Of a DNA stretch of 64,000 nt, positions 1 to 64,000 are shown one piece after another. The DNA is from Actinomycetota bacterium. GTDB taxonomy: Bacteria > Actinomycetota > Acidimicrobiia > Acidimicrobiales > Ilumatobacteraceae. Positions within the stretch are counted from its first letter, which is position 1. Each line of letters opens with the position of its first letter. The stretch covers positions 1-64,000 of the forward strand of contig JAUXQB010000117.1 of the NCBI GenBank assembly GCA_030685215.1, in the 5' to 3' direction. The position numbers and the translations under genes are program-made. A model generated the notes under the pieces. It was not told the origin of the DNA. It made no database searches and saw only the letters and a list, made by a program, of their open reading frames with translations.

Positions 1-1
1 A

Positions 2-130
2 GAGCAGATCGTCGACGACCCGATCACCGTCACGATCGACCGGCCGTTCACGTTCTGGCTGCGCGACACCGCGACCGATGCCGTCCTGTTCATGGGCCGG
101 GTGAACGACCCGAGCACCACACGCGGGTGA
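2..130 (+). CDS. Serpin-family protease inhibitor, C-terminal end only
   Basis: Only the last 42 codons lie in the window; the rest is upstream of base 1. The visible end reads DRPFTFWLRD, then TDAVLFMGRVNDP, which matches the serpin C-terminal signature (a hydrophobic strand, RD or RH, a short turn, then ILFMGRVxxP) found just after the reactive-centre loop. Serpins are suicide inhibitors of serine or cysteine proteases and are scattered in bacteria, often exported. The reactive-site residues are outside the window, so the target protease cannot be read. The call rests on one motif in a short fragment. The gene is convergent with the flavodoxin-like gene that follows. Confidence 0.75.
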   Translation, partial: EQIVDDPITVTIDRPFTFWLRDTATDAVLFMGRVNDPSTTRG

Positions 131-131
131 G

Positions 132-563
132 CTAGGCGCGCACCGGCACGTTGGCGATGAGTCGCGCGACGAACTCTTCGGTGTGCGCCGGCAGTCGGCT
201 GCGGTGCAACGCGACCCCACCGACCACCTCCGCGCCCAGGAACGACACGGCCTTGTCGAGCTTGTCGAGCGTCTTGGCCGGGTTGAGCGCGAACGTGCAG
301 TAGGTGGCGGCCAGCTTGCCGCGCATGGCGGGCAGGCCGTTGATGGCGCCGAGGCCCCAGGGCGCCTGGCCGACGACGAACAACCCGTGCACCCAGGTAC
401 CGATGATGACCACGTCGGCGTCCTGGATGGCAGCCATCTCCGGCTTGCGCACGGGGCACACTCCGGTGATGCCCCAGCCCTCCTGCTGGAGGTTGGCGGC
501 GATCATCTCGCCGGCTGTGCGCGTGTTGCCCGTGAGGCTCTCGTAGAGAATGGCTGCCTTCAT
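132..563 (-). CDS. Flavodoxin-like domain protein
   Basis: A protein of about 143 aa that starts KAAILYESLTGNT. The SLTGNT loop is the FMN-phosphate-binding loop of flavodoxins, and the alternating strands and helices (VVIIGTWVHGLF, then a later GKLAATYCTFA) fit the fold. The length matches a single flavodoxin domain, so it is probably a small soluble electron carrier or an NAD(P)H-dependent FMN protein. Two ATGs lie close together (positions 572 and 563). I chose 563 because a GGTGG stretch sits just upstream of it, while nothing resembling a ribosome site precedes 572. It runs in the same direction as the next two genes. The redox partner is unknown. Confidence 0.8.
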   Translation of the reverse strand: MKAAILYESLTGNTRTAGEMIAANLQQEGWGITGVCPVRKPEMAAIQDADVVIIGTWVHGLFVVGQAPWGLGAINGLPAMRGKLAATYCTFALNPAKTLDKLDKAVSFLGAEVVGGVALHRSRLPAHTEEFVARLIANVPVRA

Positions 564-596
564 GACCACCATTCAAACACGTTCGCCCTCAGCGGC

Positions 597-1064
597 TCAC
601 GTCTGCGAGGCGAGCACGGCCAGTGCGGCCGCTCGCTGTGTGCGGCCCTGTTGGATCTTGCGGGTGACACCGACGACGCCGACCACGAGCGTGAGGCCGA
701 TGATGGCGACCACGATGAACACCAGCCGGCGCGGCAACGCGCGTGTCCCGAGGAAGATGTAGATGTCGGGCACGATGAACGCGGCGAGCGAGATGATGGC
801 CCAGTACACCGCCTTCTTGTAGTGGTCGTCGATGAAGCTGATCACCATGCGCGGCGTGGTGATGGCATCGACGGTGGCCGAGACCAGGTCGAGTCCGAGA
901 TAGATCCACGGGTTCAGCCCGTAGTCACCCACCGCTGCCCACACGATGGCGGTGCGGATGAGCGACCAGCCGACCACGATGACCGCCCACGTGCGACTGA
1001 GCCGTCGGCGACGCTGCAACGTCTCGGGATCGTGATGATGCAGCTTCAACGACATTCGCGTCAT
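597..1064 (-). CDS. Small polytopic membrane protein, function unknown
   Basis: A protein of 155 aa with a basic N-terminus (HHHDPETLQRRRRLSR) followed by about four hydrophobic segments: near residues 25-45, 50-70, 86-104 and 112-134. The C-terminus is basic and probably cytoplasmic (VTRKIQQGRTQRAA). No catalytic or ligand-binding motif is recognisable. It lies 45 bases after the helicase gene and 33 bases before the flavodoxin-like gene, all on the minus strand, so co-transcription is likely but does not reveal a role. An alternative start three codons in (position 1055) is possible. Confidence 0.7.
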   Translation of the reverse strand: MTRMSLKLHHHDPETLQRRRRLSRTWAVIVVGWSLIRTAIVWAAVGDYGLNPWIYLGLDLVSATVDAITTPRMVISFIDDHYKKAVYWAIISLAAFIVPDIYIFLGTRALPRRLVFIVVAIIGLTLVVGVVGVTRKIQQGRTQRAAALAVLASQT

Positions 1065-1109
1065 TCAATCAGTTCGACCGCGACGGCAGGGGGCGCGGCC
1101 GGCGCTTCT

Positions 1110-3467
1110 TCACTGCTTCTTGAGGGGAGCCCAGGCGAGTGAGAGGTGCTTGGTACCGGCTTCTCGGAAGCGGATAGTGGCCTCGGCCTTGTCGCCCTGG
1201 CCGCGGATGTCGAGGATGATGCCCTCGCCGAACGCGGGGTGCTCCACGTCGTCGCCGACCCGCAAGCCCAGGTCCTGGGAGTTCGACGGCGACGCCTCAT
1301 GGCGACGACCGGCCGCCAGCGCGGCGTCGACCACCCGCTCGCGGTGCCAGTCGACGTCGTCGTCGGGGTCGAAGCTGCTCACCGGCGACCGGCTGCCACC
1401 ACGGCTCGAACCGCCGTCGTCGTCGGCCGCCGCTCGCCGGTAGGGCGGCGGCGATCCGTACGACGCACCGCCGCGGGCCCGGTACGACTGGCGGCCATAG
1501 GTGCTGCGACCGCCCACCGCGCCGGAATCCTCCACCAGGTCGGCGGGGATCTCGTCGAGGAAGCGCGACGGCGGGTTGTAGTTGGTGGTGCCGAACAGTT
1601 GCCGGCTCCACGCGTGGCTCACGTACAGCCGCTGCTGCGCGCGAGTGATGCCCACGTAGGCGAGGCGGCGCTCTTCCTCCATCTGTGTCGGCTCGGTGAG
1701 GGCGCGACTGTTGGGGAACAGCCCTTCCTCCATGCCGACGAGGAACACCACCGGGTACTCCAGGCCCTTCGCGCTGTGCAGGGTCATCAGCACGACCTTG
1801 TCGTCGTCGTCGAGCTCGTCGGTGTCGGCCACCAGCGCCACTTGCTCGAGGAACTCGTCGATGCGGGTGAACTCGCGAGCCGAGCCGATCATCTCGCCGA
1901 TGTTCTCCAGCCGACCCGCGGCTTCGACCGACTCCTCGGCTTCAAGTTCAGAGAGGTAGCCGCTGCCGTCGAGCACCGCCTGCAGCAGGTCGCCGGGGCC
2001 GGTGGCCTCGTCGAGCGAGAGCATGTTCATCTCGTCGAGCAGTCGCACGAAGCTCTCCACGCCGCGGGCGGCCGGCCCGGTGAGACCGGCCTCGTGGCCG
2101 TGCCGCATGGCGTCGGCGAAGGTGATGCCCTCCGCCGCGGCGAACGCATCGATCTTGGCGACGCTGCCGTCGCCCACCCCGCGCTTGGGCACGTTGAGCA
2201 CGCGCTTCACGCTCACCTCGTCGGCGGGGTTCACGACCGCGCGCAGGTAGGCCATCGCGTCCTTGATCTCGCGCCGGTCGTAGAAGCGCGTGCCGCCGAC
2301 CACCTTGTACGGGATGCCGAGGCGCATGAACGACTCCTCGAGCACCCGGCTCTGTGCGTTGGTGCGGTAGAAGGCGGCCATCTCCTTCCACATCAGGTGC
2401 GACTCGCGTTGCAGGCTCTGGATGGTGCGCGCCACGAACATGGCCTCGTCGCCCTCGTCGTCGGCGTGATAGCGCATGATGCGATCGCCGCCGCCCTTGT
2501 CGCTCCAGAGGTGCTTCTCCTTGCGATCCGGGTTGTTGCGGATGACCGCGTTGGCCGCGTCGAGGATGGTCTGCGTGCTGCGATAGTTCTGGTCGAGCAC
2601 GATCGTGGTGACGTCGTCGAACGCCTCCTCGAACTGCAGGATGTTCCGCACGTCGGCGCCGCGCCACCCGTAGACCGACTGGTCGCCGTCGCCGACGATG
2701 GTGACCTGCTGGTGCTGGGCCGACAGCGAGAGCGCGATCTCGTTCTGGGCGGTGTTGGTGTCCTGGTACTCGTCGACCAGCACGTGGCGGAACCGCTGCT
2801 GGTAGTGCGCCAGCACCTCGGGATGCTCACGGAACAGCTGCACCGTCTTCATCAGCAGGTCGTCGAAGTCCATCGCGCCGGCCTTCTGCAGCCGCGCCTG
2901 GTAGTCGCGGTACACCTCGGCGTGCTTGCGGCTGAACGGGTTGTCGGCCGCGACCAACGCCTGCTCGGGGGTCATCAGCTCGTTCTTCCAGATGCTGATC
3001 TGGCCGTGCACCGCTCGTGGCGGGAATCGCTTGGCGTCGAGCCCGAGATCGCGGATGACGTAGCCGCACAGTCGCTGTGCATCGGCCTGGTCGTAGATGC
3101 TGAACGTTCGCGGGTAGCCGAGCGCATCGCCGTGCGCGCGCAGGATGCGCACGCATGCGGAGTGGAACGTGCACACCCACATCGCCTTCACCATCGGCCC
3201 GACGAGCGCGGCCACGCGGTGCTTCATCTCGTCGGCAGCCTTGTTGGTGAACGTGATCGCGAGGATCGACGACGCCGGCGCCCCCTCCTGGATGAGGTGC
3301 GCGATGCGATGGGTGAGCACCCGCGTCTTGCCCGAACCCGCGCCCGCGACCACCAGCAGCGGACCGCCGCTGTGGACCACCGCATCGAGCTGGTCGGGGT
3401 TGAGCGAGGCCAGGTCGAGCGGGTCGGCATCGAGCCGATCGGTGTCGAACAGGGACGGGTCGCTCAT
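1110..3467 (-). CDS. pcrA: ATP-dependent DNA helicase, UvrD/PcrA family
   Basis: A superfamily 1A helicase of 785 aa that unwinds DNA 3'-5' in nucleotide excision and mismatch repair and clears RecA filaments. Visible motifs in order are the Q-motif region (LNPDQLDAV), Walker A AGAGSGKT at residues 41-48, motif II VDEYQDTN, motif III GDGDQSVYGWRGA, motif IV YRSTQTI, motif V LHSAKGLEYPVVF and motif VI YVGITRAQQRLYV. After the helicase core comes a Gly/Ser/Arg-rich linker of about 70 residues, then a small Tudor-like C-terminal domain (VGDDVEHPAFGEG to the end), as in PcrA/UvrD1, which contacts RNA polymerase. AGGATG precedes the ATG by a suitable distance. Confidence 0.96.
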   Translation of the reverse strand: MSDPSLFDTDRLDADPLDLASLNPDQLDAVVHSGGPLLVVAGAGSGKTRVLTHRIAHLIQEGAPASSILAITFTNKAADEMKHRVAALVGPMVKAMWVCTFHSACVRILRAHGDALGYPRTFSIYDQADAQRLCGYVIRDLGLDAKRFPPRAVHGQISIWKNELMTPEQALVAADNPFSRKHAEVYRDYQARLQKAGAMDFDDLLMKTVQLFREHPEVLAHYQQRFRHVLVDEYQDTNTAQNEIALSLSAQHQQVTIVGDGDQSVYGWRGADVRNILQFEEAFDDVTTIVLDQNYRSTQTILDAANAVIRNNPDRKEKHLWSDKGGGDRIMRYHADDEGDEAMFVARTIQSLQRESHLMWKEMAAFYRTNAQSRVLEESFMRLGIPYKVVGGTRFYDRREIKDAMAYLRAVVNPADEVSVKRVLNVPKRGVGDGSVAKIDAFAAAEGITFADAMRHGHEAGLTGPAARGVESFVRLLDEMNMLSLDEATGPGDLLQAVLDGSGYLSELEAEESVEAAGRLENIGEMIGSAREFTRIDEFLEQVALVADTDELDDDDKVVLMTLHSAKGLEYPVVFLVGMEEGLFPNSRALTEPTQMEEERRLAYVGITRAQQRLYVSHAWSRQLFGTTNYNPPSRFLDEIPADLVEDSGAVGGRSTYGRQSYRARGGASYGSPPPYRRAAADDDGGSSRGGSRSPVSSFDPDDDVDWHRERVVDAALAAGRRHEASPSNSQDLGLRVGDDVEHPAFGEGIILDIRGQGDKAEATIRFREAGTKHLSLAWAPLKKQ

Positions 3468-3499
3468 GGTCGGATCATCCTACGGACGCCCGAGCCGCG

Positions 3500-3597
3500 G
3501 TCACGCGGCACGGCGGCGCGGCCGTCACGCGGCACGGCGACCCGGGGCGATGCTGCGCGCGCAGCCGGTGGCGCGCCCGTCACGCGGCACGGCGGCG
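3500..3597. repeat. Three copies of a 17-19 bp repeat around the HNH gene 3' end
   Basis: The unit GTCACGCGGCACGGCG occurs at 3500, 3524 and 3579. The third copy is the last coding segment of the HNH gene on the minus strand (its Arg-Arg-Ala-Ala codons and stop at 3580-3582). The other two copies lie just downstream, so the end of the gene appears duplicated twice. The copies are near identical. This could come from slippage or from a recombined remnant of a related DUF222/HNH gene. Confidence 0.75.
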
Positions 3598-4857
3598 GGG
3601 TGGGCCGGTGTTGTGGAGGCTGCCGTCGGGGCGCCGGAGGGTGAGTTCCCGGCCTGGGCCCAGGGTGAGTTCCCATCCATGGTCGTGGATCATGGTGTGG
3701 TGGTGCACGCACACCGGCAGCAGATTTTCGAGATCAGTGGTCCCACCGTGGCGCCACCAGACGACGTGGTGGATCTTGCAGCGTTCGAACCGGGTGCCGC
3801 ACCCGGGGACCGCACACGTCGAGTACAACGCCCGCAACGCCCGCCGCTGCGCATGGCTCGCGAGCCGAGTCGAGCGCCCCAGGTTCAGCTCGCCCGGCGC
3901 GTGGAGCACAACCCCGTTGCGCACCACGACCACGTGCTGCTCACCGAGGGCGAACAGCTCCGCGAGCACCCGGTAGGGCACCTCGACCGGAAGCCCCCAA
4001 TCCACGTTCGGACCACCACCACGGGTGGACGGGCCGTCGGGCGCCGCACCGTCGGCGGGCGGTTCAGCTGAACCGCTGCCAGGCTCGCCGCCGTCGGCTT
4101 CGATGACCACGATGAACTCGGGTCGCCCAGCGCGTTGTGCGACCCCACCGTCTTCCATGATGCGTGCGAACGCCGACGCGGCGAGGAACTCCTGCTTCGC
4201 AACCGGATCGCTCGGGCACCCCTCGGGCACCGACTCGGCGAAGAGAGCTTCGATCTCTGCGGTCAACCGAGCGTTGATGCGCACGCCGGTGAGCGGATCG
4301 AACCGACCCTGCAGGCACCACATGCCGTCGGCATCGGTCCACCGTCGCACACGAGCCGCCGACTTTTGGCGTTCGAACCGGCCCATCCCATCATCCGCCC
4401 GCAGCGACTTCGCCTCTTGCTCCAACCGGCGACGGAACTCGGCCACCGGCTCGATGGCGGCGAAACCCGCGAGACGGTTCGCTCGCGCCAGCAACTGGTC
4501 GCGCTGACCACCCTCCAGACTCTTCGCGACCTTCGTGACCGCATCGATGTGCCCGGCGGTGACCGACCCGTCGTCGAGCCCGGCGGCCAGCTCCGGCGTC
4601 GCACCCAGCGTGCCCGAGCGCTCCAACACACGGCCCGCCTCGGTCTGCGAGCCACGTCCAGCGTCAGCGATCGACTTCTCCGGAAACGACACGACCCCGG
4701 CCAACCGGCCCGCCAGATCAGCCTCCGCGGCAGCGAGCCAAGAGCGCACCACCCCGATCGACCGCAAGCCGTCCTCCAACGCCGAACGGTCCGCGCACGA
4801 GTCGGCGCGCACCGATGCGACACCTCGCACCCGCCCGCACACCGCCGTCACATCCAT
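3580..4857 (-). CDS. DUF222 / HNH endonuclease domain protein (13E12 repeat type)
   Basis: A protein of 425 aa. The N-terminal two thirds are the helical DUF222 region, with recurring 'LDDGSVTAGHIDAVTK' and 'RQLEQEAKSLRADDG'-like stretches. The C-terminal 70 residues form an HNH nuclease module: CAVPGCGTRFERCKIHHVVWW, then GGTTDLENLLPVCVHHH. The two CxxC/HH pairs and the central IHH and NLLPVC elements are intact, so the nuclease could be active. The family is very abundant and often multicopy in actinobacteria and is thought to be mobile or recombinogenic; its role is not established. The gene faces away from the lower-GC stretch upstream and has a duplicated 3' end. Confidence 0.88.
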   Translation of the reverse strand: MDVTAVCGRVRGVASVRADSCADRSALEDGLRSIGVVRSWLAAAEADLAGRLAGVVSFPEKSIADAGRGSQTEAGRVLERSGTLGATPELAAGLDDGSVTAGHIDAVTKVAKSLEGGQRDQLLARANRLAGFAAIEPVAEFRRRLEQEAKSLRADDGMGRFERQKSAARVRRWTDADGMWCLQGRFDPLTGVRINARLTAEIEALFAESVPEGCPSDPVAKQEFLAASAFARIMEDGGVAQRAGRPEFIVVIEADGGEPGSGSAEPPADGAAPDGPSTRGGGPNVDWGLPVEVPYRVLAELFALGEQHVVVVRNGVVLHAPGELNLGRSTRLASHAQRRALRALYSTCAVPGCGTRFERCKIHHVVWWRHGGTTDLENLLPVCVHHHTMIHDHGWELTLGPGRELTLRRPDGSLHNTGPPRRRAA

Positions 4858-5252
4858 ACGAACAACAGTACGAAAAGGGTGTCACAGAGTTACCCGACAC
4901 TGGTCAGAGGTCCGGCGTCCGGCGCCGTCGGGCTGGGCGGCCCTGAGGCTCGCCACTGCGCGTCGGCAGATGCGGGTCGCTCTTGCACTGAGCGCACATA
5001 CCGGGCATTGGGTTCGGGTGGCTCCGGCGACGAGGATCGATGTCTCACAGTGCTTTGGTCACGTTCTGTCTCGCACATGGAGACGAAACGTGCCCAGAGT
5101 TCAAACATGAACAAGTGTGCACCGACGCATGCTCATAGCAGTTCGGGAAGCCTTTCATCACGGCATCCGTGATGAGAAGCTTCCCGAAGACTCGAGTTGC
5201 TGGATGGGGCCCGATCTGACCTGGGGAGCGCCTATCTGCCGATCGGCGTGGT
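4858..5252. other. Intergenic region of lower GC without a convincing gene
   Basis: About 395 bases between the HNH gene start and the next minus-strand reading frame. The stretch from about 5030 to 5200 is visibly poorer in GC than the rest of the window. Its only clear structure is the 47-bp palindrome described separately. The left part should contain the HNH gene promoter, but I cannot identify convincing -35/-10 boxes. Confidence 0.6.
5142..5188. repeat. 47-bp near-perfect palindrome (hairpin)
   Basis: The outer arms TTCGGGAAGC (5142-5151) and GCTTCCCGAA (5179-5188) are exact reverse complements. The inner arms TCATCACGG (5155-5163) and CCGTGATGA (5167-5175) are also exact, and a CAT loop separates them. 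Only the 3-nt junctions between the arms are imperfect. Transcribed RNA would form a stem of about 22 bp. There is no T-run on either side, so a standard intrinsic terminator is not obvious. It could be a REP/IR element, a transposon end remnant or a protein-binding site. Confidence 0.85.
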
Positions 5253-5468
5253 TCAGTCCCACCTGCCGTACGGGAACAGTCTGCGTCCCTGAGCGATGAG
5301 TCGACCGTTCACCTCGATCGACTTCACGTGGTCGTCGTCGCAGAGGTGAAGGTCCAGGCCGAGAACGTGTCGAAGGTTCCCCGGGCGCCACCAGTCGTCG
5401 GGAAGGCGGTCGACTATGTAGGCGGGCAACAACTTCACCCGCCCAGTCTTGCCGATGCCGCCGCTCAC
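5253..5468 (-). CDS. Possible small hypothetical protein
   Basis: A candidate 71-aa protein starting at a GTG (5468). The stretch KLLPAYIVDRLPDDWWRPG followed by VLGLDLHLCDDDHVKSIEV has normal amphipathic protein character, unlike the upstream extension of the same frame, which looks like non-coding translation. No family is recognised and no clear ribosome site precedes the GTG. It lies head to head with the hypothetical gene at 5507. It may be a real small gene, a decayed remnant or a chance frame. Confidence 0.35.
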   Translation of the reverse strand: MSGGIGKTGRVKLLPAYIVDRLPDDWWRPGNLRHVLGLDLHLCDDDHVKSIEVNGRLIAQGRRLFPYGRWD

Positions 5469-5506
5469 ACATCTGCCGATGTGGGCGGACAGCGGAGGGA
5501 CCTGAC

Positions 5507-6112
5507 TTGAGGCATCCTGGTCCCATGTCCGATGGTTCTCCCGATCAGAACGCGGGTGTGCACGCGTTTGAGGCAGCCCTGAGGGGATCCGACTCTGGCG
5601 AGGGATTGGTGCCGTCGATCGCACTTCATCGGATGCACCCACCGCGGGTGAAAACCGACCGTGACCTTTCCTTTGGTTGGCGCCTGCAACGGAATCGCAA
5701 TCGGCCACCGGTGGCGACGCTGATGCTGGGCCACCACTTGGTCGTGCTCGGCGGCGAACTGGTACCGCAGGAACACCCAGCGGGAGAGGAGGTTCGGCCC
5801 GTGTTCACTCCGTACTTGCTCGACCCAGTGTTACAGGTCGATGGTCAAACGCGCTACGACCCACACGGTGGGTTCTTCCGACCCGACATGGACGGGTGGG
5901 ACGTCGTGGACGGTGTCCTGTGGACGAGCTTCGAGCTCCAGCACTCATCAGGTCCCTACCACATCACCGTGAGCAGGACGGGCGACTACCGCCTCTCTTG
6001 CGAAGCGTGCACCTGGCGCAGCCACGCGAAGCGATCGCCGACGGTCGCGCCGATGCGACTCGAAGGCGACGTACTGAAGCACACGTGCGGTCCCGAACTC
6101 TCTAGCGCATAG
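5507..6112 (+). CDS. Hypothetical protein
   Basis: A protein of about 201 aa with no family I recognise. I placed the start at the TTG at 5507 because GGAGGG at 5494-5499 sits 7 bases before it. The ATG at 5525 would be too far from that site. The C-terminal half is rich in aromatic residues and Cys/His (SCEACTW, then HTCGPEL), so a metal-binding or disulfide site is possible. There is no signal peptide or membrane segment. It sits between the palindrome region and the toxin-antitoxin pair and may be accessory DNA. Confidence 0.55.
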   Translation: MRHPGPMSDGSPDQNAGVHAFEAALRGSDSGEGLVPSIALHRMHPPRVKTDRDLSFGWRLQRNRNRPPVATLMLGHHLVVLGGELVPQEHPAGEEVRPVFTPYLLDPVLQVDGQTRYDPHGGFFRPDMDGWDVVDGVLWTSFELQHSSGPYHITVSRTGDYRLSCEACTWRSHAKRSPTVAPMRLEGDVLKHTCGPELSSA

Positions 6113-6206
6113 CGCCGACAGGTGCGCCGGACAACACCTCTGGTTGGGCATTCGGGGCTACCTGAGATCGGTTGCGAGGTGTATCACGTTCCGTCATACT
6201 GAGAGC

Positions 6207-6446
6207 ATGACGAAGGCGATCTCGGTGCGGTTGGACGATGAAGCGGAGCGTGCCTTGCGACTCCTCGAAGCGACCGGCCTCAGCCTGTCCGAGGCGATCC
6301 GGTCGTCATTGCTGGCTTCGGCTGATCGGATGCGCAGACGGAGTCAGCTGGCTGCCGAGGTCGCCGCACTTGAGGTCGACGACGACGATCGCAACGAGAT
6401 GCGCGTCGTCGCGTCGTTGATGGAGTCGATGCGTGCAGCGGGGTGA
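6207..6446 (+). CDS. Ribbon-helix-helix antitoxin-like protein
   Basis: A protein of 79 aa. The N-terminal strand KAISVRLDDEAERAL, followed by LLEATGLSLSEAIRSSLLASADRM, is the typical ribbon-helix-helix DNA-binding layout: a short strand, helix, turn and helix. The C-terminal tail is acidic and helical (ALEVDDDDRNEMRVV), as expected for the toxin-wrapping part of an antitoxin. The gene overlaps the MazF/PemK-like gene by 14 bases in antitoxin-then-toxin order. By family analogy it should neutralise the toxin and autorepress the operon. The in-frame extension upstream to 6144 is unlikely to be coding. Confidence 0.82.
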   Translation: MTKAISVRLDDEAERALRLLEATGLSLSEAIRSSLLASADRMRRRSQLAAEVAALEVDDDDRNEMRVVASLMESMRAAG

Positions 6447-6750
6447 GGTCTATCGCTTCAAGATCCCAAAGGGTGTGGGGCATGAACAGCAGGGCGAGCG
6501 GTACGGCGTCGTCGTGCAGTCCGACGTGATGCTGCCTCGCTCGGTCGTCATCGTTGCTCCCACCTCACGAAGCGCCAAGCCGGCGTCGTTTCGGCCGGAG
6601 GTCGAGGTCGCCGGCGATCTCACACGAGTGTTGGTCGAGCAGCTCGGCGCAGTCGATGTTCAGCGGCTTGGTCGTCGGGTCGGCAGACTGACGGCCGAGG
6701 AGATGTGGTCTATCGACGAGGCCCTCGTCGTTGTCCTCGGTCTCGACTGA
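6433..6750 (+). CDS. MazF/PemK-type toxin (endoribonuclease)
   Basis: A protein of 105 aa with a GTG start inside the antitoxin gene. MazF/PemK features are visible: the N-terminal RGEVYRF strand, the conserved ERYGVVVQSD segment with its Arg, SVVIVAPTS with the conserved Thr/Ser, and the C-terminal VEQLGAVDVQRLGRRVGRL (the family's 'xxQxxxxDxxRLxxxxGxL' pattern). The family cleaves mRNA and other RNA at short sequence motifs, which arrests growth. Overlap with the antitoxin gene implies translational coupling. The pair lies directly upstream of the mraZ promoter and reads towards it, so read-through into the dcw cluster is possible. Confidence 0.85.
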   Translation: MQRGEVYRFKIPKGVGHEQQGERYGVVVQSDVMLPRSVVIVAPTSRSAKPASFRPEVEVAGDLTRVLVEQLGAVDVQRLGRRVGRLTAEEMWSIDEALVVVLGLD

Positions 6751-6827
6751 CCCGCGCCTTATCTGCGGCTAGGGGCTATCAGAGCGTTGTGTCCGACTGG
6801 CTGCCCGGGTGTGACGTGGAGTCACGG

Positions 6828-6904
6828 TGGAGGAATGTGGCATCAAATGGGGGGAAGTGGTTGACTCTGGGGGTCGCTGGGGGCCAGAATGGGGGCTTGT
6901 GGGG
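6828..6904 (+). promoter_or_regulatory. MraZ operator: TGG boxes repeated every 10 bp
   Basis: TGG triplets start at 6828, 6838, 6848, 6858, 6868 and 6878, exactly 10 bp apart, then at 6890 and 6900. The boxes at 6848, 6868, 6878, 6890 and 6900 read TGGGG. MraZ proteins bind direct TGGGN repeats separated by 5 nt in front of their own gene, which gives this 10-bp period. The array starts about 150 bp upstream of the mraZ start codon and overlaps the proposed promoter, so autorepression of the dcw cluster is the natural reading. Having more than four boxes is unusual. Confidence 0.85.
6861..6890 (+). promoter_or_regulatory. Probable sigma-70-type promoter of mraZ and the dcw cluster
   Basis: A TTGACT -35-like hexamer (6861-6866) is followed after 18 bp by CAGAAT (6885-6890) as the -10. 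It lies inside the TGG array, and transcription would start near 6897, leaving a leader of about 80 nt. Its position inside an MraZ operator supports it; the hexamer matches alone would be weak in GC-rich DNA. Confidence 0.6.
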
Positions 6905-6979
6905 ATCACGGGCTCGCGCCGCCGTGGTCAGCGTTTCCCACGAGGCAGGTGCTCAGGCAGTGGAAGGTGGTGACGCGAC

Positions 6980-7396
6980 GTGTTGTTCGTCGGGGCGTAT
7001 GAACGCCAGCTCGACGACAAAGGCCGGCTGGCCCTGCCGGCCACGTTCCGCGACCGCATCGGTGAGCACTGCTACCTGGCCAAGGGCCTCGACAAGTGCG
7101 TCACCGTCGTGCCCGCCGCCACCTTCGAGGCCGAAGCCGAACTGCTCGCCGCTCGCGTGCGCAACGGCGAGGTGAGCCGCAACCAGCTGCGCGCTCTCGC
7201 CTCCTCGGCCATCCTCGCCTCGCTCGACAAACAGGGCCGCGTGATCGTCGACGAGCAGCTGCGGGCGTACGCCGACCTGCACCCGGGCGCACCCGTCACC
7301 GTCGCCGGAAGCTTCGACCGCCTCGAGCTGTGGGCGCCCGAACGCTTCCAGACCGTCAACGTCGAGGGCACCGGCGACCTGGCCGGCGTCACGTGA
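6980..7396 (+). CDS. mraZ: Transcriptional regulator MraZ
   Basis: A protein of 138 aa with two SpoVT/AbrB-like halves: LFVGAYERQLDDKGRLALP near the N-terminus and LASLDKQGRVIVDEQLR near residues 75-95. Both carry the D-x-[KQ]-G-R core that makes the DNA-binding loops of the ring-shaped MraZ oligomer. It is the standard first gene of the dcw cluster and represses that cluster by binding the TGG array upstream. It starts with GTG; GGAAGG lies about 12 bases before the start. The length is slightly below the usual 140-150 aa. Confidence 0.95.
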   Translation: MLFVGAYERQLDDKGRLALPATFRDRIGEHCYLAKGLDKCVTVVPAATFEAEAELLAARVRNGEVSRNQLRALASSAILASLDKQGRVIVDEQLRAYADLHPGAPVTVAGSFDRLELWAPERFQTVNVEGTGDLAGVT

Positions 7397-7673
7397 GCCA
7401 CTCGACCCGAACGACACATCCCGACACCACCGATCCGAGCACCGCGAAGGAGGCTGAGGCAGCACCACTGCACCGCAGCAACACACCGCCATCACCCGAG
7501 ACACCACCCGACACATCACGTCACACGATCTTCCGCCCATCTGCAGCCTTCCGGCCAGCACGATGGACAGCCCTCACTCCGCCCGCTGCCGTTTCGCACG
7601 ACCGGGGAGACATCCCGGCGGCACTCGCGATCAGGGGGGCTGCAGATGGACGGACGATCGCAGCAGCCGCCCG
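7397..7673 (+). other. Unusually long mraZ-rsmH spacer
   Basis: These 277 bases separate two genes that are nearly adjacent in most dcw clusters. I see no convincing gene. Several frames are open, but the translations are Pro/Thr/Arg-rich without protein character. An in-frame ATG at 7563 would add 37 residues to RsmH, but they do not resemble the family's N-terminus. A secondary promoter is possible; none is clear. Confidence 0.45.
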
Positions 7674-8633
7674 ATGAGCGCAGCACCGTTCCACCACCTG
7701 CCGGTGATGGCCCACGAGATCGTGGGACTGTTCGAGCAGGTGCCACCGGGATTCGTGCTCGACGCCACGCTGGGGGGAGGAGGCCACGCCGAGCTGCTGC
7801 TCGACCGTTGGCCAGACCTGGGAGTGCTGGGGCTCGACCGTGACGAACACGCACTTGCGGCAGCGCAGGCGCGACTGGCTCGGTTCGGTGACCGGTTGCG
7901 TGTGTATCACTGCAGGTTCGACCGCCTCGAAGACGCCATGGAAGCATTCTCGATCCACACGTTGTCCGGTGCCCTGTTCGACCTCGGCGTCAGCTCGCCG
8001 CAGCTCGACGTGGCCGAGCGTGGCTTCAGCTATCGCAACGATGCGCCGCTCGACATGCGCATGGACCAGACCCAGCTGTGGTCGGCCGCCGACGTGGTGA
8101 ACGGCTACCCGGCCGACCAGCTCGCACGCGTGATCCAGCAGTACGGCGACGAGCGCTTCGCCCGCCGCATCGCCACCGCCATCGTGGCCGCGCGGCCGAT
8201 CGAGTCGACCGCCACGCTCGCAGAGGTGATCGTGTCGGCCATCCCGGCTCCCGCGCGCCGCACCGGCGGGCACCCGGCGAAGCGCACGTTCCAGGCCATC
8301 CGCATCGAGGTGAACGGCGAGCTCGACGCACTGCCCGCCGCACTCGACAGCGCCATCGAGCACACCGCGCCCGGCGGCCGCATCGCAGTGCTCTCGTACC
8401 ACTCCGGCGAGGACCGCATCGTCAAGGAGCGCATGCGTTCGGCTGCCACCGGCGATTGCCTGTGCCCGCCCGAACTGCCGTGCGTGTGCGACGCGGTGCA
8501 GACCGTGCGCATCGTCCGCGGCGTGCCCAAGACCCCGTCGAAGTCCGAGCAGGCCGACAACCGACGCGCGAGCAGCGCTCGTCTCCGCGTCGTCGAACGC
8601 ATCGCCGACTCGCCCACCCGCGGGAGGCGATGA
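7674..8633 (+). CDS. rsmH: 16S rRNA m4C1402 methyltransferase RsmH
   Basis: A protein of 319 aa that methylates N4 of C1402 in the 16S rRNA decoding centre using SAM. The start HHLPVMAHEIVGLF is the conserved RsmH N-terminus and sets the start at 7674. DATLGGGGHAELLL is the SAM-binding glycine loop, FDLGVSSPQLDVAERGFSY is the family signature, and the C-terminal SYHSGEDRIVKERM replaces the more usual SFHSLEDR. A cysteine-rich patch (CLCPPELPCVC) precedes the C-terminus, as in many family members. The stop overlaps the next start (ATGA at 8630-8633). Confidence 0.96.
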   Translation: MSAAPFHHLPVMAHEIVGLFEQVPPGFVLDATLGGGGHAELLLDRWPDLGVLGLDRDEHALAAAQARLARFGDRLRVYHCRFDRLEDAMEAFSIHTLSGALFDLGVSSPQLDVAERGFSYRNDAPLDMRMDQTQLWSAADVVNGYPADQLARVIQQYGDERFARRIATAIVAARPIESTATLAEVIVSAIPAPARRTGGHPAKRTFQAIRIEVNGELDALPAALDSAIEHTAPGGRIAVLSYHSGEDRIVKERMRSAATGDCLCPPELPCVCDAVQTVRIVRGVPKTPSKSEQADNRRASSARLRVVERIADSPTRGRR

Positions 8634-9169
8634 CGATGGCGATGGCGGCTCGTAGCGAGCGAGCGATGACCGTGCGCAGCAGGGTGCACGGTGGTGGCGC
8701 GGCAGAGGCGCGCGCGATGGTGAAGCGCACCGCTCCGGTCGCGCACATCACCCCTCGGCCGACATTGGTGGTGGTGCCCCGCCGCCGTCGCGCGGCGCGG
8801 CTCATCGCCGTCGGGTGCACCGTGGTGTTCGGTCTGATGCTCGGCGCGGCCGCGTTCCAGACGCAGCTCGCCGGCCGCCAGCTCACGCTCGACTCGCTGG
8901 ACCGCAACATCCGCGGCGCGCACGAGCAGTACGACGTGCTGCGTCGTGAACGCGCCGAGCTGCGTTCGCCCGGCCGCCTGGCCGCCGAAGCGATCAACCT
9001 CGGCATGGTGCCGGCGAGCCAGACCGAGTTCGTCTCGGTCGACCCCGACGTGGTGTCGGTGGTGCAGCGCGCGGGCGGCGCCGGCACCGGCGCCGGCGGC
9101 GACGCCACCGCCGACGAGGAGTTCGAGCAGTACGCCGACGTGAAGGCCCAGGCCGGAGGAGCACCATGA
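8630..9169 (+). CDS. ftsL: FtsL-like septum-formation membrane protein
   Basis: A protein of 179 aa, recognised by position and architecture. It has a basic cytoplasmic N-terminus (about 55 residues), one membrane helix near residues 57-77, a short coiled-coil (LDSLDRNIRGAHEQYDVLRR), then SPGRLAAEAINLGMV, the SPxRLxxxAxxLGM motif that ends the FtsL/DivIC coiled-coil. Residues 148-160 are a Gly/Ala-rich linker. FtsL with DivIC and FtsQ activates FtsWI at the septum. GGGAGG lies just before the ATG, which overlaps the rsmH stop; the next gene starts inside its stop codon. Sequence conservation in this family is low, so the assignment leans on context. Confidence 0.82.
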   Translation: MTMAMAARSERAMTVRSRVHGGGAAEARAMVKRTAPVAHITPRPTLVVVPRRRRAARLIAVGCTVVFGLMLGAAAFQTQLAGRQLTLDSLDRNIRGAHEQYDVLRRERAELRSPGRLAAEAINLGMVPASQTEFVSVDPDVVSVVQRAGGAGTGAGGDATADEEFEQYADVKAQAGGAP

Positions 9170-11223
9170 GCATCGACCTCCCGCCGCGCCGCAAGAGTGC
9201 CGCGCCCGGCGCGCGCGCGCCCGGCACGCGCACACACGGTCGCGCGCACACACGGTCGCACGAGCGCACTCCCTCCCGCCCGACCGGCGCCGCCGGTCGC
9301 AGCAAGGTCGCCCCGACGTCGCGCACGCCTGCGACCCGGCGGCCGACCACCCGGCCGACGACCCGGCAGCCCGCAACTCGCCATCCGCGCAGTGTCACCA
9401 GCAAGGCGCCGGCGCAACGCCCGGCGTTGAAGAAGCGCGGTCGGACCCCGAAGCGCGGCCGCTCAGCGGCGATGACCATGAACTTCCGCGCCGGCGACTC
9501 CCGTCGTCGGTTGCTGGCGGTGTTCGTGGTCAGCATGCTGCTGTTCCTGGCCGTGGTCGCCCGCGTGGCGTTCCTGCAGACCGCTGGCAGCGACTCGTTG
9601 CTCGCTGCGGGCAAGGCACAACGAGTGTCCGAAGCCGTGCTCATCGCCCCGCGCGGCACCATCTTCGCCCGCGACGGCGGCGAGCTGGTGCTCAGCGTGC
9701 CGAGCAGCACCATCTACGCGAACCCGAAGCTGATCACCGACCCCGTCGGGGTGGCGGCGGTGCTCGGCACGATGCTGCAGCTGACGCCGGCCAAGCAGCA
9801 GTCGCTGCTCGACGCGTTCACGACCAAGACGAAGAGCTTCGTGTACGTCGTCCGTCAGATCGACGACGACCTCGCCGACTCGGTGATGGCGTTGAACCTC
9901 GCGGGAGTCGACGTGGTGCGCGAGGACAAGAGGATCATGCCCAGCGGCTCGGTGGGGCGCAGCCTCCTGGGCCGTACCGACATCGACGGCATCGGCATCG
10001 CCGGCCTGGAGCTGCAGTACGACGAGATGCTCACCGGCACCGACGGCGAGCGCGTCCGTGAGCACGACGCCAAGGGTCGCTCCATCCCCGGCTCAGGCGC
10101 CACCACCACCGAACCCGTTCCCGGCGACGACCTGGTGCTGACCATCGACCGCTCGCTGCAGTTCCAGGTGGAGCAAGCACTGCTCGCCCGCGTGGAGGAG
10201 CTCGCCGCGAAGGGCGGAGCAGTGGTTGTGATGGACACCCAGACCGGCGAGATCTACGCCATCGCGAACGTGAAGCGCGGCGACGACGGCGTGGTCACCG
10301 TCACCTCGGCGAACCTCGCCGCGGTCGAGGTGTTCGAGCCCGGATCCGTGGCGAAGGTGTTCAGCCTCTCCGCGGTGGTCGACACCGCGGTCGCCACTCC
10401 TGACACCAGCATCTCCGTGCCGGGCCGGATGGTGTTCGGAGAGGACACCGAGTGGGAGCAGACCATCAACGACGCGGAGCCGCACGACACGATGCCGATG
10501 ACGCTGCGCGACATCATCGTGCACTCCTCCAACATCGGCACGCTGCTGATGACCGACAAGGTCGGTACCGAGCGGTTCGGTGAGTACCTGCACCAGTTCG
10601 GGTTCGGTGAGAAGACGGCGCTCGACTTCCCCGACGAGAGCGCCGGCTACCTCAACCCGGCCGCAGAGTGGCAGGGCACCGAGAAGGTCACCACCAGCTA
10701 CGGGTACGGCTACTCCGTCACCGCGTTGCAGCTGGTCGCGGCCGTCAACACGGTCGCCAACGGTGGCACCTACGTGGAGCCCAAGCTGGTGAAGGCCGTC
10801 ATCGGCGCCGACGGCGAAGTGGTCGACACCCCGGCCTCCGACACGCGCCAGGTGCTGCAACCCGGGAGCGCGGCGACGATGACCGACATGCTCACCGGCG
10901 TGGTGTGCGACGGCACCGGTAAGGGCGCACAGATCGAGGGCATCTCGGTGGCCGGCAAAACAGGCACCGCGTACAAGACGCAGGCGGGCGGCGGCTACGG
11001 CGGCGACGGCAACCGTGCGTACCGCGCCTCGTTCGTCGGGTACTTCCCGGCACAGGCACCGGAGGTCACCATCCTCGTCACCATCGACGAGCCCGACCCC
11101 ACCTCCAACGACCGCTTCGGTGGCAAGGCAGCGGCGCCGCTGTTCTCCACCATCGCGACCGCGGCCATTCACGAGCTGCAGATCATGCCCACGCCGGGCG
11201 ACACCGGCTGCCCGGCCGGGTGA
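9166..11223 (+). CDS. ftsI: Septal peptidoglycan transpeptidase FtsI (PBP3, class B)
   Basis: A protein of 685 aa. It cross-links septal peptidoglycan as partner of FtsW. One membrane helix spans residues 115-134, followed by the PBP dimerisation domain, then the transpeptidase with all three motifs: SVAK (catalytic Ser394, Lys397), SSN (454-456) and KTGT (598-601). There is no C-terminal PASTA domain. The cytoplasmic tail before the helix is long (about 113 residues) and made largely of Arg, Thr, Pro and Ala, much longer than the short tail of E. coli FtsI. The ATG overlaps the ftsL stop by 4 nt. Confidence 0.96.
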   Translation: MSIDLPPRRKSAAPGARAPGTRTHGRAHTRSHERTPSRPTGAAGRSKVAPTSRTPATRRPTTRPTTRQPATRHPRSVTSKAPAQRPALKKRGRTPKRGRSAAMTMNFRAGDSRRRLLAVFVVSMLLFLAVVARVAFLQTAGSDSLLAAGKAQRVSEAVLIAPRGTIFARDGGELVLSVPSSTIYANPKLITDPVGVAAVLGTMLQLTPAKQQSLLDAFTTKTKSFVYVVRQIDDDLADSVMALNLAGVDVVREDKRIMPSGSVGRSLLGRTDIDGIGIAGLELQYDEMLTGTDGERVREHDAKGRSIPGSGATTTEPVPGDDLVLTIDRSLQFQVEQALLARVEELAAKGGAVVVMDTQTGEIYAIANVKRGDDGVVTVTSANLAAVEVFEPGSVAKVFSLSAVVDTAVATPDTSISVPGRMVFGEDTEWEQTINDAEPHDTMPMTLRDIIVHSSNIGTLLMTDKVGTERFGEYLHQFGFGEKTALDFPDESAGYLNPAAEWQGTEKVTTSYGYGYSVTALQLVAAVNTVANGGTYVEPKLVKAVIGADGEVVDTPASDTRQVLQPGSAATMTDMLTGVVCDGTGKGAQIEGISVAGKTGTAYKTQAGGGYGGDGNRAYRASFVGYFPAQAPEVTILVTIDEPDPTSNDRFGGKAAAPLFSTIATAAIHELQIMPTPGDTGCPAG

Positions 11224-11227
11224 CCGG

Positions 11228-12664
11228 ATGACTCGCGTGCTCGGTGAACTCGTGGCCGATGCCGGACTGCACGACGCAGTGCTGCGCGGCGCACCGGCCG
11301 ACCCGACCGGAGACCCGAGCGGTCCGCTGGTCACCGGCATCGTGTACGACTCGCGCGCGGTTGCGGCGGGTTCGCTGTACTGCTGCCTGCGCGGCGCCAC
11401 TAGCGACGGCCACACGTTCGCGGCGCAGGCCGTGGCCGATGGTGCCGTCGCGCTGCTGGTCGACCACGAGCTCGACCTGCCCGTACCGCAGCTCGTCGTC
11501 GCCGACACCCGCATCGCGATGGGGTTGCTGTCGTCGGCGTTCTTCGGACATCCGTCGCGATCGCTCGTGGTGGTCGGTGTCACCGGCACCAACGGGAAGA
11601 CCACCACCACCAGCCTCATCGCCGCTGTGCTCGAACACGCCGGCATGCCGTGCGGCGTCATCGGCACCCTCACCGGGAAGCACACCACACCCGAAGCGCC
11701 CGACCTGCAGGCACAGCTCGCACAGTTCGTCGCCGAGGGCCGCGACGCGGTGGTGATGGAGGTCAGCTCGCATGCACTCGCGCTGCACCGGGTGGCCGGC
11801 ACCCACTTCGCGTTGGCGGTGTTCACCAACCTCGGTCGCGACCACCTCGACCTGCACGGCACGGTCGAGCGCTACTTCGCGGCGAAGGCCTCTCTGTTCA
11901 CCCCTGCACTCGCGGCACGCGGCATCGCCAACGTCGACGATCCGCGCGGTCAACTGCTCGTCGACGCGGCGGGCATCCCGATGACCGGCTTCTCCGCCGT
12001 CGACATGCACGACCTCTCGGTCACTCCCACACGCCACGAGTACGACTGGCGCGGACAACACGTGACGGTGGGCATCGGCGGCGCGTTCAACGCGATGAAC
12101 AGCCTGGCCGCGGCGACCGCAGCGGCCGAACTGGGTCTCGAGCCGAGCGTCATCGCCGCCGGACTGCGTTCGGCACCGTCGGTGCCGGGACGGTTCGAGC
12201 CGGTGCGTGCCGGCCAGGCCTTCGACGTGATCGTCGACTACGCGCACACGCCCGACGGGCTCAGCGAAGCGCTGCGAGCCGCACGGGCGGCCTCCGGGGC
12301 CGGACGCGTGATCGCGGTGTTCGGTTGCGGTGGCGATCGTGACCGCGAGAAGCGCCCGGAGATGGGTGCGGTGGCTGCCGAGTTGGCCGATCTGGTGGTC
12401 GTCACCTCCGACAACCCGCGCTCGGAGGACCCACTTGCGATCATCAATGCCGTGATTCAGGGGGTACCCGCCGACTACCGTGACCGTGTTGTGAGTGAGC
12501 CCGACCGTCGCCAAGCCTTCTCGGCGGCATTCCAGATGGCGCGACCCGGCGACGTGGTCGTCATCGCCGGCAAGGGTCACGAGACGACGCAGACCATCGG
12601 CACCAGCGTCGTCGACTTCGACGACCGAGCGGTGGCCACGACGCTGTTGGAGAACGCACGATGA
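11228..12664 (+). CDS. murE: UDP-MurNAc-L-Ala-D-Glu:meso-DAP ligase MurE
   Basis: A protein of 478 aa that adds the third stem-peptide residue in the cytoplasm. The P-loop TGTNGKTTTT (Lys124), the EVSSHALALHR segment and NLGRDHLDLHG are Mur-ligase hallmarks. DNPR at residues 395-398 is the motif that selects meso-diaminopimelate over lysine, so the peptidoglycan should be DAP-type. The C-terminal GKGHETTQ is also conserved. The start follows the ftsI stop by 4 bases; the stop overlaps mraY. The usual next gene, murF, is missing here. Confidence 0.96.
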   Translation: MTRVLGELVADAGLHDAVLRGAPADPTGDPSGPLVTGIVYDSRAVAAGSLYCCLRGATSDGHTFAAQAVADGAVALLVDHELDLPVPQLVVADTRIAMGLLSSAFFGHPSRSLVVVGVTGTNGKTTTTSLIAAVLEHAGMPCGVIGTLTGKHTTPEAPDLQAQLAQFVAEGRDAVVMEVSSHALALHRVAGTHFALAVFTNLGRDHLDLHGTVERYFAAKASLFTPALAARGIANVDDPRGQLLVDAAGIPMTGFSAVDMHDLSVTPTRHEYDWRGQHVTVGIGGAFNAMNSLAAATAAAELGLEPSVIAAGLRSAPSVPGRFEPVRAGQAFDVIVDYAHTPDGLSEALRAARAASGAGRVIAVFGCGGDRDREKRPEMGAVAAELADLVVVTSDNPRSEDPLAIINAVIQGVPADYRDRVVSEPDRRQAFSAAFQMARPGDVVVIAGKGHETTQTIGTSVVDFDDRAVATTLLENAR

Positions 12665-13713
12665 TCGCTGTCATGATCGCCGGATCGGCGGCGATGTTCG
12701 TGTCGCTCGTCGTCACCCGCTACCTCATCGTCTTCTTCCGCGAGCGTGGAGTCGGCCAGCCGATCCTCGGCAAGGAGGACAACGGCCCCGAGCACCACAT
12801 GAAGAAGCAGGGCACCCCCACGATGGGTGGCCTCGCCATCGTCGTGTCGGCCCTGTTCGGCTGGCTCATCGCCCACCTCCGCCCCGGCCTCGCACTGTCG
12901 GACCAGGCGCTCATCATGTGGGTGGGCATCCTGGTGATGGCGGCGATGGGTTTCCTCGACGACTACATCAAGGTGCGCAAGCGCCACAACCGCGGCATCT
13001 TCTGGAAGAAGAAGAGCTACATCACCCTCGGCATGTCGGTGCTGCTCGCGTGGTGGCTGGTGGCCAGCACCGGAGTCAGCGAGACCATCTCGTTCACCCG
13101 TGCCACGTTCCCCGGCTGGCAGCTCGCGACGCCCATCTTCGTCGTGTTCTGCGGCGTCATCATCTGGAGCACGAGCAACGCGGTCAACGTCACCGACGGT
13201 CTCGACGGCCTGGCCGGCGGCTCGGCGATGTTCGGCTTCCTCGCGTTCACCATCATCGCCTACTGGGAGTTCCGCAACCCCGACGTCTACGGCGCGGTGG
13301 TGAACCCGCTCGACCTGGCGGTACTCGCCGCTGCGTTCGCCGGAGGCTGTGCCGGCTTCCTGTGGTTCAACGCCGCGCCCGCACGCATCATCATGGGCGA
13401 CGTGGGTGCGTTGGCCATCGGCACCGCGCTCGCGTTGCTGGCCATCACCACCAACACGCAGCTGCTCATCATCCTCATCTGCGGCCTCAACGTGATGGAG
13501 GCCGGCTCGGTGGCCATCCAGATGGGTGTGTTCAAAGCGTCCGGACGCAAGAAGCGCCTGTTCCGCATGTCGCCCATCCACCACCACTTCGAGCTGGTCG
13601 GCTGGCCGGAGACCACGGTCACCATCCGCTTCTGGATCATCTCCGGCATCTGCACCGCGAGCGCGCTCGCCATCTTCATCGCCGACTTCACCCGCCTCAC
13701 GGACAACCTGTGA
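12661..13713 (+). CDS. mraY: Phospho-MurNAc-pentapeptide transferase MraY
   Basis: An integral membrane enzyme of 350 aa that transfers phospho-MurNAc-pentapeptide to undecaprenyl phosphate, giving lipid I. About ten hydrophobic segments are visible. Conserved motifs are GTPTMGG near residue 55, FLDDYIKV with the Asp pair, NAVNVTDGLDGLAGG, the magnesium-binding GDVGALAIG and SPIHHHFEL near the C-terminus. The ATG lies inside the murE stop (ATGA), which implies coupled translation. Confidence 0.97.
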   Translation: MIAVMIAGSAAMFVSLVVTRYLIVFFRERGVGQPILGKEDNGPEHHMKKQGTPTMGGLAIVVSALFGWLIAHLRPGLALSDQALIMWVGILVMAAMGFLDDYIKVRKRHNRGIFWKKKSYITLGMSVLLAWWLVASTGVSETISFTRATFPGWQLATPIFVVFCGVIIWSTSNAVNVTDGLDGLAGGSAMFGFLAFTIIAYWEFRNPDVYGAVVNPLDLAVLAAAFAGGCAGFLWFNAAPARIIMGDVGALAIGTALALLAITTNTQLLIILICGLNVMEAGSVAIQMGVFKASGRKKRLFRMSPIHHHFELVGWPETTVTIRFWIISGICTASALAIFIADFTRLTDNL

Positions 13714-13722
13714 GCAGGTCGA

Positions 13723-15102
13723 ATGCGTAGCACCGCGCTCGTCCACGGCATCGCGCTGGCCGGCGAGGCACTCGCCGCGCAGCTGGTTCGCCGCGACTGG
13801 CGCGTGCTCGTGGCCGACGACGCGCCCACGCCGGAGAAGCGCGCGCTGGCGGCGTCGCTCGGTACCGAACTCGTCGAGTCGCCCGATGCAGCCACCATCG
13901 ACGCACTGGTGGCCGAGGCCGACATGGTGTGCCCCGCGCCCGGAGTGCCCGAGACCCACGCGGTCGTCCTCGCGGCGCAGGCCGCGGGCGTGCCACTGCG
14001 CACGGAGATCGACCTCGCCTACGAGTGGGAGCAGCAGCGGGCCGCCGGCCCGCGGCCGATGCTGGCCGTCACCGGCACCGACGGGAAGACCACCACCACG
14101 CTGCTCGCCGCGCACATGCTCGAGGCCGCCGGCGTGCGCGCCGCCGCGGTCGGCAACACCGAGGTGCCACTGTCCGCCGCGCTCGACGAGCCGGTCGACG
14201 CGTTCGTCGTGGAGTGCAGCAGCTTCCGCCTCAACTGGCTGCGGTCGTTCCGCGCCGAGGCGGCGGTGTGGCTCAACTTCGCCCCCGACCACCAGAACTG
14301 GCACACGTCGATGGCCTCCTACGAAGCCGCAAAGGCACGCGTGTGGGCCAACCGGCGCGACACCGACGTGGCCATCGGCTTCGCCGACGACGCAGTGGTC
14401 ATGCGCAACCTGCGCGCAGCTGGCGGCATCACGCGAACGTTCGCCGCCACCGGTGCCGACTATCGCGTCGAGCACGGCTCGCTGGTCGGTCCCGACGGCG
14501 TCATCGCACCGGTGTCGTGCATGACCCGCGCGTTGCCGCACGACCTCACCAACGCGCTCGCAGCTGCCGCACTGGTGTTGGAGAGCGGCCTGGCCACCGC
14601 GGCCGACGTGCAACGAGCACTGGGCACGTTCCGCCACCCGCCACACCGCATCGAACCGGTCGGCGAGATCCGCGGCGTGCAGTGGTTCAACGACTCGAAG
14701 GCCACGTCGCCGCACGCGGCGCTCACCGCCATCCGCGGCTTCGAGCGCATCGTGCTGCTCGCCGGCGGGCTGAACAAGGGGCTCGACCTGGCCGAGCTCG
14801 CCGTCGAACACCGGCGCGTGAAAGCCGTCGTCGGCCTCGGCACCGCGGCGCTCGAGGTCACCACGCCGTTCGCGCCCCATTGCCCCACGCGCGTCGCCAC
14901 GTCGATGGCGCAGGCCGTCGCCTTCGCCACCGAGCTGGCGGAACCGGGCGACGTGGTGCTGCTGTCGCCGGCCTGCGCCAGCTTCGACTGGTATCCGGGT
15001 GGCGGGTACCCCGCTCGCGGCGACGATTTCAAGCAGCTGGTGCGGGCCCTCGCCGAGGGCTCCGCCGACGCACCGGTGAGTGCCGAGAGGAGTGCGAGAT
15101 GA
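13723..15102 (+). CDS. murD: UDP-MurNAc-L-Ala:D-Glu ligase MurD
   Basis: A protein of 459 aa that adds D-glutamate to UDP-MurNAc-L-Ala. It is identified by the Mur-ligase layout, its position between mraY and ftsW, and family motifs: a Rossmann-like start, the P-loop, ECSSFRLNWL (usually ExSSFQL), NDSKATSPHAA (the MurD-typical NDSKATN region) and the closing SPACASFD. Two positions differ from the consensus: the P-loop is GTDGKTTT rather than GTNGKTTT, and the usual DHLDRH is DHQNWH. Both lie near the nucleotide and magnesium site, so activity should be checked, but everything else looks functional. Confidence 0.93.
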   Translation: MRSTALVHGIALAGEALAAQLVRRDWRVLVADDAPTPEKRALAASLGTELVESPDAATIDALVAEADMVCPAPGVPETHAVVLAAQAAGVPLRTEIDLAYEWEQQRAAGPRPMLAVTGTDGKTTTTLLAAHMLEAAGVRAAAVGNTEVPLSAALDEPVDAFVVECSSFRLNWLRSFRAEAAVWLNFAPDHQNWHTSMASYEAAKARVWANRRDTDVAIGFADDAVVMRNLRAAGGITRTFAATGADYRVEHGSLVGPDGVIAPVSCMTRALPHDLTNALAAAALVLESGLATAADVQRALGTFRHPPHRIEPVGEIRGVQWFNDSKATSPHAALTAIRGFERIVLLAGGLNKGLDLAELAVEHRRVKAVVGLGTAALEVTTPFAPHCPTRVATSMAQAVAFATELAEPGDVVLLSPACASFDWYPGGGYPARGDDFKQLVRALAEGSADAPVSAERSAR

Positions 15103-16295
15103 GTTCGACGTCCACGCTGATCGGCGATCGTCGTCGAGCGGCGCTCGCGCGCTCGGAAGCGATGCGCCGTCACCCCACCCAACGCGACTCGCGTCCGGCC
15201 ACCCCACCGCCCACCGCGTTCTACGTCATCGCGGTGGTGGTCACCGTGTTCACCATGCTCGGTCTGGTGATGGTGCTGTCGGCCACCTCCATCAGCCAGT
15301 TCCACAAGGGCAACTCGCCGTGGCGGCTGTTCAACCGGCAGCTGCTGTGGGCCGTGCTCGGGGTCGTCGGCCTGTGGTTCGCGATGCGTGTGCCCACCCG
15401 CCGGTGGCGCCGCCTCGTCACGCCCGTGCTGCTCGCGTCGCTGGGCATGATGCTGCTGCCGTTCGTTCCGGGCATCGGCGACCGCGTGAACGACGCCAGC
15501 GCCTGGGTGGCCATCGGCCCGCTCAACTTCCAGCCGAGCGAGTTCCTGAAGCTGGCCGTGTTGCTCGCCTGCGCGCACCTGCTGGCCACCCGGCACGACC
15601 AGATGCACGACCCCGCGCGCACGCTGTTCCCAGTGCTCGGCATCGCGGTGGTGGGTGCGGGCCTGTGCCTGGTGCAGGGCGACCTCGGCTCGGCCATCGT
15701 GCTCGCTGCCATCGTGTTCGCGATGGCGTTCGTCGCCGGCGCGCCGATGCTGCCGATGATGGCATCGGGTGCGCTCGGCGCAGTCCTGGCCCTCGCGTTC
15801 GTCGCATCGAGTCCGCGTCGCGAAGCACGCTTCACCGCGTTCATGGACATCGCTGCCCACAAGGACCACCTCAGCTACCAGACGTACCAGGCGATGATCG
15901 CGATGGCGCAGGGCGGCATCACCGGCTCCGGAGTCGGGCGCGGCGACAACAAGCTCGGCGAGTTCCTGCCATTGGCGCACAGCGACTTCATCTTCGCCGT
16001 CATCGCCGAGGAGCTGGGCATGATCGGCGTGGTCGCGGTGCTCGGCGGGTTCATGGTGCTCGCCTACGCGGGTGTGCAGGTGGCGCTCGCCACGCACGAC
16101 AGGTTCCACATGCTGCTCGCGGGCGGCATCGTCAGCTGGCTCGTCGTGCAGGCCATCATCAACGTTGGCGGCGTCACCGGCCTGATGCCGGTCACCGGGC
16201 TCACGCTGCCGTTCTTCTCCGCCGGCGGCAGTTCGCTGTTCATCACCCTCACCGCCACCGGCCTGCTGCTCAACGTCGCCCGCAACGTGCGATGA
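15099..16295 (+). CDS. ftsW: Septal peptidoglycan polymerase FtsW (SEDS family)
   Basis: A SEDS glycosyltransferase of 398 aa with about ten membrane helices. It polymerises lipid II at the septum together with FtsI. Conserved stretches are NDASAWVAIGPLNFQPSEF (the SEDS signature with WI/V-PSEF), QGDLGSAIVL with the catalytic-loop Asp, GSGVGRGDNKLGEFLPLAHSDFIFAVIAEELG and the C-terminal LPFFSAGGSSL. The first 40 residues are a basic cytoplasmic tail. The ATG overlaps the murD stop. Confidence 0.96.
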   Translation: MSSTSTLIGDRRRAALARSEAMRRHPTQRDSRPATPPPTAFYVIAVVVTVFTMLGLVMVLSATSISQFHKGNSPWRLFNRQLLWAVLGVVGLWFAMRVPTRRWRRLVTPVLLASLGMMLLPFVPGIGDRVNDASAWVAIGPLNFQPSEFLKLAVLLACAHLLATRHDQMHDPARTLFPVLGIAVVGAGLCLVQGDLGSAIVLAAIVFAMAFVAGAPMLPMMASGALGAVLALAFVASSPRREARFTAFMDIAAHKDHLSYQTYQAMIAMAQGGITGSGVGRGDNKLGEFLPLAHSDFIFAVIAEELGMIGVVAVLGGFMVLAYAGVQVALATHDRFHMLLAGGIVSWLVVQAIINVGGVTGLMPVTGLTLPFFSAGGSSLFITLTATGLLLNVARNVR

Positions 16296-17410
16296 CCCCA
16301 CCCGCGAGCACGACCTTCGCCGTCGTCACCGGCGGCGGCACCTCCGGCCACGTGCTCCCCGCGCTCGCCATCGCCGAGGCACTGGTCGCGTCGGGCCACC
16401 CACGCGACACCATCCACTACGTGGGCACGCAGCGCGGCGTCGAAACTCGCATGCTGCCGCCCACCGGGTTTCCACACACGTTCCTCGACGTCGTCGGGTT
16501 GCAACGCAGCTTCAGCCGTCGCAACCTCGCGTTCCTCCCCAAGCTGTTCTCTGCGGTGCGTGCCGCGAAGGCGCTGCTGCGCGAGCTGCAGCCGGCCGTG
16601 GTGGTGAACGTGGGTGGCTACGGCAGCTTCCCCGCCACGTGGGCGGCGCGGCGCCTGAAGGTGCCGTACGTGGTGGTGTCGTACGACCTCCGCCCCGGCC
16701 TGGTGTCGAAGCTGATGGCGCGCCGCGCTGCCGCGTGCGCCGTCGCGTTCGAGGGTTCAGCGCTGCCCCACGCAGAGCTCACGGGTGCACCCGTGCGCGA
16801 CGAACTGGTGCAGATGCACCGCACGCAGGCACGTCACGAGGCTCGCGCTGCGCTCGAGTTGCCCGACGACCGATTCGTGGTGGGCGTGGTGTGCGGTTCG
16901 CTCGGGGCATCCGCGGTCAACGCGGCGGTGGCCGGCGCCGTCGAGCAGCTGGCCGATCGTGCCGACCTGGCCGTGTACCACGTGGTGGGTGACCGGTTTC
17001 TCGGTGACGCCGCGCCCACTCGCGACGGCTCGCACGGCATCCTGTACCGCGTGATCGGCTACGAGGAACGGATGCCGCAGCTGTACGCAGCGGCCGACCT
17101 GATGGTCACGCGCGCCGGCGCGAGCACCATCGCCGAGCTCGCCACCGTCGGCGCACCGGCGTTGGTGGTGCCGTGGCCGGGCGCCGCCGAGAACCACCAG
17201 GTCGACAACGCCAAGGTGCTCTCCACGCAGGGAGCCGCGGTGCTGGTGGAGCAGCACGACCTCACGGTCGAGCGGCTGGTCGCGGAGATCCAGCGCTTCC
17301 AGTCGTCGCCCGACGAGCTCGCCACGCTGGCCGCTCGCGCCCACGCTGCCGGCGCGATGCACCGCAGCGGTCGCCTCGCGGCACTCGTCGAACGCGTGGC
17401 CGCGGCATGA
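16292..17410 (+). CDS. murG: UDP-GlcNAc:lipid I N-acetylglucosaminyltransferase MurG
   Basis: A GT28 enzyme of 372 aa that converts lipid I to lipid II on the inner membrane face. The N-terminal TGGGTSGHVLPALAIAEAL is the glycine-rich G1 loop, VVNVGGYGSFP is the second conserved loop, and in the C-terminal domain TRAGASTIAELATVGAPALVVP binds UDP-GlcNAc. The usual 'EQN' after VVSYD is replaced by DLRPG. The start lies in the ftsW stop (ATGA) and the stop overlaps the murC start. Confidence 0.96.
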   Translation: MTPPASTTFAVVTGGGTSGHVLPALAIAEALVASGHPRDTIHYVGTQRGVETRMLPPTGFPHTFLDVVGLQRSFSRRNLAFLPKLFSAVRAAKALLRELQPAVVVNVGGYGSFPATWAARRLKVPYVVVSYDLRPGLVSKLMARRAAACAVAFEGSALPHAELTGAPVRDELVQMHRTQARHEARAALELPDDRFVVGVVCGSLGASAVNAAVAGAVEQLADRADLAVYHVVGDRFLGDAAPTRDGSHGILYRVIGYEERMPQLYAAADLMVTRAGASTIAELATVGAPALVVPWPGAAENHQVDNAKVLSTQGAAVLVEQHDLTVERLVAEIQRFQSSPDELATLAARAHAAGAMHRSGRLAALVERVAAA

Positions 17411-18828
17411 CCGCGCCGGCTGCACCACTCGATCTGAGCGAACCGCGGTCGTTGCACGTGGTCGGAGTCGGTGGCCCGGGTATGAGTGCCATCGCGATCG
17501 TGCTGGCGGAGATGGGGCATCGCGTCACTGGCAGCGACATGCGCGAGCGGCCCGTGCTCGAGCGCGTGCGTGCTGCCGGTGTGGAGGTGCACGTCGGTCA
17601 CGACCGGGCGCTCGTGCACGGATGCGACGCCATCACGTGGAGCACCGCCATCCCGGAACGCAACATCGAACGCGAGGAGGCGCACGACGTCGGCGTGCCG
17701 TCGCTGCACCGCTCCGGGATGCTCGCCTCGATCTGTGCGCTCGCGAAGTCGCTCGCCGTCGCGGGCACGCACGGCAAGACCTCCACCACCTCGATGCTGA
17801 TGCTCATCCTCGCCGAGGCGGGCCTACGGCCCAGCTTCGTGATCGGCGGCGACGTCACCGACATGGGCACCGGCGCGCAGTGGACGGGCGGGGAGTGGCT
17901 GGTCGTGGAAGCCGACGAGAGCGACGGCACGCACCTGACGCTGCCGCTCCACGGCACCATCCTCACCAACGTCGAGGTCGACCACCTCGACTTCTACGGC
18001 ACCGCCGAGGCCATCTACGACGGCTTCGATCGGTACCTCGCGCAGATCGCCGGCCCGAAGGTGCTGTGCATCGACGACCCGGCGACCGCCCGCCTCGCAA
18101 CCGCGCACGACGTCATCACCTACGGCACGTCGCCCGACGCCGACTTCCGCGCCACCAACGTGGAACCGGCCGGCGGAGCGTTCACGTTCGACGTGGTGCA
18201 CGGCGGCACGGTGCTGGGCAGCGTCGCGCTCCCGCTGCGCGGCGTGCACAACGTGCGCAACGCCACCGGCGCGCTGGCCATGGCCGTCAGCATCGGGGTG
18301 CCGTTCGACGTGGCGGCCACCGCACTCGCCAAGTTCGGCGGCGTGGCACGTCGCTTCGACCTGCGCGGCACCGACGGCGGCGCGACGTTCGTCGACGACT
18401 ACGCCCACCTCCCGGCAGAGATCGCGGCCGTGCTCGCCGCGGCACGGCAGAGCGGCGACCAGTGGCGGCGAGTGGTCGCCGTGTTCCAACCGAACCGGTT
18501 CAACCGCATGGCGCTGATGTGGCCCGACTACCTCGACGCGTTCGTCGACGCGGATCTGGTGGTGCTCACCGAGATCTATCCGTCGGGAACCACGCCCATC
18601 CCGGGGGTCACCGGCAAGCTCGTGGTCAACGCAGTGCTCGACGCGCATCCGCAGACCCGCATGGTGTGGATGCCTCGCCGAGACGATCTCGTCGAGTACC
18701 TCGCTCAGCAGCTGCGCGACGGCGACGTGTGCATCTCGATGGGGTGCGGCGACATCGCCGGCCTCCCCGACGAGGTGCAGGCCCGCCGCGCCGAGCTGCA
18801 CACCGAGCAGCGGCGCCGAGTCGGATGA
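17407..18828 (+). CDS. murC: UDP-MurNAc:L-alanine ligase MurC
   Basis: A protein of 473 aa that adds the first amino acid to UDP-MurNAc. VVGVGGPGMSAIA is the N-terminal UDP-binding glycine loop, GTHGKTSTTS is the MurC-typical P-loop, EADESDG and TNVEVDHLDFYG carry the magnesium and substrate residues, and DDYAHLPAEI is the conserved C-terminal element (usually DDYAHHP). The C-terminal fQPNRFNRM is also typical. It overlaps murG and murB by 4 nt. Confidence 0.96.
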   Translation: MTAPAAPLDLSEPRSLHVVGVGGPGMSAIAIVLAEMGHRVTGSDMRERPVLERVRAAGVEVHVGHDRALVHGCDAITWSTAIPERNIEREEAHDVGVPSLHRSGMLASICALAKSLAVAGTHGKTSTTSMLMLILAEAGLRPSFVIGGDVTDMGTGAQWTGGEWLVVEADESDGTHLTLPLHGTILTNVEVDHLDFYGTAEAIYDGFDRYLAQIAGPKVLCIDDPATARLATAHDVITYGTSPDADFRATNVEPAGGAFTFDVVHGGTVLGSVALPLRGVHNVRNATGALAMAVSIGVPFDVAATALAKFGGVARRFDLRGTDGGATFVDDYAHLPAEIAAVLAAARQSGDQWRRVVAVFQPNRFNRMALMWPDYLDAFVDADLVVLTEIYPSGTTPIPGVTGKLVVNAVLDAHPQTRMVWMPRRDDLVEYLAQQLRDGDVCISMGCGDIAGLPDEVQARRAELHTEQRRRVG

Positions 18829-19775
18829 TGACCATCGCCGGCCAGCAGCAGGCCCTCGACGCATTGTGCGACTTCGCAGTCGCCGACGAGCCGCTCGCTC
18901 CGCACACCACCTACAAGGTCGGTGGTTCGGCCGCGATCTTCGCCTCGCCGCGCACCGACGACGAGTTGCGGCGCGTCGCCGAGGTGGTGCGCGACACAGG
19001 GCTGCCCGTGCTGGTGGTCGGTCGCGGCTCGAACCTGCTGGTAGCCGACGACGGGTTCCCCGGCATCGCCGTCTCGTTGGCCGCGATGGCCGAGTGGATC
19101 CGCGTCGACGACCTCATCGTGGAGGCGGGCGCGGCGGTGGCACTGCCGGTGCTCGCGCGACGCACCGTGGCGGCCGGCCTCGCCGGCTTCGAATGGGCGG
19201 TGGGGGTACCCGGCTCCATCGGTGGCGCCGTGCGCATGAACGCCGGCGGCCACGGCAGCGACATGGCGGCGGTGCTGATCGGTGCGCACGTGCTCGACCT
19301 GCGTACGGGCCACAGCGGCTGGGTGCCGGTGGAGGGGCTCGGGCTGCACTTCCGTGGCTCGGCGCTGGCCGACCACCAGGTGGTGCTCGACGCTCGCCTG
19401 CAGCTCTCCGTCGGCGACATCGCCACCGGCGAGTCCGCGCTCACCGAGATCGTGCGGTGGCGGCGCGAGCACCAACCCGGGGGGCAGAACGCCGGATCCG
19501 TGTTCGTCAACCCGATCCCCGGCGAGCTGCCGGCGGCGGTGCTCATCGACCAGCTGCACCTGCGCGGGTTTCGCGTGGGTGGTGCGTTCGTGAGCGAGAA
19601 GCACGCCAACTTCATCCAGGCCACCGAGGGGGCCACCGCCGCCGACGTGCGCGCGGTGATGGAGCACGTGCGCGCCACCGTCCTGCGACACACCGGGGTG
19701 TCGCTGCGCAGCGAAGTTCGGTTGATCGGCTTCACCGACGTGCCCGCCGCCGAGATCGCAGGAGTCACGTGGTGA
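18825..19775 (+). CDS. murB: UDP-N-acetylenolpyruvoylglucosamine reductase MurB
   Basis: An FAD enzyme of 316 aa that reduces UDP-GlcNAc-enolpyruvate to UDP-MurNAc with NADPH. TTYKVGGSAAIFASP and GRGSNLLVADDGF bind FAD, GVPGSIGGAVRMNAGGHG is the central signature, and PGGQNAGSVFVNP supplies the active-site Ser. The C-terminal SEKHANFI is the substrate-binding motif. Two adjacent ATGs exist (18825 and 18828); 18825 gives the ATGA overlap with murC used throughout this cluster. Confidence 0.95.
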   Translation: MMTIAGQQQALDALCDFAVADEPLAPHTTYKVGGSAAIFASPRTDDELRRVAEVVRDTGLPVLVVGRGSNLLVADDGFPGIAVSLAAMAEWIRVDDLIVEAGAAVALPVLARRTVAAGLAGFEWAVGVPGSIGGAVRMNAGGHGSDMAAVLIGAHVLDLRTGHSGWVPVEGLGLHFRGSALADHQVVLDARLQLSVGDIATGESALTEIVRWRREHQPGGQNAGSVFVNPIPGELPAAVLIDQLHLRGFRVGGAFVSEKHANFIQATEGATAADVRAVMEHVRATVLRHTGVSLRSEVRLIGFTDVPAAEIAGVTW

Positions 19776-21103
19776 CCGAGCCCGAGCGCCCGGGCTCCGA
19801 CCACCCGCCCGACCACGTGCTCGAGGAGCTGCTCGAGGCGTTCGCGGAGGACTCCGCGCCGCAGTACAACTTCGACGACCCGTCGATCGACCGCCTGCTC
19901 GGCATGACCGACGAGCACGAGCAGGCGCTCGCCGATGATCGCGCCGGTACTGGTACCGACGATGACGATGACGACGATGACGATGACGACGATGACGGCG
20001 ACGACGATGACGACGACGACGACGACGATGGCGATGACGACGAGATCGACGACGATGACGACGCCGTGGAGGTCGCGGCCGTCGAGCCGGCCGTGGCGTC
20101 GTCCGAGCCGCCGGCGGAGTCGTCGACGAGTTCGCCGGGACGGCGCGTCATCGTCATCGAGGAGGACGACCGTCCCGACAGCGTGTACCTCGACGCCGAG
20201 CAGGAACAGCAGTTCAAGGATCGCCGCGACGCCTCTGACGACTCGGGCGAGCGTTCCACCATCGTCATCGCCGATCTCGACGAGCACGGCATGGGCGAGC
20301 CGCCGCTCGCGCGCTCGCGCGGCGCGGGCATCGACCCGCGCATCCGGGCGAGGCGCATCTCGGTGCGCCGCGCCGAAGGGCGCCGCCGTCTGGTGTGGGT
20401 GGGCGTGGCCGCGGCCGTCGCGCTGCTGGCGGTGGCCGTCATCGCGGTCTTCGCCTCGACCATCTTCGACGTGCGCGAGGTCGAGGTGCAGGGTGCGGTG
20501 TACACCGACCCCGAGCTGCTGCAGAGCGTGATCGACGATCTGATGGGCGAGCCGGTGCTGCTCGTCGACACCCAGCGGGCCGAGGAACGGCTGGAATCGG
20601 TGCCGTGGGTGGAGAACGCACGGGTCTCCACCAGCTTCCCGCATCGAGTGGTCATCGATCTGCGCGAGCGGCGGCCGGTGGCCACCTTCCAGGGCGCCGA
20701 CGGCGAGTACCGGGTCATCGACGTGCAGAGCAGGGTGCTCGAGGTCATCGTCAACCAGCCCGCCGACTACATGCTCATCACCGGCAGCCACCCCGACACC
20801 GCTCGTGGCCAGTTCGCCGGGGCGCCCTACGCGGCTGCGGCCGAGCTGGTGCTCAGCCTGCCCGACGAGATCCGCGCCATCACCAGCTCGGTGGGCGTCG
20901 ACGCGGTCACCGGCACGCTGACGATGGTGCTGGCCGGGCCGGGCATCGGCGGCTCCGACGAGGCGGGCGTGGAAGTGCGACTGGGCGACGCGAACGACCT
21001 CGACGAGAAGCTGGCCCGACTGTTGCGCCAGGTGCGCAGCGGCCTCGACGGTGTCTGCGGGCTCGACGTGTCGACCGCGGTCGCCGGAGTCGTGCGGTGC
21101 TGA
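19772..21103 (+). CDS. ftsQ: Cell division protein FtsQ (POTRA), with acidic N-terminal insert
   Basis: A protein of 443 aa. It links FtsL/DivIC to the divisome. After a cytoplasmic region of about 208 residues there is one membrane helix (WVGVAAAVALLAVAVIAVFA), then a POTRA domain beginning FDVREVEVQGAVYTD with ERLESVPWVENARVS, then the FtsQ beta domain. The cytoplasmic part is far longer than usual and contains residues 63-97 made almost only of Asp, encoded by alternating GAC/GAT codons. A GTG start overlaps the murB stop (GTGA). The C-terminal 230 residues give the family assignment; the N-terminal part is unlike other FtsQ proteins I know. Confidence 0.93.
   Translation: MTEPERPGSDHPPDHVLEELLEAFAEDSAPQYNFDDPSIDRLLGMTDEHEQALADDRAGTGTDDDDDDDDDDDDDGDDDDDDDDDDGDDDEIDDDDDAVEVAAVEPAVASSEPPAESSTSSPGRRVIVIEEDDRPDSVYLDAEQEQQFKDRRDASDDSGERSTIVIADLDEHGMGEPPLARSRGAGIDPRIRARRISVRRAEGRRRLVWVGVAAAVALLAVAVIAVFASTIFDVREVEVQGAVYTDPELLQSVIDDLMGEPVLLVDTQRAEERLESVPWVENARVSTSFPHRVVIDLRERRPVATFQGADGEYRVIDVQSRVLEVIVNQPADYMLITGSHPDTARGQFAGAPYAAAAELVLSLPDEIRAITSSVGVDAVTGTLTMVLAGPGIGGSDEAGVEVRLGDANDLDEKLARLLRQVRSGLDGVCGLDVSTAVAGVVRC
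19958..20062 (+). repeat. GAC/GAT triplet tract encoding poly-Asp in FtsQ
   Basis: A run of 35 codons, nearly all GAC or GAT, broken by a few GGC, GAG and ATC codons. It encodes about 30 Asp residues. The tract resembles a trinucleotide microsatellite and could change length by replication slippage without a frameshift. Confidence 0.9.
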
Positions 21104-21297
21104 TCTCCCACGTTCCACCGATACCCTCCAGATTCGTGCGAGACTGGTGCGCAGTGCTCACCTCGCGCCATCTCGGCCTCCAGCTTCCGGCGGATCACCT
21201 TGGCTGAGCAGCCCATTCGCTACGATCGACCACCAGCAGGTACAGCAGTGCCCACACGTACAGTTCGCCACTTCTTCTCATCTCGGAGGTTTCTCTG

Positions 21298-22401
21298 ATG
21301 GCCGGCGCTCCGCAGAACTATCTCGCCGTCATCAAGGTCATCGGTGTCGGTGGCGGCGGTGTCAACGCTGTCAACCGGATGATCGATGCCGGGTTGAAGG
21401 GTGTTGAGTTCATCGCTGTCAACACCGATGCGCAGGCGCTCCTCATGAGCGACGCCGACGTGAAGCTCGACATCGGTCGCGACCTCACTCGCGGACTCGG
21501 CGCTGGCAGCGACCCCGACGTCGGTCGCAACGCCGCCGAGACGCACCGCGACGAGATCGAGGAGATGATCAAGGGCGCCGACATGGTGTTCATCACCGCC
21601 GGCGAGGGTGGCGGCACCGGTACCGGTGCGGCACCCATCATCGCCGAGGTGGCGCGCAGCATGAACGCGCTCACCATCGGTGTGGTCACGCGCCCGTTCA
21701 GCTTCGAGGGTCGCCGGCGTGCCGTACAGGCCGACGCCGGTGTGCAGCGCCTGAAGGAGAAGGTCGACACGCTCATCGTCATCCCGAACGACCGGTTGCT
21801 CACCGTCGCCAACGAGAAGACCAGCGTGCTCAACGCGTTCAAGATGGCCGACGAAGTGCTGCTGCAGGGCGTGTCGGGCATCACCAACCTCATCACCACA
21901 CCCGGCCTCATCAACACCGACTTCGCCGACGTGAAGATGATCCTCAGCAGTGCGGGCTCGGCCCTCATGGGCATCGGTCAGGCCAGTGGCGAGAACCGTG
22001 CGGTCACCGCCGCCAAGTCGGCCATCAGCAGCCCGCTGCTCGAGGCCGCCATCGACGGTGCACGTGGCATCCTGCTCAACATCACCGGTCCGTCGAGCAT
22101 GGGTCTGTTCGAGATGAACGCCGCCGCCGAGATCATCCACGGCGTCGCGCACGCCGACGCCAACATCATCTTCGGCACGGTCATCGACGACGAGATGGGC
22201 GACGAAGTGAAGGTCACGGTCATCGCCGCCGGCTTCGATCGCTGGGACGGCGGCAACACCGGCACCAGTGGCGGCCGCCCCTCCATCAAGTCGGTCCCGG
22301 ACCAGAAGCCCACCTCCACGCTGAAGGACCTCTTCGCCGAGGACGGGCCCGACCCGCTCGACGGCGACGACGACTTCGACGTGCCTTCGTTCTTGAAGTG
22401 A
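21298..22401 (+). CDS. ftsZ: Cell division GTPase FtsZ
   Basis: A tubulin homologue of 367 aa that polymerises into the Z-ring. [16 protein letters not shown] is the N-terminal nucleotide-binding loop, [12 protein letters not shown] is the tubulin G-box signature, and [11 protein letters not shown] carries the T7-loop Asp residues. The C-terminal tail ends [11 protein letters not shown], the conserved peptide that recruits SepF and other partners. GGAGG at 21285-21289 precedes the ATG. Unlike its upstream neighbours, ftsZ follows a 194-bp gap, so it probably has its own promoter. Confidence 0.98.
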
Positions 22402-23099
22402 TCGCGGCGCTCGCGCCGTCCCTCACCTTCGAGGTCGGTGGCGACGTGGTGCGGGTCAGGTGCAGCACGGTCGCCGACGGCGACTTCCACATCGATGGCT
22501 CACGGCCGGCGCTGCTCCATCGCCGCGCCGCGTTCGAGCCCGGCCGCTGGACCCAGCCCGACGAAGTGCACGGCACGGTCGTGCGCAGCGTCGATCGTCC
22601 CGGCGAACACGACCTGGCCGTGGCCGACGCGGTGATCACCCGTTGTCGCGGCGCGGTGCTCGCTGCCTGGGTCGGCGACTGCGCGCCGGTGGTGTTCATC
22701 GGCGACGACGGCGCCATCGCCGCCGCCCATGCCGGCTGGAGCGGCGCGCTCCACGGCGTGCTGCAGGCAACGGTCACGGCGATGCGTGCGGCCGCACCTG
22801 CGGCGACGGTGCGGGCGGTGCTCGGCCCGTGCATCCACGCGTGCTGCTACGAGTTCGGCCCCGGACTGCTGCAGCAGTTCGAGGAGCGGTTCGGCCCGCA
22901 GGTGGTCGCCACCACTGCGTGGGGCACGCCGGCGCTGCACATGCCGGCCGTGGTCGCCGCAGCGTGCGCCGAGGTGGGCGTGCCGTTGCTCGACCGTTCG
23001 TCGTGCACCGGCTGCCACCCCGACCTGTACTTCTCCCACCGGGTCCGTGGTCAGCGCGGCCGCCAGGTGATGACCATCAGCAAGCGGGCCGCGGCGTGA
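22398..23099 (+). CDS. pgeF: Purine nucleoside phosphorylase / peptidoglycan editing factor (PgeF, YfiH family)
   Basis: A protein of 233 aa of the YfiH/DUF152 family, formerly called multicopper polyphenol oxidase. The zinc-site pattern is visible: AAHAGWSG with its His, [12 protein letters not shown] with its Cys, and [16 protein letters not shown] near the end. Members phosphorolyse purine nucleosides, and in E. coli the protein also prevents misincorporation into stem peptides. The gene starts with GTG inside the ftsZ stop (GTGA), which matches its common place next to ftsZ in actinobacteria. Confidence 0.92.
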
Positions 23100-23112
23100 G
23101 CCGGTGCACCCG

Positions 23113-23778
23113 ATGAGCGCGCTCGACGAGCTCGTGGTCGAGCGGCTGGCCGTGGTGCGCGAGCGCATTCGGCGGGCCGGCGGCGTCGACGTCACCGTGC
23201 TCCCGGTCACCAAGACGTTCGGCGTCGAGGCGTGCTGGGCTGCCGTGCACGCGGGCTGCACCGCGGTGGGCGAGAACTACGCGCAGGAGGTCGTCGCCAA
23301 GCTCGGCGGCATCGAGCGCCCGTTCGGCGTGCACTTCATCGGACAACTGCAGACCAACAAGGTGCGCATGCTGGCTCCCATCGTGACGCTGTACGAGACG
23401 GTCGACCGTGCGAGCCTGGTGACCGAGCTGGCCAAGCGCGTGCCCGGCGCGCGGGTGCTGGTGCAGGTGGCCGCGCTCGACGAGCCGGGCAAGGGCGGCT
23501 GCGCGCTCAGCGAGGTGCCGCAGCTGGTGACCACCGCGCTCGACGCGGGGCTCGACGTGCTCGGGCTGATGACGGTGGGCCCCACCGTCGGCGGACCGGA
23601 AGCCGCGCGCGAATGTTTTCGCGCGGTGCGAGCGATGCTCGATCGACTGCAGCTGAGCGTCTGTTCGATGGGAATGACGCACGATCTGGAAGTCGCCGTA
23701 CAGGAAGGTGCCACCCAGGTCAGGGTGGGAAGTGCACTGTTCGGCGAGCGTCCACCGGCGAGCGCGCTCGCGCGATAG
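23113..23778 (+). CDS. PLP homeostasis protein (YggS/PROSC family)
   Basis: A protein of about 221 aa with a single alanine-racemase-type barrel. VTVLPVTKTFGVEAC contains the PLP-linking Lys (usually LVAVSKT), GENYAQEVVAK and HFIGQLQTNKVR are family signatures, and LGLMTVGP plus SMGMTHDLEVAVQEGATQVRVGSALFG form the phosphate-binding end. It binds PLP without known catalysis and balances B6 and amino acid pools. A GTG at 23104 is an alternative start; I chose the ATG at 23113 because MSALDEL matches the usual N-terminus better. Confidence 0.93.
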   Translation: MSALDELVVERLAVVRERIRRAGGVDVTVLPVTKTFGVEACWAAVHAGCTAVGENYAQEVVAKLGGIERPFGVHFIGQLQTNKVRMLAPIVTLYETVDRASLVTELAKRVPGARVLVQVAALDEPGKGGCALSEVPQLVTTALDAGLDVLGLMTVGPTVGGPEAARECFRAVRAMLDRLQLSVCSMGMTHDLEVAVQEGATQVRVGSALFGERPPASALAR

Positions 23779-23804
23779 CCTCGTCGCTTGCAGGAGGGGA
23801 ATAG

Positions 23805-24392
23805 ATGTCGATGTGGAAGAAGGCGATGGACTACTTGGGCCTCGGGCCCGATGATGCCTACGACGACTACGACGCCGCACCCGAGCCGGAGCGCCCGTCG
23901 CGCCAGGCTCGACAGCCTCGCGAGGAGCCGGCGCGTCAGCAGCGCGGGTACACCAACGAGTACGAGCCGGAGGCTCCGGTGAGAACCGTGCCCACCCGCC
24001 CCAGTTTCCCGACCAGCAGCGCCCCTGCCGACGTCACCCTGCGCCGTCCGGTGCCCGCCAACGACGACTCCAGCGTGCAGCCGCGCCCTCTCAACCCGCG
24101 CCCGGCCCCGGCGCCGCGGGCAGCACCCAGCGCACCCGGCGCGGATCCGTACACGGTTCGTCCGCGCCGCTTCGACTCGGCGCAGGAAGTCGCCGACAAG
24201 TTCAAGGAAGGCCAGTCGGTCATCATGAACCTCGAGGCAGCCGATCGCGAAGTGTCGCGTCGGCTCATCGACTTCGCCAGCGGTCTCTGCTACGGACTCA
24301 ACGGCAGCATGGAGAAGGTGGCCACCGGCGTGTACCTGCTGAAGCCGCTCCCGCGCGGCAACGGGTACGACGAATCCAACTACGGCGCCTGA
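23805..24392 (+). CDS. sepF: Cell division protein SepF
   Basis: A protein of 195 aa. The N-terminal MWKKAMDYLGLG is the membrane-binding amphipathic helix. It is followed by a disordered Pro/Arg/Asp linker (residues 20-110) and the C-terminal SepF domain: VRPRRFDSAQEVADKFKEG, VIMNLEAADREVSRRLIDF and GLNGSMEKVATGVYLL. SepF polymerises on the membrane and anchors FtsZ through its C-terminal peptide; with no ftsA in this cluster it is the probable Z-ring anchor. A strong GGAGGGG precedes the ATG. Confidence 0.96.
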   Translation: MSMWKKAMDYLGLGPDDAYDDYDAAPEPERPSRQARQPREEPARQQRGYTNEYEPEAPVRTVPTRPSFPTSSAPADVTLRRPVPANDDSSVQPRPLNPRPAPAPRAAPSAPGADPYTVRPRRFDSAQEVADKFKEGQSVIMNLEAADREVSRRLIDFASGLCYGLNGSMEKVATGVYLLKPLPRGNGYDESNYGA

Positions 24393-24428
24393 CGCTGCCG
24401 GCCCGTCGTCTCGCCTAACATCGAGCGC

Positions 24429-25421
24429 ATGGACATCAGCCCGCAGACCATTCGCAGCACCGGCTTCAAGACGGTCAAGAAGGGCTACGACCCCGAAGAG
24501 GTCGACTCCTTCCGCAATCGCGTGGCCGGCGCGATCGAAGCCGCGCAGAACCAGGCCACCGCGATGGAGGCTCGCGCTCGTGCCGCGGTCGCCAAGCTGC
24601 AGGAGGTCTCGCAGCAGGTGGCCACCACCCGCGACGCGGCTCCCGCGGCGGGTTCCAGCGACGATGCCGAGGTCATCAGCCGCACGCTGCTGCTCGCACA
24701 ACGCACCGCCGACACCACCGTCTCCGATGCTCGCGCCGAAGCCGAGGCGGTCACGTCGCAAGCGCGCGAGGAAGCGTCGCGTGTGCTCGAGAGCGCGCGG
24801 GTCATGGCAGCCAAGACCGTCGAGGAAGGCCGCATCGAGATGCGCCGCGCGGTGGAGGACGAACGCGTGAAGGCGGAGAACGAGGTGCAGGCGCTGCTCG
24901 CTCGCCGCGACTTCCTGCTCGCCGATGTCGACCACCTCGAGCAGTACCTCCAGTCGCAGCGCGAGCGCTTGCGCGATGCAGCCGTGCAACTGCAGGAGCT
25001 CGTCGATCGCGTGCCCGGTGGTCTCGGCGAGATGCGCCGCCCGCTGCTCTCCGCGTCGGCCGAGCCGGTGGCCGACGAGGCCGTCGAGGCGGCAGCACCG
25101 ACGAGCCCTGAGCCCGCGGTCGAGCCGCCGGCGCCCGAGCCGGAACCGGAGGCCACCGCCGAGCCGGTCGCAGAGGCGCCCGCCGACCCGGATCCGTCGC
25201 CGCTGTTCACGCCCGCTCCGGAGGCGCCCTCCAGCCTCACCGCGATGGCACTGTCGAACAGCGACGACGCGAAGGAGAACGTGTGGCGCCTGCTCGACGA
25301 GGAAGTCGCCAGCACGCAAGCCGCGCAAGCGTCGTTCCCGCTCGACGACGTCACCGGTGAGGTGCCCGCCGCCGCCGACCGGCACGACCCGTTCCGCATC
25401 GGTGGCGACGAGCTGCAATAG
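24429..25421 (+). CDS. DivIVA-domain coiled-coil protein
   Basis: A protein of 330 aa. The first 60 residues (TIRSTGFKTVKKGYDPEEVDSF) are a DivIVA domain, close to the 'F..v.+GYdpeeVD.fl' consensus. A long Ala/Glu/Arg-rich coiled-coil follows to about residue 200, then an acidic Pro/Glu-rich tail and a short C-terminal segment. DivIVA/Wag31 proteins sense negative membrane curvature and organise polar or septal growth in actinobacteria. Its position directly after sepF matches the conserved actinobacterial arrangement. Whether it is the essential Wag31 or an additional paralogue cannot be decided here. Confidence 0.9.
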   Translation: MDISPQTIRSTGFKTVKKGYDPEEVDSFRNRVAGAIEAAQNQATAMEARARAAVAKLQEVSQQVATTRDAAPAAGSSDDAEVISRTLLLAQRTADTTVSDARAEAEAVTSQAREEASRVLESARVMAAKTVEEGRIEMRRAVEDERVKAENEVQALLARRDFLLADVDHLEQYLQSQRERLRDAAVQLQELVDRVPGGLGEMRRPLLSASAEPVADEAVEAAAPTSPEPAVEPPAPEPEPEATAEPVAEAPADPDPSPLFTPAPEAPSSLTAMALSNSDDAKENVWRLLDEEVASTQAAQASFPLDDVTGEVPAAADRHDPFRIGGDELQ

Positions 25422-25439
25422 GGTTCGACAGCGCCGATG

Positions 25440-25670
25440 GTGGCGATACCATTGCACGCACGGCATTGACGAGGCCATCACCTCCGAGCCTCCGGAAGAA
25501 CAGCGTGCCGGCCTGCGGTCGTCACGCTCAGTAGAACCGGACGGGTCCAGCCCGACATCGCTGGTGCAGTTCGAGTGGTCACGAGCATCTCCGTGTGGGA
25601 GGTGGTCGCGGCAAGCAGGGTGGTACCGCGGGTTCACGCTCGTCCCTGTGCCAGCACCACAGGAGCACCA
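25440..25670 (+). promoter_or_regulatory. T-box riboswitch leader of ileS
   Basis: The conserved T-box AGGGTGGTACCGCG lies at 25617-25630. The UGGU bulge (25621-25624) can pair with the ACCA end of uncharged tRNA-Ile. Upstream, GAGGCC-ATC-ACCTCCGAGC offers an Ile codon (ATC, 25477-25479) in a specifier-loop setting. Downstream, CCTGTG and the complementary CACAGGAG enclose the ribosome site of ileS, so control is probably at translation initiation, as described for actinobacterial ileS T-boxes. The 5' boundary is approximate. Confidence 0.9.
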
Positions 25671-28600
25671 GTGACCTATCCCGCCGTTCAACCGCAACCG
25701 TCGTTCCCCGCCGTGGAGCGCGAGGTGCTCGCGTTCTGGGACGCCGACCGCACCTTCGAAGCCTCGGTCGACGCCCGCGCCGACGCCGACGAGTACGTCT
25801 TCTACGACGGGCCTCCCTTCGCGAACGGCCTGCCGCACTACGGGCACCTGCTCACCGGCTTCGTCAAGGACGCAGTGCCGCGCTACCGCACGATGCGCGG
25901 GCAGCAGGTGCACCGCCGGTTCGGCTGGGACTGCCACGGCCTGCCCGCCGAAGTGGTGGTGGAGAAGGAGCTCGGCATCAGCGGCCACCCCGCCATCACC
26001 AAGTTCGGGGTCGACAAGTTCAACGCCGCGTGCCGCACGAGCGTGCTGCGCTTCACCGACGACTGGCACCGCTACGTCACCCGCCAGGCGCGATGGGTCG
26101 ACTTCGAGAACGACTACAAGACGCTCGACACCTCCTACATGGAGAGCGTGATGTGGGCGTTCAAGACGCTGTGGGACAAGGGTCTGGTGTACGAAGGCTT
26201 CCGGGTGCTGGCGTACTGCTGGCGCTGCGAGACGCCGCTCAGCAACACCGAGACCCGCATGGACGACGTGTACCGCGACCGTCAGGACCCCGCACTCACC
26301 GTGCAGTTCCAGCTCGACAGCGGCGAGAAGATCCTCGCCTGGACCACCACGCCGTGGACGCTGCCGGCGAACCTCGCGCTCGCGGTCGGCCCTCAGATCG
26401 AGTACGCGGTGATGGAGGACGCCGATGGGCAGCGCTACATCCTCGCCGAGTCGCGCCTGGGCGCCTACGAGAAGGAGTTCGCCGACACCACTCGCGTCGG
26501 CACGCTGAGCGGCGCCGATCTGGTCGGCCGTGGCTACACGCCGCTGTTCCCGTACTTCGCCGATACGCCCAACGCGTTCCGCGTGCTCGCTGCCGATTAC
26601 GTGAGCACCGAGGACGGCACCGGTGTGGTGCACATGGCGCCTGGGTTCGGTGAGGAGGACCAGAACATCTGCAACGCGGTGGGCATTCCCACCATCTGCC
26701 CGATGGACGAACACGGCCGCTACACCACCGAGGTGCCGCCGTGGGCCCACGTGCACGTGTTCGACGCCAACCCGCTGGTGGTCAAGGAGCTGAAGGCGAT
26801 GGGCGTGGTCGTGCGCCACGACACCTACAACCACAGCTACCCGCACTGCTGGCGCTGTGCCGAACCGCTTGTCTATCGCGCCATCAGCTCGTGGTTCGTG
26901 CAGGTCACCGCCTTCCGCGATCGCATGGTCGAGCTCAACCAGCAGATCCGCTGGGTGCCGGAACACATCAAGGACGGCAGCTTCGGCAAGTGGCTCGCCA
27001 ACGCCCGCGACTGGAGCATCAGCCGCAACCGCTTCTGGGGTTCACCGATCCCCGTGTGGCGCAGCGACAACCCGGAGTACCCGCGCCTCGACGTGTACGG
27101 CAGCATCGAGCAGCTGCAGGCCGACTTCGGTGTCGAGGTGACCGACCTGCACCGGCCGTTCGTCGACGACCTCGTGCGACCGAACCCCGACGACCCCACC
27201 GGCCAGTCGATGATGCGGCGCGTGCCGGAAGTGCTCGACTGCTGGTTCGAGAGCGGCAGCATGCCGTTCGCGCAGGTGCACTACCCGTTCGAGAACGCGG
27301 AGTGGTTCGAGAGCCACTACCCGGGCGACTTCATCGTCGAGTACATCGGCCAGACCCGCGGCTGGTTCTACACGCTGCACGTGCTGGCCACCGCGCTGTT
27401 CGACCGGCCCAGCTTCAAGACGTGCGTCAGCCACGGCATCGTGCTCGGCGACGACGGCCAGAAGATGTCGAAGAGCCTCAACAACTACCCCGACCCGATG
27501 ATGGTGTTCGACCAGTACGGCAGCGATGCCATGCGCTGGTACCTGCTCAGCTCGCCCATCCTGCGTGGCACCGACCTGATGGTCACCGAGGACGGCATCC
27601 GCGACACGGTGCGCCAGGTCATCCTGCCCATCTGGAACAGCTGGTACTTCCTCTCGCTGTACGCGAACGCGGCCGGCACGCAGGGCACGTTCCGCACCGA
27701 CAGCACCGACGTGCTCGATCGCTACATCCTGGCCAAGACGCACGACCTGCTCGACACGCTCACCGTCACGCTCGACGACTACGACCTGTTCGCCGCCTGC
27801 GGCGCGGTGCGCAGCTTCCTCGATGCGCTCACCAACTGGTACGTGCGGCGCAGCCGCGACCGCTTCTGGGCGGGCGACCAGGCGGCCATCGACACGCTGC
27901 ACACGGTGCTGTCGCTGCTGAGCCGTGCGCTCGCGCCACTGCTGCCACTCACCACCGAAGCCGTGTACCGCGCGCTCACCGGTGAGCGCAGTGTGCACCT
28001 CACCGACTGGCCCGATGCCGGCTCGGTGCCGGCCGACTCGGAACTGGTCGATTCGATGGACCTCGCTCGCGAGGTGTGCAGCAGCACGCTGCGGTTGCGC
28101 AAGGCCAACCAGTGCCGCGTGCGTCAGCCGCTCGCGTCGCTGCTGGTCGCCGTCACCGGCGCCGATCGTCTCGCGCCGTTCGCCGAGCTGATCGCCGACG
28201 AGGTGAACGTGAAGTCGGTGCAGTTCACCGACGACGTCGCGTCGGTGGCCAGCTACGACCTGCAGGTGGTGCCCGCCGCGCTCGGACCGCGCCTGGGCAG
28301 CCAGGTGCAGCAGGTCATCAAGGCCGTCAAGACCGGCGATTGGCAGCAGACGGAGGGACCCGACGGTGGCCAGGTGGTGGTCGCCGGGGGAGTGGAGCTG
28401 CTCGACGGCGAGTACGCGCTGAAGATGGTGGTGCAGGGCGACGGAGCCAGCACCCCGCTGTCGAACGGTGCCGGCGTCGTGGTGCTCGACACCACGCTCA
28501 CTCCCGAGTTGGAGGCCGAGGGCGTCACGCGCGACCTGGTGCGGTTGGTGCAGCAGGCGCGGCGCGACGCCGGCCTGCAGGTGAGCGATCGCATCGCGCT

Positions 28601-28772
28601 CACACTCGGGGTGCCCGAGTCGGTCCGCCGGCAGGTGGTGGCCTTCCAGCACCTGCTCACCGATGCCACGTTGGCCACGTCGCTCTCCTGGGCGGCGGGC
28701 GAACCGAACGCCGACCTCGACGGCGAACCCGTGCACATCTCCGTGGCGGTCGAGCCGCGGTCGGCAGGTTGA
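25671..28772 (+). CDS. ileS: Isoleucyl-tRNA synthetase (type II, long form)
   Basis: A class I synthetase of 1033 aa that charges tRNA-Ile. HYGH at residues 56-59 (in [12 protein letters not shown]) is the HIGH motif and KMSKS is at 598-602. The CP1 editing domain lies between them ([14 protein letters not shown], the Thr-rich hydrolytic pocket), followed by the anticodon-binding helices and a long C-terminal region without the zinc-ribbon Cys pairs of type I enzymes. Length and motifs fit the type II group common in actinobacteria, which tolerates mupirocin. I chose the GTG at 25671 because AGGAG lies 5 bases upstream and the frame further upstream is the T-box. Confidence 0.97.
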
Positions 28773-29086
28773 GCGAACTCGTTCGGCCACACGCGCGCGG
28801 GGCGGTGCTGGCCGTCCGCGCGGTGCCGGGAGCGAGCGCGGCGAAGATGGTCGGGCTCCACGGTCACGAGTTGCGCGTACGGGTGTGCAGCCCTCCGATC
28901 GACGGGAGAGCCAACGCGGAGATCGAGCGGGTGGTGGCGCACGCGCTCGGTCTGCGTGCTCGCGAGGTGGGGGTGCTCGCCGGCCACACGGCGCGTTCCA
29001 AGCAGCTGTTGGTGCACCTCGAGCCCGCCGAGTTGATGCGTCGGCTCCAGCCGTGGATCGGCCCGGACTCGGCCGGGGACCGATAG
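28769..29086 (+). CDS. DUF167 / YggU family protein
   Basis: A protein of 105 aa. The family pattern is clear: [19 protein letters not shown], then [19 protein letters not shown] (usual V..pPvdGkAN.eL), then [13 protein letters not shown] (usual G.tsr.K.v.i). DUF167 proteins are small, widespread and without a firmly assigned function. The start is probably the TTG inside the ileS stop (TTGA), in keeping with overlaps elsewhere in the window, so it should be translated together with ileS. Confidence 0.88.
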
Positions 29087-29126
29087 CATCCCGGCCTGAC
29101 GACCGCACCAACGGAGGTTCAACGCG

Positions 29127-30023
29127 ATGGCGACTGCCAAGAAGGCACCCGCGAAGAAGGCCGCAGCACCCTCGAAGAAGGCAGCTGCGACCGCTCCGGC
29201 CCGTTCGAAGCCGGCGCCTGCCGCGAAGAAGGCCGCCCCGGCGAAGAAGGCTGCTGTTGCCGCGAAGAAGGCTCCTCCGGCGAAGAAGGCTGCGCCGGCT
29301 CCGGTGAAGAAGGCCGCAGCTCCTGCCAAGAAGGCTGCGCCGGCTCCGGTGAAGAAGGCCGCAGCTCCTGCCAAGAAGGCTGCGCCGGCTCCGGTGAAGA
29401 AGGCCGCTGCTCCGGCCAAGAAGGCTGCGCCGGCTCCGGTGAAGAAGGCGGCCGCTCCGGCCGCACCCAAGAAGGCTGCCGCGTCAGCCGCTCCGCCCAC
29501 GAAGAAAGCCGCACCTGCTCCTGTGACTGCCCCCGCCCCCACGCCCGCCCCTGCCGCCAAGAAGGCGGCGGCCAAGAAGCCGGGCCCGGTGACGATCGAG
29601 AAGGCTGCGGTCAGGGGAGTCACCAAGGACGGCATCTCGTACACGAAGGACTTCGATGCGAAGTTCCTCACCTCCATCCGCGCGCTGTTGCTGGAGGAGA
29701 AGGCCTCGCTGCTCGGTCAGGCCGTGCGGCTGGAGGACGAAGCACTCTCTCTCATCGAGGAGTCCGAGATGGGCGACGTGCAGTTCGACGACGAGGGCGG
29801 CGAGGGCGACACGATGGTCGTCGAGCGCGAACGCGACCTCGCACTCAGCGCCCAGGCGCGCCAGACCATCGCCGACATCGAAGCCGCCCTCGAGCGGCTC
29901 GTCATCGGCACCTATGGCTACTCCGTCGAGTCCGGCCGGCCCATCCCACGCGAGCGCCTCGAGGCCATCCCGTGGGCCACCGTGCTGGTGGAGGAGAAGG
30001 TCGGCGGGATCGGTCGTCGATGA
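29127..30023 (+). CDS. DksA/TraR-like protein with histone-like Lys/Ala tail, zinc cysteines lost
   Basis: A protein of 298 aa in two parts. Residues 1-150 are almost only Lys, Ala and Pro with repeated AKK/VKK units, like histone H1 or mycobacterial HU tails, and probably bind DNA non-specifically. Residues 165-298 resemble TraR/DksA/YocK proteins: a coiled-coil (FLTSIRALLLEEKASLLGQ, acidic loop GDVQFDDEGGEGD, then ALSAQARQTIADIEAALERL) followed by GTYGYSVESGRPIPRERLEAIPWA. That last part aligns with the DksA zinc finger, but all four Cys are replaced. It overlaps lspA by 4 nt. A nucleoid-linked or polymerase-binding role is inferred. Confidence 0.82.
   Translation: MATAKKAPAKKAAAPSKKAAATAPARSKPAPAAKKAAPAKKAAVAAKKAPPAKKAAPAPVKKAAAPAKKAAPAPVKKAAAPAKKAAPAPVKKAAAPAKKAAPAPVKKAAAPAAPKKAAASAAPPTKKAAPAPVTAPAPTPAPAAKKAAAKKPGPVTIEKAAVRGVTKDGISYTKDFDAKFLTSIRALLLEEKASLLGQAVRLEDEALSLIEESEMGDVQFDDEGGEGDTMVVERERDLALSAQARQTIADIEAALERLVIGTYGYSVESGRPIPRERLEAIPWATVLVEEKVGGIGRR
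29289..29465 (+). repeat. 45-bp tandem repeat encoding AAPAPVKKAAAPAKK
   Basis: Three full 45-bp units begin at 29289, 29334 and 29379, plus a partial fourth from 29424. The first two are identical at DNA level and the third differs at a few silent positions. Recent unit duplication is likely, so tail length may vary between strains. Confidence 0.92.
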
Positions 30024-30598
30024 CCTCTGACGCCGGGCCGACCAGTCGGCTCCGGCTCACCCTCGCCATCGCGTGTGCGGTCATCGTCATCGATCAGATC
30101 ACCAAGCACTGGGCGGTCAACACGCTCACTGGCGTGCCGCCGAAACCCGTGTTCTGGACGCTGCAGTGGAACCTCACGTTCAACAGCGGCATGGCCTTCT
30201 CCAAGGGCGAGGGCATGGGCGCCATCATCGGGGTCATCGCGCTCGTCGTGGTCGTGGTCATCCTGTCCGGCATGCGCAAGAACACGAACCGCGTGGTCGC
30301 GGTGGCCGCCGGCTTCGTGGTCGGCGGCGCCATCGGCAACCTCGTCGACCGACTGTTCCGCGACGACGGCTGGCTGCAGGGGTCGGTGGTCGACTTCATC
30401 GACTTCCAGTGGTTCCCCATCTTCAACGTGGCCGACATGGGCGTGAACATCGGCGGTGTGCTGTTCGTGCTGTGGTCCTTGTTCTCGTCGCACGAGCACC
30501 CCGACGATCATCCGGCCGATGAGGCCGGCGACGAGGCCGTCAGCCCCAGCGACAGCGACAGTGCCGCCGGCAACGTCGCGGGCGAGGTCTCGTCGTGA
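30020..30598 (+). CDS. lspA: Lipoprotein signal peptidase (prolipoprotein signal peptidase II)
   Basis: An aspartic membrane protease of 192 aa that removes signal peptides from diacylglyceryl-modified prolipoproteins. Four hydrophobic segments are present. The catalytic pair is Asp110 in GNLVDR and Asp139 in FNVADM. The N-terminal DQITKHWA and NLTFNSGMAFS are also conserved. The C-terminus carries an acidic, low-complexity extension of about 35 residues (HPDDHPADEAGDEA). The gene starts in the stop of the DksA-like gene (ATGA) and its stop overlaps the pseudouridine synthase start. At least three lipoprotein genes in this window would be substrates. Confidence 0.95.
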   Translation: MTSDAGPTSRLRLTLAIACAVIVIDQITKHWAVNTLTGVPPKPVFWTLQWNLTFNSGMAFSKGEGMGAIIGVIALVVVVVILSGMRKNTNRVVAVAAGFVVGGAIGNLVDRLFRDDGWLQGSVVDFIDFQWFPIFNVADMGVNIGGVLFVLWSLFSSHEHPDDHPADEAGDEAVSPSDSDSAAGNVAGEVSS

Positions 30599-31515
30599 TG
30601 ATCGAGGAGGAGATCCCGGCCGCGCTCGCCGGCGAGCGGCTCGACCGCATCGTGTCGCTCATCACCGACTGCAGCCGCAGCGACGCGGCCGTGCTCGTGG
30701 CCGCGGGTGGAGCATCGATCGACGGTGAAGTGCACATGGTGGGAAAGCTGCGCGTGCGCGAAGGGCAGATCGTTGCCGTCGATCCGGCGCTGCTGCCGGT
30801 CACCGCACCGCCCGCCGCCGATCCGTCGGTGGTGTTCACCGTCGTGCACGTCGACGAGCACCTCATCGTCATCGACAAGCCTGCCGGCCTGGTGGTGCAC
30901 CCGGGCGCCGGACACCTCGACGGCACGCTCGTCAACGGTCTGCTCGCACGGTTCCCCGAGATCGCCACGGTCGGCGAGCCGCACCGACCAGGCATCGTCC
31001 ACCGTCTCGACGTGGGCACGTCGGGCCTGTTGGCGGTGGCGCACACGCAGCGCGCCTACCACTCGCTGGTCGACGCACTCGCTGCGCGCGACGTCGGCCG
31101 CGTGTACCGCACGCTGGTCTGGGGTCACCTGGCCAACCCGGTCGGCGTGGTCGACGCGCCCATCGGTCGCGACCACCGCGACGCGATGCGCATGGCCGTG
31201 GTGGTCGACGGCAAGCCCGCCCGCACTCGCTACCGCGTGTTGCGCGAGTACCGCACACCCACCGAGGCGTCAGCGCTCGAGTGCCGTCTCGAAACCGGTC
31301 GCACGCACCAGATCCGCGTGCACCTCGCCGCCATCGGCCACCCGGTGGTCGGCGACGGCGCGTACGGGGGAGTGCGCACCGGCATCACGCCGCCGCGTCC
31401 GTTCCTGCACGCGGCCGCGCTCGAACTGGTGCACCCGGTCACCGGGGAGGCGCTGGAGTTCTCGTCGCCGCTGCCCGACGACCTGGCCGCGGTGGAAGCG
31501 GCGCTCGGCACCTGA
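30595..31515 (+). CDS. RluA/RluD-family pseudouridine synthase
   Basis: A protein of 306 aa. It has an N-terminal S4-like RNA-binding domain (ERLDRIVSLITDCSRSDAAVLVAAG), then the synthase core with HRLDVGTSGLLAVA, where Asp139 is the catalytic aspartate, and the C-terminal TGRTHQIRVHLAAIGHPVVGD signature. The arrangement lspA-rluD is common in bacteria and suggests a 23S rRNA U1911/1915/1917 enzyme, but the RluA subfamilies are hard to separate by eye. A GTG start overlaps the lspA stop; an ATG three bases later is equally possible. Confidence 0.93.
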   Translation: MMIEEEIPAALAGERLDRIVSLITDCSRSDAAVLVAAGGASIDGEVHMVGKLRVREGQIVAVDPALLPVTAPPAADPSVVFTVVHVDEHLIVIDKPAGLVVHPGAGHLDGTLVNGLLARFPEIATVGEPHRPGIVHRLDVGTSGLLAVAHTQRAYHSLVDALAARDVGRVYRTLVWGHLANPVGVVDAPIGRDHRDAMRMAVVVDGKPARTRYRVLREYRTPTEASALECRLETGRTHQIRVHLAAIGHPVVGDGAYGGVRTGITPPRPFLHAAALELVHPVTGEALEFSSPLPDDLAAVEAALGT

Positions 31516-31526
31516 CGGCACCGCCG

Positions 31527-32003
31527 TCAGCTTCGCAGCGGCTCGACCAGCGGCGGGGTGACCAGCGTGTCGGGCCACGGCGAGGTGCCGCGGGCGGCAT
31601 CGGCCACGGACTGCAACGTGAAGCCTTCCAGCAGCTGACGCATGTGCTCGCCGGCAGTCTTCCAGATGGCGAGCAACACGCACTGGCCCTCGTGGTTGCA
31701 CGCGCCGTCCTGGTGCGGTTCTCCGAAGTCGCCGAGGCTGATGGGCCCGTCGACCGCGCTGAGGATCTCGCTGATGCGGATCTCTGCCGGCGTGCGGGCG
31801 AGCACGTAGCCACCGCCCACGCCACGCTTCGAACGGACCAGGCCTGCACCCTTCAGCGCGAGCAGGATCTGCTCGAGGTACGGCTGCGGAATGGCGGTGC
31901 GTTCGGCGATGTCGCGCACCGACGTGGGCCCCGCGGCGTCGTCGTGCAGCGCGAGGGAGAGCAACGCCCGACACGCATAATCGCCTTTGCTGGATACACG
32001 CAC
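31527..32003 (-). CDS. Rrf2-family transcriptional regulator
   Basis: A protein of 158 aa. The N-terminal winged helix starts RVSSKGDYACRALLSLA, a typical Rrf2 opening, with IPQPYLEQILLALKGAGLVRSKRGVGGGYVLAR as recognition helix and wing. Cys102 and Cys108 lie in GACNHEGQCVL, spaced as the first two ligands of IscR/NsrR-type Fe-S sites (C-x5-C), but the expected third Cys is absent. A cluster with a different fourth ligand, or a redox-only role, is possible. The target genes are not evident. It is divergent from the phosphodiesterase gene and convergent with the pseudouridine synthase gene. The GTG start is at 32003. Confidence 0.9.
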   Translation of the reverse strand: MRVSSKGDYACRALLSLALHDDAAGPTSVRDIAERTAIPQPYLEQILLALKGAGLVRSKRGVGGGYVLARTPAEIRISEILSAVDGPISLGDFGEPHQDGACNHEGQCVLLAIWKTAGEHMRQLLEGFTLQSVADAARGTSPWPDTLVTPPLVEPLRS

Positions 32004-32087
32004 AGCATCATCGTACGCCGCGCGACCGGCCAGCGGCGACTGCCTGAATGGCGCGCGTGCACGGTGAGGTGATGGACTGACGTTCGA

Positions 32088-33203
32088 GTGACCCCCACGC
32101 CCACCCTCCCGAACTACTCCGGCGCCAACGTGCGCGGCATCGTGCCCGCGCTCCTGGCGCCGCGAGGCGCCACCAAGCCTGCGTGGATGCCGGCACTCGT
32201 GGCGGCGGCGCGGCAGGTGGTGCTGTTGGTGCTCGACGGGCTCGGATGGGAGCAGTTGCAGGAACGCCGCCACCTCGCACCCACGCTCGCGTCGATGGTC
32301 GGCGGACCCATCACCACCGTCGCGCCGTCCACCACCGGCACTGCGCTCACCTCCATCACCACCGGCCTCACGCCCGGCGAGCACGGCGTGGTCGGGTACC
32401 GAATGGAGATCGGCGGCGAGGTGCTCAACGTCCTGCGCTGGTCGGCCGGGCACGGCGACTCCCGCCGGCAGATCGAACCGGCAGGGACGCAGCCGTTCGT
32501 GCCGTTCATGGGCGAACGAGTGGCGGTGGTCAGCAAGGCCGAGCTCGAGCAGTCGGCCTTCACCGAGGCACACCTGCGCGGCGGCGAGCCCGCCGGCTAC
32601 CGAGCGCCGTCCAGCATGCCGGTGATCGTCGGCGAACTGCTGGCCCGCGGCGACCGCATGGTCTACGCGTACTACGACGGCATCGACAAGATCGCGCACG
32701 AGCGCGGCTTCGGCCCGTTCTACGACGCCGAGCTGGTGGCGGCCGATCGACTGGTCGCCGACCTGCGGGCCGCGCTGCCGTCCGGTGCGGTGTTGGTGGT
32801 CACGGCCGACCACGGTCAGGTCGACGTGGGCCCGCGCCTCGTCACGCCGCACGACGACGTGCTGAAGCTGTGCCGGCTGCAGAGCGGCGAGGGTCGCTTC
32901 CGCTGGCTGCACGCCCGCGCGGGCGCGCAGGCCGACCTGCTGGCCGCGGCCACCGAGCACTACGGCCACCAGGCATGGGTGCACAGTCGCAGCGAGCTCA
33001 TCGATGCCGGCTGGTTCGGCCCGGTGGTCAGCCCGCCCGTCGCCGCGCGCTACGGCGACGTCGCGCTGGTCGCGCACGCGCCGATCAGCTTCCACGAACC
33101 CGCCGACACCGGGCCCTACCCGCTGGTGTGTCGACACGGGTCGCTCACGTCTGCTGAGATGCTGGTGCCACTGTTGGCCGCAGCTGCCGAAATGGAGTCA
33201 TGA
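32088..33203 (+). CDS. Type I phosphodiesterase / nucleotide pyrophosphatase-like protein
   Basis: A protein of 371 aa of the alkaline phosphatase superfamily (PF01663 type). VVLLVLDGLGWEQL gives the first metal-binding Asp, TTVAPSTTGTALTSITTGL the nucleophilic Thr region, YAYYDGIDKIAHERG the Asp/His pair and VVTADHGQVDVG the last Asp-His. The set is what the family uses to hold two metal ions. No signal peptide is visible, so it is likely cytoplasmic. Substrates of close bacterial relatives are poorly known. It begins with GTG and is followed directly by bpa. Confidence 0.88.
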   Translation: MTPTPTLPNYSGANVRGIVPALLAPRGATKPAWMPALVAAARQVVLLVLDGLGWEQLQERRHLAPTLASMVGGPITTVAPSTTGTALTSITTGLTPGEHGVVGYRMEIGGEVLNVLRWSAGHGDSRRQIEPAGTQPFVPFMGERVAVVSKAELEQSAFTEAHLRGGEPAGYRAPSSMPVIVGELLARGDRMVYAYYDGIDKIAHERGFGPFYDAELVAADRLVADLRAALPSGAVLVVTADHGQVDVGPRLVTPHDDVLKLCRLQSGEGRFRWLHARAGAQADLLAAATEHYGHQAWVHSRSELIDAGWFGPVVSPPVAARYGDVALVAHAPISFHEPADTGPYPLVCRHGSLTSAEMLVPLLAAAAEMES

Positions 33204-33725
33204 ATGTCCGATGAGAACCCGCAAGTCGACGGCGCTCGAGTGATCGAGATCGCACCGCCGCAACCCGAGGCCGCGCCCGAGCCGGTCGCGGAGGCGCCGA
33301 GCGAGACCGTCACCGAACCGGCGAAGGTGATGCGCATCGGTTCGATGGTGAAGCAGCTGCTCGAGGAAGTGCGCACCAGCCCACTCGACGAGGCCAGCCG
33401 CGAACGGCTCGCCGAGATCTACCAGCGCTCCATCGTCGAGCTCAGCGATGCGCTGTCGCCCGACCTGCAGCACGAGCTGCACATGCTGGCGCTGCCCTTC
33501 GACGACGGCGTGGTGCCCTCCGAGGGCGAGCTGAGGGTGGCCAAGGCCCAGCTCGTCGGCTGGCTGGAGGGGCTGTTCCACGGCATCCAGGCCACGCTCT
33601 TCGCGCAGCAGATCGCCGCGCGTCAGCAGCTCGAGCAGATGCGCCAACTTCCCCCCGGGGGCGGCGGCCAGCCCGGCTACGGCCAGGTGGTCGAAACTGG
33701 CGAGCGGCCGGGCACGTATCTCTGA
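33204..33725 (+). CDS. bpa: Bacterial proteasome activator Bpa (PafE)
   Basis: A protein of 173 aa. It forms a dodecameric ring that opens the 20S proteasome gate without ATP. VMRIGSMVKQLLEEVRTSPLDEASRERL, LSPDLQHELHMLALPFDD and QLVGWLEGLFHGIQATLFAQQ follow the mycobacterial protein closely, and the C-terminus GTYL provides the hydrophobic-Tyr-X gate-opening tail. The first 40 residues are a flexible acidic Pro-rich extension. It implies that 20S proteasome genes exist elsewhere in the genome. The ATG directly follows the stop of the phosphodiesterase gene. Confidence 0.95.
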   Translation: MSDENPQVDGARVIEIAPPQPEAAPEPVAEAPSETVTEPAKVMRIGSMVKQLLEEVRTSPLDEASRERLAEIYQRSIVELSDALSPDLQHELHMLALPFDDGVVPSEGELRVAKAQLVGWLEGLFHGIQATLFAQQIAARQQLEQMRQLPPGGGGQPGYGQVVETGERPGTYL

Positions 33726-33836
33726 TCGCCCGGTTTTGCTCGGCTGCGATCGCGGCTAGGGTCGCACCGAATCACAGTCGTGTAGTTCCTGCGCCGACTG
33801 TTCCCCGACCCACTTGACACGAGGAGGTGTGCGCCC

Positions 33837-36800
33837 GTGGGCGACTCGTTCACCCACCTGCACGTCCACACCGAGTTCTCGATGCTCGACGGTGCGGCGC
33901 GCCTCGACGAGTTGGTGGCCAAGGCGGTCACCGACGGCCAGCCCGGCCTCGGCATCACCGATCACGGCAACATGTACGGCGTCCTCGAGTTCTTCAAGGA
34001 GTGCCGCAAACAGGGTGTGAAGCCCATCATCGGCACCGAGGCCTACATGGCCTACGACTCGCGCCACGAGCGGCCGGCCCGGCGCGGGCGGGTCGACGAC
34101 TCGGGCGGCGACACCGAGGGCGGCAAGAAGCTCTACTACCACCTCACGCTGCTGGCCGAGACCAACCAGGGGTACCGCAACCTCATCCAGCTGGCCAGCC
34201 TCGCGTTCCTCGAGGGCTACTACTACAAGCCTCGCATGGACTGGGAGCTGCTCGAGAAGTACCACCACGGGCTCATCGCCACCACCGGCTGCCTGGGCGG
34301 GCACGTGCTGCAGGCGCTGCTGCAGGGCGACGAGAAGGGCGCGATGCAGCACGCCGGGCGGCTGCAGGAGATCTTCGGGCGCGACAACCTGTTCGTCGAA
34401 CTGCAGGACCACGGCCTGCAGGCACAGCGCGACACCAATCCGCAGCTCATCGACATCGCGAAGCGAATCGGTGCGCCCATCATCGCCACCAACGACTCGC
34501 ACTACGTGCACCGTGAAGACCACGAGGCGCACGGTGCGCTGCTGTGCGTGCAGACCGGCGCCCTGCTCAGCGATCCGAAGCGGTTCAAGTTCGAGGGCAA
34601 CGAGCACTACCTGAAGACCGCGGCCGAGATGCGCCACCTGTTCCGCGACTTCCCGGAGGCGTGCGACAACACGCTGTGGGTGGCCGAGCGCGCCGACGTC
34701 GAGATCGAGTTCGGCAAGCCGCTGCTGCCCAACTTCCCCATCCCGGAAGGCTTCCTCGACGACGCCGGCTACCTCGATCACCTCACGTGGAAGGGCGCGC
34801 AGGATCGGTGGGCGGGCGGCAGCGACACCCCGTTGCCCGCCAGCGTGGTCGAGCGCATCGCGTACGAGTTGCAGGTCATCAAGAACATGGGGTTCGCCTC
34901 CTACTTCCTCATCGTGTGGGACCTCATCAAGCACGCGAAGGACTCCGGCATCCGGGTCGGCCCCGGCCGTGGCTCGGCAGCCGGCTGCGCGGTGGCCTAT
35001 TGCCTGCGCATCACCGACCTCGACCCCATCAAGTACGACCTGCTGTTCGAGCGCTTCCTCAACCCGAGCCGCATCTCGATGCCCGACATCGACATGGACT
35101 TCGACTCCCGATACCGCGACGAGATGATCCGCTACGCGGCCGAGAAGTACGGCCGCGACCACGTCGCACAGATCATCACGTTCGGCACCATCAAGGCGCG
35201 CAACGCGGTGCGCGACGCGGCGCGTGTGCTCGGCTACCCGTACGGCATGGGCGACAAGGTCGCCAAGTTGATGCCGCCACTGGTGATGGGTCGCGACACG
35301 CCGCTCAAGTACTGCTTCGAGGAGAACCCGAAGTACGCCGACGGTTACAAGGCGGCGGCCGAGCTGCGCGCGATGGTCGAGGCCGACCCCGACGTGAAGC
35401 GTGTGGTCACCGTCGCCAAAGGCCTCGAAGGCCTGAAACGCAGCGACGGCATCCACGCTGCGGCGGTGGTCATCACCAAGGAGAAGCTCACCGACTACCT
35501 GCCGGTGCAACGCAAGCCGGTCGCCGGCGGCAACCCCGCCGATGCGCCCATCGTCACGCAGTACGAGATGCACGGCGTGGAAGACCTCGGCCTGCTGAAG
35601 ATGGACTTCCTCGGTCTGCGCAACCTCGACGTCATCACCGACACGGTGAAGATGGTGCGCGTCACGAAGGATCCCGAGTTCGACATCGACACGGTCGCGC
35701 TCGACGACCAACCGGTGTTCGACCTGATGGCACGCGGCGACACGATGGGCGTGTTCCAGCTCGAGTCGCCCCCCATGCGAGCACTGCTGCGTTCGCTGGC
35801 ACCCACCTCGTTCGAAGACGTCTCGGCGGTGCTCGCGCTCTACCGGCCGGGCCCGATGAGCGTCAACATGCACTACGACTACGCCGACCGCAAGAACAAC
35901 CGGCAACCGGTCGAGTACTTCCACCCCGACGCGGAGGAGGTGCTCGGCGACACCTACGGCCTGATGATCTATCAGGAGAGCGTGATGCGCGTGGCGCAGA
36001 AGTTCGCCGGCTACTCGCTCGCCGAGGCCGACAGCTTGCGCAAGGCGATGGGCAAGAAGAGCCGCGAGGTCATGGCCAAGGAGCGCAGCAGCTTCGAGGC
36101 CGGTTGCGAGCGGATGAACTACGGCCGCGCCCTGGGCGAGAAGCTGTTCGACGTCATCGCCAAGTTCGCCGACTACGCGTTCAACAAGAGCCACACGTTC
36201 GGCTACGGGCTGGTCACCTACCAGACCGCGTTCCTGAAGGCGCACTACCCGGTCGAGTACATGGCCTGCTTGCTCACCAGTGTGAAGAGCAACCTCGACA
36301 AGGCCGCGGTGTACCTCAGCGACGCGCGAGCCATGGCCGTGAAGGTGCTCACGCCCGACATCAACCGCTCCATCACCGACTTCGCGGCGCTGGCGCCCAC
36401 CGAGGTGCCCATCGACGTCGAGTTGCCGCTGGGCAGCCCCGGCGCCATCACGTTCGGCCTGTCGGCCATCCGCAACGTCGGCGAGGGCCTCGTCGAGCTG
36501 ATGCTGCGCGAGCGCGACGAGAACGGGCCCTACGACTCGTTCCACGAGTTCGCCGAGCGCGTGCCGGAACCCGTGCTCAACAAGCGCACGGTCGAGTCGC
36601 TCATCAAGGCCGGCGCGTTCGACTCGCTCGGACACCCGCGCAAGGGGCTGCTGCTCGTGTTCGAGCAGATCATCGACGCCACCCTCGTGCGCCGCCGCGA
36701 ACGCGACCAGGGCGTGATGAGCCTGTTCGGCGACCTCGGCGACGACGCCGCGGCGTCGGGGTTCGACGAGCGCACCGCCATCCCCACCATCGAGTTCGAC

Positions 36801-37418
36801 AAGAGCGATCGCCTCAAGTTCGAGAAGGAGATGCTCGGTCTCTACATCAGCGACCACCCGTTGCTCGGCGTGGAGGCCGCACTGCGCCGCAAGGTCGACT
36901 GCAGCGTGGCGGAGGCCACCGAGAAGGACGACGGCGCGATGATCACGCTCGGCGGGGTCATCACCAACCTGTCGCGCAAGTTCACCAAGAAGGGCGACCA
37001 GATGGCGGTGTTCGTGCTGGAAGACCTCGACGCGGCCATCGAGGTCACCGTGTTCCCGCGGGTGCTCACCGAGCAGGGCCACAAGCTCATCGACGACGCC
37101 ATCGTCACCGTCAAGGGCCGCATCGACAAGCGCGACGAGACCCGCGTCGGGTTCATGGCCCAGGACGTGCAGATCCTGGAGGGCCTCGACAGCGGCACCG
37201 CCGCGCCGCTGCGGCTGCGGGTGCCCGCCACCTCGTTGAACGAGCTGAAGATCCACCAGATCCGCAAGATCCTGCGCGATCACCCCGGCGATTCCCCGGT
37301 CTACCTGCACATCGGGCAGGGCAAGGTGCTGCGCCTCGCCGACGACTTCTGCGTCGATCTCGACCGTGTGGTGGGCGAACTGCGCATGGCTCTCGGTCAC
37401 GACGCCGTCGTCCTCTGA
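33837..37418 (+). CDS. dnaE: DNA polymerase III alpha subunit DnaE1
   Basis: The C-family replicative polymerase, 1193 aa. It opens with a PHP domain (THLHVHTEFSMLDGAA, then GITDHGNMYGVLEFF) that keeps its His and Asp metal ligands, so proofreading 3'-5' activity is possible as in mycobacterial DnaE1. The palm holds GPGRGSAAGCAVAYCL and MPDIDMDFDSRYRDEMI with the catalytic Asp residues. FNKSHTFGYGLVTYQTAFLKAHYP is the finger signature. The C-terminal part contains the helix-hairpin-helix and an OB fold (ITLGGVITNLSRKFTKKGDQMAVFVLED). GAGGAGG lies 10 bases before the GTG start. Confidence 0.97.
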   Translation: MGDSFTHLHVHTEFSMLDGAARLDELVAKAVTDGQPGLGITDHGNMYGVLEFFKECRKQGVKPIIGTEAYMAYDSRHERPARRGRVDDSGGDTEGGKKLYYHLTLLAETNQGYRNLIQLASLAFLEGYYYKPRMDWELLEKYHHGLIATTGCLGGHVLQALLQGDEKGAMQHAGRLQEIFGRDNLFVELQDHGLQAQRDTNPQLIDIAKRIGAPIIATNDSHYVHREDHEAHGALLCVQTGALLSDPKRFKFEGNEHYLKTAAEMRHLFRDFPEACDNTLWVAERADVEIEFGKPLLPNFPIPEGFLDDAGYLDHLTWKGAQDRWAGGSDTPLPASVVERIAYELQVIKNMGFASYFLIVWDLIKHAKDSGIRVGPGRGSAAGCAVAYCLRITDLDPIKYDLLFERFLNPSRISMPDIDMDFDSRYRDEMIRYAAEKYGRDHVAQIITFGTIKARNAVRDAARVLGYPYGMGDKVAKLMPPLVMGRDTPLKYCFEENPKYADGYKAAAELRAMVEADPDVKRVVTVAKGLEGLKRSDGIHAAAVVITKEKLTDYLPVQRKPVAGGNPADAPIVTQYEMHGVEDLGLLKMDFLGLRNLDVITDTVKMVRVTKDPEFDIDTVALDDQPVFDLMARGDTMGVFQLESPPMRALLRSLAPTSFEDVSAVLALYRPGPMSVNMHYDYADRKNNRQPVEYFHPDAEEVLGDTYGLMIYQESVMRVAQKFAGYSLAEADSLRKAMGKKSREVMAKERSSFEAGCERMNYGRALGEKLFDVIAKFADYAFNKSHTFGYGLVTYQTAFLKAHYPVEYMACLLTSVKSNLDKAAVYLSDARAMAVKVLTPDINRSITDFAALAPTEVPIDVELPLGSPGAITFGLSAIRNVGEGLVELMLRERDENGPYDSFHEFAERVPEPVLNKRTVESLIKAGAFDSLGHPRKGLLLVFEQIIDATLVRRRERDQGVMSLFGDLGDDAAASGFDERTAIPTIEFDKSDRLKFEKEMLGLYISDHPLLGVEAALRRKVDCSVAEATEKDDGAMITLGGVITNLSRKFTKKGDQMAVFVLEDLDAAIEVTVFPRVLTEQGHKLIDDAIVTVKGRIDKRDETRVGFMAQDVQILEGLDSGTAAPLRLRVPATSLNELKIHQIRKILRDHPGDSPVYLHIGQGKVLRLADDFCVDLDRVVGELRMALGHDAVVL

Positions 37419-37731
37419 GCACGCCGACGGACCTCCGCCCACGAGACCCGACCATCCGAGTGCCAGCGAACCATCCGAGTGCCAGCGAACCATCGGAGTG
37501 CCAGCAGCACCCCCGTCGGGACGCTCCCACTCGAATGGTCAGCGCCCGTCGGCCGACTCGTTGAACGAGGTCGCCGACGCGACGACCGAGCAGCGTCCGG
37601 AGCGTGGTTCTGGGCCCGTCGCGCCTCGGGCGCAGGAATCCAGAGATTTTGGTGGCAGAATAGGGGACTCAGGTCACACCTCGGTTGTCGTCAGGCAGCA
37701 CGGGTTCGAGTTCGACAGGAGCGTCACAGCA
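37419..37731 (+). other. Intergenic region with tandem repeats
   Basis: These 313 bases follow dnaE. The left part holds three 19-bp tandem repeats and a partial inverted copy. The right part leads into the next gene, where AGGAG at 37717 is its ribosome site. I see no coding sequence or T-rich terminator. Confidence 0.6.
37451..37507 (+). repeat. Three tandem 19-bp repeats, with an inverted partial copy
   Basis: The unit ACCATCCGAGTGCCAGCGA starts at 37451, 37470 and 37489; the third copy has three substitutions (CATCGG and the final AG). The reverse complement of its first 11 bases, with one mismatch, lies at 37529-37539. There are no spacers, so it is not a CRISPR array. It may be a protein-binding array or simple slippage. 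Confidence 0.9.
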
Positions 37732-38385
37732 ATGCCAATCCAGGTGGAAACCAGGGACTGCGCGGCACTGGACGACGCTGACCTCGACGAGATGGCGTCG
37801 ATGGGTGGCGCGTTCGACATCGGTGTCATGTCAAAGGCCAAGGAAGACTGGGTGCTCAGCACCACCGCGCGCATCGACGGCAAGCTGCACGGTTTCACCC
37901 TGTCCACGCTCGAGCGCATCGGCGGCACACCGTGCGTGCTGCTCGGGCTGCTCAGTGTGAAGCGCACCTCCAAGCGCGACCAGGTGCTCAAGGGCCTGAT
38001 GAACGAGTCGTTCCACCGCGCACTGATGGCGTTCCCCGACGAAGACGTCGTGGTCGGCTCGCGTTTCGCACTGCCCGACGGCCTCGAGGCGTTCAAGCAG
38101 GTCGACGAGCTCATCCCGCGGCCCGCGCATCGCGCCGTCGGCGAAGAGCGGGCATGGGGCCGCCGCCTGGCCAAGCGCTTCGGCGTGGAGAGCCAGTACG
38201 ACGAGCAGAGCTTCGTGGTCAAGGCCAACGGTCAGGGCTTCCTCGACCACGAGTCGCTGAAGCCGGAGAAGATCAAGCCCGAGCTCGCCGCGATGTTCGC
38301 CAACGTCAACGGCAAAGCCGGTGGCTCGCTGGTGGTGCACGGCTGGGTGATGGCCGAAGACCTCGTCAAGCTGGGCGCACGCTGA
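37732..38385 (+). CDS. Conserved-looking hypothetical protein, possibly GNAT-like
   Basis: A soluble protein of 217 aa with a good ribosome site (AGGAG). I do not recognise the family with confidence. The order of elements (a strand with STTARIDGKLHGFTLSTLERIG, then CVLLGLLSVKRTSKRDQVLKGLM, then ALMAFPDEDVVVGSRF) resembles the strand-turn-helix core of GNAT acyltransferases, with the basic segment KRTSKRDQ where acetyl-CoA would bind. This is an inference from shape only. A second, basic-acidic domain of about 90 residues follows. It has its own upstream region and overlaps the nitroreductase frame at its stop. Confidence 0.7.
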   Translation: MPIQVETRDCAALDDADLDEMASMGGAFDIGVMSKAKEDWVLSTTARIDGKLHGFTLSTLERIGGTPCVLLGLLSVKRTSKRDQVLKGLMNESFHRALMAFPDEDVVVGSRFALPDGLEAFKQVDELIPRPAHRAVGEERAWGRRLAKRFGVESQYDEQSFVVKANGQGFLDHESLKPEKIKPELAAMFANVNGKAGGSLVVHGWVMAEDLVKLGAR

Positions 38386-38432
38386 CCGATCCGTCGCACG
38401 CGCCGCTCGCCGCCGTCATCCGGCGGCGCCGG

Positions 38433-38987
38433 ATGACCCGCACCTTCGAGCCCACCGCGCTCGATCCGTCGCTCGTCGACGAGATGGTCGACCTCGCCCG
38501 CCGAGCCCCCTCGGCGGGGTACAGCCAGGGGGTGCACTTCCTGGTGCTCTCGGGCCCGACGGTGGCCGACTTCTGGCGCATCACCGGGGCCGACGACTGG
38601 TTCGACGACGGGGTGATGGCCGCGCCGGTGCTGGTGCTGCCGCTCGCCGACCCGGTGGCCTACACCTCGCGCTACGCGGAGGGCGACAAGGCGGGCCACG
38701 GACTGGAGGTGGCCGCGAACTGGGAGGTGCCGTTCTGGCTCACCGACGCCGCGATGGCCACGCAGAACCTGCTGTTACTGGCGGAGGACCACGGACTGGG
38801 AGCGCTCTACTTCGGCATCTTCCGCAACGCACGGGCATTGCTCGACCACCTCGGTGTGCCCGAGCACGTGCTGCAGGTGGGCGTCGTCGCGCTCGGCCAT
38901 CGCGCGGCCGGCGACGTGCCCTCGGGTTCGCCGCGCAGTCGTCCGCGGCGGGCGGCCGCCGACGTGGTCCACCACCAGCACTGGTGA
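38433..38987 (+). CDS. Nitroreductase-family protein
   Basis: A protein of about 184 aa from the ATG at 38433. FEPTALDPSLVDEMVDLARRAPSAGYSQGVHFLV is the FMN-binding N-terminal signature of nitroreductases, WLTDAAMATQNLLLLAEDHGLGALYFGIF is the central helix, and LQVGVVALGHRA is the C-terminal phosphate-loop region. The family reduces nitro groups, flavins or F420-type substrates; the specific reaction is unclear. Homologues usually begin about 15 residues earlier (LAAVIRRRRM is in frame here), and the only upstream candidate is a CTG at 38382 overlapping the previous stop, so the true start is uncertain. Confidence 0.86.
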   Translation: MTRTFEPTALDPSLVDEMVDLARRAPSAGYSQGVHFLVLSGPTVADFWRITGADDWFDDGVMAAPVLVLPLADPVAYTSRYAEGDKAGHGLEVAANWEVPFWLTDAAMATQNLLLLAEDHGLGALYFGIFRNARALLDHLGVPEHVLQVGVVALGHRAAGDVPSGSPRSRPRRAAADVVHHQHW

Positions 38988-39041
38988 GTCGCAGCGGTCC
39001 GCTTCGGCCGCAAGCAGGTGCCGGTGGCTAGCGTGCGGGGC

Positions 39042-39434
39042 ATGGCAAACCAGATCCCCCTCGTCGACTACCTGGTGCTCGGCGACGCCCCGCACCTCAC
39101 CGCTCGTGAGTGCACCGCCTGCGGTGCCCGCTTCTTCGATCGACGCAACGCGTGTGCCAGCTGCAGCGGCACCGAGTTCCACACCGTCGCCGTCGGCACC
39201 GACGGCGAGGTGAAGGCGTTCACCATCGTCACGTTCGCCGCCCCCGGTGTGCCGGTGCCGTTCGTGTCGGCCATCGTCGACTGCGGCGGCACCAGCGTGC
39301 GCGGCAACATCATCAACGTCGAGCCCACCCCCGAGCACGTCTCGCTGGGCATGAAAGTGCGCCTGGCCACCTACCTCATCGGCACCGACGACAACGGCAC
39401 CGAAGCCATCGGCTTCGGCTTCGAACCCAACTGA
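39042..39434 (+). CDS. DUF35 OB-fold / zinc-ribbon protein (acyl-CoA-associated)
   Basis: A protein of 130 aa. The zinc ribbon is formed by Cys24, Cys27, Cys38 and Cys41. After it comes an OB fold typical of DUF35 proteins (FTIVTFAAPGVPVPFVSAIVDC, then NIINVEPTPEHVSLGMKVRL). Such proteins form complexes with thiolase-superfamily enzymes or acyl-CoA hydratases, for example in HMG-CoA and steroid side-chain metabolism. The next gene encodes exactly such a thiolase, which supports a two-subunit enzyme here. Confidence 0.9.
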   Translation: MANQIPLVDYLVLGDAPHLTARECTACGARFFDRRNACASCSGTEFHTVAVGTDGEVKAFTIVTFAAPGVPVPFVSAIVDCGGTSVRGNIINVEPTPEHVSLGMKVRLATYLIGTDDNGTEAIGFGFEPN

Positions 39435-39498
39435 CCGTCACCCTGAACGACGCGTCACTCTGAACGACTCCCTCTTCTCCCACTCGAAAGGCACCACC

Positions 39499-40704
39499 GT
39501 GAGCGACCCCATCTGGATTCTCGGCATTCACATGACCAAGTTCGGCAAGTACCCCGACCTCGACACGGTCGACCTCGCGTCGCAGGCGGCCCTCGCCGCG
39601 CTGAAGGACGGCGGCGTCTCCATGAAGGACATGGGTGTGCTCGCTGCCGGCTGCCTGATGGCCAGCAACGCAGGCATCGGCCAGCAGCTGCAGAAGCAGA
39701 TCGGCCAGACCGGCATCCCGGTCTACAACGTGGCCAACGCGTGTGCCACCGGCGCCACCGCGCTGCGCACCGCCATCATGGCGGTCAAGTCGGGCGAGGT
39801 CGACATGGGCCTGGCCGTGGGGGTGGAGAAGCTGGCCGGCGCAGGCCTGCTCGGTGCCGGCGGTCGCCCGAAGAGCGACAAGAACGAGTGGAACCCGAGC
39901 GGTCGTTACGGCGCGGTCACCAGCACCGACGGCCGCATCGGCACCGACAGCATGCCCGGCGTGTTCGCACAGGTGGGCATGGAGTACGGGCACAAGTACG
40001 GCGGCACCAGCTTCGAACTGTTCGCCAAGATCAGCGAGAAGAACCACGCGCACAGCACGCTCAACCCGCTGGCCGCGTACACCAAGCGGATGACCCTCGA
40101 AGAGATCATGAACGACGTCATGATCGCCTACCCGAACACTCGCCCGATGTGCAGCGCCAACTGCGACGGCGCCGCCGCCGCGGTGGTGGTGAGCGACGCC
40201 AAGCTGAAGACGCTGTCGCTCGAGCAGCAGCGCCGGGCCATCAAGGTGTCGGCGTCGGTGCTCACCAGCGATCCGTACGAAGAGGGCTGCCAGGTGCTGC
40301 CCAACGTGAACACGCTCACCCGCAACGCGGTGAAGCTCGCCTACGAGCAGGCCGGCATCGGGCCGTCGGATCTCGATCTCGTCGAGCTGCACGACTGCTT
40401 CGCCACCGCCGAACTGGTGCACTACGACAACCTGATGCTGTGCGAGGAGGGTGGCGCGGTCGACTTCTTCAACTCGGGCGCCACCTGGCGCGACGGCGGC
40501 ACCCCGGTCAACGTGTCGGGCGGCCTGGAGAGCAAGGGCCACCCGATCGCTGCCACCGGCATCGCCAACATCTGGGAGGTCTGCCACCACCTGCGCGGCG
40601 AGGCCGGCGACCGTCAGATCGAAGGCGCCAAGGTGGGCCTCGCCCACGTCATCGGTCTCGGTTCGGCCTGCGGCGTGCACATCCTCGAGCGTTCAGGTCT
40701 CTGA
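39499..40704 (+). CDS. SCP2-type thiolase / lipid-transfer-like acyltransferase
   Basis: A thiolase-fold enzyme of 401 aa. The nucleophilic Cys lies in VANACATGATALRTA, ELHDCFATAEL carries the second conserved segment, ESKGHPIAATG holds the catalytic His, and GSACGVHILERS the C-terminal Cys. This pattern belongs to the SCP2-thiolase/Ltp group rather than classical biosynthetic thiolases. With the DUF35 protein just upstream it probably forms a complex that makes or breaks C-C bonds in long-chain or branched acyl-CoAs. The substrate cannot be read from sequence. The start is GTG. Confidence 0.9.
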   Translation: MSDPIWILGIHMTKFGKYPDLDTVDLASQAALAALKDGGVSMKDMGVLAAGCLMASNAGIGQQLQKQIGQTGIPVYNVANACATGATALRTAIMAVKSGEVDMGLAVGVEKLAGAGLLGAGGRPKSDKNEWNPSGRYGAVTSTDGRIGTDSMPGVFAQVGMEYGHKYGGTSFELFAKISEKNHAHSTLNPLAAYTKRMTLEEIMNDVMIAYPNTRPMCSANCDGAAAAVVVSDAKLKTLSLEQQRRAIKVSASVLTSDPYEEGCQVLPNVNTLTRNAVKLAYEQAGIGPSDLDLVELHDCFATAELVHYDNLMLCEEGGAVDFFNSGATWRDGGTPVNVSGGLESKGHPIAATGIANIWEVCHHLRGEAGDRQIEGAKVGLAHVIGLGSACGVHILERSGL

Positions 40705-40720
40705 CCTGCGCTCCGCCCGT

Positions 40721-40740
40721 CCGCAGGGTCAACCCTGCGG
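40721..40740. terminator. Bidirectional hairpin between convergent genes
   Basis: CCGCAGGGT and ACCCTGCGG form a perfect 9-bp inverted repeat around a CA centre, between the convergent thiolase and lipoprotein genes. It includes the stop codon of the lipoprotein gene. There is no T-run, but GC-rich actinobacterial terminators often lack one. Confidence 0.65.
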
Positions 40741-41238
40741 GCAGGTGGCGTCGAAGTAGGCGTTGAGACGGTCGCTCGCGGCCGACACCTCGGGCGTCGA
40801 CATGTCCTGGATGGCCTGCGCCACCTCCGGGCTGCTCATGTCGCCACCGCTCGACTGCATGATCTCGGCCAGCTCGCGCAGTGCTGCCGACAGCACCTCC
40901 ACGTCGCCCTGCAGTTCGTCGGGCACGTTGGCCGAGACCTGGTTGAACACCTGGTCGAGGTCGACCTCGCTGCCGGGTGCGAATGCGGCCGTCATGGCCG
41001 AGATGAGCTGGGCGTAGACCGCACCGCACTCGCCGGTGAGCACGTTGGGCACACTGATGTCGCTGCCGTCGGGCAGCGTGACATCGACACCGTCGGGCAG
41101 CGTGATGTCGCCTGCGTCGGGCAGCGTGATCTCGGACAGATCGTCGAGCTGGTCGATGGAGTCCTTGTCGTCGCTGCTGCAGGCGACCATCGTGATGGCC
41201 GCGACGGCGGCAAGGGCGAGAGGTGCGATTCGCTTCAT
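40729..41238 (-). CDS. Putative lipoprotein of unknown function
   Basis: A protein of 169 aa. The signal peptide KRIAPLALAAVAAITMVAC ends in the lipobox VAC, so Cys20 should be lipidated after LspA cleavage. Residues 33-65 contain a repetitive linker of ITLPDxGD units (four near copies). The remainder is helical with two Cys (GECGAVYAQ and the C-terminal TCPQG) that may form a disulfide. No family is recognised. It probably has its own promoter in the short gap before it. Confidence 0.78.
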   Translation of the reverse strand: MKRIAPLALAAVAAITMVACSSDDKDSIDQLDDLSEITLPDAGDITLPDGVDVTLPDGSDISVPNVLTGECGAVYAQLISAMTAAFAPGSEVDLDQVFNQVSANVPDELQGDVEVLSAALRELAEIMQSSGGDMSSPEVAQAIQDMSTPEVSAASDRLNAYFDATCPQG

Positions 41239-41337
41239 GGTTCGACTCCAGTCGTGATGGTGCGATGTGCGCGTGAGATGACCACGACTCTATGACGTCT
41301 GCGGGGCCGGGTCAGGTGGGCAACGGTCAAGAGATCG

Positions 41338-43335
<1,998 letters not shown>

Positions 43336-43365
43336 GACGTCACGGTATCGCCGCGCCGGTGGGCG

Positions 43366-44358
43366 TCAGTCGCCGAGGTCGAGCGGCGACGCGACCGACG
43401 CGGAGGCGCCGAGCAGTTGCCCGTTGCGCAGCACGGTGACCGGGCCGTCCTCGCTGACGACGACGATGGTGGCCAGCGGGTCGTCGAAGCTGTAGCGGCG
43501 CCCGGCTGTGTGTCGCATGCCGCGGAAGCCCTCGATGCTGTCCTCGGCCTCCGGGCTGGGCACCAGCCGTACGCCGATCTGGAGCAGCGTGCCCGACGAG
43601 TCGAAGATGGTGGCGCCGTCGACCTGCGCGAGCACGTGGCGCAGCGGCGCGAGGTCGGAGGGCCGGGTGATCTGCAGCGGGGGAGGGGTGGGCAGTCGCT
43701 GCTCGAACGCCGGCCAGTCGCCGTCGTCGTCGGGTCGGTAGACGAGGATGGCTCCGATGCCGCGTGCGCCGAGGTCGTGCACCGCGAACTCGAGCATCGT
43801 CTCCATCACGTCGCGGTCGCCGTGCACCGGGCACGCCTTGATCGAGTCCATCCATGCGGCGACCAGTGGTTCGTGGTGCCAACTGAGTCCGTCCCAGCGG
43901 AAGACGCCGAACTCGCCGACGATGCGCACCGCGCCGGTGGGGTGGCGTTGCACGATCCGTGCCCGCATCGCCTCCGCCAGCACCACCAGGTCGCGTTCGG
44001 AGCCGGCCGGCCGGTCGAGCACCAGCCACTCGTCGCCGCCGGTGCTGCGGCGGATCAACCAGCTCGACAGCCCGTCGGCGTAGCGGCGGGCGCTGCCGAC
44101 GGGGCGGTCGCCCACGTCGCGGCGGCTGATGGAGAGCTGCGTGTCGTGCTCCCACTCGGTGGGATCGGTGAGCGGATCGATGATGGCGCCGAACGTGGGA
44201 ACCCTCCGCTCGTGAACGGCGGGTCGCATGGCGTACGCCAGCTCCGCGATCGCGAGATCGTGCCACGGCTGCGTGCCGTCGAGGCCGAGCCCGGCTTCTC
44301 CCAGTTCTTCGACCAGGCGGCGGACCTGGCCGGCGGTCGGCGGTCGGTCGAGCTTCAT
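43366..44358 (-). CDS. Diadenylate-cyclase (DisA_N/DAC) domain protein, variant active site
   Basis: A protein of 330 aa. Residues about 185-315 follow the DAC fold: EFAVHDLGARGIGAILVYR, then the DGA motif at 247-249 (VDGATIFDSSGTLLQIG), then GMRHTAGRR where active enzymes have GTRHRAA, then ATIVVVSEDGPVTVLRNGQL. DAC enzymes join two ATPs into c-di-AMP; DGA and RHR contact the nucleotides. Here the last Arg of RHR is Thr, so activity is uncertain. The first 180 residues form an unrecognised domain. There is no DisA helix-hairpin-helix C-terminus and no membrane helix, so it is neither DisA nor CdaA type. Confidence 0.75.
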   Translation of the reverse strand: MKLDRPPTAGQVRRLVEELGEAGLGLDGTQPWHDLAIAELAYAMRPAVHERRVPTFGAIIDPLTDPTEWEHDTQLSISRRDVGDRPVGSARRYADGLSSWLIRRSTGGDEWLVLDRPAGSERDLVVLAEAMRARIVQRHPTGAVRIVGEFGVFRWDGLSWHHEPLVAAWMDSIKACPVHGDRDVMETMLEFAVHDLGARGIGAILVYRPDDDGDWPAFEQRLPTPPPLQITRPSDLAPLRHVLAQVDGATIFDSSGTLLQIGVRLVPSPEAEDSIEGFRGMRHTAGRRYSFDDPLATIVVVSEDGPVTVLRNGQLLGASASVASPLDLGD

Positions 44359-44423
44359 CTGCTCAATCTACGGACCCGTGCGCGGCTTGGTCGTGGTGGG
44401 TGGATGTGTCAACCTCTGCACCC

Positions 44424-45089
44424 ATGATCGGTCTGCGCACCCTGGCCCGTACCGCCGTCGTGGCCGTCACAGTCGTGGCCATCGGCATCGGTCTCGTCGC
44501 CTGCTCCGACTCGTCGTCGGGCGACGGCGCAGGCACCGCCTCCTCCGACAGCACCGCGACGGAGCGCTCCGACTCGGTGGCCGCCACCGACGGCACCGTC
44601 GTCGACGAGAGCTCCGTGAGCGCGACCACTTCGTCGGTGGCGAGCACCACCACGTCGCGCCCCGCGACCACCGTCGCCACCACCTCGACGGCGCCACCGC
44701 CGGAGACCAGCGACCCGTTCGCGAGCGCGCCCGAACCCGACGACACCGAACCCGACGACTTCGTCGGCCCCGCCGCGGACGACTGCGTCGATGCTGCAGC
44801 AGGCGCCCCGACGGCCGAGATCGTGCTCGACGACGACCGCATCCTGTTCGGCGGCACCGCGGCGCCATCGTGCCTGCGAGTGCACATCGGCCAGCGGATC
44901 GCCGTGCGCAACTCGGGCTCGGTACGCGCCGAGGTGCTCGTCGGTTCCGAGATCCTCACCGTCGAGCCCGGCGCATCGGCCAGCACCGAGGTGCTGAGCA
45001 CGCGCTACGCCGTCGCCGACGTGTTCGACGTGTACGTCGAGACCATCGACGCCACCCTCATCGTGCAGGTGATTCCTAGTAGCAGGTGA
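44424..45089 (+). CDS. Putative lipoprotein with Cys-paired C-terminal domain
   Basis: A protein of 221 aa. The signal sequence ends in a lipobox (GIGLVAC), so it should be membrane-anchored outside the cell. A long Ser/Thr/Ala/Asp linker (residues about 27-115) follows, then a beta-rich domain of about 105 residues with two Cys (DDCVDAAAG and PSCLRVH) and LDDDRILFGG, AVRNSGSVRAEVLVGSEILTVEPGA. The minus-strand gene at 53378 encodes the same architecture and a related domain. The function is unknown. It is divergent from the DAC-domain gene, with only 65 bases between their starts. The stop lies in a small tandem duplication. Confidence 0.78.
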   Translation: MIGLRTLARTAVVAVTVVAIGIGLVACSDSSSGDGAGTASSDSTATERSDSVAATDGTVVDESSVSATTSSVASTTTSRPATTVATTSTAPPPETSDPFASAPEPDDTEPDDFVGPAADDCVDAAAGAPTAEIVLDDDRILFGGTAAPSCLRVHIGQRIAVRNSGSVRAEVLVGSEILTVEPGASASTEVLSTRYAVADVFDVYVETIDATLIVQVIPSSR

Positions 45090-45102
45090 TTCCCTGGTAG
45101 TA
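45065..45102. repeat. Short tandem duplication at a gene end
   Basis: GCAGGTGATTCC occurs at 45065-45076 and again at 45082-45093, each followed by a GTAGTA-like tail. The stop codon of the lipoprotein gene (45087-45089) lies in the second copy. The likely cause is replication slippage. Confidence 0.75.
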
Positions 45103-45122
45103 CGAGCGGCGAGCGGTGCGAG

Positions 45123-45890
45123 TCACGCACCGACGGCGTGGTAGCCGCCGTCGACGTGCACCACCTCGCCCGTGGTGGCGGGGAACCAGTCGCTGAGCAG
45201 GGCCACGCAGGCCTTGGCGACGGCCGACGAGTCGGTGACGTCCCAGCCCAGCGGCGCACGGTCGTCCCAGATGTCCTCGAACTTCTTGAAGCCGGGGATG
45301 CTCTTGGCCGCCATCGTCTTCACCGGGCCGGCCGCGACCAGGTTGCTGCGGATGCCGCGCGGGCCGAGGTCGCGAGCGAGGTAGCGGCTGACGCTCTCCA
45401 GCGCCGACTTGGCGACGCCCATCCAGTTGTACGCCGGCCAGGCCACCGTGTTGTCGAAGTCGAGCCCGACGAACGAGCCGCCGTTGGTCATCAGCGGCGC
45501 GAACGCCTCCGCGAGCGCCTTCAACGAGTACGCGCTCACGTGCAGAGCCACCGACACGTCTTCCCACTGCGGCGACAGGAAGTCGTCGCCCAGGCACGCT
45601 TCCGGCGCGAAGCCGATGCTGTGCAGCACACCGTCGACCCGGCCCCACTTCTCGGCCAGCGCCTCGCGGACGGCGACGAGGTGGTCGGGTTGGGTGACGT
45701 CGAGCTCGAACACGTCGACGGGCTCGGGCAGCTTGCGGCCCGTGCGTTGGGTGAGGCTGAGTGCACGACCGGCACCGGTGAGCACGATGTTGGCGCCCTC
45801 CTGCTGGGCCAGCACCGCCACCCCGTAGGCCAGCGATGCGTCGGTGAGGACGCCGGTGATCACGATGTTCTTGCCGTCGAGCAGACCCAT
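45123..45890 (-). CDS. fabI: NADH-dependent enoyl-ACP reductase (InhA/FabI)
   Basis: A short-chain dehydrogenase-fold enzyme of 255 aa that catalyses the last reduction in fatty acid elongation. MGLLDGKNIVITGVLTDASLAYGVA is the FabI/InhA cofactor-binding start. The catalytic Tyr and Lys sit in PAYNWMGVAKSALESVSRYLARDLG, and IRSNLVAAGPVKTMAAKSI and WFPATTGEVVHVDGG complete the signature. The match is closest to mycobacterial InhA, although InhA usually has a longer substrate loop. It is divergent from npdG. Confidence 0.94.
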   Translation of the reverse strand: MGLLDGKNIVITGVLTDASLAYGVAVLAQQEGANIVLTGAGRALSLTQRTGRKLPEPVDVFELDVTQPDHLVAVREALAEKWGRVDGVLHSIGFAPEACLGDDFLSPQWEDVSVALHVSAYSLKALAEAFAPLMTNGGSFVGLDFDNTVAWPAYNWMGVAKSALESVSRYLARDLGPRGIRSNLVAAGPVKTMAAKSIPGFKKFEDIWDDRAPLGWDVTDSSAVAKACVALLSDWFPATTGEVVHVDGGYHAVGA

Positions 45891-45935
45891 GTCGGCGACT
45901 GTACCCGCGAGAGGCCTGTGTGCAAGGCTGACCGG

Positions 45936-46673
45936 ATGCGTATTGGCATCCTGGGAGGTACCGGTCCTGCCGGCAGCGCGCTCGCCGCGCGGCTGGCGTC
46001 GGTCGGCTACGACGCCGTCATCGGTTCGCGTTCGAAGTATCGGGCGATGGAGGCACGCGACAGCCTGGTCGAGAAGTGGCCCGATCTGGCGCCGCGGCTC
46101 TCCTACGGCGACAACGCGGCCGCCGCCGACTGCGACATCGTCATCATCGCCACGCCCTGGGACTCCGCAGCCACCACCGCCCAGGAGAACCAGGACGCAC
46201 TCGCCGGCAAGATCGTGGTCAGCATGGCCAACGCGCTCGTGCGCGTGGGGCACGAGTTCCAGCCGCTGGTGCCGCCGCGAGGCAGCGTCGCCGCGCACGT
46301 GCAAGCCGCGGTGCCGCGCTGCCGGGTGGTCGCCGCGTTCCACCACCTGCCCGCCACCGAGCTCGGCCACATCGGCCAGCCGATCGACAGCGACGTGCTC
46401 ATCTGCGGCGACGACGCGGCCGCGGTGCTCACCATGAGCGAGATCGTCACGGCCATTCCCGGCTGCCGCCCGCTCGACGCGGGCGAGCTGTCCAACGCCA
46501 CCGCCATCGAGGCGTTCACCGCCGTGCTGCTGCAGCTCAACGTGCGCTACAAGACCCGCGTGGCACCGAAGCTCACCGGCATCAAGGGCGATCCGCGCGC
46601 GGCGAAAGCGGCCGCGAAGGCTGCCGCGCAGGCCGCCGAGAAGACGACCGAAGCAGTAGCGTCTCCCGCGTGA
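45936..46673 (+). CDS. npdG: F420-dependent NADP oxidoreductase (NpdG)
   Basis: A protein of 245 aa. It transfers hydride between reduced F420 and NADP+. IGILGGTGPAGSALAARLASVGY is the Rossmann loop, with IGSRSKYRA after the second strand, where NpdG enzymes bind the NADP phosphate. VVAAFHHLPATELG and the conserved C-terminal helix fit the family. A Lys/Ala-rich tail of about 25 residues ends the protein. Its presence implies F420 biosynthesis elsewhere in the genome. It overlaps or abuts mshC. Confidence 0.9.
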   Translation: MRIGILGGTGPAGSALAARLASVGYDAVIGSRSKYRAMEARDSLVEKWPDLAPRLSYGDNAAAADCDIVIIATPWDSAATTAQENQDALAGKIVVSMANALVRVGHEFQPLVPPRGSVAAHVQAAVPRCRVVAAFHHLPATELGHIGQPIDSDVLICGDDAAAVLTMSEIVTAIPGCRPLDAGELSNATAIEAFTAVLLQLNVRYKTRVAPKLTGIKGDPRAAKAAAKAAAQAAEKTTEAVASPA

Positions 46674-46675
46674 CG

Positions 46676-47791
46676 ATGCGTCTCTACGACACGGCTCGCC
46701 AGGCCGTGGTGCCGTTCGAGCCCGGCCCGCAGGTACTGATGTACACCTGCGGCATCACGCCGTACGACGCCACGCACCTCGGGCATGCCGCCACCTTCAT
46801 CACCTACGACGTGCTGCAGAGGCGGCTCATCGACATCGGGCACACGGTGAAGTGCGTGCGCAACGTCACCGACCTCGACGATCCGCTGTTCGCCAAGGCC
46901 CGCGAGCTGGGCGTGCACTACCTCGATCTGGCGGCCGGCGAAGAGGCACGGTTCGAGCGCGACATGGAGGCGCTGCACGCGTTGCCCATGTACAGCTCTC
47001 CCCGGGCGTCGAGCGCCATCCCCGACATCCGAGGGTTCATCGGCATGGTGCTCGACCGCGGCTTCGCGTACGAGGCGGGCGGCAGCGTGTACTTCGACGT
47101 CTCCAAGTTCCCGTCGTTCGGCTCCATCAGCCACTACAGCGAGGCCGAGATGGTGGCGTACGCGCGCCAGCGCGGCGGCAACGTCGACGACCCGCACAAG
47201 CAGCATCCGCTCGACTTCGTCCTGTGGCACCCGTCGCTGCCCGACGAGCCCAGCTGGGACACCATGTGGGGTTCCGGGCGGCCGGGCTGGCACATCGAGT
47301 GCAGCGCGCTGGCGCTGCGCGAGCTGGGCACCACCATCGACCTGCACGGCGGCGGCAGCGACCTGATCTTCCCGCACCACGAATGCGAACGTGCGCAGAG
47401 CGAGGCCGCCACCGGCGAGCCGTTCGTGAAGCACTGGATGCACGTGGCCATGGTGTTCATGGACGGTCACAAGATGTCGAAGAGCCTGGGCAATCTGGTG
47501 TTCGTCGACAAGCTGCGCACCGAATGGGACCCTCGGGCCATCCGGCTCGCCATCATCGAGCACCACTACCGCCGCGAGTGGGAGTGGGACGACACGCTGA
47601 TGCCGCGCAACGCGGCGCGCATCGAGGCCTGGAGCCGCGGTGGGCATGCGGAGGGTGGCGTCATCACCGACGTGCGGGCGGCCCTCGACGACGACCTCGA
47701 CACACCGGCGGCGGTGGCGGCCATCGACGCTGCGGCCGCAGCCGGGCTCGGCGTGCACGACGCAGCGGCGTTGTTGGGCATCCTGCTCTGA
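46676..47791 (+). CDS. mshC: Cysteine:GlcN-Ins ligase MshC (mycothiol biosynthesis)
   Basis: A protein of about 371 aa related to cysteinyl-tRNA synthetase. It joins cysteine to GlcN-inositol using ATP. MYTCGITPYDATHLGHAATFITYD is diagnostic for MshC, where true CysS has GPTVYDxxHIGH. The zinc ligands (Cys of YTCG, Cys of WHIECSALAL, then the HHECE region) and KMSKS in GHKMSKSLGNL are present. It lacks part of the N-terminal extension of mycobacterial MshC (about 410 aa), and the C-terminus is short. The start may instead be the GTG at 46670 that overlaps the npdG stop. Confidence 0.92.
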   Translation: MRLYDTARQAVVPFEPGPQVLMYTCGITPYDATHLGHAATFITYDVLQRRLIDIGHTVKCVRNVTDLDDPLFAKARELGVHYLDLAAGEEARFERDMEALHALPMYSSPRASSAIPDIRGFIGMVLDRGFAYEAGGSVYFDVSKFPSFGSISHYSEAEMVAYARQRGGNVDDPHKQHPLDFVLWHPSLPDEPSWDTMWGSGRPGWHIECSALALRELGTTIDLHGGGSDLIFPHHECERAQSEAATGEPFVKHWMHVAMVFMDGHKMSKSLGNLVFVDKLRTEWDPRAIRLAIIEHHYRREWEWDDTLMPRNAARIEAWSRGGHAEGGVITDVRAALDDDLDTPAAVAAIDAAAAAGLGVHDAAALLGILL

Positions 47792-47837
47792 GCAACGCGA
47801 CTATGCTCCGCGGCATGTCCTGCCCGGTGCTGCTCAC

Positions 47838-48596
47838 GTGAAAGCTCAGGGCGCCGGCAAGGCGCAGACCCGCTTTCGCCGGGTGGTCCGCCCGCTCGCC
47901 AAGCAGCTGTGGCAGTTCAACTTGGAGGGGTTCGACCGGCTGCCTGCGGAGGGGCCCGCCATCCTGTGCCCGAACCACGTCAGCTTCCTCGACTCCGCGT
48001 TCCTGATGCTGCACGTGCCGCGCAACATCAGCTTCGTCGGCAAGGCCGAGTACATGGACTCGTGGAAGACGAAGTTCATCTTCCCGGCGATGGGAATGAT
48101 CCCCATCGATCGCGCGGGCGGCGACAAGAGCCAGGCAGCGCTCGACACCGCGGAGCGCGTGCTGCGACGCGGTGAGCTGTTCGGCATCTTTCCGGAAGGC
48201 ACCCGTAGTCGCGACGGGTACCTCTACAAGGGCCGTACGGGTGCCGCGCGACTGGCGTTGAAGGTCGGGTGCCCCATCTACCCGGTGGGCGTGGTCGGCA
48301 CGCGAGAGATCCAGCCGCCCGATGCGAAGCTGCCCAAGATCCGCAAGGAGTGCAGCATCACCATCGGCCGCCCGATCAACGTCGCGCGCTACAAGACCCG
48401 CGGCGACGACCACATGGTGCTGCGGCAGATCACCGACGAGCTGATGTACGAGATCCGCGAGATCACCGGTCAGGAGTACCGCAACGTGTACGCCGGCAAG
48501 ACGGCCGAGACGGAACCGACGCTGGTGGCGAAGGTCGCCACCGTCACCGACGCCGATGCTCGCGAGATGGCTGTCAGCGCAGCGGCCGGCGACTGA
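47838..48596 (+). CDS. 1-acyl-sn-glycerol-3-phosphate acyltransferase (PlsC family)
   Basis: A protein of 252 aa of the PlsC/LPLAT family. NHVSFLDSAF holds the catalytic His and Asp (HX4D), GMIPIDRAGGDKSQ is block II, FGIFPEGTRSRDG is block III, which binds glycerol phosphate, and YPVGVVGTREI is block IV. It makes phosphatidic acid from lysophosphatidic acid at the inner membrane face, or acylates a related lipid. A GTG start is used. A 35-residue C-terminal extension follows the catalytic domain. It is convergent with the membrane-protein gene. Confidence 0.92.
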   Translation: MKAQGAGKAQTRFRRVVRPLAKQLWQFNLEGFDRLPAEGPAILCPNHVSFLDSAFLMLHVPRNISFVGKAEYMDSWKTKFIFPAMGMIPIDRAGGDKSQAALDTAERVLRRGELFGIFPEGTRSRDGYLYKGRTGAARLALKVGCPIYPVGVVGTREIQPPDAKLPKIRKECSITIGRPINVARYKTRGDDHMVLRQITDELMYEIREITGQEYRNVYAGKTAETEPTLVAKVATVTDADAREMAVSAAAGD

Positions 48597-48608
48597 CCGC
48601 GGTCGGGT

Positions 48609-49619
48609 TCAGAGGAACTGGAAGCTGCGGCGCATGTAGCCGAGCCGCTCGGGCTCGCGCAGGCGCCACACGCGCATGTCGACCAGGCGGTGTGCGGCCA
48701 CGAACGCGGTGGTGGCGGCGGGGACGGCGTGGCGCAGCAACCCTTCGGTCGGCGCCCACACGATCAGTGCGACGTAGAGGCCTGAGGTGGCGGCGCCGAC
48801 GAGCACCGTGCCGACCCACGCCCACGACCGCCGCGAGCGGCTGAGGTACGCCACCAGGAAGATGTAGTGGAAGCTGTGCACGGTGGCGATGGTGGCCGCC
48901 CCGACGATGGGGTTGGCGACGAGGGCCATCGGTGCCACGAACGCCGTTGCCCACACGAGCGCCACGGCGCGCGTGACCCAGGAACCGCCGCCCTTCGGTG
49001 GATCGCGTCGTGCCAGCACGAGCAGCCACGCGGCGGCCACGACCAGCGCAGCGAACCCCACCCGGCACCACAGCAGCAGGTCGGTGTGGCGCAGCGGAGT
49101 GGTCGACAGGTCGACGGTGCGGATGAGGCCGACGATGGTGACGAATCCGGTTGCCTGGACGAACCGGCGCTCGCGGGGGAGCAGCCGCGCGGTGGCCACC
49201 TCCCCCTTGAGCCCCATGGCGACGATGCCCACCTGCTGACCGGTGTAGTGCCAGCCCAACCACGCGGCGAACGCGATGTTCACCAAGGCCGGGGCCGGGG
49301 CGGGGAACACCGAGAGTGCGAACACCACGCCGAGCCCGATGACGATGGGAAGGGTGAAGAACAGGTGGGCGCGGTCCCGGCGGAACTCGCGCATCTCCGG
49401 GTCGAGGTAGAAGAAGCTCGTCATCCCCAGGTGCAGCGCAGCGGAGACGTAGATGAACGAGGTGTTCCACACGCCCTGGTCGGGCAGCGGCCACGTGCGC
49501 AGGACGAGCGGCACCAGCAGCAGCGGCAGGAACCCGCTGACCAGCAGTACCGCACGGAATCGCACGTACGGCGCCCAGCGCGCCGGGCGCGTGTCGGCAT
49601 CGTCTGCACGATGCATCAT
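48609..49619 (-). CDS. Polytopic membrane protein with conserved-looking His residues, function unknown
   Basis: A protein of 336 aa from the ATG pair at 49614-49619, with about eight to nine hydrophobic segments. Three segments carry His next to small or aromatic residues: AALHLGMTSFFYLDPEM, AWLGWHYTGQQVGI and TVHSFHYIFLVAYL. Together they could bind a metal or haem within the membrane. I do not recognise the family. The gene is divergent from thrS and convergent with plsC, so the context is uninformative. An upstream GTG in frame could add about 12 residues. Confidence 0.72.
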   Translation of the reverse strand: MMHRADDADTRPARWAPYVRFRAVLLVSGFLPLLLVPLVLRTWPLPDQGVWNTSFIYVSAALHLGMTSFFYLDPEMREFRRDRAHLFFTLPIVIGLGVVFALSVFPAPAPALVNIAFAAWLGWHYTGQQVGIVAMGLKGEVATARLLPRERRFVQATGFVTIVGLIRTVDLSTTPLRHTDLLLWCRVGFAALVVAAAWLLVLARRDPPKGGGSWVTRAVALVWATAFVAPMALVANPIVGAATIATVHSFHYIFLVAYLSRSRRSWAWVGTVLVGAATSGLYVALIVWAPTEGLLRHAVPAATTAFVAAHRLVDMRVWRLREPERLGYMRRSFQFL

Positions 49620-49755
49620 TGTCTGTTCGCTGTCCGCCGCCGTGCCATCCACTACGTAGAGCGTACGACTCCCCGCGCACCGTGGCAACAGGTGGTTCGT
49701 CGAACGCCCAATTGCCCGGGGCCGCACCGATGACCGCCCGTAGACTCGGCGTCCT

Positions 49756-51729
49756 ATGGCTGAGATCACGATTTCACTCCCGGATGGTTCGCAACGCTCC
49801 CTCGTCGAGGGTGCCACCGCGACCACCCTGGCGGAGTCCATCGGGTCCCGGCTGGCCAAAGCGGCCGTGGCCGCCGTCGTCAATGGCGAGGAATGGGATC
49901 TGGGCCGTGAGCTGCCCGCCGACGCCACCGTGGCCATCATCACGGCCGACTCCGACGAAGGTCGTCACGTCCTTCGCCACAGCACGGCGCACGTGCTGGC
50001 GCAGGCCGTCATCCAGCTGTTCCCCGGCGCCAAGTACTCCATCGGCCCGGCCATCAACGACGGCTTCTACTACGACTTCGAACTGCCCGACGGTCGCACG
50101 TTCAACGAAGCCGACCTGGCGTCCATCGACGCTCGCATGCGCGAGATCATGAAGGCGAACCAGCCGTTCGTGCGCGACGAGCTCCCGGCCGCCGACGCGC
50201 TGAAGGTGTTCGCCGACCAGCCCTACAAGTGCGAGATCATCGAGCGCGTCAGCACCGGCGCCGCCGACAACGACGACGCCACCGAGGTGGGCAGCGGCGA
50301 GACCATCAGCGTGTATCGCAACACGCCCGAGTTCGTCGACCTGTGCCGCGGGCCGCACGTGCCGGGCACGGGCCGCCTCGGCCACTTCAAGCTGATGAAG
50401 GTGGCCGGCGCGTACTGGCGTGGCAACGAGAAGGGCCCGATGCTGCAGCGCATCTACGGCACGGCGTGGGAGAGCAAGGCCGCGCTCGACGAGCACCTGC
50501 ACCGCCTGGAGGAGGCCGAGAAGCGCGACCATCGCAAGTTGGCCACCGAGCTCGACCTGCTCAGCTTCCCACAGGAGCTCGGCGGCGGGCTGGCCGTGTG
50601 GCACCCGAAGGGCGCCATCGTGCGCAAGCTGATGGAGGACTACAGCCGCGAGCGCCACACCAACGGCGGCTACCAGTTCGTGTTCACGCCGCACCTGGCC
50701 AACGCGAACCTGTTCGAGACCAGCGGCCACCTCGGTTGGTACAAGGACGGCATGTACCCGCCGATGGAGATGGACAACGGCACGTACTACATGAAGCCGA
50801 TGAACTGCCCGATGCACTGCCTCATCTTCCGCAGCCGGCAGCGCAGCTACCGCGAGCTGCCGTTGCGGTTGTTCGAGCTGGGCACCGTCTACCGCTACGA
50901 GCGGGCCGGCACGTTGCACGGGCTGATGCGCATCCGCGGATTCACGCAGGACGACAGCCACATCTTCTGCATGCCCGAACAGGCCGCAGAGGAGATCAAG
51001 TCGCTGCTCGACTTCGTCATCAGCGTGCTGAAGGCGTTCGGCTTCACCGACTTCACGGCCAACCTGAGCACCAAGGACCCGGCCAAGTACGCGGGAGACG
51101 ACGATGCCTGGGACGTCGCCACCGACGCGCTGCGCGCGGCGCTGGAGGACTACGGCCTCGAGTACAAGATCAAGGAGGGCGACGCCGCGTTCTACGGTCC
51201 GAAGATCGACATCGACGTCAAGGACGCCATCGGCCGCACCTGGCAGCTGAGCACCATCCAGTACGACTTCAACCTGCCCGAGCGTTTCGAGCTCGAGTTC
51301 GTCGGCGCCGACAGCGCCCGCCATCGCCCCATCATGTTGCACCGGGCGCTGTTCGGCTCCGTCGAGCGCTTCTTCGGCGTGCTGGTCGAGCACTACGCCG
51401 GCGCGTTCCCCGCGTGGATGGCCCCGCTGCAGGCGAAGGTGTTGCCGGTCGCCGCTGCGCACCAGGAGTACGCCGAGCACGTTGCGAAGCGCCTCGAGCA
51501 GGAGGGCTTCCGAGTCGACGTGGCCGATGCCAACGACCAGCTGGGCAAGCGCATCCGAGCCGCGAAGATGGAGAAGATCCCCTACGTGCTGGTGGTCGGC
51601 GACGACGACATGGCGATGAACACCGTCGGGGTGAACCCGCGTGGTGGCGAGGTCGAGCGCGGCGTCGGCCTCGACGAGTTCGTGGCCCGCCTGCACGACG
51701 AGATCGCCGGGCAGCTCGCCAACGTCTGA
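49756..51729 (+). CDS. thrS: Threonyl-tRNA synthetase
   Basis: A class II synthetase of 657 aa. Its order is the TGS domain (ITISLPDGSQRSLVEG, residues 1-70), the editing domain with HSTAHVLAQAVIQLFP (HxxxH) and the SAD motif region, then the catalytic core with NCPMHCLIFRS (Cys zinc ligand), YRYERAGTLHGLMRIRGFTQDD (motif 2) and RPIMLHRALFGSVERFFGVLVEHY (motif 3), then the anticodon domain starting PLQAKVLPV. It charges tRNA-Thr and edits serine. The ATG lies about 137 bases from the divergent membrane-protein gene start, so a promoter is expected between them. I saw no T-box there. Confidence 0.98.
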   Translation: MAEITISLPDGSQRSLVEGATATTLAESIGSRLAKAAVAAVVNGEEWDLGRELPADATVAIITADSDEGRHVLRHSTAHVLAQAVIQLFPGAKYSIGPAINDGFYYDFELPDGRTFNEADLASIDARMREIMKANQPFVRDELPAADALKVFADQPYKCEIIERVSTGAADNDDATEVGSGETISVYRNTPEFVDLCRGPHVPGTGRLGHFKLMKVAGAYWRGNEKGPMLQRIYGTAWESKAALDEHLHRLEEAEKRDHRKLATELDLLSFPQELGGGLAVWHPKGAIVRKLMEDYSRERHTNGGYQFVFTPHLANANLFETSGHLGWYKDGMYPPMEMDNGTYYMKPMNCPMHCLIFRSRQRSYRELPLRLFELGTVYRYERAGTLHGLMRIRGFTQDDSHIFCMPEQAAEEIKSLLDFVISVLKAFGFTDFTANLSTKDPAKYAGDDDAWDVATDALRAALEDYGLEYKIKEGDAAFYGPKIDIDVKDAIGRTWQLSTIQYDFNLPERFELEFVGADSARHRPIMLHRALFGSVERFFGVLVEHYAGAFPAWMAPLQAKVLPVAAAHQEYAEHVAKRLEQEGFRVDVADANDQLGKRIRAAKMEKIPYVLVVGDDDMAMNTVGVNPRGGEVERGVGLDEFVARLHDEIAGQLANV

Positions 51730-51757
51730 TCTCGCCGCTGCGTGGGTAGAGCAGCGC

Positions 51758-52207
51758 GTGACGATCTTCGAAGACCTGCGGGCGAGCCACGAAGTACAGC
51801 GCGCCCTGGCGCGCACGATGACCCATTCGCGTACGGCGCCCGACAAGCGTCGGGCTGCGTTCCTCGCTCTCGCGCACGAGCTCGACGCCCACGCCACCTC
51901 GGAAGAGCGCCACTTCTACGTGCCGCTGCTGATGGACGACGCCGGCCTCTCGATCAGCCGTCACGCGCTCGCCGACCATCACAAGGCAGAGGAGCTCGTC
52001 GAGCAGCTCCGTGGTGTCGACCCGACCACGGACACGTTCGCCGATCTCGCCAAGCAGCTCGCGACCGAAGTGCGAGATCACCTCGACGAGGAGGAGCACG
52101 GCACGTTCCAGCTCGCCGGCAAGCTGCTGTCGAAGACGCGTCAGGCGCAGCTCGCTCGCGAGTACCGCGCCGAGTACGCGAAGCGCGGCGGGCCGTTCGT
52201 CCTCTGA
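51758..52207 (+). CDS. Hemerythrin-like HHE domain protein
   Basis: A four-helix protein of 149 aa. The metal-binding residues are laid out as expected: His in HELDAHATSEERHFYVPLL with its Glu, His pair in ADHHKAEEL, and DHLDEEEHGTFQ with His and Glu. Hemerythrin-like proteins bind oxygen, NO or iron through a diiron centre and often act in oxidative or nitrosative stress. The start is GTG 28 bases after the thrS stop, so transcription with thrS is possible. Confidence 0.87.
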   Translation: MTIFEDLRASHEVQRALARTMTHSRTAPDKRRAAFLALAHELDAHATSEERHFYVPLLMDDAGLSISRHALADHHKAEELVEQLRGVDPTTDTFADLAKQLATEVRDHLDEEEHGTFQLAGKLLSKTRQAQLAREYRAEYAKRGGPFVL

Positions 52208-52229
52208 TTCGGCGCGACGTGGCCGCCAG

Positions 52230-53264
52230 ATGAGTACATCGAGCCGCATCGACGCGTTCCAGCGACGGCACCGCTGGGCGAGCTTCCCCATCGCCGTCGT
52301 CTACAAGTTCGGTGAGGATCAGGGCCCGTACCTGGCGGCGCTGATCACGTACTACGGGTTCCTCGCGCTGTTCCCCCTGCTGCTGTTGTTCACCTCGATC
52401 CTCGGCTTCGTGCTGCAGGGGAACGCCGACCTGCAGCGCCGCATCCTCGACTCGACGCTCAGCCAGTTCCCGATCATCGGTGACGAGCTCGGCGATCCGC
52501 AGGGTCTGCAGGGGAGCGGTGTCGCGTTGGTCATCGGTGGCCTGGTCGCGCTCTACGGTGCGCTCGGCGTCGCGCAGGCGATCCAGCACACGATGAACGT
52601 CGCGTGGTCCGTCCCTCGCCATCGGCGACCCAATCCGATCCGTGCCCGCCTGCGCAGCCTGCTGGTCATCGTCATCGGAGGTGGCGCGGTGATGGCCACC
52701 ACCGTGCTGTCCGCGCTCGGCAGCAGCGCCGGTGCCTTCGGTGCCGAGTTGGCCGGATGGGCGGCGATCCTCGTCGTCCTGGTGGCCGTGGCGGTCAACG
52801 CATCCATCTTCCTGCTCGCCTTCCGCGTCTCGACCGCACACGAGACGAGCATGCGCGACCTGCTGCCCGGTGCGATCATCGCCGCGCTCATCTGGCAGTT
52901 GCTGCAGTTGTTCGGCGCCGCGTACGTCGGCAACGTGGTGAAGGATGCAGGCCTCACCTACGGCGTGTTCGCGTTGGTGTTGGGTCTGCTCGCGTGGATC
53001 TATCTCGGCGCGGTGGGCGTGGTCGTCAGCGCCGAGATCAACGTCGTGCGCGCCAAACGCCTGTACCCGCGCTCGCTGATGACCCCGTTCACCGACAACG
53101 TGGATCTGACGCGAGCCGATCAGCAGGCGTACACCGACGCCGCGACGGCGCAGCAGGCCAAGGGGTTCGAGAACGTGGCCGTCACCTTCGACCACGATGG
53201 CCAGCACGCCACAGCCCGTCGTCGCGGCGAACTCGCCGCATCCGACGCCGACCCGTCCGACTGA
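52230..53264 (+). CDS. YihY/UPF0761 family inner-membrane protein
   Basis: A protein of 344 aa with six predicted membrane helices, of the family once misnamed ribonuclease BN. YKFGEDQGPYLAALITYYGFLALFPLLLL is the N-terminal family signature (usual F..d.....AA.laYy..ls.lFPlll), followed by LVALYGALGVAQAIQHTMNVAW and AGLTYGVFALVLGLLAWIYLGA. The C-terminus is a soluble tail of about 75 residues. Its transport or envelope role is not established. It lies 22 bases after the hemerythrin gene. Confidence 0.9.
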   Translation: MSTSSRIDAFQRRHRWASFPIAVVYKFGEDQGPYLAALITYYGFLALFPLLLLFTSILGFVLQGNADLQRRILDSTLSQFPIIGDELGDPQGLQGSGVALVIGGLVALYGALGVAQAIQHTMNVAWSVPRHRRPNPIRARLRSLLVIVIGGGAVMATTVLSALGSSAGAFGAELAGWAAILVVLVAVAVNASIFLLAFRVSTAHETSMRDLLPGAIIAALIWQLLQLFGAAYVGNVVKDAGLTYGVFALVLGLLAWIYLGAVGVVVSAEINVVRAKRLYPRSLMTPFTDNVDLTRADQQAYTDAATAQQAKGFENVAVTFDHDGQHATARRRGELAASDADPSD

Positions 53265-53377
53265 AGGTCGCCCGCCGGTCAGCGCAACTGCGCTGCGGCG
53301 GGTCCATGTCATCGTCCGGCCGAGGAATCCTCGCTCCAGCCATGACACGAACGAGAATTCGTGCAGGCTCGTGGTGA

Positions 53378-53950
53378 TCAGGCCATCGCCAGGACCAGGA
53401 CGCTGAGACTGGTGTCGAGCTCGGTCACGCCGATCTGGAAGGTCTCGCCGACGAAGAACATCTCGCCGAGCGGATCGGACAGCACGCTCTCGCCGGCAGC
53501 GATCACGGCTTCGCCGTCGCCGAACTGCACGGTCGCATCGCCTTCTGCGTTGTTGGTGAATCGGAACCGGAACGACTCGGGCACTCCCATGCACGGCGGG
53601 ACAACGACGCCCTCGAACAGCACGCCGTCGTCGGTGATCACCAGCTCCACCGGTTCGCTGTCGGCGCCGGGCTGCACGCACTCGGGCTCCGGGTTGGGCG
53701 CGAGGTTCGGCGGGATCGTCGGCGGGGGAGGGGGAGCCGTGGGGGTCGGGGCGGGTTCCGTGGTCGCGGGTGCGACGGTGGTCTCCGGCGCCCCGTTCGT
53801 GGTGGTGGTCGACTCGACGGTGGAGGTGGTTGCCACGGTGCTGCTGGAGGGCAGCGTCTCGCGCTGGGTGTTGGAGCTGCAGGCGTTCAGCAGGGCGAGG
53901 CCCAGGATCGCAGCGACGGCGAATCGGTGAGATGTGCGGTGTCGTGTCAT
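53378..53950 (-). CDS. Putative lipoprotein, paralogue of the 44424 product
   Basis: A protein of 190 aa. The signal peptide RFAVAAILGLALLNAC ends in lipobox LNAC. A Thr/Ser/Pro linker with repeated TTT, PAP and a Pro run follows, then a domain of about 100 residues with two Cys (PECVQPG and PPCMGVP), LVITDDGVLFEGVVV, RFRFTNNAEGDATVQFGDGEAVIAAGES. Element by element this matches the lipoprotein at 44424. The start at 53950 is chosen because the signal peptide follows directly. The function is unknown; an extracytoplasmic binding or wall-associated role is possible. Confidence 0.8.
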   Translation of the reverse strand: MTRHRTSHRFAVAAILGLALLNACSSNTQRETLPSSSTVATTSTVESTTTTNGAPETTVAPATTEPAPTPTAPPPPPTIPPNLAPNPEPECVQPGADSEPVELVITDDGVLFEGVVVPPCMGVPESFRFRFTNNAEGDATVQFGDGEAVIAAGESVLSDPLGEMFFVGETFQIGVTELDTSLSVLVLAMA

Positions 53951-54017
53951 GCCGGTCCAGAACACGACCGCGCCGGCTCCTGTCACATTTCGGAACATCG
54001 AAACTATGGTGTCGCCC

Positions 54018-54563
54018 ATGATCGGGCAATTTCTCGCGGATGCGCGTTCCTATGGCCCGGCCGTCATCCGGGCGAAGTACTCGCTGCGGCACGCCGACCA
54101 GCTCGGCACGAGAGTGCGCGTCGACGGCCGGCCGATCGTGCAGAACCGAGGCACCATGCGCATCGGCGATCGAGTGCGCATCCGCTCCACGGTCGCCACC
54201 ACGGAGCTCGTCGCCGAGCGCGGCGGCACCCTCGAGATCGAGGACCGCGTGTACATCAACTTCGGCTGCAACATCGCGGCATCGTTGCTGGTGCGCATCG
54301 GCGCCGACACGCAGATCGGCCCGCACTGCATGCTGCTCGACTCCGCGTATCACCGCATCGAACCCGAGCGCCGCCTCGAACGCCCCGAGCCGGAGGCCAT
54401 CGTGCTCGAACGCAACGTCTGGCTCAGTGCTCGGGTCATCGTGCTGCCGGGCGTCACCATCGGGCACGACTCGTGTGTCGCCGCCGGAAGTGTGGTCACC
54501 AAGGATGTCGCCCCGCGCACGTTCGTGGCCGGTGTCCCCGCAGTGTTCGTCCGCGACCTGTAG
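54018..54563 (+). CDS. Left-handed beta-helix acyltransferase (hexapeptide repeat, WbbJ-like)
   Basis: A protein of 181 aa. Hexapeptide turns are visible (RIGDRVRIRS, EIEDRVYINFGCNIAA, RIGADTQIGPHCMLLD), followed by the acetyl-CoA-binding end ERNVWLSARVIVLPGVTIGHDSCVAAGSVVTKDVAPRTFVAGVPA, typical of sugar or maltose O-acetyltransferases. The likely catalytic His is in DSAYHRIEPERR. Substrate is probably a surface sugar, which is inferred. The start could also be the ATG at 54006. It is divergent from the lipoprotein gene. Confidence 0.9.
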   Translation: MIGQFLADARSYGPAVIRAKYSLRHADQLGTRVRVDGRPIVQNRGTMRIGDRVRIRSTVATTELVAERGGTLEIEDRVYINFGCNIAASLLVRIGADTQIGPHCMLLDSAYHRIEPERRLERPEPEAIVLERNVWLSARVIVLPGVTIGHDSCVAAGSVVTKDVAPRTFVAGVPAVFVRDL

Positions 54564-54653
54564 TTCGCCACCGCGCGTCGGCCACCGACGGCGCGTGCGC
54601 TGTGTCCCGCCCAGCGATCCACAGCGCACACGACGTGGCGAACCGGTCCGTCG

Positions 54654-55529
54654 TCAGGCGTGGGGGACGGTGCGCAGCAGTTCGTCGCAGAGCTCGTCGG
54701 GGTCGGCCGGCACGCCGCGCGCGACGAACCAGGAGCAGATGTTGACGCAATCGCGGTGCAGGTAGCCGAAGCCCTGCGGGTTGCCGACGAGATCCATCGC
54801 CTGCGGCAGGTCGATGAGCACCAGCCGACCGTGGTGGACGAGCACGTTGTACGCCGACAGGTCGCCGTGCGCGTAGCCCGTCTCCGCCAGCACCAGCAGC
54901 ACCTCGCGGAGCTGTCGGTACAGGGCGCGCGCCTCGCTCACCGGGGGGCGCAGCTGCGCCAACCGCGGCGCTGCGGTGGCGGCACCGCCGTCGTCGCCCG
55001 GGTCGCCGATGAACTCCATCATCAGCTCCGTGCCCGACAGTTGCACCGGGTACGGCACGGCCGCGCCCATCTGCCACAGCCTCGACAGCACGGCGAACTC
55101 GGCGAAGGCCCACTGCCCGGAGATGAGGTCGCGGCCGAACTCGGTGCGCGTGGCCATCGCCCGGTTCTCGCGACTGCGGCGCATGCGGCGGCCTTCGAGG
55201 TATCCGGCGTCGCGGTGGAAGAGTCGGTGCTGCGGATCGCGGTACTGCTTCACCGCGAGCAGCGTGGTGACGCCTTCGAACTCGCGACGCAGGAGCGAGA
55301 CGTCGGCTTCCTTGCCGGTCTTCATCACGCCGAGGTCGGTGTCGATGGCGCCGGGTGACGTGATCACCCAGTCGGGCAGTGGTGCCGGACCGTGCGTGGC
55401 ATCGGGGTACGAGCTCCACATCGGCTCGTCGGGCGCGTCGTCGGGCTCTGGATCGGGCGCGGTGTAGGGATGGTCGGTGAACGGTGGGAAGTCGTCGTCG
55501 TCGAAGCGACGGCGGGAACGCGTGGGCAC
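54654..55529 (-). CDS. RIO-type (RIO1-like) atypical protein kinase
   Basis: A protein of 291 aa from a GTG at 55529 with GAGGAG just upstream. The first 75 residues are charged and disordered. The kinase core then shows GVMKTGKEADVSLLRRE (the RIO nucleotide loop), LAVKQYR with the ATP Lys, YAHGDLSAYNVLVHHGRLVLIDLPQAMD (catalytic Asp, Asn and metal-binding Asp) and a His/Asp-rich end (LHRDCVNICSWF). RIO1 kinases mature the small ribosomal subunit in archaea and eukaryotes; the bacterial versions are little studied. The neighbours are on the opposite strand. Confidence 0.9.
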   Translation of the reverse strand: MPTRSRRRFDDDDFPPFTDHPYTAPDPEPDDAPDEPMWSSYPDATHGPAPLPDWVITSPGAIDTDLGVMKTGKEADVSLLRREFEGVTTLLAVKQYRDPQHRLFHRDAGYLEGRRMRRSRENRAMATRTEFGRDLISGQWAFAEFAVLSRLWQMGAAVPYPVQLSGTELMMEFIGDPGDDGGAATAAPRLAQLRPPVSEARALYRQLREVLLVLAETGYAHGDLSAYNVLVHHGRLVLIDLPQAMDLVGNPQGFGYLHRDCVNICSWFVARGVPADPDELCDELLRTVPHA

Positions 55530-55736
55530 GAGAGGCTCCTCGATGAGATGGACGGTGCGGAACGGGCACCGGGACGGCCGAGGGGCCTGTGCGGTGCCTA
55601 GCGGAGAACGGAGGCGCGGAGCACGGAGTCGATGGTGAACATCTCGACCCCCTTTCCTCACGCGCCGGCGGCGAATCCGACCGAACAACAGTCAACCTAC
55701 CGTGCACCTCCGGGTGGTGCCAGGTAATTTCGATGC

Positions 55737-56240
55737 GTGACTCAACTCGATCGCATCTGGAACGGCTGGCGTTCGCAGTACGTCAACGACGCCGGCGGGC
55801 GTCCCGCCTCCGATGGCAGCGTGTTCACGCAGATCCTCGCCAGCGGGCTCTCCGACGAAGCCGCCTACATCGTGCATCGCGGGCTGCACACCTTCGCCAT
55901 CCTCAACGCGTACCCGTACACGTCCGGGCACCTGATGGTGCTGCCGTACCGAGAGGTCAGCGACCTCGAAGCACTCGACGCATCGGAGGCCGGCGAACTG
56001 TGGCCGATGGTCACCGATGCGGTGCGTGCGGTGAAGGCGGCCTACACGCCCGGCGGCGTCAACGTGGGCATCAACATGGGTCGTGCTGCCGGCGGCAGCA
56101 TCAGCGAGCACCTCCACGTGCACGTGGTGCCGCGCTGGACCGGCGACGGCAACTTCATGACCGCCATCGCCGAGACACGCACGCTGCCGGAGCCGTTGTC
56201 GCTCAGCGCGCAGAAGCTGCGCGCCGCGTGGCCCGCATGA
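55737..56240 (+). CDS. HIT-family nucleotide phosphorylase/hydrolase (AP4A type)
   Basis: A protein of 167 aa. The histidine triad is HLHVHVV (in SISEHLHVHVVPRW), and HTFAILNAYPYTSGHLMVLPYREV is the conserved upstream region. Together with GVNVGINMGRAAGGS this resembles the Mycobacterium AP4A phosphorylase Rv2613c, which breaks Ap4A to ADP and ATP. The start is GTG. It overlaps the following GNAT gene by 4 nt. Confidence 0.9.
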   Translation: MTQLDRIWNGWRSQYVNDAGGRPASDGSVFTQILASGLSDEAAYIVHRGLHTFAILNAYPYTSGHLMVLPYREVSDLEALDASEAGELWPMVTDAVRAVKAAYTPGGVNVGINMGRAAGGSISEHLHVHVVPRWTGDGNFMTAIAETRTLPEPLSLSAQKLRAAWPA

Positions 56241-56728
56241 CGCTGGAGGTCAGACCGCTGCGCGCCACCGACGACTCGGCGGCGGTGGGCGCGCTGGTGC
56301 AGGCGGCGTACCTCGGCTTGCCCGGCTACCCGCGCGACGAGGAGTACGACCAGATGCTGGCCGACGTGGCCGGCCGCGTCGCCGACTCTGTGGTCATCGT
56401 GGCGGAGCTCGATGGTCGCATCGTCGGTTCGCTCACCTTCCTTCCCGATCCGCTCGGCCCACACATCGAGATCGACGATGCGGAGGCTGCCGGCTTCCGC
56501 TACTTCGGGGTGGACCAGGCGGTGCAGGGCCAGGGCGTGGGCGAGGCGATGGTGCGATGGTGCATCGACGAGACCCGCCGGCTCGGCCTCCGGCGCCTGC
56601 GACTCCACACACTGGAGAGCATGCCTGCGGCGCAGCGGCTCTACGAGCGCTTGGGCTTCGTGCGCGACCCGCAGCACGACCACCACTGGGACGGCATCTT
56701 CGGGCTCTCGTACGTGCTGCATCTCTGA
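56237..56728 (+). CDS. GNAT-family N-acetyltransferase
   Basis: A protein of 163 aa with the GNAT fold: VRPLRATDDSAAVGALVQAAY at the start, VIVAELDGRIVGSLTF as the central strands, FGVDQAVQGQGVGEAMVRWCIDETRRLG as the acetyl-CoA loop (QGQGVG), and LHTLESMPAAQRLYERLGFVRD at the end. The acceptor is unknown. The ATG lies in the HIT gene stop (ATGA), so the two are translated together. Confidence 0.9.
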   Translation: MTLEVRPLRATDDSAAVGALVQAAYLGLPGYPRDEEYDQMLADVAGRVADSVVIVAELDGRIVGSLTFLPDPLGPHIEIDDAEAAGFRYFGVDQAVQGQGVGEAMVRWCIDETRRLGLRRLRLHTLESMPAAQRLYERLGFVRDPQHDHHWDGIFGLSYVLHL

Positions 56729-56769
56729 CCACCTGCGGCCCGTCTCCGTAGTACGGTCCGCGCCCGGGG

Positions 56770-58425
56770 GTGGCAGTGATGGACGTCAGCTGGAATGCGC
56801 CGGGGCCCGGGCAGTGGGCGCTCGATCGATCGCACATGCCGCCGGGCTGCACCGCGCTGGTACAGGAGTTGATGAGCTCCACGGAGCCGGTGGCCATGCG
56901 CCGGGTGTTCGTCGAGCTCGGTGCACCGGTGGAGACGATGTCGGTGGCGTTCATCAACGGCTTCATCTACACCCGGCTCCGTCCGCTCATCTCGCCCGAC
57001 AAGCCGAGCACTCGGCTCCCACCTTCGTGGCTGCTGAAGGTGGCCGTGCGGGTGCACCCCGAGATGCGCCGCCGCAACCGCACCGCCGCGAAGGTGATGG
57101 AGACGGCACCGTGGAACGCGGTGATCCACGACTGGCACCACGGTGGACGCGCCGGCATCGTCGCCGGCAACCTCGCCTTGCAGGACGTGGCGCTCGACGC
57201 ACTCGACGATGCGGCGCTGATGGCGCACGTGCGTGACTGCTGGGACAACTGCGTCACCAACTGGACGCACCACTTCTGGTTGCACGGCTACGACCTCGGG
57301 CCGCTCGGTCTGTACCTGTTCAAGGCCGAGGGATGGGGAGTGGCGGCCGACGACCTGCTCTCGCTCCTGGAAGGCGCCTCGCCGTCCACCAGCGGCCCCG
57401 CACGTGAGGCGACCGAGATCTGTCGCATGGTCGATGCCGCCGGTGCCACACCTGCGACGCTCGACGAACTGCGCGCGGTGTCGCCCGAGATCGAGGCCGC
57501 GGTGGACCGCTACCTGCGGGAGCGCGAGTGGGTGCTGTTCTCCCGCTACGACTTCGACGGGCTCACGCTCGGTGAGCGGCCCGACATCGCGTTCGCGTCC
57601 ATCATGGCCGCTGCCGACAACGACTCCGCGGCGGCCGTCGCGGCCCGCACCGATGCGGTGCGAGCCGAGGTGCCCGAACGACATCGCGCCGAGTTCGACG
57701 AACTGCTGTCGACGGCGCGCAGCGCGATGGATCTCCGCGACGACAACGGACCCGTCACCGCCGAGTGGCCCGCCGGCCTGCTCCGCCGTGCGCTGCTCGA
57801 AGTTGGCAACCGGCTGGTGGCCGCCGGCAGGGTCGAGCGTCGCGAGCTCGCGATCGAGTTGCTGCCCGACGAGCTCGCGGCCACCGATCTCGCGAACATC
57901 CCGTCAGGGTCTGTGCTGCAGCAACGTCACGACCACCGGACGGCGCAATGCACGCTCGACGCGCCGCTGCTCATCGGCCCCACCGAGCTCGCGCCACCGG
58001 TCGACGTGCTGCCGGCAGCGCTGGCGCAGATGGTCGGTTCGGTGCAGGCGGTCGTGCGTCATCTCGGCATGGACGGGGGCAGCAGCGCGTCGGGGTTGCA
58101 CGGCGTGGGCATCGGCACGACGGCTGTGACGGCCCTCGCCCGGGTGGCCATCTCACCGGAGGACGCCCTCGACCGGCTGCAGCCTGGAGAGGTGCTGGTG
58201 GTGGCATGCACAACACCGGCCTACAACCTGGTGCTGTCGCTCGCCGGCGGCGTGGTCACCGCCGCGGGCGGCCCGATGAGCCATGCGGCCGTGCTGGCGC
58301 GAGAGCTGGGCATTCCTGCCGTCATCGGCGCCCATGCCGCACTCACTGCCATCTCCGACGGCGCGCTCGTCGAGGTGGATCCGGTGTCGGGCGTCGTGCA
58401 TGTGCTCGCCGAGCCGCACGTGTGA
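56770..58425 (+). CDS. PEP-utilising-enzyme mobile (phosphohistidine) domain protein without ATP-grasp
   Basis: A protein of 551 aa. The C-terminal 90 residues are a PEP-synthase/PPDK phosphohistidine domain: LQPGEVLVVACTTPAYNLVLSLAGGVVTAAGGPMSHAAVLARELGIPAVIG, with phosphorylatable His505. The preceding 450 residues are helical, with no ATP-grasp domain and no PEP-binding barrel that I can see. The N-terminal part shows His/Trp patches (IHDWHHGGRAG and NWTHHFWLHGYD). It resembles the middle-plus-mobile part of rifampin phosphotransferase-type proteins. A separate ATP-grasp partner may exist elsewhere. The phosphoacceptor is unknown. Confidence 0.8.
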   Translation: MAVMDVSWNAPGPGQWALDRSHMPPGCTALVQELMSSTEPVAMRRVFVELGAPVETMSVAFINGFIYTRLRPLISPDKPSTRLPPSWLLKVAVRVHPEMRRRNRTAAKVMETAPWNAVIHDWHHGGRAGIVAGNLALQDVALDALDDAALMAHVRDCWDNCVTNWTHHFWLHGYDLGPLGLYLFKAEGWGVAADDLLSLLEGASPSTSGPAREATEICRMVDAAGATPATLDELRAVSPEIEAAVDRYLREREWVLFSRYDFDGLTLGERPDIAFASIMAAADNDSAAAVAARTDAVRAEVPERHRAEFDELLSTARSAMDLRDDNGPVTAEWPAGLLRRALLEVGNRLVAAGRVERRELAIELLPDELAATDLANIPSGSVLQQRHDHRTAQCTLDAPLLIGPTELAPPVDVLPAALAQMVGSVQAVVRHLGMDGGSSASGLHGVGIGTTAVTALARVAISPEDALDRLQPGEVLVVACTTPAYNLVLSLAGGVVTAAGGPMSHAAVLARELGIPAVIGAHAALTAISDGALVEVDPVSGVVHVLAEPHV

Positions 58426-58434
58426 GACTCGGGC

Positions 58435-59421
58435 ATGCGCGCAGTTGTCCTCCACGCTTACGGCGGCCCGGAAGTGCTCACCATCGAGGAGGTCGCCGAC
58501 CCGGTGCCCGGCCCCGATGAGGTGCTGGTGCGCATCGCCGCCACCGCGTTGAACCGCGCCGACCTGCTGCAGCGGATGGGGCTCTACCCCGACCCGCGCA
58601 AGGTGCAACCGGAGATTCCCGGTCTCGAGTTCGCGGGCACCGTGGAAGCAGTAGGAGCCCGGGCGCGCCTGTGGAACGTGGGCGATCGGGTGATGGGCAT
58701 CGAGGCCGGCGGCGCCTACGCCGAGCGCATCGCCACGCACGAGCGCCAGTTGCTGGCAGTGCCCGACTCGCTCGACCTCGTCGACGCGGCGGCCATCCCG
58801 GAGGTGTTCCTCACCGCATGGGACGCGCTCGTGCTGCAGGGTGGCCTCAGCAGCGGCCGCTGGGCGCTGGTGCATGCCGGCGCATCGGGCGTCGGCACCG
58901 CGGCCATCCAGATCGCGAAGGCCGTCGGCGCGCGCATCGCCGTCACCTGCTCTGCCGGCAAGGCCGAGCTGTGCAGGTCGCTCGGCGCCGACCTCGTGCT
59001 CGACCGCTCGCCGAGCGACTGGCTCGCCGCAGCCACTGCGGCGGTGCCCGGCGGGTTCGACACCGTCCTCGACGTGATCGGCGGCGAGGAGATCGACCGC
59101 AACCTGCAGGCCGTGGCTGCTCGCGGCACCATCGTGCAGGTGGGTCTGATGGGTGGCGGCAGCACGATGGTGAACGTCGGCCTGCTGATGGCCAAGCGAG
59201 CGCACTGGGTGGGCACCACGTTGCGGGCTCGGCCGATCGAGGAGAAGGTGGCGGTGACCCGCCGCTTCGCCGCCGAGATGCTCCCGTTGTTCGACGCGTC
59301 GGCGGGCGACCGTCGGCTGCGACCGGTGGTCGATCGCCGCTACTCGTTCGAGCAGATCGGCGACGCCCACGAGTTGATGGCCGCCAACGCCAACGCCGGC
59401 AAGATCGTCATCACCCTCTGA
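58435..59421 (+). CDS. NADPH:quinone oxidoreductase, zeta-crystallin/PIG3-like
   Basis: A medium-chain dehydrogenase of 328 aa without the structural zinc loop. DPVPGPDEVLVRIAATALNRADLLQRMGLYP and the PGLEFAGTVEAVG segment are typical of the PIG3/TP53I3 group. WALVHAGASGVGTAAIQIAKAVGARIAVTCSAGKAEL is the NADPH-binding Rossmann loop. It reduces quinones or activated enones with NADPH. It follows the phosphohistidine-domain gene by 9 bases, which suggests an operon. It is convergent with the molybdoenzyme gene, 10 bases away. Confidence 0.93.
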   Translation: MRAVVLHAYGGPEVLTIEEVADPVPGPDEVLVRIAATALNRADLLQRMGLYPDPRKVQPEIPGLEFAGTVEAVGARARLWNVGDRVMGIEAGGAYAERIATHERQLLAVPDSLDLVDAAAIPEVFLTAWDALVLQGGLSSGRWALVHAGASGVGTAAIQIAKAVGARIAVTCSAGKAELCRSLGADLVLDRSPSDWLAAATAAVPGGFDTVLDVIGGEEIDRNLQAVAARGTIVQVGLMGGGSTMVNVGLLMAKRAHWVGTTLRARPIEEKVAVTRRFAAEMLPLFDASAGDRRLRPVVDRRYSFEQIGDAHELMAANANAGKIVITL

Positions 59422-59431
59422 GGGTGGGCGC

Positions 59432-60958
59432 TCACTCCACCTTTACGCGCACCATGTGGTAGCCGGTGGCGCCGTCGGGGGCAACCGGTGCGGTCTCCTC
59501 GGTCTGCGTCTCGCCGCTCTTGTCGGTGGCTCGAACACGCAGGAGGTGCAGGCCCGGCGTGGCGTCCCATTCGAGCAACCACTGTCGCCACGCGTCGTCG
59601 CTGACGTCGGCGCCCAGTGTGGCCAGCTGCCACTCACCCTCGTCGATGCGCACCTCCACCTTCTCGATGCCACGGAACTGAGCCCACGCCACTCCGGCAA
59701 TGGCCTGCTTGCCGGCAGCGACCTTCGATGTGTACGGCACGTCGATGCGTGACTGGGTCTTGATCGGGCCGAGCGCCGACCACCCGCGGGGCACCCAGTA
59801 GCCCTCCTTGTCCCAGGTGGTGAGCTCGATCTTGCTCAGCCACTTGGTGGCGCTCACGTAGCCGTACAGGCCGGGCACCACCAGCCGTGCCGGGTAGCCG
59901 TGCTCCAGTGGCAGTGCCTCACCGTTCATGCCGATGGCGATCATCGCGTCGCGACCGTCGAACGCCGCGGCGACCGGGAAGCCGCACGTCCAGCCGTCGA
60001 GGCTGGTGCTGTACACCTGCTCGGCGTCGGCCTGCACACCCGCCTGCTCGAGCAGATCGCGCAGCATCACACCACGCCACACCGCATTGCCGATGTACTC
60101 GCCGCCCACCTCGTTCGACACGCAGCACAGTGTGACGACGCGCTCCACCTGCGGCAGTGCGAGCAGATCGGCATAGGTGAGGCGCAGGGGAGTGTCGACC
60201 TTGCCGTTGATCTCCACGCTCCACGAGTCGATGTCGACGCTGGGGAAGGAGAGGGCGGTGTCGATGCGGTAGAAGTCGTCGTTCGGTGTCACGAACGGCG
60301 TCTCGTCGAACACTTCCGCGCCGGGTGGGATGTCGGGGGACTCGGTCGGCTCGAGCGTGTCGGGCAGCGGGACGCGAGTTGCTCTGCGGATGCTGTCGAC
60401 GCGGCGGCCTTCGATGGCCCGTGCCACGCCTCCGGCGACGGTGGCGCCGACGGCGACCAGGCCGGTGGTGGTGAGGAAGCGCCGGCGGTCCCAGCCGAGT
60501 GGCGCCTGCGATGGCCCCGGCGTCTCGATCGGTCGCGGCCGGGTCATGCGCACCAGTACGGCCGACCCGACGACGGCGCCCAGGATGCTGGGCAGCGCGG
60601 CGCCGGCGCCTTCGCCGGGACGGTGCACCGCGGCCAGCGCGCCCACCAGGCCGAAGAGGCCGATGCCGGCCACCCCTACCCATCGCCGGCGAGCGGCCGC
60701 GATGCCGACTCCGACGGCAGCGATGGCCAGGATGCTGATGATGCCGATGCGCAGAGCGAGCTTGTCGTCGGTGCCGAACTCGCGGATGGCGAACTCCTTC
60801 AACCAACGCGGCGAGCGGTCGATGACCTCGCTGCCGACGGCGTCGATGGGCGAGACGACTTCGGTGATGGCCGCGACGAGCATGCCGATGGTGACCGCGA
60901 GGCCACCGGCGACGAGGCCGGCGAGCGCAGCGAAACGGCGCGGGACGGGGGTGGTCAT
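59432..60958 (-). CDS. Membrane-anchored sulfite-oxidase-family molybdoenzyme
   Basis: A protein of 508 aa. Four hydrophobic segments (residues about 9-31, 70-90, 93-111, 123-138) precede WDRRRFLTTTGLVAVGATVAGG, a Tat-like RRxFL signal that is internal. The molybdopterin domain follows (YRIDTALSFPSVDIDSWSVEI, then VERVVTLCCVSNEVGGEYIGNAVW with Mo-ligating Cys278 or 279, then GYPARLVVPGLYGYVSATKW), then a Mo-co dimerisation domain near the C-terminus. The catalytic part should be outside the membrane. The substrate is unknown. The start overlaps the kinase gene stop (ATGA), so it is the last gene of a three-gene operon. Confidence 0.92.
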   Translation of the reverse strand: MTTPVPRRFAALAGLVAGGLAVTIGMLVAAITEVVSPIDAVGSEVIDRSPRWLKEFAIREFGTDDKLALRIGIISILAIAAVGVGIAAARRRWVGVAGIGLFGLVGALAAVHRPGEGAGAALPSILGAVVGSAVLVRMTRPRPIETPGPSQAPLGWDRRRFLTTTGLVAVGATVAGGVARAIEGRRVDSIRRATRVPLPDTLEPTESPDIPPGAEVFDETPFVTPNDDFYRIDTALSFPSVDIDSWSVEINGKVDTPLRLTYADLLALPQVERVVTLCCVSNEVGGEYIGNAVWRGVMLRDLLEQAGVQADAEQVYSTSLDGWTCGFPVAAAFDGRDAMIAIGMNGEALPLEHGYPARLVVPGLYGYVSATKWLSKIELTTWDKEGYWVPRGWSALGPIKTQSRIDVPYTSKVAAGKQAIAGVAWAQFRGIEKVEVRIDEGEWQLATLGADVSDDAWRQWLLEWDATPGLHLLRVRATDKSGETQTEETAPVAPDGATGYHMVRVKVE

Positions 60959-62226
60959 GAGCGCTCCTGCAGGGGTGAGGTCTGAGAGTGAGACGGCGGA
61001 GTGTGCGCGGGCAACCAGATGCGCACGTCGCCGCCGGGGCCGGCGCCCAGCCACGCTCGGCCGCCGTGCTGCTGCACGAGCGCGCGGGTGATGGCGAGGC
61101 CGAGCCCGGCGTGGCCGGTGCGGGTGGCCCGCGCCGGGTCGGCGCGGGTGAACGGGTCGAAGGCGTGGTCGCGAAAGTCGGCGGGGAAGCCGTCGCCCTG
61201 GTCGGCGACCTGGACGGTGACCCCTCTGTGGTGATCGGTGGAGGTGTCGTGATCGGTGGAGGCGTCGTGATCGATGGACACGGTGACCGTGCCGTCGGCG
61301 GGCGAGTGGCGGATGGCGTTCTCCACCAGGTTGCGCAACGCTCGACTCACGTCGAGTTGGTTCGCGCGCACGTGCGCCGGGTGGTCGGTGCGCAGCATGA
61401 GCTGCACGCCGCGACGGTCGGCCACGGGTGTGAGCGCCTCGATGGCCTCGTGGGCGATCTCCGACACCGAGACGACCTCGCTGGTGTGCACGCGCTGGCC
61501 GGATTCGATACGGGCGAACTCCACGAGTTGGTCGAGCAGCGCTTCCACGTTGTCGAGTTCGTTGCCGACCACCCCCAGGTATCGGGCGGGATCTGGCGCG
61601 ATGCCGTCCTGCAGGCTCTCGACGGCCGCACGGATCGCGGCCAACGGTGTGCGCAGGTCGTGACCGATGCTGGTGAACAGCATCTGGCGCGCCGCCGCGA
61701 GCCGTTCGCGTTCCAGTGCAGCGTCGTGCAGCGAGTGCACCATCGCGTCGACCGCCGCGGCCGTGCGGCCGACTTCGTCCTTGCGCTCGATGCCGGTGCG
61801 CGCGGTGAGGTCGCCGGCCGCGACCTGCTCGGCCACGTGGCCGAGGCGAGCGATGTCGCGTGCGAGCGGTCGAGTGAGCTGTGTGCCCACCACCAGCGCG
61901 ATGCCGCACGACAGCGCCAGCACCACCAGGAACAGCCGGTAGTCGTGCGACGACAGGAACATCGCGTTCGAGGCGGCCGAGGTGGTGATGGCGCCGAGCG
62001 CGAGCGAGCACAGGCCGACCACCAGCGCAGCGCCGGCCACGCTGGCGCGGCCCGCCACCCAGCGCCGCAGCACGGGCACGAGCACCGCGGCCACCACGGC
62101 GGGTGCTGCCAGGATGGCCAGCAGGTGCCACCGCTCGTCGGTGGTGGGTGGCGACAGCAGCACCTCGGCCAGCACGGCCGCACCCACCACGAGTGCTGCC
62201 AGCCACACGAGCATGCGCCAGTTCAT
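60955..62226 (-). CDS. Sensor histidine kinase
   Basis: A protein of 423 aa. Four to five hydrophobic segments lie within residues 4-115 with very short loops, so sensing probably occurs in or near the membrane. A HAMP-like linker follows (LTRPLARDIARLGHVAEQVAAGDLTAR). The HisKA box is FTSIGHDLRTPLAAIRA with His189, and the ATPase domain shows the N-box (LRNLVENAIRHSP), the G1 box (VADQGDGFPADF) and G2 (GLGLAITRALVQQHGG). It overlaps both neighbours by 4 nt. The signal is unknown; linkage to the molybdoenzyme suggests a redox or sulfur-related cue. Confidence 0.95.
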   Translation of the reverse strand: MNWRMLVWLAALVVGAAVLAEVLLSPPTTDERWHLLAILAAPAVVAAVLVPVLRRWVAGRASVAGAALVVGLCSLALGAITTSAASNAMFLSSHDYRLFLVVLALSCGIALVVGTQLTRPLARDIARLGHVAEQVAAGDLTARTGIERKDEVGRTAAAVDAMVHSLHDAALERERLAAARQMLFTSIGHDLRTPLAAIRAAVESLQDGIAPDPARYLGVVGNELDNVEALLDQLVEFARIESGQRVHTSEVVSVSEIAHEAIEALTPVADRRGVQLMLRTDHPAHVRANQLDVSRALRNLVENAIRHSPADGTVTVSIDHDASTDHDTSTDHHRGVTVQVADQGDGFPADFRDHAFDPFTRADPARATRTGHAGLGLAITRALVQQHGGRAWLGAGPGGDVRIWLPAHTPPSHSQTSPLQERS

Positions 62227-62921
62227 GGCTCGAACCGGTAGCCGACGCCCCACACGGTGGTGATCCACCTCGCGTGTTCTGGGTCGGCCTCGATCTTGTT
62301 GCGCAGGCGGCGCACGTGCACGGTGACGGTGGCAGGGTCTTGGAAGTCGGGCGACGAGTCCCACACGTGGTGCAGCAGCTGCGCCCGTGAGAACACCTGT
62401 CGAGGTGCCTTCGCCATGAAGGCGAGCAGGTCGAACTCCTTCGCCGTCAGGGCGACCGGCTCGCCGTCGACGAGCACCTCACGCGCGGGCAGGTCGAGCT
62501 GCAACCCGTCGAACTGCAGCGTGGCGACCGTGTCGGGTGGCGCGGGCTGCGCGCGGCGCAGCACGGTGCGCACGCGGGCGACCAGCTCGCGCGGTGAGAA
62601 CGGCTTGGTGATGTAGTCGTCGGCGCCGAGCTCGAGGCCGAGCACCCGGTCGGGCTCCTCCACGCGGGCGGTGAGCAGGATGACCGGCACCCGGTGGCGG
62701 TCCGTGCGGCGCAGGAAGTCGAGCCCGGATGCTCCCGGGAGCATGATGTCGAGCACGATCAGGTCGGGCTGGAACTGCGCGACGGCTGCCTCGACCAGGT
62801 CGCCACGGTCGAGCTCGCGCACCTCGTAGCCGTCGCGCACGAGGTACTGCGCGACGACCTCACGAACCGTCGGTTCGTCGTCGACGACGAGGATCTTCGG
62901 CGCAGCCACGGGGCACACCAT
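62223..62921 (-). CDS. OmpR-family response regulator
   Basis: A protein of 232 aa. The receiver domain shows [13 protein letters not shown], the phospho-acceptor Asp58 in [18 protein letters not shown] with the conserved Thr, and [15 protein letters not shown] with the Lys. The C-terminal winged helix has [30 protein letters not shown] and [13 protein letters not shown] with WGVGYRF. It is the partner of the adjacent kinase, first in the operon. The GTG at 62909 is an alternative start. Confidence 0.96.
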
Positions 62922-63021
62922 ACGGAGGCCCGACGGGCCTGGGAACGACTCTGACCGAGAGTTTCTCGGATGTTTCGTGCGTCGTGCGCGGCGGCTGAGC
63001 CGGTGCCCGTTGCGCCGCGGG

Positions 63022-64000
63022 TCAGCGCTGCGGCATCGGCACGTAGTCGCGTGCTGCTTCGCCGGTGTACCACTGGCGAGGACGGCTGATCTTCTGCTCC
63101 TTGTCGCCGAGCAGCTCTTGCCAGTGCGACAGCCAGCCGACCGTGCGCGGGATGGCGAACAGCACGGTGAACATGGCCACCGGGAAGCCGAGTGCCTGGT
63201 AGATGAGGCCGGAGTAGAAGTCGACGTTGGGGTACAGCTTGCGATCCACGAAGTACGGATCGTTGAGGGCCGTCTCCTCCAACTTGAGCGCGATGTCGAG
63301 CAGCGGGTTCTTGCCGGTGACCTCGAACACGTCGTAGGCGGTCTTCTTGATGATGGTGGCCCGCGGGTCGAAGTTCTTGTACACCCGGTGACCGAAGCCC
63401 ATCAGGCGGCTGCCCTTGCCGCTCTTCACCTCGTCGATGAACGCCGGCACGTTGTCGATGTGGCCGATGTCGGCCAGCATGCGCACCACGGCCTCGTTGG
63501 CACCGCCGTGCAGCGGGCCGTAGAGCGCCGACGCGGCAGCGGCTGCCGACGAGTACGGGTCGGCCTGGCTGGAGCCGACCACCCGCATCGCGGTGGTGCC
63601 GCAGTTCTGCTCGTGGTCCGCGTGCAGGATGAACAGCACGTCCATCGCACGCTCGAGGCGTGGGTCGATCTCGTAGTCGCCGATGCGCCACATCATGTTG
63701 AGGAAGTTGCCCGGGAACGACAGCGAGTTGTTGGGGTACACGAACGGCAGGCCGACCGAGAAGCGGTAGCACATGGCCGCGAGCGTGGGCATCTTCGCGA
63801 TGAGGCGCAGGATCTGCTTGTCGCGGCTGTCCTTGTCGTGGATCTCCTTGGCGTCGTTGTAGAACGTGCCGAGCGCAGCCATGGAGCTGACCAGCATGCC
63901 CATCGGGTGAGCGTCGTAGTGGAACCCATCCACGAAGCGCTTGCGCATGTTCTCGTGGATGAACGTGTGGTGGATGACGTCGTCGTTCCACTTGGCCAGC
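63022..64000 (-). CDS. gltA: Citrate synthase, 5' end beyond the window
   Basis: The C-terminal 325 or so residues are present; the N-terminus lies past base 64000. The fragment opens HHTFIHENMRKRFVDGF. Motifs of type II citrate synthase are visible: ILHADHEQNCGTTAMRVVGSSQ, GPLHGGANEAVVRM with the active His, GFGHRVYKNFDPRA with the second His, and VDFYSGLIYQALGFP with the catalytic Asp of the N-V-D-F pattern. It condenses acetyl-CoA with oxaloacetate in the TCA cycle. The gene ends 100 bases before the response-regulator start, on the same strand. Confidence 0.96.
   Translation of the reverse strand, partial: LAKWNDDVIHHTFIHENMRKRFVDGFHYDAHPMGMLVSSMAALGTFYNDAKEIHDKDSRDKQILRLIAKMPTLAAMCYRFSVGLPFVYPNNSLSFPGNFLNMMWRIGDYEIDPRLERAMDVLFILHADHEQNCGTTAMRVVGSSQADPYSSAAAAASALYGPLHGGANEAVVRMLADIGHIDNVPAFIDEVKSGKGSRLMGFGHRVYKNFDPRATIIKKTAYDVFEVTGKNPLLDIALKLEETALNDPYFVDRKLYPNVDFYSGLIYQALGFPVAMFTVLFAIPRTVGWLSHWQELLGDKEQKISRPRQWYTGEAARDYVPMPQR

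Follow-up and report, generated by a model that had tools for sequence, protein, structure and literature searches.

A DACNK-DAC protein of an Acidimicrobiales genome as a probable accessory diadenylate cyclase with a putative DAC-like sensor domain

Locus and domain architecture

We analyzed a window of 64,000 nucleotides from an actinobacterial genome of the order Acidimicrobiales and focused on the gene encoding a 330-aa protein, hereafter P0001 (Table 1). The reading frame of P0001 is open for just three codons upstream of its ATG start. A DACNK domain (PF21753, 65.5 bits, above the cut-off) is located N-terminally to a DAC domain (PF02457, 36.2 bits, cut-off 27), and among 17 relatives the DACNK profile matches 16 and the DAC profile all 17. 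P0001 is a member of the DACNK-DAC family, which is catalogued in Pfam yet uncharacterised; it matches the Pfam members in its two domains and their arrangement and comes from the same order of Actinomycetota, with no difference from them. The N-terminal domain had been proposed as new in the initial annotation. This novelty was rejected, as the domain equals Pfam DACNK, described there as "Probable sensor domain". The DACN names likely stem from the 2023 work of Galperin, "All DACs in a row" (J Bacteriol 205:e00023-23), to which DACNK is reportedly also due.

Table 1. Features of the P0001 locus (window positions)
Feature	Positions	Strand	Remarks
DACNK-DAC protein (P0001), probable diadenylate cyclase	43366..44358	-	330 aa, ATG start
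DACNK domain	43870..44322	-	residues 13-163; Pfam, conservation, predicted structure; degenerate DAC-like fold (predicted)
DAC domain	43417..43785	-	residues 192-314; Pfam and structure
DGA motif	43612..43620	-	D247-G248-A249, from translation
RHT motif	43507..43515	-	residues 282-284, RHR in canonical DACs; from translation
SED motif	43447..43455	-	residues 302-304, SEE in CdaA; from translation
DUF255/Thioredox_DsbH gene	41338-43335	-	Pfam; 30 bp downstream of the P0001 gene
Divergent lipoprotein gene	44424-45089	+	lipobox LVAC, Ser/Thr-rich stretch, no Pfam match

The motifs were as initially described: the translation has an intact DGA (in the context VDGATIF) and RHT in place of RHR (GMRHTAGRR). 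P0001 is also distinct from DisA, CdaA and CdaS, as had been suggested. It shares with DisA the DAC fold, DGA and the RH pair, but its DAC domain is C-terminal, its motif is RHT, and the linker and helix-hairpin-helix (HhH) DNA-binding domain of DisA are absent by Pfam. Like CdaA, CdaS and CdaM, it carries the DAC domain at the C-terminus and is expected to be regulated through its N-terminal part; in contrast to them, this part (residues 1-172) is a predicted soluble α/β domain (pLDDT 91) rather than a CdaA-type transmembrane region, the CdaA N-domain has no Pfam match in it, and no conserved partner gene lies nearby. Searches of PDB sequences with P0001 and with a profile of its N-terminal domain gave no DAC match, Padloc and PHROGs matched nothing useful to P0001, and promoter and terminator scans were negative.

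Catalytic motifs of the DAC domain

The full-length P0001 model was built using AlphaFold2 with 25 relatives (pLDDT 88, pTM 0.84). In this predicted structure, 129 residues of the segment 171-320 align with M. tuberculosis DisA (9y4s_A) at an rmsd of 2.6 (Z 14.9); for CdaA chains, the DAC domain reaches Z 12-13. The DAC assignment of the initial annotation is thus borne out by both the HMM and the structural comparison.

In Listeria CdaA, ATP is contacted by Leu31, Asp71, Thr102, Arg103, His104, Ser122 and Glu124, and by the main chain of Leu88, Gly101 and Glu123 (PMC7288161). Of the RHR residues, the first Arg and the His are among the given contacts and the third is not; adenine is contacted through the GALI motif and one main-chain group (PMC7288161). 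We counted conservation of the corresponding positions across 67 distinct relatives, 66 of which are scored at some columns. D247 is found in all 67, and the D and A of DGA are invariant. G280, H283 and S302 are each present in 66 of 66 sequences and R282 in 64 (Lys otherwise), while D304, an Asp in place of the metal-binding Glu, is kept in 57 of 66. P0001 also keeps GAI, compared to GALI of CdaA. R and H of the RHR motif are retained in P0001 and the third Arg is missing. Position 284 is Thr in 53 relatives, Arg in 10, Ala in two and Ile in one, so that the third Arg is absent in 56 of 66; within the closer subfamily both DGA and RHT are kept in all 25 members.

The RHT variant does not bar P0001 from the DAC domain family, because other Pfam DAC members also lack RHR; RHM, RHV or RYN occur at this place in other actinobacterial DACs. 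The RHR-to-AAA triple mutants of M. tuberculosis DacA and M. bovis CdaM are inactive, a loss that cannot be assigned to the third Arg by itself, since all three residues were changed at once. The activity of M. tuberculosis DacA survives a change of the Gly in DGA, which is consistent with the DLA and DRA variants seen in the DACNK-DAC family. Judging from these sequence comparisons, RHT is probably not disabling, and it is fixed in one clade. The RHT motif itself thus stands as initially noted, while altered chemistry is weakly suggested at best, given that the third residue is no listed CdaA contact, that RHT is clade-wide, and that RHM, RHV and RYN are found elsewhere.

DAC-like fold of the DACNK domain

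The DACNK domain was also predicted alone (pLDDT 91, pTM 0.88). In a Foldseek comparison with the PDB, DAC chains take the first 18 places (best E 0.006, probability 0.97). After realignment the best 40 entries are all DACs, with 111-125 aligned residues and Z 4.6-6.9, values below 8 that can reflect a common arrangement; the next unrelated fold, fructose-1,6-bisphosphatase, has Z 3.1. A fructose-1,6-bisphosphatase-like N-terminal domain, considered from the full model (Z about 4), was dropped on the basis of this comparison.

Helices and strands follow one another in the same order in the DACNK and DAC halves of the model. By this order of elements, and not by residue-level superposition, A94-D95-G96 is found at the place of DGA, G119-S120-E121 at that of GxRH, and Q137-R138-H139 at that of SEE. 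The conserved DACNK residues are E39, E50, R91, D95, G96, E121, R138, R145 and W160, of which D95, G96, E121 and R138 do not vary among the 67 relatives. In the model, DACNK seems to keep a D-G pair, with the phosphate-binding RH replaced. At the sequence level, hhalign gave no match between the two halves. Against a broad DAC profile, DACNK had one match of 27 columns, with an E of 0.037 as a single comparison, whose register agrees with the fold; when a global alignment was forced, it did not outperform shuffled controls.

It is likely from the predicted structures that DACNK shares the DAC fold, and common descent of the two domains, with almost no profile signal, is plausible only; we keep to these grades because Z values below 8 are ambiguous and the sequence profiles are nearly signal-free. 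With a DAC-like DACNK, P0001 therefore looks like a degenerate DAC and a predicted active DAC in tandem. More tentatively, DACNK might be a duplicated and degenerated DAC rather than a generic sensor, and the protein an intramolecular pseudo-dimer, in which the dead half has turned into a regulatory ligand site.

Taxonomic distribution and gene neighbourhood

A search of 397 genomes from the order identified full-length or near full-length relatives of P0001 (rows above 190 bits) in 45. Across the phylum, DACNK was found in four of 296 genomes, all of them from this same order. Named carriers are Aquihabitans, Desertimonas and Ilumatobacter, and most of the others are Acidimicrobiales MAGs; no relative is present in 14 further genomes from the genus of the window. 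In the tree, 47 rows form a clade that has DGA and nearly always RHT, and 10 rows form another with DLA and RHR (support 100/99); a few rows branch deeper, and some genomes carry members of more than one clade. Thus, the exchange between RHT and RHR represents one or few old events and not a genome-specific quirk. No copies were found in viral contigs and plasmids, leaving a viral or plasmid origin unsupported.

The divergent lipoprotein gene starts with an ATG 65 bp away, as initially annotated. A common operon with the DUF255 gene had also been suggested, but this pairing is conserved in none of 46 related loci; with DUF255 near no other copy, an operon function was rejected and the neighbour is considered incidental. 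Among 38 non-redundant loci there are no conserved neighbours, the shared ones being only common transporters and dehydrogenases. A defence scan of 85 flanking ORFs of the relatives gave two GajA-like matches and one or two matches to Pycsar-type cyclases, and Pfam assigned the flanking ORFs to mixed housekeeping genes, as are the neighbours in the window. CBASS genes were found neither in the window neighbourhood nor among the 85 flanking ORFs, and a defence island has no support from these scans. The P0001 gene is an accessory gene that stands alone and occurs patchily.

The c-di-AMP setting of the genome

The suggested search for a canonical disA elsewhere in the genome was positive: contig 4 encodes a DisA that scores 398 bits against the DisA equivalog and comprises the DAC domain, the DisA linker and HhH. 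Therefore, P0001 is a second DAC protein and not a replacement. Potassium-transport domains of the RCK_C (TrkA_C) type, possible targets of c-di-AMP, are also encoded in the genome. No ydaO (c-di-AMP) riboswitch was found in the genome.

Proposed function and alternative explanations

We estimate at about 60% the probability that P0001 is an accessory cytosolic diadenylate cyclase of DACNK-DAC architecture regulated by its pseudo-DAC domain, where the catalysis, the c-di-AMP product and the regulation are all predicted. The C-terminal DAC domain would bind ATP, and two DAC domains facing each other would join two ATP molecules into c-di-AMP. DACNK, a predicted degenerate DAC-like fold without the phosphate-binding RH pair, would most likely have a regulatory role, acting as a ligand-binding site or forming a pseudo-dimer with the catalytic domain. 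The protein would work in addition to DisA, and as a lone gene it would probably produce a diffusible messenger rather than serve a dedicated partner. In favor of the cyclase we count the two Pfam matches above their cut-offs, the structural similarity of the C-terminal domain to DisA and CdaA, the near-invariant equivalents of the CdaA-type ATP contacts (64-67 of 66-67 relatives), the retention of DGA and RHT throughout the closer subfamily, and the fact that DACNK alone rises above background only with DACs. In the DS-2 DAC, where the DACN sensor domains are different ones, phage defence depends on the predicted catalytic residues (PMC13092281, which has Galperin 2023, "All DACs in a row", among its references); this dependence, together with RYN in a DS-2 relative, is counted on the same side. 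The loss of the third Arg, the dead RHR-to-AAA mutants, the Glu to Asp change at the metal site and the lack of a riboswitch match in the genome are counted against it, as is the near absence of a profile signal between DACNK and DAC. We found no literature on enzyme activity of DACNK proteins.

The missing third Arg would also fit a DAC without catalytic activity that serves as a nucleotide receptor for ATP or c-di-AMP, with c-di-AMP supplied by the full DisA of the genome. However, 67 diverged relatives show hardly any variation at the catalytic Asp, the Arg, the His and the Ser/acidic metal loop, although a receptor would need neither the metal-binding acid nor the catalytic Asp, and P0001 lacks both an effector domain and a conserved partner gene; we regard such a receptor as unlikely. 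Synthesis of another nucleotide by the DAC fold, either a mixed cyclic dinucleotide or a linear product, appears quite unlikely: GAI is kept, CdaA contacts adenine via GALI and the main chain, and nothing suggests another base. What speaks for it is the fixation of RHT in one clade next to a sister clade with DLA and RHR, and the absence of the RH pair from DACNK, so that an internal DACNK:DAC pair would be asymmetric in the model.

A role as a phage-defence cyclase, similar to the DS-2 DAC beside CBASS, is very unlikely. The anti-phage DS-2 DAC (NF053872; DACNG-DACNH-DAC) is the best NCBIfam match of P0001, a weak one of 19.3 bits to the DAC part alone, far below the equivalog cut-off of 630, and the patchy distribution, down to the absence from 14 other genomes of the genus, would suit a defence gene. 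The two proteins are similar in having a DAC domain C-terminal to DACN-type sensor domains, but the sensor domains differ, and the CBASS neighbours of DS-2 have no counterpart at P0001. Moreover, the neighbours of the relatives are neither conserved nor enriched in defence genes, those in the window are housekeeping genes, and no viral or plasmid copies of the family were found.

Other actinobacterial DAC proteins and implications

Several further DAC architectures were observed in Actinomycetota. In genomes G247 and G300, a DsbA/thioredoxin-like domain is fused in frame to a DAC domain with the motif GSRHM (L142, a whole ORF on the minus strand, and L141), possibly, from its sequence, a redox-linked diadenylate cyclase. 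A DACNG-DACNH-DAC protein (L139, genome G195) scores 519 bits against the DS-2 model (cut-off 630) and has GSRYN in place of RHR. Genome G289 encodes a DACNV-DAC protein with GTRHR (L143), and the actinobacterium G154 a PK_C/DacZ_P-DAC protein with GTRHV (L138). Most sampled genomes of one actinobacterial family (f45) carry two to six DAC-domain matches; in its member G300, six matches have E <= 0.001 and three of these are above the cut-off.

DisA has been reviewed as the sole DAC-domain protein in Actinobacteria (PMC10117811). At least two DAC matches are present in 31 of 208 DAC-bearing actinobacterial genomes, and these multi-DAC genomes, together with the DACNK-DAC family, contradict this view in Acidimicrobiales and in other orders. 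For specialists, the DAC-like fold predicted for DACNK and the tandem design of a pseudo-DAC and a DAC may be what is new. Should DACNK prove to be the dead half of a DAC pair, this would account for the origin of one unexplained DAC sensor domain, and internal control of c-di-AMP synthesis by a pseudo-enzyme would become directly testable. If the pseudo-dimer holds true, P0001 would represent a diadenylate cyclase with built-in asymmetry.
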